DNA of 37,690 nucleotides, from NCBI GenBank assembly GCA_013003065.1, contig JABDLI010000103.1, positions 1 to 37,690 on the forward strand. Direction: 5' to 3'. The notes under the pieces were generated by a model. The model saw only the letters and a program-made list of their open reading frames with translations. It was not told where the DNA came from and did no database searches. Position numbers and translations under genes: made by a program. The DNA is from Phycisphaerales bacterium. GTDB taxonomy: Bacteria > Planctomycetota > Phycisphaerae > Phycisphaerales > SM1A02. Within the stretch, counting starts at the first letter, position 1, and every line of letters begins with the position of its first letter. Positions 1 through 37,690 of this stretch are shown in pieces.

Positions 1-64
1 CGCTCTTCACGTCGGGGATGATCTGGGGGGTCAGCTCCAGGGTGAACGTCGCACCGGGCTCCAC
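1..64 (-). CDS. Possible 5' end of a gene running off the left edge
   Basis: On the minus strand one frame stays open to the window edge and reads like protein (VEPGATFTLELTPQIIPDVKS from a GTG at 64). The alternative frames read as arginine- or proline-rich shadow. No ATG lies upstream; the frame continues open into the hexamer array at 101-154, where the composition becomes meaningless, so the GTG is the only sensible start visible. Too little is present to name a family. It could equally be a fragment of an older gene whose 5' part has been lost. Confidence is low. Confidence 0.25.
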   Translation of the reverse strand, partial: MEPGATFTLELTPQIIPDVKS

Positions 65-100
65 GCGGGTGAGACGCGTCGCCTTTGCGCGGTTGGGTGA

Positions 101-154
101 GAATTGGATTTGGAATGGGAAGGGGAATGGGAAGTGGAAGTGGAACTGGACCCG
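101..154. repeat. Degenerate hexanucleotide array, unit GANNNG
   Basis: Nine consecutive 6-bp units can be read: GAATTG, GATTTG, GAATGG, GAAGGG, GAATGG, GAAGTG, GAAGTG, GAACTG, GACCCG. Positions 1, 2 and 6 are fixed and the middle is variable. The array lies between the 3' end of apbE and the putative gene at the left edge. It is purine-rich on this strand, unlike the flanking coding DNA. A related unit (GGAAGT) opens the array at 15481. No function is known to me. Confidence 0.7.
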
Positions 155-249
155 GAGAACGGGGACCCGGGGAATCGTGAATTGGAATTCGGAGGGCGGC
201 AGGACGCCGCCCGTGGAAGCACAGGGCGTCCGGACGCCACCGGCGTGTT

Positions 250-1191
250 TCACTCAAACCACGCCCGCGTGCCCGCGTACCGCGTCAGCATCTCCTCCCC
301 CGCTTCCCGCCCCAACACGCTCAACGCCGACGCGAGCGCATCCGCCGTGGTCGCATCGGGGGCGAGCACCGTCACCCGGAGGCGGTTCGTGAGGCCGAGA
401 CCGGTCGCGGGGTCGACGATGTGCGAATACCGCACGCCGTCGACCTCGACGAACTGCTCGGTGTCGCCACTCGTCGCAATCGCCGCGTGCGCGAGCACGA
501 ACGGCTCCGGTCGGCCCGGAAGACCGATGCGCCAACCATCGCGCCCCGGCGGCGGCGCGCCGGCCGCGATGTCGCCGCCGTGATCGACGAGGCACCGGGG
601 CACGCCGGCGTCTTCGAGCACCGCTATTGCCGCGTCGGCCGCGAACCCCTTGCCGATCCCACCGAGGTCGAGCTGCATCCCGGGCACGGCGAGATCCACG
701 GTCCGGGCCTCGGCGTCGAGCGAAAGAAGGCTCCAGCCAACGCGATCGCGCGCCGCCGCGATCGCGTCCGCGGGGGGCAGCCGACGCTGCGTACGGGCCG
801 CCCGCCAAAGCTCGACAAACGGCCCGACCGTCACGTCGAAGGCCCCGGACGAATCCCTTCCAATGCGGCGGGCGTGCTCCAGAACGGCGAAGAGATCGTC
901 GCTCACCGCCACCGGTCCCGTGCCGGCCCGCGCACAGAGCCGGTTGAGCTCCGATCCGGCCCGCCAGTCGCTCAAGACCCCGTCCAGGGTGTTCATCCGC
1001 GTGAAGGCGACGCGGGCGGCCGCGCGCGCGGCGGGCTCATCCGGGGCAAACAGGGTGATCCTCGTCTCGACTCCCATTATGATCTGGGCGTACTCGAACC
1101 GCTGCGTGTCCGCCGGGGACACGCAACCGACCAGACCGGTCGACGCCGCGACGCCGAAACCCGTCAACCCCCTGACGATCGTTCGCACCAT
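250..1191 (-). CDS. apbE: ApbE-family FAD:protein FMN transferase, lipoprotein
   Basis: Predicted to transfer FMN from FAD to a Ser/Thr of target flavoproteins outside the cytoplasm (known for ApbE; the target here is unknown). The 313-residue protein starts with a lipoprotein signal (LVGC lipobox, Cys23). It carries the family landmarks in order: LDLGGIGKG at 174-182, GGD at 205-207, HIVDPATG at 257-264 and TADALA at 282-287, the metal- and FAD-binding part. Length fits the family. The ATG at 1191 is chosen because it gives the signal peptide directly; the longer open frame upstream is the shadow of the opposite gene. The start codon overlaps the divergent start at 1190 by two bases, so its promoter must lie inside the neighbour's coding region; a TATGCT at 1254-1249 (minus) is a weak -10 candidate. 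No Rnf, Nqr or other obvious flavoprotein substrate is in view. Confidence 0.93.
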   Translation of the reverse strand: MVRTIVRGLTGFGVAASTGLVGCVSPADTQRFEYAQIIMGVETRITLFAPDEPAARAAARVAFTRMNTLDGVLSDWRAGSELNRLCARAGTGPVAVSDDLFAVLEHARRIGRDSSGAFDVTVGPFVELWRAARTQRRLPPADAIAAARDRVGWSLLSLDAEARTVDLAVPGMQLDLGGIGKGFAADAAIAVLEDAGVPRCLVDHGGDIAAGAPPPGRDGWRIGLPGRPEPFVLAHAAIATSGDTEQFVEVDGVRYSHIVDPATGLGLTNRLRVTVLAPDATTADALASALSVLGREAGEEMLTRYAGTRAWFE

Positions 1192-2167
1192 GCCCGACGA
1201 ATCCAACCCGCATCCCTCCGTCGATCCTCTGCTCCCAGCCGGGAAGCGAAGCATAGACGACGCGTGCGACGGCGTGACCCGGCGGTCCTTCCTTCTCGCC
1301 GGCAGCGGTTTCGTGGCCGCCGCCGCCCTGCGTCCCCGGACGGCCGACGCGGCGACGTCCGCCCCGCGTCCGATCAAGAAGGCCGTCAAGTACGGGATGG
1401 TGCAAGCGGGCACCACGGTGCGTGAGAAGTTCCTGCTGCTTCGCCAGCTCGGCTTCGACGGGGTGGAGCTCGACAGCCCGTCGAATCTCGATCCGACCGA
1501 AGTGCTCGAAGCGCGGGACGAGAGCGGTCTCGCCATCCACGGCGTCGTCGACTCCGTGCACTGGTCCAAGCCGCTCTCCGATCCCGATCCCGCGGTTCGC
1601 GCCGCGGGCCGCGCGGGACTCGAAACGGCGCTCACCGATGCGAGCCGCTACGGCGCGAGCACCGTCCTGCTCGTGCCCGCGGTCGTCCGCAAGGATGTCT
1701 CCTACCGTGACGCCTACACGCGATCACAGGCCGAGATCCGGCGTGTGTTGCCGCAGGCGGAGTCCACCGGCGTGCAAATCGCCTTCGAGAACGTGTGGAA
1801 CCAGTTCCTGCTCAGCCCGCTCGAAGCGGCGCGGTACGTGGACGAGTTCGAATCGTCGAGCGTCGGCTGGTACTTCGACGTCGGCAACATCGTCAACTAC
1901 GGCTGGCCCGAGCATTGGATCGACACCCTCGGTCCCCGCATCGCGAAGCTGGACATCAAGGAATTCAGCCGGACGCGACGCGACCGCGACGGTCTCTGGG
2001 AGGGCTTCAAGGTGGAGCTCCTCGAAGGCGACTGCGACTGGCCGGCGGTCATGGCCGCCCTCGATCGCAACGGGTTCCGCGGCTGGGCGACGGCCGAGAT
2101 CCCCGGTGGTGATGCGACGCGGCTCGAGGACATCGCCGCCCGGATGGACCGCATCATCGTCAGCTGA
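1190..2167 (+). CDS. Tat-exported sugar phosphate isomerase/epimerase (xylose isomerase-like TIM barrel)
   Basis: The protein has 325 residues with a Tat-type leader, TRRSFLLAGSG at 30-40 followed by an alanine-rich hydrophobic core, and then an AP-endonuclease-2/xylose-isomerase-like TIM barrel. Acidic metal ligands typical of this family are visible in IAFENVWN, WYFDVGN, KLDIKEF and ATAEIPGG. Such enzymes isomerise or epimerise sugars or keto-acids with a divalent metal; the substrate cannot be told from sequence. Start choice is uncertain: the ATG at 1190 has no clear ribosome binding site and overlaps the apbE start, while a GTG at 1274 would begin just before the twin arginine. The next gene, another TIM barrel of the same superfamily, starts 46 bp downstream, suggesting an operon. 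Confidence 0.85.
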   Translation: MPDESNPHPSVDPLLPAGKRSIDDACDGVTRRSFLLAGSGFVAAAALRPRTADAATSAPRPIKKAVKYGMVQAGTTVREKFLLLRQLGFDGVELDSPSNLDPTEVLEARDESGLAIHGVVDSVHWSKPLSDPDPAVRAAGRAGLETALTDASRYGASTVLLVPAVVRKDVSYRDAYTRSQAEIRRVLPQAESTGVQIAFENVWNQFLLSPLEAARYVDEFESSSVGWYFDVGNIVNYGWPEHWIDTLGPRIAKLDIKEFSRTRRDRDGLWEGFKVELLEGDCDWPAVMAALDRNGFRGWATAEIPGGDATRLEDIAARMDRIIVS

Positions 2168-2213
2168 GTCACGGGCGGCCCGGCCGCCGGCATGCCAAGC
2201 CTGGAGGTCGGAC

Positions 2214-3119
2214 ATGAGGCGACGGGAATTCCTGGCCAGCGGCGTCGGCGCGATGGCGACCGCGGGTCTCACGATGCCTGCCCGCGGCCGGCAGAACGGC
2301 GGCCGCCGGTTCAAGCTGGCGTACGCACCGCACTTCGGGATGTTCCGGCATCACGGCGGGGAAGATCTCGTCGGCCAGCTCGAGTTCATGGCCGATGAGG
2401 GCTTCCGCGCGCTCGAGGACAACTGGATGGCCCGTCGCCCGCCCGCCGAGCAGGAACGCATCGCCGGAGCGCTCGACCGGCTCGGCATGACGATGGGCGT
2501 GTTCGTCGCTCACGCCGACTTTGGCGCCGTCACCTTCGCCTCTCCCGACCCGGCCATGCGTGACCGGCTGGTGGACGAGATGCGCAACGCCGTCGAGACC
2601 GCGCGTCGCGTGAATGCCACGTGGTGCACCGTCGTTCCCGGCCGGTACGAGCCCGGTCGCCCGTGGGAATACCAGACGGCGCACGTCGTCGAGAACCTCA
2701 AGCGGTGCAGCGCCGTCTGCGAACCGGCCGGGCTGACCATGGTGCTGGAGCCGCTCAACGCCCTCCGGGATCACCCCGGGCTGTTCCTCACGAAGATCCC
2801 CCAGGCGTTTCAGATCTGCCGCGCGGTCGGCAGCCCCTCGTGCAAGATCCTCGACGACCTCTACCACCAGCAGATCACCGAGGGCAACCTGATTCCCAAC
2901 ATCGACCAGGCGTGGAGCGAGATCGCGTACTTTCAGGTCGGCGACAACCCCGGTCGCCGAGAGCCGACGACGGGCGAGATCAACTACCGCAACGTGTTCC
3001 GGCACATCCACGGCAAAGGCTTCACCGGCGTCGTGGGGATGGAGCACGGGAACGCACAGCCGGGACGAGCCGGAGAACGGGCGGTGATCGATGCGTACGT
3101 GGCCTGTGATGCGTTCTGA
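2214..3119 (+). CDS. Tat-exported hydroxypyruvate isomerase-like TIM-barrel protein
   Basis: The 301-residue product starts with a twin-arginine leader (MRRREFLASGVGAMATAG). It then follows the hydroxypyruvate isomerase (Hyi) pattern: VLEPLN, KILDDLYHQQ, FQVGDNPGRREP, TGEINY and GVVGMEHGN, which supply the metal-binding Glu and Asp residues. Known Hyi enzymes interconvert hydroxypyruvate and tartronate semialdehyde in the cytoplasm. A Tat leader on such a protein is common in planctomycetes and its real substrate is unclear. The start is supported by GGAGGT at 2202-2207, six bases before the ATG. The next gene begins 10 bp after the stop, so the two are probably co-transcribed. Confidence 0.88.
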   Translation: MRRREFLASGVGAMATAGLTMPARGRQNGGRRFKLAYAPHFGMFRHHGGEDLVGQLEFMADEGFRALEDNWMARRPPAEQERIAGALDRLGMTMGVFVAHADFGAVTFASPDPAMRDRLVDEMRNAVETARRVNATWCTVVPGRYEPGRPWEYQTAHVVENLKRCSAVCEPAGLTMVLEPLNALRDHPGLFLTKIPQAFQICRAVGSPSCKILDDLYHQQITEGNLIPNIDQAWSEIAYFQVGDNPGRREPTTGEINYRNVFRHIHGKGFTGVVGMEHGNAQPGRAGERAVIDAYVACDAF

Positions 3120-3129
3120 TCGAGCGGGC

Positions 3130-5451
3130 ATGAACCGCGGCCTGCTGGTGCTCACGCTGCTTGCAGCCGGTTCCCGTGCGTTTGGCGCGGAGCCACCGCT
3201 TCGCATCGTCGCGTTCGGCGACTCGACGACGGCGACCCGCAACACCATCGACGCGGTCACGGCCCAGCGTCTGCCCGCAGCGCTCGCCGGGCGTGGCATC
3301 GCCGCGTTTGTCATCAACGCCGGAATCGGCGGAGACACGACCGTCGACGCGATGGAGCGTTTCGAGCGTGACGTGCTGTCGCAGCAAGCCGATCTCGTCG
3401 TGATCCAGTTCGGCATCAACGATGCCATGGTCGACGTCAACGACGGCATGACGGAACCGCGGGTTCCGATGGCCCGTTTCAAGGGCAATCTGCTCCGCAT
3501 GGTGCAGACGCTGTCCGAACGGGAAACCCCCATCGTCCTCATGACCCCGAATCCCATGCGGTGGACCAGCCGTCTCGTGACGCTCTACGGACACCCACCC
3601 TACGACGTCGACACGCACTGGGGGCTCGACGCGGTCCTGGCCGGATACGCGCAGACGATCCGCAACATCGCCGAACGCCGGCGGGTGCCGCTCGTCGACG
3701 TCCATGCCGCGTTCCACGCGTACGACGAGAAGCCGGGCCAGGAGATCCGCGAGCTCCTTCCCGACGGCGTCCACCCGAACGATGCCGGTCACGCGTTGGT
3801 CACCGAATGGCTGGCCGATCGCATCGCGGCGCTCGTCGCCGACGGCAGCCTCACGCCCTCGGCCTGCGCCCCGGCCCAGCCCGGCGCGGCTCCGCCGCTC
3901 ACGCTCGTCGAGGCGGGCGATCCGAAGCACGTGCACGGCGGCGAACGTTGGCGCACGGAGGACGGCGCCCTCACCGGCACCGGCCCCGCGCGACTGACGG
4001 CAGCGGCGGGCATCCGACCGGGCGACTTCGTCATCACCGCGCGGCTGCGGCTCACCGATCAGGACAACAGCGCGGCCGCGTTCGTCTTCGGTGACAACGC
4101 CTTTGGCTTCGAAGGCGCACGCGGAACGCTGTTCGTCAACGGACCCGTCTTCGGCGGGCTCGAGTTGCTGTCCCGCTCGGAGGATGTTTTCGAGCCGGAG
4201 GCGTGGTTCGAGTTCTCGGTCGTCCGGGCCGGGAACGATCTGCGGTTCCTCATCAACGATCGCATCGTGCGTGCCGTCGCGTGCCCGCCGGTCGGGTTCG
4301 ACCGCGTGGGGTTCAGCCCGATGCGCAGCACGATGCACATCGAACGCTTCGCCATCCTCGGCGCGATCGAAGAGACAGCGCCGCCCCCGCCCCGCGGGTA
4401 CGACATTCCGATCGTCGATCTCGCGGACGAGGAAGAACGACAGGTCGTCGTCGATCGCGAGCCGGGGCAATACCTCGGTCACCCGACGACGGTACTGCTC
4501 GAGGACGGTGCGACGATCATCACGGTCTATCCGAAAGGACACGGACGCGGCCCGATCGTCATGAAACGCAGCACCGACGGCGGACGCACCTGGTCGGAAC
4601 GGCTGCCCGTGCCGGACAACTGGTCGACCTCACGCGAAGTGCCGACCATCCACCGGACGATCGATCCGCGTGACGGCACGAAGCGTCTGATCGTGTGGTC
4701 GGGGCTGTATCCCGCGCGGCTCGCCGTTTCCGAGGACGACGGCATGAGCTGGTCCGCGCTCGAGCCCGCCGGCGAATGGGGCGGTATCGTCGTCATGGGG
4801 TGTGTCGAGCGGCTGAAGAACGGCGACTACATCGCGTTGTTTCACGACGACGGTCGTTTTCGGACGGAGGACGGTGAGCGTTCGAAGTCGTTCACGCTCT
4901 TCCAGACCCGCTCGCGTGACGGCGGGCGGACGTGGGCGAGCCCGCGGGCGCTCTGGTCGGGCAGCCACGTGCACCTCTGCGAGCCGGGGATCATCCGCTC
5001 CCCCGACGGGGACGAGCTGGCGATCCTCCTGCGTGAGAACGCGCGACGTCGCAACTCGCACGTGATGTTCTCCCGGGACGAGGGACGCACCTGGTCCGAA
5101 CCGCGTGAGCTGCCGGGGGCGCTGACGGGCGACCGCCACACCGCGCGGTACGCACCGGACGGTCGCCTGCTGATTTCGTTCCGCGATACGACGCTCGAGA
5201 GCCCGACACAGGGCGACTGGGTCGCCTGGGTGGGCCGGTACGAGGACATCGTCGAGGGGCGGTCGGGTCAGTGCCGGATCCGGCTGATGGACAATCACCA
5301 CCGTTGGGACTGCGCGTACCCGGGCGTGGAAGTGCTTCCCGACGGTACGTTCGTCCTGACCACCTACGGGCACTGGACGAAAGGTGCGGAGCCCTACATC
5401 GTCAGCGTCCGGCTCACGCTGGATGAAATCGACGCACGCATGCCGGAGTGA
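3130..5451 (+). CDS. Secreted fusion: SGNH esterase, LamG-like domain and exo-sialidase
   Basis: The 773-residue protein has a Sec signal ([20 protein letters not shown]). Residues about 24-235 form an SGNH/GDSL hydrolase: FGDS with nucleophile Ser32, GIGGD near 66-69, FGIND with Asn97, and DGVH with Asp212 and His215. Residues about 250-415 look like a concanavalin/LamG-type beta-sandwich. The remainder resembles a six-bladed sialidase propeller with four Asp-box motifs ([32 protein letters not shown]). SGNH enzymes include sialate O-acetylesterases, so one chain may deacetylate and then cleave a sialic-acid-like sugar; that coupling is inference. In-frame starts at 3091 and 3109 exist, but 3130 gives the clean signal peptide. 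It follows two TIM-barrel isomerases. Confidence 0.86.
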
Positions 5452-5477
5452 CCGGGCCCGATTCGCAGGAGGACGCC

Positions 5478-5882
5478 GTGGACGAGACGCAACATCGGAA
5501 GGACGCCGTCGACTGGAAGTCGCAGCTCACGCCGGAGCAATACCGCATCGCCCGCGAGGGCGGGACCGAGCGGGCTTTCACCGGCGCGTACTGGGACACC
5601 AAGACCCCCGGGGTGTACCGGTGCGTCTGCTGCGACGCCCCGCTCTATCGATCGACCAGCAAGTTCGACTCGGGAACGGGGTGGCCGAGCTTCGGCGCGC
5701 CGTACGACGACGAGGCGATCCGCACGATCGAGGATCACACGCACGGCATGGTGCGGACCGAGGCTCGCTGCCGGCGTTGCGACGCGCACCTGGGCCATGT
5801 CTTTCCGGATGGACCGCAACCGACGGGGATGCGGCACTGCGTGAACTCGGCGAGCTTGCGGTTGGAGGAGGACGGGGCGTAG
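5478..5882 (+). CDS. msrB: Peptide-methionine (R)-S-oxide reductase MsrB
   Basis: This repairs methionine-R-sulfoxide in proteins using thioredoxin. The 134-residue protein has the zinc-site cysteines (Cys49/Cys52 and Cys98/Cys101), the GWPSF and HLGHVF motifs, and the catalytic cysteine in RHCVNSASL (Cys121). No signal peptide is present, so it is probably cytoplasmic. The GTG at 5478 is preferred because AGGAGG at 5467-5472 sits five bases upstream. A longer reading from a GTG at 5448 would overlap the previous stop and adds a poorly conserved tail. It follows the sialidase fusion by 26 bp and may be the last gene of that operon; a degenerate hexamer array begins 12 bp after its stop. Confidence 0.95.
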
Positions 5883-5894
5883 GGGCTTTCGGGG

Positions 5895-6086
5895 GCGTCC
5901 GGGGCCGGGGCCGGGTCCGGGTCCGTGTCCGCGTCCGCGTCCGTGTCCGCGTCCGGGTCCGTGTCCGTGTCCGTGTCCGCGTCCGTGCCCGTGCCCGCGT
6001 CCGCGTCCGTGCCCGTGCCCGCGTCCGGGTCCGTGTCCGTGTCCGTGTCCGTGTCCGTGTCCGCGACCGCGACCGCGTCCGTGTCC
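5895..6086. repeat. Degenerate hexanucleotide array, unit GNGNCC, 32 copies
   Basis: Thirty-two uninterrupted 6-bp units fit GNGNCC, with position 2 being T, C or G and position 4 mostly T, sometimes C, G or A (GTGTCC, GCGTCC, GGGTCC, GTGCCC, GCGACC). The pattern decays with a phase slip over 6087-6120. It has no stops in most frames, giving spurious Val-Arg or Asp-Thr/Ala repeat ORFs. It fills the gap between msrB and the PhoX-like gene. The constant spacing with variable letters differs from a simple slippage microsatellite, which would be nearly uniform. A shorter relative lies at 15481-15546. Confidence 0.92.
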
Positions 6087-6126
6087 CTGCTCCGCGTCCG
6101 CGTCCGTGCCCACGCCCGCGCTCGCA

Positions 6127-6132
6127 TACAAT
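6127..6132 (+). promoter_or_regulatory. Candidate -10 element for a leaderless phosphatase transcript
   Basis: TACAAT (five of six matches to TATAAT) lies right after the hexamer array. Transcription would be expected to start about seven bases later, at or next to the GTG at 6139, leaving no room for a ribosome binding site. No convincing -35 is visible because the upstream DNA is hexamer repeat. The same TACAAT-to-start spacing is seen at 30294-30306. Confidence 0.45.
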
Positions 6133-6138
6133 GCCTTC

Positions 6139-7516
<1,378 letters not shown>

Positions 7517-7533
<17 letters not shown>

Positions 7534-10039
7534 GCGACGACGGTGGCTGCGCCGGATCGCCGGCGGGAAGAAGCCCGCGGTACCGCGCGGCATCGGCCGG
7601 CCGCCCCCACTGCTCGTAGAGCCGCACGATCCGGGCGCCGGTCACGCCCGCGATCGGATGTTCATCGCCAAGCTCCGCGCGGACTGCCCGCCACGCGGGA
7701 ACCAGCAACGCTTCGGCGGCGCCGAACTGGCCAAGCTCGGCCTTGAGCACACCGAGCATGCTGGCGGTGTCCGCAATGAGCAGGTTGCTTGCCGGCAGCT
7801 CGCGCTGACGAAGATCGAGACACGCATCAAGCAGCAGCACCGCACCCGGCGTGTCGCCGAGATCCAGTCGCAGCAACGCGACGTCCATCAGCCCCTGCGC
7901 GAGATCGAGCGGCTCGACGCCTTCCAGCTCGCTGAGCGTCGTGAAGACCTGGAGATAGACGAGCGCATCGACGGGATCGGCCTGTCGGCCCATCAGCCGG
8001 AAGCCGAGCTCCGCGAGACGATCGGCCGTCCCGGGGAACTTGCGGGCCATGCCGCGACAGCTCAACGCGAGCGAGCGGTCGAACAGCCGCGCACAGGCCT
8101 CCAGGTTGCCACGCGTGTGCTGGACGCGTCCGAGGTGCCAGAGCTGGTAGGGCGTGCGCGTCTGTCCCAGTCGGTCGGGCCGGAGCTGGAGCGACTCCTC
8201 GAGCACCGCCATCGCCTCGTCATACCGTTCCATCCGCTGCAGAAGCCACGCGTAGTCTTCCATGCAACGCGACATGTAGACGTCGCCGCTGCCCCCGAGC
8301 GCGCGATACCGAGCGAGGGCGTCCTGGTACAAGGCGTCGGACTGCTCGAGATCGCCCCGCATCGAGAGGAAGGCAGCGTAGCTGTACGTCCCTCGTGCCC
8401 AGTTCAGCGAGGGCTCATCGAGCACGCGGTCGAACATGGCCAGCATCGACCGGTAGTTCCGTTCTGCTTCCTGCTGCTCGACCTCGGTTTCGCTCATCTT
8501 CCACTGTGCGTAGGCGAGGTTTCCCGTCGCCTCGGCAACGAGCGGATGTTCGTGCCCGTACAGCCGTCGTCGCATGTCGACGGCCTCGCGTTGCAACGCG
8601 ATGCACTGGGGATCTCCGAGCACGGTCATCGTCCGGCCCAAGAGCGTCAAGCAGTTTGCCGTTTCCACCGCGTCGCCCGGGTGTTGGGTGCGGCTCAACT
8701 CCAACGCGCGTCGCGCGTGCGGGGCGGCCTTGCCCCACAGCCAGAATCCGGCGTAGGCCTGGGCGAGCGTGTACCGGACCCCCGCTTCGGCCGCCGGCTG
8801 CCCCCGCAGCTCGGGACCGATCCGCTCCGACGCATGGTCGAGCACCTCCAGGACCGTCAGGTCTCCTCCGCCCTCGTAGGAACCGGTCTGCGTGAGCAGC
8901 TCCTCCAGGAACGTCTGCACCTGCACGGCCCGGACCGTCTCGCGTTCGGCGTGCTGGTAGAGCACGGCCATCGTGATCCCGAATCCGAGGACGAAGAGCC
9001 CGATCCCGGCCGCCACCGCCACCGCGACGCGGTGTCGCCGCAGCGTCTTTCGCGCGCGGTAGAACGCCGTCGCGACCGGCGCCTCCACCGGCTCGCCCCG
9101 CTCCCACCGTCCGAGATCGTCACAGAGATCCGCCACCGACTGGTAGCGATCGCACTGCCGCTTGGCGAGTGCCTTGCGGACGATGGCCGCCAGCTCGCGG
9201 TTGACGCCGGGCGCCAGCGTCGCGGCTGACGGCGGCTCGGACTTCTCGATGCTGTCGAATATCTCGACGAGCGCGCCGCCCACGGGATACGGCATGACAC
9301 CGGTCAACATCTCGAAGAGCATGACCCCGAGTGAATAGACGTCCGATCGCACGTCGAGCGCATCGGCGCCGCCCCGCACCTGCTCGGGCGAAGCGTAGGC
9401 CGGCGTCCCGATGAATTGACCGCTGAGCGTGACGCTGGAACGCTCCGCCTCATCGCTCTTGGCGAGACCGAAGTCGAGGACGTGCGGCACGCCATCGCGG
9501 TCGACCAACACGTTGGAGGGTTTCAGATCGCGGTGGATGATCCCTCGTTGGTGGGCGTGCTGCACGGCGGCGCCGATCGACTGCATCATGCGGGCGATCC
9601 GCGACGGGGGACGACGCCCCCCCTCGACGGAGGCGGCCCACTCGGTGACGGGCACGCCGTCGATCCATTCCATGCCGAGGATGGGTTGACCCCCGTCGTA
9701 CTCGAGCCCACGCAGCGTCACGATCGACGGGTGATCGAGCGTGGAAACCACCTGCACCTCCCGCTCCAGGCGGTGGCGGGCCGATGGCGTCGCGAGCGCG
9801 CCGGCGAGCAGCCGCTTGACCGCGACCGGCGCACCACCGGCGGCCCGGCCGCGGTACACGATGCCCTGGCCGCCGCGGCTGATCTCCTTCTCGAGGGTGT
9901 ACGAGCCGAGACGCCCCAGCTCGAGCGGTGTCTCCGCTTCTCGGAGCATGTCGAACCAACCGTCACCGTCGAGCTCGAAGAGCGCGGACGCGGGGTCGCC
10001 GCCGTGGCTGTTTCCGTTGTGTCCCACCCCGTCAATCAC
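7517..10039 (-). CDS. Transmembrane Ser/Thr protein kinase with TPR-like C-terminal domain
   Basis: The product has 840 residues. The kinase domain spans about 47-315: glycine loop SRGGQGIVY, Lys75 in VAVK, HRDLKPSN at 169-176, DFG at 189-191, GTPAYASPEQ at 211-220 and DVYSLGVMLFEMLTG. All catalytic residues are present, so it should be active. A single membrane span lies near 338-361. The remaining 470 residues are helical repeats resembling TPR (for example the segment around ALELSRTQHPGDAVETANCL), probably outside the membrane and used for sensing or binding. The GTG at 10039 is chosen because AGGAGG lies eight bases upstream. It overlaps the ECF sigma stop by 8 bp, implying translational coupling. 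Kinase/ECF pairs of this type are known in planctomycetes; the kinase may control or be controlled by the sigma factor. Confidence 0.93.
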
Positions 10040-10622
10040 CGAGGCCGTCCTCCTGCTCGAGCTGGTCGGCGACGAGCTCACGGAGGCGATTCCGGATCCG
10101 CTGCTTCACCTTGTGAACGGCGTCGGTGCTCATGTCGAACTCTCGCGCCACCTGCTCCGTCGTCACCCCGGAGAGCAGGCGATCGAAGACGGCCACGCTG
10201 CGGCTCTCGAAGGTCCGGCGGACCGTCCGCATCGCGAGCCGCAGATGATGCCGCACCCACTCCCGTTCCCAATCGGCGTCGCGATCCTCCTCGGCCGCAA
10301 CGTCCGCCACGATCGTCTCTAGGCGCGCCGGCCGGGGAACTGGACGCCCCAGGTGCCGGGCCACTGCATTTCGCGTCGCCCGGCCGAGGTAGCTGCGAAA
10401 CCGCCCCCGGGCCGGGCTGTACTCGAACGACCGGAGCGCGCTCGCGAGGTTGATCAGCACCACCTGCCGCAGGTCCTCGGCGTCGGAGTGCTGCAGCCCC
10501 CGGCTGCGGCAGAATCGCACCACCAGCTCGCCGTACCGCTCGTCGAATTCACGCCACGCCGCGTGATCGGCGTGATCGCGGACACGCAGCAGCAGCGATG
10601 GACGGGTGGATTGACCGCTCAC
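10032..10622 (-). CDS. ECF-type RNA polymerase sigma factor
   Basis: The 196-residue protein has sigma region 2 (around DAEDLRQVVLINLASALRSF and the promoter-melting helix FRSYLGRATRNAVARHL). Region 4 carries a helix-turn-helix (TTEQVAREFDMSTDAVHKVKQRIRNRLREL). The two are joined by a long acidic linker, as in planctomycete ECF groups paired with kinases. The GTG at 10622 follows AGGAGG at a rather long distance of 11 bases. It is the first gene of an operon with the transmembrane kinase, and no anti-sigma factor is nearby. This suggests that the kinase takes the anti-sigma or activating role (inference). Target promoters cannot be predicted from the window. Confidence 0.92.
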   Translation of the reverse strand: MSGQSTRPSLLLRVRDHADHAAWREFDERYGELVVRFCRSRGLQHSDAEDLRQVVLINLASALRSFEYSPARGRFRSYLGRATRNAVARHLGRPVPRPARLETIVADVAAEEDRDADWEREWVRHHLRLAMRTVRRTFESRSVAVFDRLLSGVTTEQVAREFDMSTDAVHKVKQRIRNRLRELVADQLEQEDGLGD

Positions 10623-10975
10623 GGAGTCGCTTTCCTCCTCGAACCCGAAGGTTCCGCTTCATCATGATGCATCCGGCGGTCCGGCGTGGTGATTCCCTCG
10701 CAAAAAAGCAGCCGTCCGGACGATCCCCGCTTACCCTCCTTGCCGAGCCACGCTGGCCCCTCGACTCGATGGTGAATGAAGTCGCCGCGACCGCCGTTGA
10801 CGCGACAGTCGCCCCGGTTCCACCCTCTGGGTGCCGGGTGACCGACGAAGGGGGCCTCGCCCCGTCGGGTGGTTGTGTTCCGGATTCCCTCCGGGACCGT
10901 CCAGCCAGCCCCGACCCCGCGCTATCTCCTTCCCGGGTGAGCCCCCTTCGTATTTTCCGCCGAGGAGATTCGAGC
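10623..10975. other. Divergent intergenic region between the ECF operon and the sugar dehydrogenase
   Basis: This 353-bp stretch has no convincing gene. It holds a GC hairpin (GGGGC-ctc-GCCCC near 10853-10865), an A6 tract near 10702, and a weak -10 candidate TATTTT at 10951 upstream of the dehydrogenase. The promoters of both divergent genes should be here, but no -35/-10 pair matches well. A non-housekeeping sigma site is possible. Confidence 0.4.
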
Positions 10976-12850
10976 ATGATCAGTCCGAGACTCCTCCTGG
11001 CGGCGTCGCTCGCGACGTGCGCCGCCTCCGCCGCCGCCTCCGCGCAGCCGGCGGGCTTCGTGTCGGAAACGATCGTGACCGGACTCAGCGAGCCGGTCGG
11101 GCTGGTCTTCGCTCCGAACGGCGAGCGATTGTTCGTGTGGGACAAGATCGGGCGGGTCTTCATCGTCGAGAACGGCGTGGTCCAGCCCGAGCCGCTGCTG
11201 GACCTCCAGGAGGAAGTCAACACCTACTGGACGCGTGGGCTGACCGGCTTCGCCCTGGATCCCGAGTACGAGACGAACGGATACGTCTACCTCATGTTCA
11301 CGGTGGACTGGGAGTACTACAGCACCGGCGGCGCTCCCGATCCGGGGCAGCTCGACACCAACCACGACACGTTCGGACGTCTCGTCCGCTGGACGAGCGA
11401 CCCGGCCGATGACTTTCGCAGCGTGATTCCCGGCAGCCGCTGGGACATGATCGGCGCGACGCACGACACGGGTTTCGCGGTGACCTTCGCATCGCACACG
11501 CAGAACACGATCGTCTTCGCCGACGACGGCACGATGCTGCTGAGCGCCGGCGACGGCGCGTCGATGCTGGAAGTCGACACCGGGGGCCCGCGCAACCCAT
11601 GTTGCTCGAGCAATACCGCAGAGGCGGACGGCATCGTGACGGGCAAGGAGAAGATCGGCGCCTTCCGCTCCCAGCTCGTCGATTCCCACGGCGGGAAGAT
11701 CCTGCGGATCGATCCGGTCACCGCGGAGGGACTTCCGAACAACCCGTATTTTGATCCCGCTCAGCCGAGCGCCCCACGCTCACGCGTGTGGGCGCTCGGC
11801 CTTCGCAATCCCTACTCATTCGCCATTCGTCCGGGCACCGGGGACGTCGATCCGGCCGCCGGGGTGCCCGGCGTCCTGATGATCGGCGACGTGGGGTGGG
11901 ATCAGTGGGAACGCCTGTGCGTGTCGGCCGAGGGGGGGGAGAACTTCGGGTGGCCGCTCTTCGAGGGGCTGATCGACGCCGGCGGGTACCCCGCCACGAC
12001 GACCGCCAACCGTGATACGCCCAACCGCCTCTACGGAGTGGGCGGGTGCGGCATCGACTTCTTCGCGTTCCGCGATCTGATCGTGCAGGAGACGCTCGCG
12101 TTGCCAACCTGGCCGAACCCCTGCGACCCCGCCCAGGAGATCCCGGCCGACTACACGTTCATGCACCAACGCGCTGCGATGGCGTGGCGGAATGACCGCC
12201 TGTTCCCGACTCCCCTCACCCTGGTGCCGGTGTTCGACGAGGATGGCGTCGCTCAGTCGTTGTCGGTGACCCACCCCGACTCGCCGGTCGATGGGTTTCA
12301 TCTCAAGGGCCGGGCGACCGTCGGCGGGTTGTTCTACGACCAGGACAAGTTTCCGGCCGAGCTGCGTGGCTCGCTTTTCTTCGCCGACGCCGGGAACCCC
12401 CCGGGCAGCACGGGGTGGATCAACCGCGCCCGGTTCGATGACGAACATCGTCTGGTCGAGATCGCGTCCTTCGTTCCCGGGGGCGACCTGAACCCCACCG
12501 GCCTCGCGCTCGATCCGGATGGGTACGCCATCTACTACGCCAACCACCGCGCGGCGGGGGCCGGATCGATCGAGCGGATTGCCGTCGATTGCAATGACAA
12601 TGGCGTCGGCGACGATCTCGATCTGGAGGCCGGCACGAGCGTCGATCGCAACGGCAATGGTCTCCCGGACGAATGTGATCTGCCCGGTGACGTCAACGGA
12701 GACGGAAGCGTCGATTTCGTCGATCTGTTGACCGTGCTGGCCAGCTGGGGGGACTGTCCCCCGCCCGACGCGTGCCCCGCCGATCTCGACGGGAGCGGCG
12801 ACGTGGGATTCACCGACCTGCTCATCGTGCTCGCCGGGTGGACGGCGTAA
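10976..12850 (+). CDS. Secreted PQQ-dependent glucose/sorbosone dehydrogenase-like protein with dockerin-like tail
   Basis: The 624-residue protein has a Sec signal peptide and then a glucose/sorbosone dehydrogenase-type six-bladed propeller. Family segments seen are EPVGLVFAPNGERLFVW, GLTGFALDPEYETNG, DSHGGKILRIDP, GLRNPYSFAIRP, GDVGWDQWE and ENFGWPLFEG. Such proteins oxidise sugars with PQQ. The tail carries a DCNDNGVGDDLDLEAGTS-type calcium segment and two dockerin-like EF-hand repeats (DVNGDGSVDFVDLL, DLDGSGDVGFTDLL). The start at 10976 has AGGAG eight bases upstream and gives the signal peptide; the longer open frame is intergenic. No PQQ-synthesis gene is in the window. The next gene lies 34 bp on and ends in the same kind of tail, so an operon is likely. 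Confidence 0.9.
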   Translation: MISPRLLLAASLATCAASAAASAQPAGFVSETIVTGLSEPVGLVFAPNGERLFVWDKIGRVFIVENGVVQPEPLLDLQEEVNTYWTRGLTGFALDPEYETNGYVYLMFTVDWEYYSTGGAPDPGQLDTNHDTFGRLVRWTSDPADDFRSVIPGSRWDMIGATHDTGFAVTFASHTQNTIVFADDGTMLLSAGDGASMLEVDTGGPRNPCCSSNTAEADGIVTGKEKIGAFRSQLVDSHGGKILRIDPVTAEGLPNNPYFDPAQPSAPRSRVWALGLRNPYSFAIRPGTGDVDPAAGVPGVLMIGDVGWDQWERLCVSAEGGENFGWPLFEGLIDAGGYPATTTANRDTPNRLYGVGGCGIDFFAFRDLIVQETLALPTWPNPCDPAQEIPADYTFMHQRAAMAWRNDRLFPTPLTLVPVFDEDGVAQSLSVTHPDSPVDGFHLKGRATVGGLFYDQDKFPAELRGSLFFADAGNPPGSTGWINRARFDDEHRLVEIASFVPGGDLNPTGLALDPDGYAIYYANHRAAGAGSIERIAVDCNDNGVGDDLDLEAGTSVDRNGNGLPDECDLPGDVNGDGSVDFVDLLTVLASWGDCPPPDACPADLDGSGDVGFTDLLIVLAGWTA

Positions 12851-12884
12851 CGTCGCAGCCCGAGAGCCCTCAGGGAGAACGAAC

Positions 12885-13958
12885 GTGCGACAAGAGTGGA
12901 TTCTGGGAGCTGTGCTGCTCGGGGCGACCGCGACGACCCATGCCGATCAAGTGCTCGTCTGCGGATGGAACACCAGCAACGTCGTTCGCTGCGACACCGA
13001 GACCGGTGCGTGCGAAGCGTTCGTCGGCACCGGCTCGGGCGGGCTGGCGAGCCCCCACAGCCTGGCGATCGGTCCGGACGGCAACCTCTACGTGACCAGC
13101 TTCTCGAACGGCCGCGTACTCCAGTACCGGCTCGAGAACGGCGGCTTCCTCGACACGTTCGTCCCGGCGGGCGCCGGCGGTCTCGGCGCGCCGACTGACG
13201 GGAACTTCGGCCCCGATGGCAACCTCTACGTGACGAGCTTCGCGACCGACTGCGTCCTCCGGTACGACGGCAAGACCGGCGATTTCATCGACGTGTTCGT
13301 CTCCAGCGGCAGCGGAGGTCTGCTCAACCCCGAGGCGCTCGACTTCGGCCCGGACGGTCATCTGTACGTCGTGAGCGGCAACAACCGCAACGTGCTTCGC
13401 TACGACGGCGTCACCGGTGCGTTTCTGGGTGTGTTCGTCCCGACGGGCAGCGGGGGCATCCTCGACCCGCACTTCATATGCTTCCACGAAAAGTTTCTCT
13501 ACCTCACCGCCTTCGGCAACAACAAGGTGGTGCGCTACGACGCCCGAACCGGGGTGTTCGTCGACGTCTTCATCCAGGACGATCCCGCGACGCCCGACAT
13601 CGACGAGAGCGGCGGGCTGGCGAGCGCGCACGGGCTCCGCTTCGGTCCGGACGGCAACCTGTACGTCGCCTCCTTCGGCAACCACCGCGTCCTCCGCTAC
13701 GACGGGGCGTCCGGAGATTTCATCGACGAGTTCATACCGGCGGGCAGCGGGATCACCGGCCCGATCGACATCCTCTTCCTTCCCCCGGAGTGCCCGGCGG
13801 ACCTGGACGGCTCGGGCGATGTGGGGTTCACGGATCTGCTCGCGGTCCTGGCGGCGTGGGGCCCTTGCGTCGGAGCCTGTCCGGCCGATCTCGACGAAAG
13901 TGGCGACGTCGGCTTCACCGACCTGCTCGCGGTGCTGGCGTCGTGGGGCCCCTGCTGA
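12885..13958 (+). CDS. Secreted NHL/Vgb-like beta-propeller with two dockerin-like repeats
   Basis: The 357-residue product starts with a Sec signal (MRQEWILGAVLLGATATTHA). It then has about six propeller repeats with the recurring pattern FGPDGNLYVTSF...VLRYDGKTGDFIDVFV. The C-terminus has two nearly identical calcium-loop repeats, each about 23 residues and ending in WGPC, separated by a short VGAC linker. The GTG at 12885 is supported by AGGGAGA six bases upstream. Enzymatic activity cannot be assigned; such propellers bind ligands or act as lyases (virginiamycin B lyase-like). It is a close paralogue of the gene at 14363. The tail presumably anchors or multimerises the protein at the cell surface; no cohesin partner is visible. 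Confidence 0.85.
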   Translation: MRQEWILGAVLLGATATTHADQVLVCGWNTSNVVRCDTETGACEAFVGTGSGGLASPHSLAIGPDGNLYVTSFSNGRVLQYRLENGGFLDTFVPAGAGGLGAPTDGNFGPDGNLYVTSFATDCVLRYDGKTGDFIDVFVSSGSGGLLNPEALDFGPDGHLYVVSGNNRNVLRYDGVTGAFLGVFVPTGSGGILDPHFICFHEKFLYLTAFGNNKVVRYDARTGVFVDVFIQDDPATPDIDESGGLASAHGLRFGPDGNLYVASFGNHRVLRYDGASGDFIDEFIPAGSGITGPIDILFLPPECPADLDGSGDVGFTDLLAVLAAWGPCVGACPADLDESGDVGFTDLLAVLASWGPC

Positions 13959-14031
13959 GGCGGTCACCGGGCTCCAGTGGCCTCTCCGGGCTGGTCCGGC
14001 CGGAAAATGTGCTTTAAGTGAATAATCGCTC

Positions 14032-14059
14032 TTGAATTCTCTATCGCACGCGGTATCCT
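14032..14059 (+). promoter_or_regulatory. Candidate sigma-70 promoter between the two propeller genes
   Basis: TTGAAT at 14032-14037 and TATCCT at 14054-14059 are separated by 16 bp, each matching the consensus at four or five positions, in an unusually AT-rich patch for this genome. The predicted transcript start is near 14066. It stands 42 bp upstream of an intrinsic terminator rather than upstream of an ORF. Confidence 0.45.
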
Positions 14060-14065
14060 CTTTGT

Positions 14066-14142
14066 CGGTGGACGAGAACCCCACCTTTCCGCCTTCTCAC
14101 TTGACGGTCGACGCCCGACACCCCGGGCGTCGATGTTTTTTT
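14066..14142 (+). ncRNA. Possible short regulatory RNA ending at an intrinsic terminator
   Basis: The promoter at 14032-14059 and the terminator at 14108-14142 would bound a transcript of roughly 75 nt. No ORF with a start codon of useful length lies inside. The 5' half is single-stranded and C-rich (GAACCCCACCTTTCCGCC), which could pair with G-rich ribosome binding sites. The rest of the gap (13959-14362, 404 bp) is otherwise empty apart from a GCCTAGGC palindrome near 14259. The alternative is that this is simply the upstream operon's terminator. Confidence 0.35.
14108..14142 (+). terminator. Rho-independent terminator
   Basis: A perfect 10-bp stem (TCGACGCCCG pairing with CGGGCGTCGA), a 6-nt loop and a run of seven T after TG form a textbook intrinsic terminator. 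It lies 150 bp after the stop of the first propeller gene and probably ends that operon and any RNA starting at about 14066. It is the strongest terminator seen in the window. Confidence 0.9.
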
Positions 14143-14362
14143 GCCCCCGCCCCCACCCCGACCGGCGGATCGATGCTTGGGCCCGACCCCGCCCGCCCCT
14201 CGGTCCGTCTGACGGCTCAGAATCGCATGGGCACGATCATTTCCGCCGTGGGCTTCGCCTAGGCTGAAGGTGGAGTCGCGCTACGCATCCAGGTCACGCG
14301 GTCGTCCCCCTATGAACCGGTGGCGACGTCGGCCGGGACGTGACCGCGGAGAAGACGCACCC

Positions 14363-15475
14363 ATGCTCACGACCACCCCCACGGTCCTCCCGACCGCGAT
14401 GATTTCGCTGCTGACAGCGGTCGCACCCACGCTCGCGGGCGGCGTCCTCCCCCCCGCCGACCACGACGAGATCTGGATCGGAGGCTGGCACTCGCACAAC
14501 GTCATCCGCATCGCCTGGAAAGACGCGGAGTTCCGCGGCGCCTTCGTCCCCAGCGGGGGCGGCGGGCTGAGCCGGGCGCACGACTTCTCGTTCGGGCCCG
14601 ACGGGCACTTCTACGTCGCCTCGTACGGCGACAGCACCGTCCGCCGCTACCACGGCGAGACGGGGAGCTTCATCGACGTGTTCGTCCCCCGCGGCGACGG
14701 GCTCCTCAACTCGCACACGACCTACTGGAACGGCGACGGCATGCTGCTCGTCAGCTCCGAAGGCGGCGACCGCGTGAATCGGTACGACGCCGACGGGATG
14801 TTTCTCGGCACCTTCGTCGCCCCCGGCGAGGCCGGCCTCGACGGGCCGGAGTACATCATTTCAGGACCGGACGGCTTTCTGTACCTGGCCGCCCAATCGG
14901 ACCAGGTGCTCAAGCTCGACCCGAACGCCGGCGGCGTCGTCGAGCGTTTCGTCTGGGACGACCCCGACATCCCGGGCGACGAGACCGGCGGGCTGAGCTG
15001 GGCGCACGGCATCGCCTTCGGCCCCGACGGCAATCTCTACGTCGCCTCGAGCAACAACAACCGCATCCTCCGCTACGACGGCGTGACGGGTGACTTCATC
15101 GACGCGTTCGTCTCCGGATCGGGCGCGCCCGAGTTCCCCATCGGCATCGCGTTCGGACCGGACGGCAACCTGTACGTTTGCGCGTTCGCCACGAGCCGCC
15201 TGCTGCGGTACAGCGGCAAGACCGGCGCGCCGCTCGGCACCGTCGCCAACCTCCCATCGCTGGGTCTGACCGGCCCGCTCAACCTGCACTTCTTCCGCGG
15301 CCCGGCGTGTTTCCCCGATCTCGACGGATCGGACGATGTCGGCTTCGCCGACCTCCTCGCCGTGATCGCGGAGTGGGGACCCTGCGCCGGCTGTCCGGAA
15401 GATCTGGATGGATCGGGCGACGTCGGGTTCAGCGATCTGCTGAAGGTGCTGGCGCGATGGGGGCCGTGCGGGTAG
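14363..15475 (+). CDS. Secreted NHL-like beta-propeller with two dockerin-like repeats (paralogue)
   Basis: The 370-residue product has a hydrophobic N-terminus that may act as a signal peptide. Propeller repeats follow (FGPDGHFYVASYGDSTVRRY, FGPDGNLYVASSNNNRIL, FGPDGNLYVCAFATSRLL), then two tail repeats (DLDGSDDVGFADLLAVIAEW and DLDGSGDVGFSDLLKVLARW). The segment GGLSWAHGIAFGPDGNLY matches GGLASAHGLRFGPDGNLY of the 12885 gene, so the two arose by tandem duplication. The ATG at 14363 follows GGAGAAG at 14348-14354; an upstream in-frame start at 14270 would add an arginine-rich tail before the signal. A terminator separates the copies, so they are probably transcribed independently. Confidence 0.85.
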   Translation: MLTTTPTVLPTAMISLLTAVAPTLAGGVLPPADHDEIWIGGWHSHNVIRIAWKDAEFRGAFVPSGGGGLSRAHDFSFGPDGHFYVASYGDSTVRRYHGETGSFIDVFVPRGDGLLNSHTTYWNGDGMLLVSSEGGDRVNRYDADGMFLGTFVAPGEAGLDGPEYIISGPDGFLYLAAQSDQVLKLDPNAGGVVERFVWDDPDIPGDETGGLSWAHGIAFGPDGNLYVASSNNNRILRYDGVTGDFIDAFVSGSGAPEFPIGIAFGPDGNLYVCAFATSRLLRYSGKTGAPLGTVANLPSLGLTGPLNLHFFRGPACFPDLDGSDDVGFADLLAVIAEWGPCAGCPEDLDGSGDVGFSDLLKVLARWGPCG

Positions 15476-15480
15476 TGGTT

Positions 15481-15546
15481 GGAAGTGGACGCGGACGCGT
15501 GCGTGTCCGTGTCCGCGTCCGTGACCGCGTCCGCGGCCCCGGCCCC
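15481..15546. repeat. Hexanucleotide array between convergent genes, forming a hairpin
   Basis: Eleven 6-bp units fill the whole gap between convergent stops: GGAAGT, GGACGC twice, GTGCGT, GTCCGT, GTCCGC, GTCCGT, GACCGC, GTCCGC and GGCCCC twice. The left half is the complement of the right half, giving a perfect 10-bp stem (GGACGCGGAC at 15487-15496 with GTCCGCGTCC at 15111 plus 400, that is 15511-15520) and a 14-nt loop. It could act as a bidirectional terminator without a T tract. Its units link the arrays at 101 and 5895. Confidence 0.8.
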
Positions 15547-15547
15547 G

Positions 15548-17365
15548 TCAATCCCGACGATCGTGCCGCACCAACGCCGCGTACTTTCCTCCGAGCGCCA
15601 ACAGCTCCCCGTGCGGCCCCTGCTCCACGATTCGCCCGCGTTCGATGAACACGATGCGATCCGCCGCGCGAATCGTCGACAGCCGGTGCGCGATCACGAA
15701 CGCGATGCGTCCGGCGAGGACCGTTTCGATGCCCCGCTGGATGAGCCGTTCGGTTTCCGTGTCGACGGAGCTGGTCGCCTCGTCCAGGATGAAGATCTGC
15801 GGATCGGCGATCAACGCGCGGGCGAGCGACAGCAGCTGACGCTGGCCGGTCGACACGCGGCCTCCGCCCTCGCCCACGTCCGCGTCATAACCACCTTCCA
15901 TTCCCACGATGAACTCGTGCGCGCCGACCGCCCGGGCGGCCGCCGCGATCTCGGCGTCCGTCGCATCCAGACGGCCGTACCGGATGTTCTCGCGAATGGT
16001 CCCGCTGAAGAGGTGCGGGGTCTGGAGCACGACGCCCAGATTGGACTGCAGCCACCCGAGCGCGCGCTCGCGGTAATCGAGACCGTTGATGAGAATCGCA
16101 CCCTCGGTCGGCTCGTAGAAGCGGCTGACGAGGCTCACGATCGTGCTCTTGCCGCCGCCCGTCGGACCGACCAGCGCGATCGTCTCGCCCGCCTGCACCG
16201 ACAGGTTGAACCGCTCGAGCACGCGTTCACCGCCGGTGTATCGGAAACCCACGTCGGCGAACTCGATCGTCTCGATCCGGGCGTCGAGACCGTCGATCGC
16301 GACGCTGGAGTCGTCGGCGGCGTCGATGGCCGCCCGCACGTGCGCCGCGTCGGCAATCTCCGGCTCGGTGTCGAGCAGCTCCTGCACCCGCTCCGCCGCC
16401 GCCTGCGCGCTCTGAAGCTCGGTGAATCGACGCGCCAGCTCCTGGATCGGCATGTACAGGAAGGCCGCATACTGCATGAATGCCACGAGCGTGCCGAGGG
16501 TCAGCGTGCCGTCGCCGTCGCCGACCATGAGACCGCCCCGCCACAGCGACAGCCCGACCCCCGCGCTGCCGAGCGTCACGACGAGCGGCAGGTACACGGC
16601 GGACTGGAGCGCGTTCCGAATCGAGTAGTCCTCCATCGATCGCGAGCGGACCTGGAATTCGGCGAGGTTCCGCTGCTCCCGAACGAGCGTCTTGGTCGTC
16701 CGCACGCCCATCAGGCCCTCGTTGAACGCCGCCGTGATCTCGGAGTTGGTCCGACGCACGTGACGCGAGCTCTCCAGCAACCGGCGTTGGAAGACCTGGC
16801 TCACGATCGCCAGCGGCGGCACGATGAGCATGACGACGAGCGCGAGCGGCCACGACAGCCACAGCATGCCGGCAAGGATGCCCGCCACGAGGCTCGTTCC
16901 CCACACGAGGTCCAGCATGAACCACGGCATGAGCGAGGAGAGCTTACTGCAATCGCTCGTCAGCCGCGTGACCAGCCAGCCGACCGGCCGCACGTCGAAA
17001 TACGAGAACGACAACGCCTGCAGCCGCGCGAACCCGGCCGTGCGCAAGTCACGGGCGACCCCCGTCGCCGTCTGCCCGGCGAGCACGATGAACACCCACA
17101 CGCAGATGCACAACGCGAACACGAGCGTCACGTAGCCCGCCACCCAGCCCCACAGTGCGGTGGTCACGCCGCGGGCCGTCGCCTCGTCGATGAGCCGACC
17201 GGTGACGAGCGGCGTTGCCGCATCGATGCCCGCCAGCACGAATCCGGACACGGCCAGCCCGATGAGCTGGCGACGGTACGGCCGGGCGTGCTCCGCGATC
17301 CGGCGCCACAACGCCCAGTCCACCTGGGCGGCGGGACGATCGTCTTCGATGTACGGCTCAGACAT
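15548..17365 (-). CDS. ABC exporter half-transporter, subunit with degenerate signature (heterodimer partner B)
   Basis: The 605-residue protein has a six-helix exporter membrane domain (about 30-310) fused to an ATPase domain. Walker A is GPTGGGKS at 400-407, the Q-loop is VLQTP, Walker B is FILDE with catalytic Glu529, and the H-loop is IAHR with His560. The ABC signature reads VSTGQ rather than LSGGQ (Ser505, Thr506). In heterodimeric exporters of the BmrCD or TM287/288 kind, such an altered signature belongs to the degenerate ATP site. The ATG at 17365 overlaps the stop of the partner gene by 8 bp, implying coupled translation. Substrate is unknown; drug or lipid export is typical. It ends at the hexamer hairpin shared with the convergent propeller gene. 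Confidence 0.93.
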   Translation of the reverse strand: MSEPYIEDDRPAAQVDWALWRRIAEHARPYRRQLIGLAVSGFVLAGIDAATPLVTGRLIDEATARGVTTALWGWVAGYVTLVFALCICVWVFIVLAGQTATGVARDLRTAGFARLQALSFSYFDVRPVGWLVTRLTSDCSKLSSLMPWFMLDLVWGTSLVAGILAGMLWLSWPLALVVMLIVPPLAIVSQVFQRRLLESSRHVRRTNSEITAAFNEGLMGVRTTKTLVREQRNLAEFQVRSRSMEDYSIRNALQSAVYLPLVVTLGSAGVGLSLWRGGLMVGDGDGTLTLGTLVAFMQYAAFLYMPIQELARRFTELQSAQAAAERVQELLDTEPEIADAAHVRAAIDAADDSSVAIDGLDARIETIEFADVGFRYTGGERVLERFNLSVQAGETIALVGPTGGGKSTIVSLVSRFYEPTEGAILINGLDYRERALGWLQSNLGVVLQTPHLFSGTIRENIRYGRLDATDAEIAAAARAVGAHEFIVGMEGGYDADVGEGGGRVSTGQRQLLSLARALIADPQIFILDEATSSVDTETERLIQRGIETVLAGRIAFVIAHRLSTIRAADRIVFIERGRIVEQGPHGELLALGGKYAALVRHDRRD

Positions 17366-19166
17366 GGCCCATGACCTCCGGCGATTCCCCTTCGATCTGT
17401 TCGATCCGCCAGCGACGGTGGTACGCCCCGCCGGCGGCGAGGAGCTGCTCGTGCGTCCCCGACTCGACGAGTCGTCCGTCCTCGAGCACGAGAATGCGAT
17501 CCGCGTGCATCAACGTCGAAAGCCGGTGGGCGATGACGATCGTCGTGTGTCGCCCCCGCCGCTCCTGCAACGCGCCGAGGATCCGCATCTCCGTCTCGGT
17601 GTCGACGGCGCTCAACGCATCGTCCAGGACGAGCACGGCCGGATCCTGCAAGAGCGCCCGGGCAAGCGCCACGCGTTGCCGCTGACCGCCCGACAGCGTC
17701 ACGCCGCGTTCGCCCACCTTGGTGTCGTAGCCGTTGTCGAAGGCGAGGATCGACTCGTGCACGCACGCCACGGTCGTGGCCTCGATCATCACCTCTTCGG
17801 CCACCTGCGGGTGGACGAGCGTCACGTTCTCCCGCAGCGACTTCGAATAGAGGAAAGGCTCCTGGAGCACCGACGCGATCTGCCCGCGGACGAATGTCCG
17901 ATCCAGATCGGTCAGCTCGATGCCGTCGATTCGAATCGAGCCCGTGTCGTAGTCGTACAGCCGCAGCAGCAGGTTCACGACCGTCGTCTTGCCGCAACCG
18001 GAGGGGCCGGTGAGCGCGATGGTCTCACCCGGCTCGGCCCTGAAGGACAAGTCGCGGAGCACGGGGCCCGAGCCGTCGTGCGCGAACCCGACGTTCTCGA
18101 ACTCGATCGCGCCCGACAGCGACGGCACGGGCGTCTCCGCCGCCGGCGTCGATTCGACTGGTTCATCGAGAATCTCGCGAATGCGGTCGATGGCCACGAT
18201 CGCCTTGCCCACTTCGGTGAGGATGCGCCCCATCATCCGGACCGGCCAGATGAACAGCGACACGATCGTGAGGAAGTAGTAGTACGCCCCGACCGTCAGC
18301 TCACCGGTCGCCAGCCAGTACGCGCCTCCGCCGACCACGAGCGCCTTCTGACAGAAGCACAGGAGATCCGAGATCGACCAGAACCGCGCGAGCAGCACGT
18401 ACAACCGATAGTCGAGCGTCTGGTGCGCCTCGTTGACCGTCGCGAGCTTCTCCTCCTCGAATTGCTGGCGTGCGAACGCGCGGACCACCCGGATCCCGGT
18501 GAGGTTCTCCTGCACGGTGTTGGTCAATCGCCCTTCCGCTTCGTCGACGGCCTTGAAGGTCGCGCGGATCCGGCCGAAGTAGATGAGCGAGAACACCACG
18601 ATCACCGGGATGAGCAGCAGCGACACGACGGCCATCCGCACGTCGATCGCGAACATGAACGGCAGCGGCAGCAGCAAGAGCGTGACTGCGCGGCCGATCT
18701 CGACCAGCTGGGTGGCGAGGAAGGTCCGAAACGTCTCGACGTCCGACGAACAGCGCTGGATGAGATCGCCCGTCCGCGCGGTGTCGTGGTACCGGCACGG
18801 AAGCTGCTGAAGATGGTCGTACAGACGGTCCCGCAGGCGACGCGTGATCGCCTCGCTCGCCTGCGCGGAATACCGGCCGCGGAAGTAGGTGAAGACGCCG
18901 GCCAGACCGGTCAGCCCCACGAGCACGAGCGCGGGCCACCACAGGTTGGCGCGTACGAACGACGCACCGCCGAGCCACTCGAGACCCGTCGCCACCAGCG
19001 GCGTCGGCGTGTCGCGGGTGGCGATCGCGCCGTCGATCGCGATCTGCGGGATGACCGGGGCGACCGTCAGCAACGCCGAGGCCAGGAGCAACGACCCCAT
19101 CGCCGCGGCGTACCGCCACCGCTCTCCGGCCATGAGATTCCAGATGGTTTGAAGGCGAGCGATCAT
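17358..19166 (-). CDS. ABC exporter half-transporter, subunit with Asp in place of the catalytic Glu (heterodimer partner A)
   Basis: The 602-residue protein has an exporter membrane domain (about 15-320) and an ATPase domain. Walker A is GPSGCGKT at 387-394, the Q-loop is VLQEP, the signature is LSGGQ at 491-495, and the H-loop is IAHR with His547. Walker B is VLVLDD: Asp516 stands where Glu normally activates water. This loss matches the altered signature of the partner at 15548, so both defects would fall in one composite ATP site. The ATG at 19166 is preferred over the longer frame because AGGAGAG lies about six bases upstream and MIARLQTIW is a normal exporter N-terminus. It is the first exporter gene after the attenuator at 19226-19284 and probably depends on read-through of it. 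Confidence 0.93.
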   Translation of the reverse strand: MIARLQTIWNLMAGERWRYAAAMGSLLLASALLTVAPVIPQIAIDGAIATRDTPTPLVATGLEWLGGASFVRANLWWPALVLVGLTGLAGVFTYFRGRYSAQASEAITRRLRDRLYDHLQQLPCRYHDTARTGDLIQRCSSDVETFRTFLATQLVEIGRAVTLLLLPLPFMFAIDVRMAVVSLLLIPVIVVFSLIYFGRIRATFKAVDEAEGRLTNTVQENLTGIRVVRAFARQQFEEEKLATVNEAHQTLDYRLYVLLARFWSISDLLCFCQKALVVGGGAYWLATGELTVGAYYYFLTIVSLFIWPVRMMGRILTEVGKAIVAIDRIREILDEPVESTPAAETPVPSLSGAIEFENVGFAHDGSGPVLRDLSFRAEPGETIALTGPSGCGKTTVVNLLLRLYDYDTGSIRIDGIELTDLDRTFVRGQIASVLQEPFLYSKSLRENVTLVHPQVAEEVMIEATTVACVHESILAFDNGYDTKVGERGVTLSGGQRQRVALARALLQDPAVLVLDDALSAVDTETEMRILGALQERRGRHTTIVIAHRLSTLMHADRILVLEDGRLVESGTHEQLLAAGGAYHRRWRIEQIEGESPEVMGHV

Positions 19167-19225
19167 TGGGCTCTCCTGCAACTGCCGCCAAACTGGGCGA
19201 GCGGGAAAGCCGGTTGCGGCCAACG

Positions 19226-19284
19226 AAAAACCCGCTCGTTTGGAGCGGGTTCATCACGACGCAACGATCGAGATCACCCGCTCA
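19226..19284 (-). promoter_or_regulatory. Transcription attenuator: competing antiterminator and terminator hairpins
   Basis: Read on the minus strand, GAGCGGGT (19283-19276) is followed 25 nt later by AACCCGCTC (19251-19243), a 5-nt loop, and GAGCGGGTT (19237-19229) running into five T (19230-19226). The second and third segments make a perfect 9-bp terminator stem. The first and second can instead pair over 8 bp, which excludes the terminator. The first segment overlaps the leader stop codon TGA (19284-19282). A ribosome finishing the leader would cover it and favour termination, while a ribosome stalled earlier would leave it free and allow read-through into the exporter genes 60 bp downstream. 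The mechanism is inferred; the complementarity is directly visible. Confidence 0.82.
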
Positions 19285-19365
19285 CAGGACATCCGTCCCG
19301 ACCGCGCACACACCGGCCGGAGGGTTGCTCCGGTCGGACGCGGTGATGAGGTTCATGGTGAACAT
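19282..19365 (-). CDS. 27-residue leader peptide of the ABC exporter operon
   Basis: The ORF has 27 codons plus TGA, starting at an ATG preceded by GGAG with a 7-nt gap. The product begins MFTMNLITAS, includes Arg12, the pair Pro15-Pro16 and a single Cys20, and ends TDVL. It has no membrane segment and no run of one amino acid, so amino-acid starvation sensing of the trp or his kind is not obvious. Codons 12-17 fall in a hairpin (CCGGAG/CTCCGG, 19317-19333, extended by three more pairs past one mismatch) that could pause polymerase so the ribosome keeps pace. Pro-Pro is a known slow site for ribosomes. An in-frame ATG at 19356 is a second possible start. The ORF most likely serves by being translated rather than as a product. 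Confidence 0.7.
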   Translation of the reverse strand: MFTMNLITASDRSNPPAGVCAVGTDVL

Positions 19366-19383
19366 GGGTGAACTCCGAGAAGA

Positions 19384-19412
19384 CTTATAACCCGGTCGAT
19401 GCGTCCGGGCAA
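19384..19412 (-). promoter_or_regulatory. Sigma-70-type promoter of the leader/ABC operon
   Basis: On the minus strand TTGCCC (19412-19407) and TATAAG (19389-19384) are exactly 17 bp apart. Transcription would start near 19377, giving an unusually short leader of about 12 nt that still contains the GGAG ribosome binding site of the leader peptide. The AT-rich -10 stands out in the surrounding GC-rich sequence. Confidence 0.7.
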
Positions 19413-19507
19413 GGATCGAGCCGGAGACGCGAGACGCACGGCCCGGTGCGGGCCGGCCGATCCGACCCCGTCACCGCAGGCTTCCGGGTACGATCACGCG
19501 TTGCAAC

Positions 19508-19525
19508 TCCCCCTGCTCGGGGGGA
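19508..19525 (+). promoter_or_regulatory. Hairpin in the upstream region of the third ABC exporter
   Basis: TCCCCC and GGGGGA flank a 6-nt loop about 37 bp before the ATG at 19562. A weak -10-like TACGAT lies at 19489-19494, so the hairpin would be near the 5' end of the transcript. It has no T tract and is not a terminator. A role in RNA stability or translation control is possible but not shown. Confidence 0.35.
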
Positions 19526-19561
19526 CTTACGAGACCGTTCGCGTCACCGGCACCCTCCGTC

Positions 19562-21400
19562 ATGCACGACTTCCTCACCTTCGCCCGCCAGACGATCAAG
19601 GACCGCGCGATGCTCGTCGCCGCGATGGTCTTCGCGATTCTCTCGGCCGCGGGGATGGGGGTGGGGCTCCTGAGCATGGTGCCCGCGATCAAGCTGATCG
19701 TGAACGACGGGGAGACCGGCGGGCTCCCGGACCTCGCCCGCCGCTTCAACGCGGATGCGACGACGGTGCTGGGCGTGCCGATCACGATTCCCGCGTGGCT
19801 CATCGACCTCCTTCCCGACGGCCGTTTCGGCGGGGTGGTCCTGATCGTGGCCGTGATCGCCCTGCTCACCGTGCTCGGGGCCGCCTTCAACTTCCTCCAC
19901 CAGTATCTGAGCCTGACCGTCGCGACCCACACCGCGGCCCACGCACGCGAGCGTGTGTTCCGGACGGCGATGTTCATGCCGCTCATCAAGGTGACGCAGC
20001 GGGGCGCGTCGGAGTTCGTCGCCCGCATCCTCCAGGATTCGGTGGCCGTGCAACGCGGGCTGATCGCCCTCATGAGCAAGGCCGTCGCGCAGAGCACCCA
20101 GGCGGTCGTGCTCTTTCTCGTTGCGGTGTTCACCGGCCGCTCGCTGACCATCGCCGCGTTGGTGATCCTCCCGCTGCTGGCGATCGTCATTCGCAAGATC
20201 GGCAAACGCATCCGCCGGGCGCACCGCGGCGCCCTCGAGCGGCAGGAGGATCTGCTGCGGGTCGCCACGGAGTCGGTGCAGGGGCTCCGCGCGGTGAAGG
20301 CCAACACCCGCGAGGCCGCCACCATTCGCTCCTTCGCCGCGATCAATCGCGACGTCGTGCGTGAGGAGCTGCGCGCCCGCATCGCCCGCGCGGCGTCGAG
20401 CCCCTTCATGGAGACGATTGCCGTCTTCGCCGTCGGCGCCCTGGTCATCCTCGCTGCCCGCGCCATCATCGGGGGCACGCTCACGATCGAGCGGTTCGTC
20501 ATCGCGCTCGGGGCGTTGGCGATTGCCGGGAGCAAGCTCAAGGTCCTCGCCGGACTCGTGAACGAGATGCAGGCCGCCTCGGCCCCCGCGCGGCGGTTGA
20601 TGGAGATCATGGACGAAGCCAGCGAGGAGACCGGCGCTCCCCGCCCCCCGCTCGCCCGTCACGCGACCTCGATCCGATTCGAGGACGTCGGGCTGACCTA
20701 CCCGGGCGCCACCGAGCCCGCGCTCAGCGCGGTCACGCTGGCCATCGGGCACGGAGAGCGGATCGCCATCGTCGGCCCCAACGGCTGCGGCAAGACGACG
20801 CTGCTCAGCCTGCTGCCCCGCCTTCTGGTACCGGACACCGGGCGGATCCTCATCGACGACGTCGACATCGCGACGATCTCGCTCGCGAGCCTGCGGGGGC
20901 AGATCGGGGTCGTCACGCAAGAGACGTTCCTGTTCCGCGGCACGATCGCCGAGAACATCGGGTTCGGGGTGGAGTCGGCCACCGACGAGCAGATCCGCGC
21001 CGCCGCGCGTCGCGCGCACGCGGACGAGTTCGTCCGTGCGATTCCCGGCGGGTACGACGCCACGATCGCCGAACGCGGCGCCTCGCTCTCCGGGGGCCAG
21101 CGGCAACGCCTGGCGATCGCCCGCGCGATCCTGCGGGAGCCGGCGATCCTCATCCTCGACGAGGCGACGAGTCAGATCGACGCCGAGTCGGAGACGCACA
21201 TTGCCGCCGCCATCGCCGAGTTCGGCTCCGGCCGCACCGTCCTCGTCATCGCGCACCGCCTCGCCACCGTGCTCGACGCCGATCGCATCGTCGTCATGGA
21301 CCGGGGCCGGATCGTCGACGAGGGAACGCACGACGCGTTGCTCGGACGCTGCCCGCTTTACGGCCGTCTCTCGCAGAATCAGCTCATCGCCGCGGGTTGA
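19562..21400 (+). CDS. ABC exporter (MsbA/lipid A exporter-like), single-chain half-transporter
   Basis: The 612-residue protein has an exporter membrane domain (about 15-340) and an ATPase domain with all consensus residues. Walker A is GPNGCGKT at 405-412, the Q-loop is VTQE, the signature is LSGGQ at 509-513, Walker B is LILDE with Glu534, and the H-loop is IAHR with His565. It can therefore work as a homodimer, unlike the divergent pair. MsbA-type proteins flip lipid A-like or other lipids, but the substrate here is not determined. The ATG at 19562 is the first in the frame; no strong ribosome binding site is seen. Its 3' end overlaps the convergent bat-operon gene by 22 bp. It shares the divergent intergenic region with the attenuated exporter operon. 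Confidence 0.92.
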   Translation: MHDFLTFARQTIKDRAMLVAAMVFAILSAAGMGVGLLSMVPAIKLIVNDGETGGLPDLARRFNADATTVLGVPITIPAWLIDLLPDGRFGGVVLIVAVIALLTVLGAAFNFLHQYLSLTVATHTAAHARERVFRTAMFMPLIKVTQRGASEFVARILQDSVAVQRGLIALMSKAVAQSTQAVVLFLVAVFTGRSLTIAALVILPLLAIVIRKIGKRIRRAHRGALERQEDLLRVATESVQGLRAVKANTREAATIRSFAAINRDVVREELRARIARAASSPFMETIAVFAVGALVILAARAIIGGTLTIERFVIALGALAIAGSKLKVLAGLVNEMQAASAPARRLMEIMDEASEETGAPRPPLARHATSIRFEDVGLTYPGATEPALSAVTLAIGHGERIAIVGPNGCGKTTLLSLLPRLLVPDTGRILIDDVDIATISLASLRGQIGVVTQETFLFRGTIAENIGFGVESATDEQIRAAARRAHADEFVRAIPGGYDATIAERGASLSGGQRQRLAIARAILREPAILILDEATSQIDAESETHIAAAIAEFGSGRTVLVIAHRLATVLDADRIVVMDRGRIVDEGTHDALLGRCPLYGRLSQNQLIAAG

Positions 21401-22209
21401 GACCCGACGCGGGCGATCTGGTCCGAGCGGAGCCACCCCGTCTTGCCGTCCGGCAGCTCGACCTGCAACCAGACGCCACGCTCCTCCACGATCTCCAGCT
21501 CGACGCCCGCGTGGAGCGGCTCCTGGAACTGCGGCTCGTAACCTTCCCCGTTGCCCTTGCGAACGACGACGTCGTCGACGACGACCACACCGGCCGGCCG
21601 CGCGCCCCAACCCGCCGCGTCGGCGGCGAGCGATCCGCCCGTGAGAAGTGCGATCGCGGCCGCGATCCCCGCCGTGATTCGCCACCGGCCGTCGGGCCGG
21701 AACCGATCGACCCCGAGCAGCAACCAGAATGCGGTGTAGGCCACGATGCACACGACCAGACGGGTCGTTCGCGTCGTGCCGTGGTGCCAGGCCAGAACCG
21801 CTTGTCGCAACGCCCGCCCCCCCGACGGGGCAATCTGGTTCCGTCGCAGCGACCGGGCGTGGGCCAGATTGTGGGTGATGCGGGCCGCCCCCGGCTCCAG
21901 CTCGAGCCCGCGGCGGTAATGCGCGATCGCCCGCCCGAGATCGTCCCGCTGGAGCAGGGCATTCGCGAGGTTGTAGTGGATCCAGCCGGTCTCGACGCCC
22001 GCGTCGAGCAGCAGCTGGAACCGGGCCGCCGCCTCGTCGAACGCACGACGCGCGGCCACGGGATCCGATCGACGCGTGCGGACCCCCTGGTCGTAGGCCG
22101 CCAGCCCCTCCGCCAGAACCTGGCCGCGTTGGGACTGATCGAGTCCCATCACCGCCGGCGTCAGGCAGGCGACCACCAGCGCGACGAACCGCCATCGGCC
22201 TCCGCTCAT
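21379..22209 (-). CDS. batE: BatE-like TPR membrane protein with SH3-type C-terminal domain
   Basis: The 276-residue product has an N-terminal hydrophobic signal, TPR-like helices (about 30-115, including WIHYNLANALLQRDDLGRAI), two membrane spans (about 140-195), and a C-terminal SH3b-like domain (WLQVELPDGKTGWLRSDQIA). TPR plus SH3 matches BatE of Bacteroides and Leptospira aerotolerance operons. It is the last gene of the operon. The ATG at 22209 overlaps the batD stop in an ATGA, so translation is probably coupled. The 3' end overlaps the ABC exporter on the other strand. It probably assists assembly of the BatA/BatB complex in the membrane; its direct role is unknown even in model systems. 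Confidence 0.78.
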   Translation of the reverse strand: MSGGRWRFVALVVACLTPAVMGLDQSQRGQVLAEGLAAYDQGVRTRRSDPVAARRAFDEAAARFQLLLDAGVETGWIHYNLANALLQRDDLGRAIAHYRRGLELEPGAARITHNLAHARSLRRNQIAPSGGRALRQAVLAWHHGTTRTTRLVVCIVAYTAFWLLLGVDRFRPDGRWRITAGIAAAIALLTGGSLAADAAGWGARPAGVVVVDDVVVRKGNGEGYEPQFQEPLHAGVELEIVEERGVWLQVELPDGKTGWLRSDQIARVGSQPAAMS

Positions 22210-24059
22210 CGCCACCGCGTCGCCTCCAGCCGCTGGACGCACGCGGCAGCGCGATCGACGAGCGACGCCGCGGCGGCCGGGCCGTCTCCGGCGTACCGGA
22301 TACGCTCGCACGCCACCAGGCACGCCTCGACTTCCCGCACCAGGTCGGGCTCGATGCCCCGACGCTCGAGGTGAGCAACGACGTCGGCCGTGGTCAGGGC
22401 CCCCGGGGGAGCGTTGCAACGGTCACCGACATAGCCGGAGACCGCGGTCGCGGCGAGGGCGGCGGCTTCACCGTCGGCGACGCGTCGCGCGTCGGCGATC
22501 CGGCGGCGGGCGGTGCGGGTCGCATTGCGACTGCGGGCGAACCCGGTGTCGTCGCGCAATCGCCGGCGGCGACGCTCGGCGAACGCGACGGCGGTGAACG
22601 CAAGCGGCGGAATGCCGAAGGCCACGACCGCGATCGCGGGGGTCAGACGCAGCGGCCCGCCGGCGAGCACGCGGGCGGCGTCGGCCTCGTTGGCGAGGAG
22701 TCCCCCGGAGAGCAGGGTGAGCTCGGTGCGCGCGGGATCGCCCGGCGGCTCGCCCCCGATCAAGTCCTCGGCCGCGACGACGTTGGCCGACGACACCGAA
22801 ATCGGAATGGGCGTCGTCTCGACGACCACGTACGTCTCGCGTTGCGGATCGAAGTACGCGAACGGGATCGGTGGAATCTCCGCAACGTCCGCCCGCTTTG
22901 CCCGCAGCGTGTCGGTAAATGTCTTCGTGCTGCCGTTCACCACGCCGGCGGGCGGATCGCCCGAGACGCGGAAGTCGCCGGTCAGGGACTCGACCGCGTC
23001 GAGCGGCGGAGGGGCCAGCACCTCCAACGGGCTTCCGACCGAAGAGCGATCGACGATCGTCAGGCTCAGCGTGATGGGATCGCCGACGGCGACCTGCACG
23101 GGCTTGGCCGACGCCGTGACGCTGAATCGCCCGACCGCTCCCGACCAGAATGACGGCCGATTCGCGACCGGGGGAGTGCGCACGACGATGGGGTCCGTGG
23201 CGGCCGGCTCGACGACCATCCGCGCGTCGGCGATCTGCAGATCGCCCCGGGACAACAGGCTCCGGCTGCGTTTGAGCCGCTTCGGGTACCGCATGATGAG
23301 CGTCACCGGCTCCAGCTCGAAGGGACCCGCGCGGTCCGGCCAGACGGTCACGCCGAATTCGTACTCGTAGTACGTCGTCTCCTCGCCGGTCGAGGGTTCG
23401 GGGCGGCTGACGGTCCGCCCCCGCACCGCCCGCGACCGCCGGGGGCCGATCAGATCCTGGATCGGCGCCGCGAACGGCCCGAGCGCCGAGCGGTCGAGGT
23501 CGAGCAGCGACCACATGGTCTCGCTGTTGAGGGGACCGTTCGTCAGACGATCGGTGTAGGGGCGGATCCAGAGCTTCAACCGTGCGGCCACCGGCTCGCC
23601 GAGGTAGATCGATTCCCGGGTGACCTCCACCTCGGCGATCAGGTCATCGCCGCCGTCGGGTTCGACCGCGCGGAGGAGGAGCGGGTCGGTTCGCAGCGTC
23701 GCCCCCCCGACCTCCACGGGAATCGGTGGAATCTCCAGCCGCCCCGCCCGTCGCGCGACGACCGCGTACCCGAGCGCCACTTCCTGACGCGTGGTCCGGC
23801 CGTTCACGCTGGTCATCTGCCGGCTCGTCGACGGTGCGCCGAGCACCTCGAGGCCGTCGAGCGGCGGCCACCGGGGCGACTCGAAGACGCCGGCGGTGCC
23901 GACCGAGATCGTCACACGGAAGGGCACGCCGACGTAGACCTCGCGTGACTCGATCGAGATCGAAACCTCGGCCGCATCCGCGGCCGGCGTGAGCGTCGAT
24001 ACGCCGAGCAGAAGCGTGGCGACGATCGCGAGCGGGGATGGCAGTCGTCGAGCCGTCAT
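22206..24059 (-). CDS. batD: BatD (oxygen tolerance) protein
   Basis: The 617-residue protein has a signal peptide and repeated immunoglobulin-like domains. The first contains EVYVGVPFRVTISV and GLEVLGAPSTSRQM, and later ones contain ESIYLGEPVAARLKLW and KPVQVAVGDPITLSLTI, which is the BatD pattern. A membrane span near 475-495 and an arginine-rich cytoplasmic helical tail follow. The bulk would lie in the periplasm. The ATG at 24059 shares one base with the preceding TGA (TGATG); a GTG one codon earlier would give a GTGA overlap, and either start is possible. In Bacteroides fragilis Bat proteins raise survival under oxygen, but the biochemical role is unclear. The 27243 lipoprotein has a shorter, similar Ig-like part. 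Confidence 0.86.
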   Translation of the reverse strand: MTARRLPSPLAIVATLLLGVSTLTPAADAAEVSISIESREVYVGVPFRVTISVGTAGVFESPRWPPLDGLEVLGAPSTSRQMTSVNGRTTRQEVALGYAVVARRAGRLEIPPIPVEVGGATLRTDPLLLRAVEPDGGDDLIAEVEVTRESIYLGEPVAARLKLWIRPYTDRLTNGPLNSETMWSLLDLDRSALGPFAAPIQDLIGPRRSRAVRGRTVSRPEPSTGEETTYYEYEFGVTVWPDRAGPFELEPVTLIMRYPKRLKRSRSLLSRGDLQIADARMVVEPAATDPIVVRTPPVANRPSFWSGAVGRFSVTASAKPVQVAVGDPITLSLTIVDRSSVGSPLEVLAPPPLDAVESLTGDFRVSGDPPAGVVNGSTKTFTDTLRAKRADVAEIPPIPFAYFDPQRETYVVVETTPIPISVSSANVVAAEDLIGGEPPGDPARTELTLLSGGLLANEADAARVLAGGPLRLTPAIAVVAFGIPPLAFTAVAFAERRRRRLRDDTGFARSRNATRTARRRIADARRVADGEAAALAATAVSGYVGDRCNAPPGALTTADVVAHLERRGIEPDLVREVEACLVACERIRYAGDGPAAAASLVDRAAACVQRLEATRWR

Positions 24060-25111
24060 CACCAGTCCTTCTCCACGGGCGGACGCCGCGCCGCGGCGCG
24101 TCGGGCCTGCTCCTGCTGTCGTTGCCGCTCGCGGTCACGCACGGCCTGGAGCAGACGCTCCGCCTCGGCGCGTGTCATCGTTTCCCCCCCACGCTCGCCG
24201 TCGGCATCGTCGCGCTCCTCCGCGCCCGCTGCCTCGGATGCCGACGGTTCGGTCTCCGCGCCGGGCGACGGCGGCGGCGGGTCGGTCTCGGATGATTCGG
24301 ACGACTCGGATGACTCGGTTGACTCGGGCTCTGGCTCCTCCTCCGGCGGCGCCGCCGACTGCGACTCCGACTCGCCGGACGCGCCCGGAGTGGGAGGTGA
24401 CTCGGATGAATCCGAACCGTCCGGGGGCGGTGATTGCGAATTGGGGTCGGACTGCTCACCGGCGCCGTTCGAGTCGGAGGGCGGTTGCGACTCCGACTCC
24501 TCCCCATCGGACTCACCATCCTGCGGCGACGACTCGCTCGGGGGGTTCATCGCCTCGAGTTGACTGATCAGCCGCTGGGTCAGCTCCGCGTTGGCGCGGG
24601 CATCGAGGTCGTCGGGATCGTGCGCGATCGCTTCGCGATAGTGGTCGAGCGCCTCCGTGAGTTCCGTGCGGGCGACGTCCAGATCGCCGGCGGCGGCCGC
24701 CCCGGACTCGGGTGACTGCAGCGCGCGGGCGTACGCGTTGGTGCCCAGGTTGTACGCCGATCGGGCCCGGAGCGCCGGATCGCCCGAGAGATCCAGAGCG
24801 TCCTGAAAGAGCTCGGCCGCGCGATCGTGGTCGCCGAGTCGATAGGCCGCGACGCCCATGTTGTAGGGAATCTGCGGCGTCATCGGGACCGCGGGCCGAA
24901 CGGCCTCGTACGCCTCGAGGGCCTCGGCGAAGGAGCCGGCGTCCATCGCGGCGTTGGCCTGACGCAGCGTCGCGGTGACCTGGGCGCGCGTCGGACCGAC
25001 GTCGGCGTCGGCGACCGGCGGTGGGCCCGGCGGCGACACGGCGCTCGAGGCGAGCGGCGTGTTCACGGCGAGGAGGAGCGCGATCGTCGGTATCGCCGGT
25101 CGTCCTTTCAT
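24059..25111 (-). CDS. batC: BatC-like TPR protein with long acidic Ser/Pro/Glu-rich linker
   Basis: The product of 350 residues has a signal peptide and two or three TPR units (about 45-190, including PYNMGVAAYRLGDHDRAAEL and AYNLGTNAYARALQSP). A low-complexity acidic stretch of about 110 residues rich in Ser, Glu, Pro and Asp follows. The C-terminal helix is charged and Arg/Gln-rich and ends PPVEKDW. BatC proteins are periplasmic TPR proteins of the same operon. The linker is probably disordered and may span the periplasm or bind metal or cations. The ATG at 25111 overlaps the BatB stop as ATGA. Confidence 0.8.
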   Translation of the reverse strand: MKGRPAIPTIALLLAVNTPLASSAVSPPGPPPVADADVGPTRAQVTATLRQANAAMDAGSFAEALEAYEAVRPAVPMTPQIPYNMGVAAYRLGDHDRAAELFQDALDLSGDPALRARSAYNLGTNAYARALQSPESGAAAAGDLDVARTELTEALDHYREAIAHDPDDLDARANAELTQRLISQLEAMNPPSESSPQDGESDGEESESQPPSDSNGAGEQSDPNSQSPPPDGSDSSESPPTPGASGESESQSAAPPEEEPEPESTESSESSESSETDPPPPSPGAETEPSASEAAGAEERDDADGERGGETMTRAEAERLLQAVRDRERQRQQEQARRAAARRPPVEKDW

Positions 25112-26133
25112 GCCGCCTTCTCCCTCGTGACCCGACCGTCCCCCACGAGGGACTCCAGGCAGAGCAACCCGAGCGCGATCGCAACGCACCACTGGTACCG
25201 CGGCTCGCGTTGGATCGTCTGCGTTTCCTCGAACTCGCGTTTGGCCATGGGCTCGATCCGATCGTCGTACAGGCGGGCCATGTCGGCGGTCCCCGTTCCC
25301 ACTGGAATGTAGGCGCCCCCGGCCGCGAGCGCCACGTCCCGCATCAGGGCGGGATCGAGCTTGGACCAGACGACCTCGCCGTCGTACATCAGGTATCGGC
25401 GCTCACCGTCGCGGTCTTCCACCGGAATCCGGCCACCCTCGTCGGCGTCACCGATCCCGACCGTGAAGACGGGAATCGAACGCTCCTCGCGCAGTGTTCG
25501 CGCCGCCTCGATCGCGAAGCTCCCGTGATCCTCGCCGTCGCTGACGAGAAGGACCACCTTGTGATCCGGCACGTCGTCGAGGAACGCCTCACCGGCCAGA
25601 CGCAAGGCATCGCCGGCGAGTGATCCGCCGCGTCCGACGGTTTGCGGCGTCAACGCGTCGAGGGCCAGGCGAAAAGCGGCGTAGTCCGACGTGAGCGGGC
25701 ACGTGATCGCGGCGTCGCCGGCGAATGCAATGAGCCCGACGCGGTCGCCGTCGAGGGCGTCGACGAGATCGTGCACGAAGGCGCGGCCCCGCTCCAGCCG
25801 GTTCGGCCGCACATCTTCGGCCAGCATCGACCGCGAGCAGTCGAAGATGACGATGACGTCGACCCCCCGGTGGAAGACGGGGCGGGGCACGAGCCCCCAC
25901 CGCGGATCGATCAGCCCGGCCACGAGCGCCACGAGCGCGGCGAGCGCGAGCCCGCCCCGCACGAGGGGGCGGAGCCGGCTTCGCGTCGGCGCCAGCCGCG
26001 ACAACAGCGGCGATGCCGCGAAACGCTCGAGCCGACGCCGGCGTCGACGCCACGCCACCACGATCAGCGTCGCGAGGGCCGCGACGGCCCACAGCCAGTT
26101 GAGCGCCTCCAGATGTTCGAAGCGAAGATCCAT
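25108..26133 (-). CDS. batB: BatB-type von Willebrand factor A membrane protein
   Basis: The 341-residue protein has N-terminal membrane spans (about 12-28 and 60-75), a vWA domain with an intact MIDAS (Asp98, Ser100, Ser102 in FDCSRSM; later SDGED), and a C-terminal span (CVAIALGLLCLESL). MIDAS-containing vWA domains bind Mg and a protein ligand; the MoxR ATPase in this operon is the usual remodelling partner. The conserved EDVRPNRLERGR segment after the MIDAS is typical of BatA/BatB. It starts 30 bp after the batA stop, the only sizeable gap in the operon apart from single bases. Confidence 0.9.
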   Translation of the reverse strand: MDLRFEHLEALNWLWAVAALATLIVVAWRRRRRRLERFAASPLLSRLAPTRSRLRPLVRGGLALAALVALVAGLIDPRWGLVPRPVFHRGVDVIVIFDCSRSMLAEDVRPNRLERGRAFVHDLVDALDGDRVGLIAFAGDAAITCPLTSDYAAFRLALDALTPQTVGRGGSLAGDALRLAGEAFLDDVPDHKVVLLVSDGEDHGSFAIEAARTLREERSIPVFTVGIGDADEGGRIPVEDRDGERRYLMYDGEVVWSKLDPALMRDVALAAGGAYIPVGTGTADMARLYDDRIEPMAKREFEETQTIQREPRYQWCVAIALGLLCLESLVGDGRVTREKAA

Positions 26134-26163
26134 GCGTCTACGGTGCGTCCCCTCGCGAGTCGG

Positions 26164-27246
26164 TCACGGCAGCATCTGCCATTTGGTGTTTCCCAGGATG
26201 AGCTCGAGGGCGAGCAGCACGAACGCCACGGCGAGCAGCGGCGGCAGCGTCACGCCCTGCCACCGCGCGGGCTCGACGGGCAGCTCGGTGTACGTCCGGT
26301 ACTGGGTGCGTTCGATCTCGGTTCGCTCCAGCTCGTCGATTCGCCCGTACACCGCCTCCAGGCTGTCGGCGTCCGTCGCGCGGAAGTACTGCCCGCCCGT
26401 GCGGTCGGCGATCGCCCTGAGCGTGGCCTCGTCGATCGGCAGGAGCTGGCGAAACCGGCCCGGACGCCCGGTGCGGGGATCGAGCCGACGCACCGCGTCG
26501 CGGGACCCGGCGCCGATCGTGTAGATCTTGATGTCGAACGCCGCAGCCATCTCCGCCGCGGTCATCGGGTCGATCTCCCCCGCGTTGTGTTCACCGTCCG
26601 TGAGCAGGATCATCACGCGGCTCTTGATCCGCATCGCGTCGTCACCCCCCTGCTCGTCCAGGCTGCGGATGCGTTCGACACCAAGCGCGATGGCATCCCC
26701 GATCGCGGTGGCCTGATCCTCCTCGTCGATCGAGACCCGCACGTCCCGCACCGTGGCCACGAGGTGGTCATGGTCGAGCGTGACCGGACACACGCTGTCG
26801 GCGTAGGTGGCGAACGACACGAGACCGATGAGGTCGTCGGGACGGCCGGGCAGACGCTCGCCGCCCACGATGAACGCCTCCACTACCTCCTTGACCGCGT
26901 CCAGCCGTGTCAGCTGGCGTCCCCCGCGTTCGAAGTCCAGGGCGTTCATGCTGCCCGAGCGGTCCACGACGAGCTGAATCGCGACGCCCTCCGTGTGGAC
27001 ACGGGTCTGGGCATCGACGAGCTGCGGCCGCGCGAGGCTCACGACGAGAAGCACCAGCACGACCGCGCGGAGCGTCGGCACGATCCACCGCGCGGGCACG
27101 GTCCACGCCGGACGCACCGTCCGCAGCGGCGCGAGCGTCGAGAACCGCAGCGGCTCGTGCCGCGCCCGGCGCCAGTGGTACCAGGCCAGCAGCGGCAGGC
27201 CGAGGAGGAGCAGGAGCCACCACACCGATGGGGACTGGAACGTCAT
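26164..27246 (-). CDS. batA: BatA-type von Willebrand factor A membrane protein
   Basis: The 360-residue protein has spans near 8-22 and 60-72, a vWA domain with MIDAS DRSGSMNALDF (Asp95, Ser97, Ser99) and LTDGEHNAG, and a final span before its end at WQMLP. This is the usual BatA layout, and the pair BatA/BatB is the core of the operon. The C-terminal part of the vWA fold includes the conserved IDEATLRAIADRTGGQYFRATD. The ATG at 27246 overlaps the previous stop as ATGA. It is predicted to sit in the inner membrane with the vWA domain facing the periplasm, as in other Bat proteins. Confidence 0.92.
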   Translation of the reverse strand: MTFQSPSVWWLLLLLGLPLLAWYHWRRARHEPLRFSTLAPLRTVRPAWTVPARWIVPTLRAVVLVLLVVSLARPQLVDAQTRVHTEGVAIQLVVDRSGSMNALDFERGGRQLTRLDAVKEVVEAFIVGGERLPGRPDDLIGLVSFATYADSVCPVTLDHDHLVATVRDVRVSIDEEDQATAIGDAIALGVERIRSLDEQGGDDAMRIKSRVMILLTDGEHNAGEIDPMTAAEMAAAFDIKIYTIGAGSRDAVRRLDPRTGRPGRFRQLLPIDEATLRAIADRTGGQYFRATDADSLEAVYGRIDELERTEIERTQYRTYTELPVEPARWQGVTLPPLLAVAFVLLALELILGNTKWQMLP

Positions 27247-28265
27247 GACGCCGCCCCCGCCGCCAACGCCGGCGCCGGCGGGTCGGCCGCAACCCGGTCG
27301 TCCGGCGTGGTCTCGTCGACGAACGACCGGGCCGACGCGAACGCCGACACGCTTTCGGTCGCTGTCGGCTCGTGCCGCGCGAACTTCACCAGGTCAGCGG
27401 CGCGGAGGAACGACGCGAGCAGCTCCTGGTGCCCGACCGCCAGCCGCGTGTCGGCCCGCGCGGCGCGGAGGAACTCGTCGGTCGTCTGCTCCGGAGCCGT
27501 GAGACCGAAACGCCGCTCGATGTACTGACGCACGATGTCGCTGAGACGCACGTAGAAGACCTCGACCGCGCCCGTCTCCACCAGTCGCTCGGCCTCGAGC
27601 GCATCGAGCGCCCGCCGTGCCCACACGTGCGGGGGGACCGGCGGCTCCGAGACGGTCTCGCGTCCGCGGCGTCGCCACCACTGCCAGGCGGCGATGATTC
27701 CGACGAGCAGCAACGCGGCCGCCGCCAGCGGCATCCACGCCCGCTCTCCGGCGATCGGCACGTCGACGCCACCCTTGATGTCGCGAAGATCCGCGGCGGT
27801 CGCGTCGACGCCGACGACCGAGGCCACCGTGACGACGAGCGGATCGGACGCGAGCCGGGTTTCGGCCGCGGGCTCGACCCGGCGATCGACGAGACGCGTC
27901 GTGAGCGTCGGCACCGTCAGCGCACCCGCGGCGAAGGTGTCCAGCTCGTACCGGTGAACCCACCGGCGGCCCGCCGCCTCCGGGACGTCCGGCGGCGTGT
28001 GGGCGCTCCGCACCGAGAACGGGCCCAGCGTCTCGCCCACCGCGGGCATGGTGACGTCGATCTGCGGCGGGGCGACGAGCTCGACGGTGAGCGTCACCGG
28101 CTCACCCACGACGATGTCGCCGGCATCGAGCCGAACGGTCATCCGCACATCACCGGCGGCGGCAACCGATTCGGGTCCGGCTTCGGTCTCCGCCTCGGCC
28201 GCGGGCGGTCGGCATCCCGCGCACGTCGCGGTCATGATCACCAGGACCAGCGTCCACCGCGTCAT
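27243..28265 (-). CDS. Lipoprotein/membrane protein of the bat operon with BatD-like Ig domain
   Basis: The 340-residue product begins with a signal ending in CAGC (Cys18), possibly a lipobox although Cys rather than Leu sits at -3. It then has an Ig-like domain resembling BatD (DIVVGEPVTLTVELVAPPQ), a membrane span near 175-192 followed by WQWWRRRGR, and a cytoplasmic helical domain with FYVRLSDIVRQYIERRFG and TTDEFLRAARAD. That last domain is often found in the protein that sits between DUF58 and BatA in these operons (sometimes annotated as DUF4381). The start overlaps the DUF58 stop as ATGA and its own stop overlaps batA. It may link BatD-type sensing to the cytoplasmic ATPase (inference). 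Confidence 0.8.
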   Translation of the reverse strand: MTRWTLVLVIMTATCAGCRPPAAEAETEAGPESVAAAGDVRMTVRLDAGDIVVGEPVTLTVELVAPPQIDVTMPAVGETLGPFSVRSAHTPPDVPEAAGRRWVHRYELDTFAAGALTVPTLTTRLVDRRVEPAAETRLASDPLVVTVASVVGVDATAADLRDIKGGVDVPIAGERAWMPLAAAALLLVGIIAAWQWWRRRGRETVSEPPVPPHVWARRALDALEAERLVETGAVEVFYVRLSDIVRQYIERRFGLTAPEQTTDEFLRAARADTRLAVGHQELLASFLRAADLVKFARHEPTATESVSAFASARSFVDETTPDDRVAADPPAPALAAGAAS

Positions 28266-29137
28266 CGCCGCGCCTCCCGCCGCCGGAAGAACCGCACGAG
28301 CGGATCGACGAACGACGCACCGGTCCGGACGGAGATGCAGTCGAGCTTCATCTGGCGGAAGCGTTTCTCGCGGTTCTCGCGGGCGGCCGCCCGCCGGGCG
28401 TTGACGGCCTCCCGCCACCGGCGGCTGGACGTATCCACCACGCACCGCTCGCCGGTCTCGCCGTCCCGCAGCTCGATGAGCCCGACCGCGGGCAGCTCTT
28501 CTTCGCGGGGATCGGCGACGTCCACGAGGATCACGTCGTGCCGCCTGCGCGCAATGCGAAGTGCGGTCTCGTATCCCTCGTCCTGAAAATCGGAGATCAC
28601 GAAGACGACCGCCCGGCGACGCATGATGCGGTTGACGTGCTCGAGCGCACCCCGAATGTCGGTGCCGCGGCCGCGGGGCTCGAACGCGAGCAGCTCTCGA
28701 ATGACACGCAGCACGTGTCCCGTGCCCTTCCGGGGTGGCACGAACTTCTCGACCCGATCGGTGAAGCAGACGAGGCCGATCTTGTCGTTGTTCTTGATCG
28801 CCGAGAACGCGAGGGTGGCGCCGATCTCCGCGACCAGCTCGCGTTTGAGCTGATCGACGGAACCGAACTCCTGGGAACGACTGAGATCGACGACGAGCAG
28901 GACGGTCAGCTCCCGCTCCTCGCGAAAGACCTTGACGAAGGGCTCGCCCGAGCGGGCGGTCACGTTCCAGTCGATCGAGCGCACGTCGTCCCCGATCTGA
29001 TAGGGCCGGACCTCTTCGAATTCCATCCCCCGGCCCTTGAAGGCCGAGTGATACTGGCCGGCCAACGCATCGGTGACCAGATGCGACGTCCGGATCTCGA
29101 TCCGACGGATCTTCTTGAGAAGCTCCTTCGGGATCAT
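28262..29137 (-). CDS. DUF58 domain protein
   Basis: The 291-residue protein has the DUF58 core FKGRGMEFEEVRPYQIGDD followed by SIDWNVTARSGEPFVKVF. A vWA-like fold follows (LLVVDLSRSQEFG, FVISDFQDEGYETAL). The DLSRS segment matches the DxSxS MIDAS pattern, so metal binding is possible. No membrane span is visible, so it is probably cytoplasmic. DUF58 genes almost always follow moxR, and here it begins 1 bp after the moxR stop. It probably adapts the MoxR ATPase to the membrane vWA proteins. Confidence 0.92.
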   Translation of the reverse strand: MIPKELLKKIRRIEIRTSHLVTDALAGQYHSAFKGRGMEFEEVRPYQIGDDVRSIDWNVTARSGEPFVKVFREERELTVLLVVDLSRSQEFGSVDQLKRELVAEIGATLAFSAIKNNDKIGLVCFTDRVEKFVPPRKGTGHVLRVIRELLAFEPRGRGTDIRGALEHVNRIMRRRAVVFVISDFQDEGYETALRIARRRHDVILVDVADPREEELPAVGLIELRDGETGERCVVDTSSRRWREAVNARRAAARENREKRFRQMKLDCISVRTGASFVDPLVRFFRRREARR

Positions 29138-29138
29138 G

Positions 29139-30137
29139 TCAGGGCACGGGGACGTGATCGAGGATGGCGCGAATGATGTGCTCGGAGGTCTGTTCCTCGG
29201 CCTCCGCTTCGTAGGTCACGATGATGCGGTGACGCAAGACGTCGAGCGCCACGTCCTTGACATCCTGGGGCACGGCGTACCCGCGTCCATCCAGGAACGC
29301 GTTGGCGCGGGCGGCGATCGTCAGGTTGATCGTGGCGCGTGGCGAGGCGCCGTACTGGATGAGCTCCGCGAGATCGAGCCCGAAATCGCCGGGTCGACGC
29401 GAGGCGACGACGAGATCGACGATGTAGTCCTTGATCTTGTCGTCGATGTAGATCGCGTCGACCACGCGACGCGCCTCGATGATTGCGGCCGGGGTCATGA
29501 CGGACTTGATCGACGGCCCCGGGCCGGTGTGCGACATTCGATCGAGGATCCGTCGCTCCTCGGCCCTGGTCGGGTAGTCGACGATGAGCTTGAGCATGAA
29601 CCGATCGACCTGCGCCTCCGGCAGCGGATACGTGCCCTCCTGCTCGACCGGGTTCTGGGTGGCGAGGACGAGGAACGGCTCGTCCAGATCGAAGGTCTCG
29701 GTGCCGATCGTGACCTGCCGTTCCTGCATCGCTTCCAGCAACGCGCTCTGAACCTTGGCCGGCGCCCGGTTGATCTCGTCGGCGAGGATGATGTTCGAGA
29801 AGATGGGGCCCTTCTTGACGACGAACCGCTGGTCGCCGGGCTGGTAGACGAGCGTTCCGATGAGGTCGGCGGGCAGCAGATCCGGCGTGAACTGGATGCG
29901 CTGGAAGGCGGTGTCGACGCCCGCGGCGAGGGTCGCGACCGCGGTGGTCTTCGCCAGACCGGGCACGCCCTCGATGAGAATGTGGCCGTTCGACAGCAGC
30001 CCGACGAGGATGCCGTGCAGCAGGTCGTCCTGGCCGACGATGACCTCGTGCATCGCCCCGAGCAAGGCTCGGAACGGGGCGCTGGCCGACTCGACCTGAG
30101 CGCCGATGTTCTTGACGTCGAGTTGCGTGGTGGTCAT
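29139..30137 (-). CDS. moxR: MoxR-family AAA+ ATPase
   Basis: The 332-residue ATPase has Walker A GVPGLAKT at 57-64, Walker B ILADEINRAP at 117-126, sensor-1 ATQNP, and the MoxR segment GTYPLPEAQVDRFMLKL. MoxR proteins act as chaperones that insert cofactors or remodel vWA partner proteins. It is the first gene of the eight-gene operon (moxR, DUF58, lipoprotein, batA, batB, batC, batD, batE), whose order matches Bat operons elsewhere. The ATG at 30137 is preceded by GGGAGAG at good spacing. The promoter must lie in the 168-bp gap shared with the divergent kinase operon; a TAGGAT at 30232-30227 (minus) is a weak -10 candidate. Confidence 0.94.
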   Translation of the reverse strand: MTTTQLDVKNIGAQVESASAPFRALLGAMHEVIVGQDDLLHGILVGLLSNGHILIEGVPGLAKTTAVATLAAGVDTAFQRIQFTPDLLPADLIGTLVYQPGDQRFVVKKGPIFSNIILADEINRAPAKVQSALLEAMQERQVTIGTETFDLDEPFLVLATQNPVEQEGTYPLPEAQVDRFMLKLIVDYPTRAEERRILDRMSHTGPGPSIKSVMTPAAIIEARRVVDAIYIDDKIKDYIVDLVVASRRPGDFGLDLAELIQYGASPRATINLTIAARANAFLDGRGYAVPQDVKDVALDVLRHRIIVTYEAEAEEQTSEHIIRAILDHVPVP

Positions 30138-30253
30138 GGCTCTCCCGGCTCGGGGCCCGCGAGGGGCCGCTGCAATCCACTCAATCGATGCGCCGACCGC
30201 GGCGATCTGCCGGTGGCGGTTTGGGCAAACATCCTATTGGCAACATCCCGGCC

Positions 30254-30278
30254 GGGACACCCCCGGAAGCGGTGTCCC
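30254..30278. promoter_or_regulatory. Palindromic operator-like site in a divergent promoter region
   Basis: GGGACACC and its exact complement GGTGTCCC flank a 9-bp spacer. The right arm falls at the -35 position relative to the TACAAT at 30294, so a bound dimer would block or assist that promoter. The site also lies upstream of moxR. No candidate DNA-binding regulator is encoded in the window apart from the ECF sigma factor. Confidence 0.45.
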
Positions 30279-30293
30279 CGGGCGAGCAGAGGG

Positions 30294-30299
30294 TACAAT
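30294..30299 (+). promoter_or_regulatory. Candidate -10 element of the histidine kinase operon
   Basis: TACAAT matches five of six consensus bases and ends six bases before the ATG at 30306, which would make that ATG the first base or nearly so of the RNA. The -35 region (GGTGTC) is not consensus and is covered by the palindrome. A second AT-rich element, TATAGA at 30329-30334, could instead serve the kinase ATG directly. Confidence 0.5.
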
Positions 30300-30305
30300 T
30301 CCCCC

Positions 30306-30347
30306 ATGCGGGCTCCCCGACGCCGCGTTATAGACGGGTGGGCATGA
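30306..30347 (+). CDS. 13-codon ORF translationally coupled to the histidine kinase
   Basis: The ORF reads MRAPRRRVIDGWA and its TGA overlaps the kinase ATG as ATGA. Together with the -10 at 30294 this would be a leaderless mini-ORF whose only job may be to bring ribosomes to the kinase start, which has no clear ribosome binding site (upstream bases GACGGGTGGGC). If transcription instead starts at the TATAGA inside it, the ORF is not translated. Moderate-to-low confidence. Confidence 0.4.
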   Translation: MRAPRRRVIDGWA

Positions 30348-31966
30348 GCAGCACCTCGCCAATCGACCGCGACTCCGCCTCGGAACTGCAGATGCTCCGC
30401 GCCCGCGTGCAGGAGCTGGAGTCCGAGCAGCGCCGGGTCCGCGCGGACGATCCCATGCGACCGGTGAGCACGACGCTCGTCCAGCTCTCCCGCAGCCGGG
30501 CCATCGACGCCGGCGACCTCGAACCGGCCTTCCGGGAGATCACCGAGGCCGCGGCCGCCACGCTCGGCATCGAACGCGTCGGCATCTGGCTGTTCGACGA
30601 GACGCGGTCGGCGATCCACTGCCAGGACCTCTTCGAGCGTGGCGAGCGGCGTCACTCCTCCGGTGCCGTGCTGGCCGCCTCGGATTTCCCCCGGTACTTC
30701 GAGACGCTCCAGAGCAATCGGACGGTCGCCGCGCACGACGCCGCCGCGGACGAGCGGACGAGTGAGTTCACGCAGCCGTATCTCGAGCCGCTCGGAATCG
30801 GCTCACTGCTCGATGCGCCGATCCGGCTCGGGGGAACCCTCGTCGGCATCGTCTGTCACGAGCACGTCGGACCGCCGCGTCGCTGGTCGTCCGAAGACCA
30901 GGCCTTTGCCGGCTCCATCGCCGACTGCGTCGCCCTCGCCCTCCAGGCGAGCAAACGGAACCGCGCCCAGGAAGCGGTGCGGCGGAGCGAGCGTCGCCTC
31001 CGCCAGATCATCGATCTCGTCCCCCACATGATCTTCGCCAAGGACATCGACGGACGATTCCTGCTCGCCAACCAGGCGGTGGCCGACGCGTACGGGACGA
31101 CGGTGGAGGCGCTGACGCAGTCGACGCACCACGAGGTCCACCGGGACGGACCCGAGGTGGCCGGGATGCTCGCGGACGACCGCGCGGTCCTGGAGCGAGG
31201 GCAGCCGCTGTTCATTCCGCACGAGTCGTTCACCGATGCGAACGGTCGCGTCCGCCACCTTCAAACCACGAAGATCCCCTTCACCGAGTCGGGAACCAAC
31301 GAGCCCGCCATGCTCGGCGTTGCCGTCGACATCACCGAGCAGAGGAAATCGGAGCAGCGTCAAACGCTGATGGTGCGCGAGCTCGATCATCGCGTGAAGA
31401 ACAACCTGATGGCGATCATGTCGATCGCCGAGCAGACGATCGCGGCGAGCGACTCGCTCGAGCAGTTCCAGGACTCGTTCAACGGCCGCCTTCGTGCTCT
31501 TGCCGTGGCGCACGAAATCCTGGCCCAGACCCGCTGGGAGGGGGCCGGATTCGACAAGATCGTCGAGCGTCTGACCCAACCCTACCGGCGTCCCGATCGC
31601 AGCCGATTCGAGCTCGTGGGCACCGGGGTCATGCTCCCGACCCCGGTCGCGCCGGTGCTGTCGATGGTCGTCCACGAGCTGCTCGTCAACTCTGCCAAGT
31701 ACGGAGCGTTGTCGGATCCGGGCGGCACGGTGCGCATCGCCTGGAGCCTCCCCCCCGACGACGGGGACGGGCGGGTGCTTCAGCTCCAGTGGAGCGAGCA
31801 CGACGGCCCGCCCGTCATGCCACCGACCCACCGCGGGTTCGGGACCGACCTGATCGAGCGCATGATCGCCTACCAGTTGCACGGGTCTGCCCGCCTCTCG
31901 TATCCGCCCTCGGGCGCGCGGTGCGAGCTGACGGTGCCGCTGCCCCCACCCGAGGATCGAGGCTGA
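30344..31966 (+). CDS. HWE-type sensor histidine kinase (coiled coil-GAF-PAS-kinase)
   Basis: The 540-residue protein has an N-terminal coiled coil (11-33), a GAF domain (about 45-203), a PAS domain (about 213-335), and an HWE kinase core. Features are ELDHRVKNN with phospho-acceptor His349, the N-box VHELLVNSAKYG (Glu445, Asn449), and the W-x-E motif in QWSEHDG (Trp483, Glu485) that names the family. Soluble; no membrane span. GAF and PAS suggest sensing of a small molecule, redox state or light, but no chromophore cysteine can be assigned with confidence. It is followed 3 bp later by a receiver-only protein, its likely phosphorylation partner. HWE kinases are frequent in alphaproteobacteria and scattered elsewhere. 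Confidence 0.92.
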   Translation: MSSTSPIDRDSASELQMLRARVQELESEQRRVRADDPMRPVSTTLVQLSRSRAIDAGDLEPAFREITEAAAATLGIERVGIWLFDETRSAIHCQDLFERGERRHSSGAVLAASDFPRYFETLQSNRTVAAHDAAADERTSEFTQPYLEPLGIGSLLDAPIRLGGTLVGIVCHEHVGPPRRWSSEDQAFAGSIADCVALALQASKRNRAQEAVRRSERRLRQIIDLVPHMIFAKDIDGRFLLANQAVADAYGTTVEALTQSTHHEVHRDGPEVAGMLADDRAVLERGQPLFIPHESFTDANGRVRHLQTTKIPFTESGTNEPAMLGVAVDITEQRKSEQRQTLMVRELDHRVKNNLMAIMSIAEQTIAASDSLEQFQDSFNGRLRALAVAHEILAQTRWEGAGFDKIVERLTQPYRRPDRSRFELVGTGVMLPTPVAPVLSMVVHELLVNSAKYGALSDPGGTVRIAWSLPPDDGDGRVLQLQWSEHDGPPVMPPTHRGFGTDLIERMIAYQLHGSARLSYPPSGARCELTVPLPPPEDRG

Positions 31967-31969
31967 CCA

Positions 31970-32389
31970 GTGCATCGCAACCACGATCCCAACCGCTCCC
32001 TGGCTGGCTACAAAGTGCTGGTCGTCGAAGACGACTTCTTCGTCGCGAAGTCGCTCGGGGTGCTGTTGACCGCGCTCGACTGCGAGGTGGTGGGCCCCGC
32101 CCCGACCGTGGACGAGGCGTGCGAGCTCATCAAGACCTCCGACATCGACGCGGCCGTGCTCGACATCGCCCTCAGCCCGGGCACCAGCGCACCGGTCGCG
32201 CGGGCACTCCTGTACAAGGAGTGTCCGTTCGTCTTCGTGACGGGGTACAGCAGCATCAACATGCTTCCCGACGATCTCCGGGGCTACCGGGTCCTGCTCA
32301 AACCCGTCGACGCCGACACGTTGGCCGACGCCATCGACGAGGCCGTCCAACGCGGGAAGAAGCAGAAGAAGGGCAAGCTTCGCAATTGA
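31970..32389 (+). CDS. Stand-alone response regulator receiver
   Basis: The 139-residue protein is a receiver domain only: acidic pocket Glu20-Asp21-Asp22, phospho-acceptor Asp65 in AVLDIALSPG, Thr91 and Lys111 in LLKPVD. A lysine-rich tail (GKKQKKGK) replaces an output domain. It would work as a phosphate shuttle or by protein contact, as is common for partners of HWE kinases. The GTG start at 31970 lies 3 bp after the kinase stop, with GAGG upstream. The convergent GGDEF/EAL gene ends 127 bp away and may be a downstream target (inference). Confidence 0.93.
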   Translation: MHRNHDPNRSLAGYKVLVVEDDFFVAKSLGVLLTALDCEVVGPAPTVDEACELIKTSDIDAAVLDIALSPGTSAPVARALLYKECPFVFVTGYSSINMLPDDLRGYRVLLKPVDADTLADAIDEAVQRGKKQKKGKLRN

Positions 32390-32515
32390 GGCGCCGCCAA
32401 CGGGCCGCCTGCCGGTGTCGCGCGCTTGACGGTCCGAGCGGCAGTGAGGCCCTTCGCCTGCGGCAACGCGACCGCATCGCATCACCGGCCGGGTTGTCGT
32501 CGGACCGCTAGCAGG

Positions 32516-34612
32516 CTAGGCCGCGTGGCGGAAGCAGTGCTCGGTCTCGAGGAACCGTTTCACTTCATCCGCGGGCACCGCGAGGGAGAAGCGTTGCCCC
32601 TGGGCGTAGTCGCAGTCGAGCGCCTGGAGAAGGGCAAGCTGATCTTCCGTCTCCACGCCCTCGGCGACGACCTGCATGTCCAGGTTGTGCGCCAGCTCGA
32701 CGACGGCGTGAACGATCGCCCCGTAATCACGCCGCTTCTTCACCGAACCGATGAAGTCGCGATCGATCTTGAGGATGTCGATCGGGAACCGGTGGAGGCT
32801 GCTGAGCGAGGAGTGACCGGTGCCGAAGTCGTCCATGACGAGCTTCACGCCCAGAGTTCGGAGCTGACCGAGCACGGTCTGGGCCGCTTTCTGATCGTCC
32901 ATCAGCATGTCCTCGACCATCTCCAGACGCAGGCGTTCCGCGGGCACGCCCGTCTCCGCCAGCACGCGTTCGATCGTCGGGATCAGATCCGGGTGGAGCA
33001 TCTGCTGGCGGGCGAGGTTCACGCTGATCGCCAGGTTCGTCTGCGTCGGGTACGCGGTGTGCCACTCCTTCAGCTGGCGGCACGCCTCGGAGATGACCCA
33101 TGCTCCGATGGGCACCATCAGACCGATTTCTTCCGCGAGCGGCACGAATTCCGAAGGCTGGAGTAGACCGCGGGTCGGGTGCGGCCAGCGAATGAGCGCC
33201 TCGAACCCGGCGAGTCCGCCGTCGTGCAGGTCGACGATGGGCTCGAACTCGAGCGTGAAGGCGCACTGCTCGACCGCCTCGCGCAGCTGCTGCTCGAGAT
33301 CCAGACGGTCGACGACCTCCTCGTGCATCTTCTGGTCGAACACGACGTGACGCGCCTTGCCGGACGTCTTCGCCCGGTACATCGCGGTGTCGGCGTCGCG
33401 GATGATGTCGTCCGGCGTCTCGTAACCCAGGTTGCTCGTGACGATGCCGATGCTGGCCGTCGAGATGACCTCGTGGCCATCGATGGTGTGCGGCGCGGAC
33501 AGCTCGATCTGGAGCCGCTCGGCCACCCGAACCGCGTCACGCACCCCGTTGATGCTGTCGAGCAGGATGACGAACTCGTCGCCACCCAGCCGGGCGGGCA
33601 GGTGCCCGTCACCGACCCGCGAGGGCAGGTCCAGCGATCGCAGGTTGCCCCGGAGACGATCGGCGATACCGGTGAGCAGCTGATCGCCCGCGTCGTGGCC
33701 GAGACTGTCGTTGATGATCTTGAACCGGTCGAAGTCGAGGAAGAGCACCGCGAACTCGTACTCGGGGAAGCGCTTGGCGCGATTGATCGCCTGCTGGAGA
33801 CGCTCCATGAACAACGCGCGGTTCGGGAGCCCCGTGAGCGTGTCGTGATGGGCCGCGTGCCGCAGCTGCGCCTCTGCCCGCTTGCGGGCGCTGATGTCGG
33901 CAAAGGTCACCGCAAGGCCATCGCCCAGCTTGACCGCCACGAATTGGTACCAGGCGCCGTTTCCTCCCTGGGTGAAGTGCCGCTCGCTCTTGAACGGCAG
34001 GCCGGTGTCGATGACGCTCACCGCTTCCGCCAGCGAGATCTCGGCCTTCAGGCACGGCAGCTCGCGCAGGACGCAGCATCCGACGAAGCTCGACGCGGGT
34101 CGGCCGAGGATCTGCTCGGCGGTCGCGTTCATGAGCTTGCACTCGAAGTCCACGACGTCGCCGATGTCATCGCGGACGGCGCGGAGGACGAGAACGCCGG
34201 CGAGCGAGCTCTTGAGGATGCTGGCGAGCAGCTCCTGCGAAGAGTGTTCGCTCGGGAGATTCGCTTCGATCGGCGCCGGGGCCGGCGTGCTCGGCTGCTG
34301 CTCGGCCGGTTCGCGACTCGGCAGCAGGTCGGGGAGCCACCGGATGAGTCCCGTCGAGAGCGTGACGAACCCGAGCACGAACCCGAAGATCTCCTGCAAC
34401 ACCGCTTTGACGAGCACGGAGAGGTGCAGGGCCTCCGGCGTGAGGGTCTCCAGCACACGCCCCATCAGCAGGAGGCTGAAGCCGGTCACGAGGAAGGGCC
34501 AGACGCCGACGGGCACCCGGCGTTTCTCCGTTCCCACTCGGCGCAGAACGATGAGCACGAGCACCGCAGCGGCTACGAGGATGACGTCGCGGATGATGTC
34601 GATGATGCTCAC
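32516..34612 (-). CDS. Membrane diguanylate cyclase/phosphodiesterase (PAS-GGDEF-EAL)
   Basis: The 698-residue protein makes and/or degrades cyclic di-GMP. It has two or three N-terminal membrane spans (about 5-24, 38-52 and 70-90), a PAS domain (about 128-245), and a GGDEF domain with intact GGDEF at 343-347. The EAL domain has EAL at 471-473, EMVEDML, DDFGTGHSSL, LKIDRDF and VVAEGVET. Both active sites look complete. The inhibitory I-site is not canonical: RVGD lies seven rather than five residues before GGDEF. The GTG at 34612 starts the protein at the first membrane span; no ribosome binding site is obvious. It converges on the kinase/receiver pair, suggesting a shared signalling role. 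Confidence 0.93.
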   Translation of the reverse strand: MSIIDIIRDVILVAAAVLVLIVLRRVGTEKRRVPVGVWPFLVTGFSLLLMGRVLETLTPEALHLSVLVKAVLQEIFGFVLGFVTLSTGLIRWLPDLLPSREPAEQQPSTPAPAPIEANLPSEHSSQELLASILKSSLAGVLVLRAVRDDIGDVVDFECKLMNATAEQILGRPASSFVGCCVLRELPCLKAEISLAEAVSVIDTGLPFKSERHFTQGGNGAWYQFVAVKLGDGLAVTFADISARKRAEAQLRHAAHHDTLTGLPNRALFMERLQQAINRAKRFPEYEFAVLFLDFDRFKIINDSLGHDAGDQLLTGIADRLRGNLRSLDLPSRVGDGHLPARLGGDEFVILLDSINGVRDAVRVAERLQIELSAPHTIDGHEVISTASIGIVTSNLGYETPDDIIRDADTAMYRAKTSGKARHVVFDQKMHEEVVDRLDLEQQLREAVEQCAFTLEFEPIVDLHDGGLAGFEALIRWPHPTRGLLQPSEFVPLAEEIGLMVPIGAWVISEACRQLKEWHTAYPTQTNLAISVNLARQQMLHPDLIPTIERVLAETGVPAERLRLEMVEDMLMDDQKAAQTVLGQLRTLGVKLVMDDFGTGHSSLSSLHRFPIDILKIDRDFIGSVKKRRDYGAIVHAVVELAHNLDMQVVAEGVETEDQLALLQALDCDYAQGQRFSLAVPADEVKRFLETEHCFRHAA

Positions 34613-34807
34613 GAACGTTGGCTCGAATCGGACCGACCTGGATCACGAACCGCTTCCCGGCGTGGCCGCAGAAAGAAAGCGGGACCAGACGATCATCGAC
34701 CACCTGAAGGGCCGGATAGAGGCAGCTTCCCCGCATCCGTGGGGCTTTTGCCCCCAGTTTGGCCTTGGTTCCCGGACGCGGCGAGCTTCGGCGGGACGTT
34801 GCGACGG

Positions 34808-36343
34808 CTATCGGACGCCAGCGGCCCCCGAACCCGAGCGGGGGCGATCGAGACAGCGATACTGGGCGGCCTCGGCCACGTGCTCGGCGGCGACGGCCGG
34901 CCTGCCGTCGATGTCCGCGATCGTGCGGGCGACCCGCCGAATCTTGTCGTACGAGCGGACGCTGAGCCCCCGCTCGGTGATGAGTGTCTCGAGGAGCGAT
35001 CGCGTCGCGTCGTCGATCGCGGCATGGCGATCGAGCTCGGCGCCGGAGAGTTCGGCGTTGAGGGAAGCCCCCTGCCGGGTCCGCTGGCGGGAACGCCCAT
35101 CGACGACCTGGGCCCGCATGGTCGCCGTATCCGGACGCGACCCCTGCCGCCGCATCAGCGTGACCGGCACCGCCGCGACCTCGACGTGCAGATCAACGCG
35201 ATCGACGAGCGGGCCCGACAGCCGGCTGAGGTAGCGATCCATCGCCCGCTGCGACACCCCGTCGCGTGCGAAGTCGCCCTCGGGGGTCGGATTGAGCGCG
35301 CCCACGAGCATGAAACGAGCCGGAAACCGAACGGACCCCTGCGCACGGGCGATCGTGACGCACCCGTCCTCCAACGGTTGCCGGAGGGTCTCGAGGACCG
35401 CGCGGCTGAACTCCGGCAGCTCGTCGAGAAACAGGACGCCGCGGTGCGCGAGGCTCACATCGCCGGGACGGGGCACGCTGCCGCCACCGATGATGGCGGC
35501 CGCCGAGGCGGTGTGGTGCGGGGAGCGGACGGGACGCTGGAGGATCAGCGGCCGGTCCGCATCGAGGCGACCGATGCACGAGTAGATCCGCGTGACCTCC
35601 AACGCCTCCTCGTGGGTGAGGGGCGGGAGGATTCCCGGCAATGCCTTGGCCATCATCGTCTTCCCGACGCCCGCCGGACCGATGAGCAGGATGTTGTGAC
35701 CGCCCGCGGCGGCGACGACGAGGGCGCGTTTGGCGACCGCCTGCCCGGTGACCTCGCGAAAGTCGAGCGTCGCCGGGGTGGCGGCGAGCATCCCCGCCAC
35801 GTCGAGGGGCGGGTGCGACGCGAGCTCTGCTTCCCCGTTCAGGAATGCAACCGCGTGCGCGAGCGTCGGGATGGCGTACACCGCGACGTCGGCAACGACG
35901 GCCGCCTCCGACGCGTTGGCGGCGGGCACGAGCACGCCCTTCCGCCCGAGCTGGCGGCACAGCATGGCGAGGTTGATGATCCCCCGCACGGGACGCACGC
36001 GACCGTCGAGCGCCAGCTCGCCGGCGATCATCCACGACCTCGCCCGACCCGAGGCCGTGATGACCCCGCCCGCCTCCAGCAACGCGATCGCGATCGGCAG
36101 GTCGTAGACCGGCCCCTCCTTGCGGATGTGGGCCGGCGCAAGGTTGACGGTCTGACGCCCGTCGGGAAAGCGGTAGCCGCCGTTGCCGATGGCCGCGCGC
36201 ACGCGTTGCATCGACTCCCGCACCGCGGCATCGGGAAGCCCGACGAGCGTCGTGGAGGGAAGGCCCGGCCGCACGTCCACCTCGACCTCGCACGCTCGCG
36301 CGTCGATGCCTTCGAGCACGAAGCTGTCCACCCGGGCGATCAC
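34808..36343 (-). CDS. comM: YifB/ComM-family Mg chelatase-like AAA+ ATPase
   Basis: ComM is a hexameric branch-migration helicase used in natural transformation. The 511-residue protein has the N-terminal ChlI-like domain (ARVDSFVLEGIDA, GLPDAAVRESMQRVRAA), Walker A GPAGVGKT at 222-229, Walker B VLFLDELPEF at 303-312 and the C-terminal YLSRLSGPLVDRVDLHVEV. In typical YifB proteins a cysteine-rich loop (NPCPCG and following Cys) precedes the last motif. Here it is NPTPEGDF with no Cys, so the loop's presumed metal site is absent. No other competence genes lie in view. A 195-bp gap with a GGGGC-TTTT-GCCCC hairpin (34741-34754) separates it from the GGDEF gene. Confidence 0.92.
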   Translation of the reverse strand: MIARVDSFVLEGIDARACEVEVDVRPGLPSTTLVGLPDAAVRESMQRVRAAIGNGGYRFPDGRQTVNLAPAHIRKEGPVYDLPIAIALLEAGGVITASGRARSWMIAGELALDGRVRPVRGIINLAMLCRQLGRKGVLVPAANASEAAVVADVAVYAIPTLAHAVAFLNGEAELASHPPLDVAGMLAATPATLDFREVTGQAVAKRALVVAAAGGHNILLIGPAGVGKTMMAKALPGILPPLTHEEALEVTRIYSCIGRLDADRPLILQRPVRSPHHTASAAAIIGGGSVPRPGDVSLAHRGVLFLDELPEFSRAVLETLRQPLEDGCVTIARAQGSVRFPARFMLVGALNPTPEGDFARDGVSQRAMDRYLSRLSGPLVDRVDLHVEVAAVPVTLMRRQGSRPDTATMRAQVVDGRSRQRTRQGASLNAELSGAELDRHAAIDDATRSLLETLITERGLSVRSYDKIRRVARTIADIDGRPAVAAEHVAEAAQYRCLDRPRSGSGAAGVR

Positions 36344-36432
36344 CGGGCGAGTGTACGGGCCCCCCGGGCGGTCGCCGGGCGTTGCCGTGAAAGCGCCGCC
36401 GTGGAAATCAAAGCTCGGTCGTGTCCGACGGA

Positions 36433-37026
36433 TCAGCGATCCGCCGCCGCCGAACCCCGCAACGCGAGAATGAGCTCGACCTTGCCGACCTGCTCATCGA
36501 GCCGCCGCGCGATCGTCACCGGATCCTCGCCGAGATCCGCCAGCTCGTAGACCGCGCTCGCCAGCGGATCGTGCGGGGGCGACGCGGGAGGCGGCGGCGC
36601 GGGCCCGTTGGTCTCCGACGCCGGGGCGGGGGCGGGCGGCGGGGGCGGCTCGACCGCCAGCAGCGTATCGAGCCGCGCGATCCGCTCGTCCGCCTGGGTG
36701 ATGAGCTGCTCCAGCCACTCGCGTTTCGCGTCGAGCTGTCCCGCCAGGTGCCGAGCCGTCTCGTGCATCTGCGACTCGAGGGCGTGCACCGACTCCTGTC
36801 GCGCCGCGGCTTCCTTGATCGCGTCCAGCCGCTCGCGGGGGGACGGCGTCGCCGCTTGACGTTTGGCGATACGTGAGCGAATCGACGCGGTCATCACGAG
36901 CCCGAGCAGCACGACCCCGAGCATCATGAGACCGGCGGCGACCCACTGCGTGGCCGGCACGTCGCGGGGCGTCTCGGTCGCGACGAGCGTCGCGGCGAAC
37001 GTCACATTGATCGGGATCGGCGTCAA
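36433..37026 (-). CDS. Membrane-anchored coiled-coil protein of unknown function
   Basis: The 197-residue protein has a membrane span (about 27-46), a long helix likely to form a coiled coil (about 58-122), and a proline-rich linker (EPPPPPAPAPAS and nearby). Its C-terminal helical motif, DLGEDPVTIARRLDEQVGKVELIL, resembles a small helix-turn-helix-like domain. I do not recognise a named family. The start is TTG at 37026, supported by GGAGA five bases upstream; a GTG at 37005 is the alternative. Divergent from tilS across an inverted repeat, and followed after 89 bp by comM, with which it may be co-transcribed. Confidence 0.75.
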   Translation of the reverse strand: MTPIPINVTFAATLVATETPRDVPATQWVAAGLMMLGVVLLGLVMTASIRSRIAKRQAATPSPRERLDAIKEAAARQESVHALESQMHETARHLAGQLDAKREWLEQLITQADERIARLDTLLAVEPPPPPAPAPASETNGPAPPPPASPPHDPLASAVYELADLGEDPVTIARRLDEQVGKVELILALRGSAAADR

Positions 37027-37050
37027 CGGGTCTCCGGGACGAAACGGCGG

Positions 37051-37068
37051 CTCCGCCCTCAGGCGGAG
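37051..37068 (-). promoter_or_regulatory. Stable hairpin in the 5' leader of the coiled-coil gene
   Basis: CTCCGCC and GGCGGAG form a perfect 7-bp stem with a 4-nt loop. If transcription starts near 37078 on the minus strand, this hairpin would stand about 10 nt from the RNA 5' end and 25 nt before the TTG start. It has no T tract, so a terminator is unlikely; protection of the RNA end is more plausible. Confidence 0.45.
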
Positions 37069-37077
37069 ATACTATCC

Positions 37078-37167
37078 GGCCCGCATTATGCATGAAGCGG
37101 GTCGGTGGCGATCGCTCACGCGACCGGATCGCCCGCCGGACGACCGGCTTCGTGCATAATGCGGGCC
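37078..37167. repeat. Imperfect 27-bp inverted repeat carrying divergent -10 elements
   Basis: The arms at 37078-37104 and 37141-37167 match at 25 of 27 positions when one is complemented (outer part GGCCCGCATTATGCA is perfect) and are separated by 36 bp. Each arm holds CATAAT pointing outward: 37155-37160 on plus toward tilS, and 37090-37085 on minus toward the coiled-coil gene. The plus start would fall about five bases before the tilS ATG, so that transcript is nearly leaderless. The repeat might be a shared operator, a small mobile-element remnant, or duplicated promoter DNA. Confidence 0.8.
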
Positions 37168-37171
37168 AGGA

Positions 37172-37690
37172 ATGCATGACGAAGCACCCACGACGCTCCC
37201 CCCCCTCGCCGCGGGACGCCACTGGCTGGCCGGGGAGGTGGATCACCAGCTCCGCGACCGGTGCGCCGTCGCCGGCGGCCCCATCGTTTTGGGCGTGAGC
37301 GGCGGCGCCGACTCGATGGCGTTGCTCCTCGCCCTCGCGGCGTTGCGTCATCGCCATCGCGACGCCGGCGATCGACTCGAGCCGGTGGCCGTCCACGTGC
37401 ACCACCACCTGCGTGACCGCGAAGCGGACGAGGACGCCATTTTCGTGGAGCGGCTGGGCGAGCAGCTCGACATCCCGACCCGCATCGAGGACATCCGGCC
37501 CACGCCGGCCGCGGGCGGCCTGGCCCACGCGGCACGCGAGGCTCGGTACGCCACGCTCGCCCGCGTGGCGGGCGAGCTTCGCGCCCGGGCGGTGGCCGTC
37601 GCGCACCACGCCGACGACCAGCTCGAGACGATGATCATGATGCTCGCCCGCGGCGCCGGCCCGCGCGGGCTCGCGGGCATGGCCTGGCGA
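37172..37690 (+). CDS. tilS: tRNA(Ile)-lysidine synthase TilS, 3' part beyond the window
   Basis: TilS adds lysine to C34 of the tRNA-Ile that reads AUA. The first 173 codons are present and the frame is open to the right edge. It has the ATP pyrophosphatase P-loop SGGADS at 43-48, VHVHHHLR (usually HVNHGLR), AHHADDQLET and RGAGPRGLAGM, all landmarks of the catalytic domain. The ATG at 37172 opens the frame without a spaced ribosome binding site (AGGA directly abuts it), consistent with a near-leaderless RNA from the CATAAT at 37155. A run of eight C at 37198-37205 lies in codons 9-12 and keeps the frame. Confidence 0.93.
   Translation, partial: MHDEAPTTLPPLAAGRHWLAGEVDHQLRDRCAVAGGPIVLGVSGGADSMALLLALAALRHRHRDAGDRLEPVAVHVHHHLRDREADEDAIFVERLGEQLDIPTRIEDIRPTPAAGGLAHAAREARYATLARVAGELRARAVAVAHHADDQLETMIMMLARGAGPRGLAGMAWR

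Follow-up and report, generated by a model that had tools for sequence, protein, structure and literature searches.

A Probable Ribosome-Mediated Transcription Attenuator Ahead of a Heterodimeric ABC Exporter Operon in Phycisphaerae

Introduction

A ribosome-mediated transcription attenuator in all probability controls a heterodimeric ABC exporter operon in the planctomycete DNA described here. The window, that is, the whole stretch of 37,690 nt analyzed (contig JABDLI010000103.1 of the Phycisphaerales assembly GCA_013003065.1), carries on its minus strand a leader that is very likely an attenuator, which would make it a switch of known type, new in its lineage and in the gene family that it serves. 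A sequence-only reading of the window had proposed this interpretation, and it is supported by the recurrence of the leader layout before orthologous exporters and by the heterodimer-type pair of exporter halves. The planctomycete leader rests on cross-genome comparison and not on one sequence. Confidence in an attenuator is high after this check because the recurrence found with an automatic rule needs no hand-picking.

The Leader Region and Its Parts

The leader arrangement in the window is real, and its parts are as follows.

19384..19412, minus strand: promoter-like pair TTGCCC (19412-19407) and TATAAG (19389-19384), 17 nt apart, read in the sequence
19373..19376, minus strand: Shine-Dalgarno-like GGAG, 7 nt 5' of the leader ATG, read in the sequence
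19282..19365, minus strand: leader ORF MFTMNLITASDRSNPPAGVCAVGTDVL, ATG at 19365, 27 codons plus a TGA stop at 19284-19282
19360..19368, minus strand: possible anti-antiterminator, spanning the leader start and paired with arm A when ribosome-free RNA is folded to minimum energy
19317..19333, minus strand: internal hairpin CCGGAG-CAACC-CTCCGG within the leader ORF
19276..19283, minus strand: arm A GAGCGGGT, which overlaps the leader stop and pairs with arm B in the A..B fold
19253..19274, minus strand: inner stem ATC-t-CGAT / GTCG-t-GAT, which extends the A:B antiterminator in the A..B segment fold
19243..19251, minus strand: arm B AACCCGCTC (also given as ACCCGCTC), partner of A in the antiterminator or of C in the terminator
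19226..19237, minus strand: arm C GAGCGGG (19237-19231) and T-run TTTTT (19230-19226), terminator
17358..19166, minus strand: exporter half 1, ABC_membrane and ABC_tran, Walker B LDD, signature LSGGQ
15548..17365, minus strand: exporter half 2, ABC_membrane and ABC_tran, Walker B LDE, signature VSTGQ

The promoter, the GGAG site, the 27-codon ORF, and arms A, B, and C with five T residues were all found where the sequence-only reading had placed them and in the same order. An intrinsic terminator, CCCGCTC-CAAAC-GAGCGGG-TTTTT, lies between the leader and the exporter gene, whose ATG is at 19166, 59 nt from the end of the T-run. A simple promoter and terminator scan reported 0 promoters and 0 terminators over the leader region; it is blind to both elements because TATAAG is without the required last T and because the T-run is partly stem-paired. 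The leader and terminator sit between their own promoter and the exporter, and the gene upstream is divergent, so there is no adjacent same-strand gene end for the terminator to serve.

Folding of the 161-nt leader RNA showed it to be more stable than its shuffles (z = -3.25, with 0 of 200 equally stable). The A:B pairing of the window was matched by 1.5% of 200 dinucleotide shuffles, and per locus this pairing is modest on its own (mean shuffle p 0.046). Only 0.5% of 200 shuffles matched the promoter pair of the window; across 22 loci the best match to a promoter does not as a rule exceed chance (mean p 0.28), with a TTGC-type -35 paired with a TA-type -10 in 14 of the 22. A Shine-Dalgarno-like sequence precedes most leaders across relatives. 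When 251 genomes of the order were searched for the exact trio GAGCGGG..CCCGCTC..GAGCGGGTTTT, 1 genome contained it, in the window only. As for the pause-type hairpin proposed at 19317-19333, it is present, but it does not exceed chance, either in the window (p = 0.22) or overall across the loci. A pause hairpin is usual in trp-type leaders and is not required of the attenuator class.

The Exporter and Its Neighbors

The two exporter genes overlap (17358-19166 and 15548-17365), and together their products have the features of a heterodimeric type IV ABC exporter, with the Glu after Walker B replaced in one half and a non-canonical signature in the other. LDD and LSGGQ in one half with LDE and VSTGQ in its partner is the heterodimer pattern with one degenerate ATP site, which bears out the heterodimeric exporter of the sequence-only reading. 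Among relatives, the LDD of half 1 was picked up by a text pattern in 27 of the 37 loci tried, the remaining 10 having no half-1 match. Among chains of known structure, TM_0288 and a chain pair that we take to be TmrAB match both halves.

A third half-transporter (ABC_membrane and ABC_tran) lies at 19562-21400 on the plus strand, divergent from the leader region, and its promoter must therefore share 19412-19562. The neighboring ORFs at 12885-13955 (plus strand), 14270-15472 (plus strand), and 22209-24062 (minus strand) comprise two NHL-repeat proteins and one BatD-like protein.

Recurrence Before Orthologous Exporters

Orthologues were searched with half 1, and the upstream-region set was taken at an identity of at least 45%. 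Keeping one row per distinct 200-nt upstream end left 82 of 106 rows, to which an automatic rule was applied: a Shine-Dalgarno sequence and an ATG, 10-40 codons, and a stop placed -4 to +30 nt relative to where a B-pairing arm begins. A terminator-like site was found in 18 of the 82 distinct upstream regions, and 16 of these 18 pass the rule, compared with 0.30 expected from shuffles upstream of the same terminators; L021 and L037 fail. The alignment of upstream regions that the sequence-only reading had proposed as a check therefore yields what it predicted, a leader ORF ending at the B-pairing arm.

By reading, the layout was recognized at 20 sites: the window, L003, L005, L014, L032, L034, L035, L036, L037, L042, L043, L065, L066, L067, L068, L073, L074, L077, L082, and L083. 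L032 (Planctomycetota) and L034 (Phycisphaerales) belong to genomes of the window's order and cover the same DNA as L004 and L006, respectively. Of the 20 sites, L036, L073, and L082 stand outside the automatic set, their terminators having no proper T-run; the T-run is absent in L036 and L073, and broken in L065-L067, L077, L082, and L083. In this hand-picked set, 18 of 20 pass the rule (L036 and L037 fail) vs 0.09 expected. L021 is a weaker instance of the layout (weak arm A, score 14) and was omitted from the tests of A:B shuffling, covariation, A..B folding, ribosome position, stop position, the hand-picked rule, and the pause hairpin, and L066 was omitted from the arm and T-run alignment. 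L121, found late, is included in the control-site rule, codon-composition, and promoter tests and stands outside the main folding tests. A stop-position product of 10^-11.5 was obtained with start codons picked by eye, and the automatic-rule count is relied on instead.

Another reading is a constitutive, leaky terminator, which would just lower exporter expression without any signal, with arm A present by chance or derived from tandem terminators. In these genomes many genes end in terminators of the GAGCGGG type, tandem terminators occur at several loci, and the patAB terminator is described as holding expression low (PMC4319486). However, the Shine-Dalgarno sequence with its ORF, the stop, and arm A occur jointly far above shuffles. 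Control terminators in the examined loci pass the rule in 7 of 63 cases, namely three matches at the second terminators of L003 and L074, two at L121, and two at one L126 site, so that L126 alone passes without being an exporter leader. A signal-free terminator is for these reasons very improbable.

Two terminator-like hairpins stand in tandem between leader and exporter in L003, L014, L021, L034, L074, and L121. L126 (reverse strand, about 230-430) has a similar arrangement ahead of a prs-like gene, with a Shine-Dalgarno sequence and ORF, an arm for pairing, and a terminator; it is known from one site in one genome and is maybe due to chance.

A sequence-only RNA model, trained on 19 loci with the window included, recovers the leader site in its own genome with E 1.2e-4, followed by three weak sites from E 0.9. 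Across 201 genomes of the order, searched with stricter filters that missed the window itself, the model gave 28 matches, 9 of which are exporter leaders (L106-L111, L116, L121, and L122). L121 was recovered in this way without the protein; it precedes a half-1 start with 55% identity to L083 over 29 residues. Ten of the other 19 matches (L112, L113, L118, L119, L123, L126, L127, L129, L132, and L133) were read, and all except L126 were rejected as ordinary terminators or chance; the other nine are L114, L115, L117, L120, L124, L125, L128, L130, and L131.

The leader layout is missing in most of the orthologues examined: it is present in 21 of 93 tree rows, and 64 of the 82 upstream regions are without a terminator-like site. 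Orthologues without the leader include L033 (labelled Myxococcales), the Planctomycetia-like L097-L100, and L142; L096 is cut by its contig end. On a quick tree of the 93 exporter rows, the leader label needs 9 changes vs 19.1 for shuffled labels, and 0 of 500 shuffles were as low. As judged from these sequences, this distribution would fit an old, often lost element, with near-copies helping the clustering. L036 is labelled Acidobacteria and L037 Eisenbacteria, and because both stand on small contigs (11.5 kb and 21 kb, respectively), binning errors are possible.

Coding Character of the Leader

Leader translation would be expected from the Shine-Dalgarno sequence, the ATG, the ORF, and the codon periodicity seen in these sequences. 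The leaders have a coding-like composition: three-base periodicity is strong in 326 codons from 18 leaders (chi-square 115, p 1.8e-22), and the A-B spacers, with a smaller codon sample, give chi-square 15.8 and p 0.015. No peptide conservation was seen across the loci, the leaders varying in length from 14 to 36 residues and in sequence, and close leader pairs differ by 22 nonsynonymous vs 2 synonymous codon changes (five overlapping comparisons summed, with no formal test). The codon-pattern test put forward in the sequence-only reading is thus split, since periodicity speaks for coding, whereas the peptide is not conserved and its changes are mostly nonsynonymous. Arm A occurs in all three reading frames across the loci and is therefore kept as RNA.

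These observations bear on the idea that the product of the short ORF is itself functional, perhaps as a peptide that the pump exports, and that the terminator merely closes its gene. A short ORF with its own promoter does adjoin the exporter; against this stand the variable length and sequence of the peptides and the excess of nonsynonymous changes, and arm A at the stop would be left unaccounted for. We give this idea almost no credence.

Alternatively, the leader could resemble that of trp and respond to how much of a single amino acid, or of a few, is available, with the pump exporting a related compound. The geometry is equal to that of amino-acid attenuators. In 18 leaders compared with 23 non-exporter gene starts, ATN codons make up 13% vs 7% (OR 2.0) and AAN codons 13% vs 6% (OR 2.6), and the leader of L034 has Trp-Trp. 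However, this codon enrichment shrank once exporter starts, homologous sequences in which an earlier background had been rich, were removed from the background. In addition, neither an amino-acid run nor a single residue is shared among the leaders, and exporters are not biosynthesis genes. Control by amino-acid supply is quite unlikely. The ATN and AAN codons are those of Ile, Met, Asn, and Lys.

Competing Structures

Arm B can pair with either neighbor, as the sequence-only reading had it, since folding finds both A:B and B:C. The antiterminator and the terminator are mutually exclusive, have this arm in common, and the antiterminator could be masked by a ribosome. When the A..B segment is folded to minimum energy, A:B forms in 20 of 20 loci with 5-7 of the 7 core pairs, and in 19 of the 20, all but L036, this segment exceeds the terminator in stability. 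In the window, the A..B segment has -23.1 kcal/mol (z -5.2) and the terminator -16.3 kcal/mol. The pairing of arm A back to the leader is similar in many, though not all, loci.

Counted from where the arm A core begins, the leader stop lies at -4 to +12 in 15 of 20 rows and at +24 to +29 in the other 5. These five loci, L068, L073, L077, L082, and L083, have a second geometry, in which the leader encloses arm A and reaches its stop only 24-29 nt after that arm begins, and a terminating ribosome would therefore not cover A in them.

Covariation of the core pairs, which had been suggested as a test of the two competing stems, was not borne out: in 12 distinct rows, 72 of 84 pairs are standard, and 992 of 5000 permutations are as good. 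This lack of significance arises because the arms are too alike. Matched changes at two core positions are found in L065-L067 and in L068/L073.

Folding was also modeled with a ribosome at successive codons. For RNA made only as far as C, A:B is predicted to persist with P of at least 0.6 while the ribosome is at early or middle codons, except at codons 1-2 of L034 and codons 16-18 of L077. In 15 of 20 loci, A:B would be abolished by a ribosome in the last 2-7 codons, and in the five loci of the second geometry by one in the last 11-13 codons; this removal is a matter of geometry, as the model assigns 0 once A is covered. With the ribosome placed at codon 5 and full-length RNA at equilibrium, the terminator is predicted to win in 11 of 20 loci, including that of the window. 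With the terminator favored at equilibrium, the on state must come from folding order, that is, from A:B forming and holding before C is available. In ribosome-free RNA, the terminator is predicted to prevail at equilibrium in 16 of 20 loci, yet A:B would form before C in 17 of 20.

The two stems exclude each other regardless of the selector, and the A-B loop sequences vary in length, both of which would also suit a terminator controlled by a factor or ligand, in which a protein or small molecule selects A:B or B:C and translation of the ORF is incidental. Codon periodicity and ORFs ending at arm A nevertheless point to translation. Moreover, no family of Rfam 15 reached its gathering threshold, the only match being anti-hemB at 19 bits vs 49.5, and no conserved aptamer-like core is seen outside the arms. 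Such a selector is distinctly improbable.

Proposed Mechanism

In the ribosome-mediated attenuator, transcription would start just 5' of the short leader ORF. A ribosome that reaches the leader end would mask arm A, whereupon B would pair with C and transcription would stop before the exporter. If the ribosome is slow or stalls earlier, A would be free as B emerges, A:B and the inner stem would precede C, and read-through into the exporter would follow. Rather than one amino acid, the leader most likely gauges a general slowing of translation, such as ribosome-binding antibiotics would cause, because nearly any stall before the last codons would give the same result and because the peptides vary. 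We infer this signal, as we do the substrate exported, and by analogy with bmrCD the planctomycete leader may sense ribosome inhibitors.

A broader reading is offered tentatively, and we consider it less likely than not. It holds that an old attenuator is dedicated to one heterodimeric exporter family and has been kept through Phycisphaerae, perhaps also in Acidobacteria and Eisenbacteria, with the leader acting as a general gauge of ribosome speed in which only translation timing matters, so that the peptide is free to change.

Comparison with Known Systems

A separation of transcription from translation was once proposed for Planctomycetota. The attenuator predicts transcription-translation coupling in these bacteria and a pump that answers translation stress, and a gauge of ribosome speed, if true, implies that this coupling works in Planctomycetota. 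In the open-licence literature, no leader-peptide attenuator in Planctomycetota appears among the titles of the matches listed. One article reports that in Planctomycetes generally there are leader genes close to structural genes (PMC4833913).

Several known systems share features with the planctomycete leader. The msrD, mef/mel, vmlR, and ermB leaders are reported to answer ribosome-targeting drugs, but they control ABC-F proteins, methyltransferases, and other pumps in Gram-positive bacteria. Trp-type amino-acid attenuators agree with it in the order of the arms and in having the leader stop close to the first antiterminator arm, whereas the planctomycete leader is without a regulatory codon run and does not precede a biosynthesis operon.

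In the patAB attenuator of Streptococcus pneumoniae, too, a heterodimeric ABC exporter is preceded by a terminator for which alternative hairpins are predicted; the term 'leader peptide' is absent from the paper (PMC4319486). The ABC-leaders of Naville and Gautheret are likewise predicted attenuators before ABC operons, one of them a multidrug export operon in lactobacilli, and the main text has 0 occurrences of 'planctomyc' (PMC2965389). The authors argue for a repeated attraction of attenuators to ABC genes; here, by contrast, a single exporter family seems to have retained one.

Closest in logic to the planctomycete leader is bmrB-bmrCD of Bacillus subtilis (PMC4191407), which likewise places a leader ORF, an antiterminator, and a terminator before a heterodimeric ABC multidrug exporter, with read-through on slowed leader translation and a predicted anti-antiterminator, both of which would also apply here. 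The two also differ, in that the terminator of the Bacillus system lies inside the bmrB coding region and here follows the leader stop, and in that the Bacillus antiterminator is said to be weaker than its terminator, whereas the A..B segment here is the stronger in 19 of 20 loci. A drug response is on record for bmrCD only; in sequence the two are related through the exporter family, and the likeness of the planctomycete leader to bmrB is one of logic.
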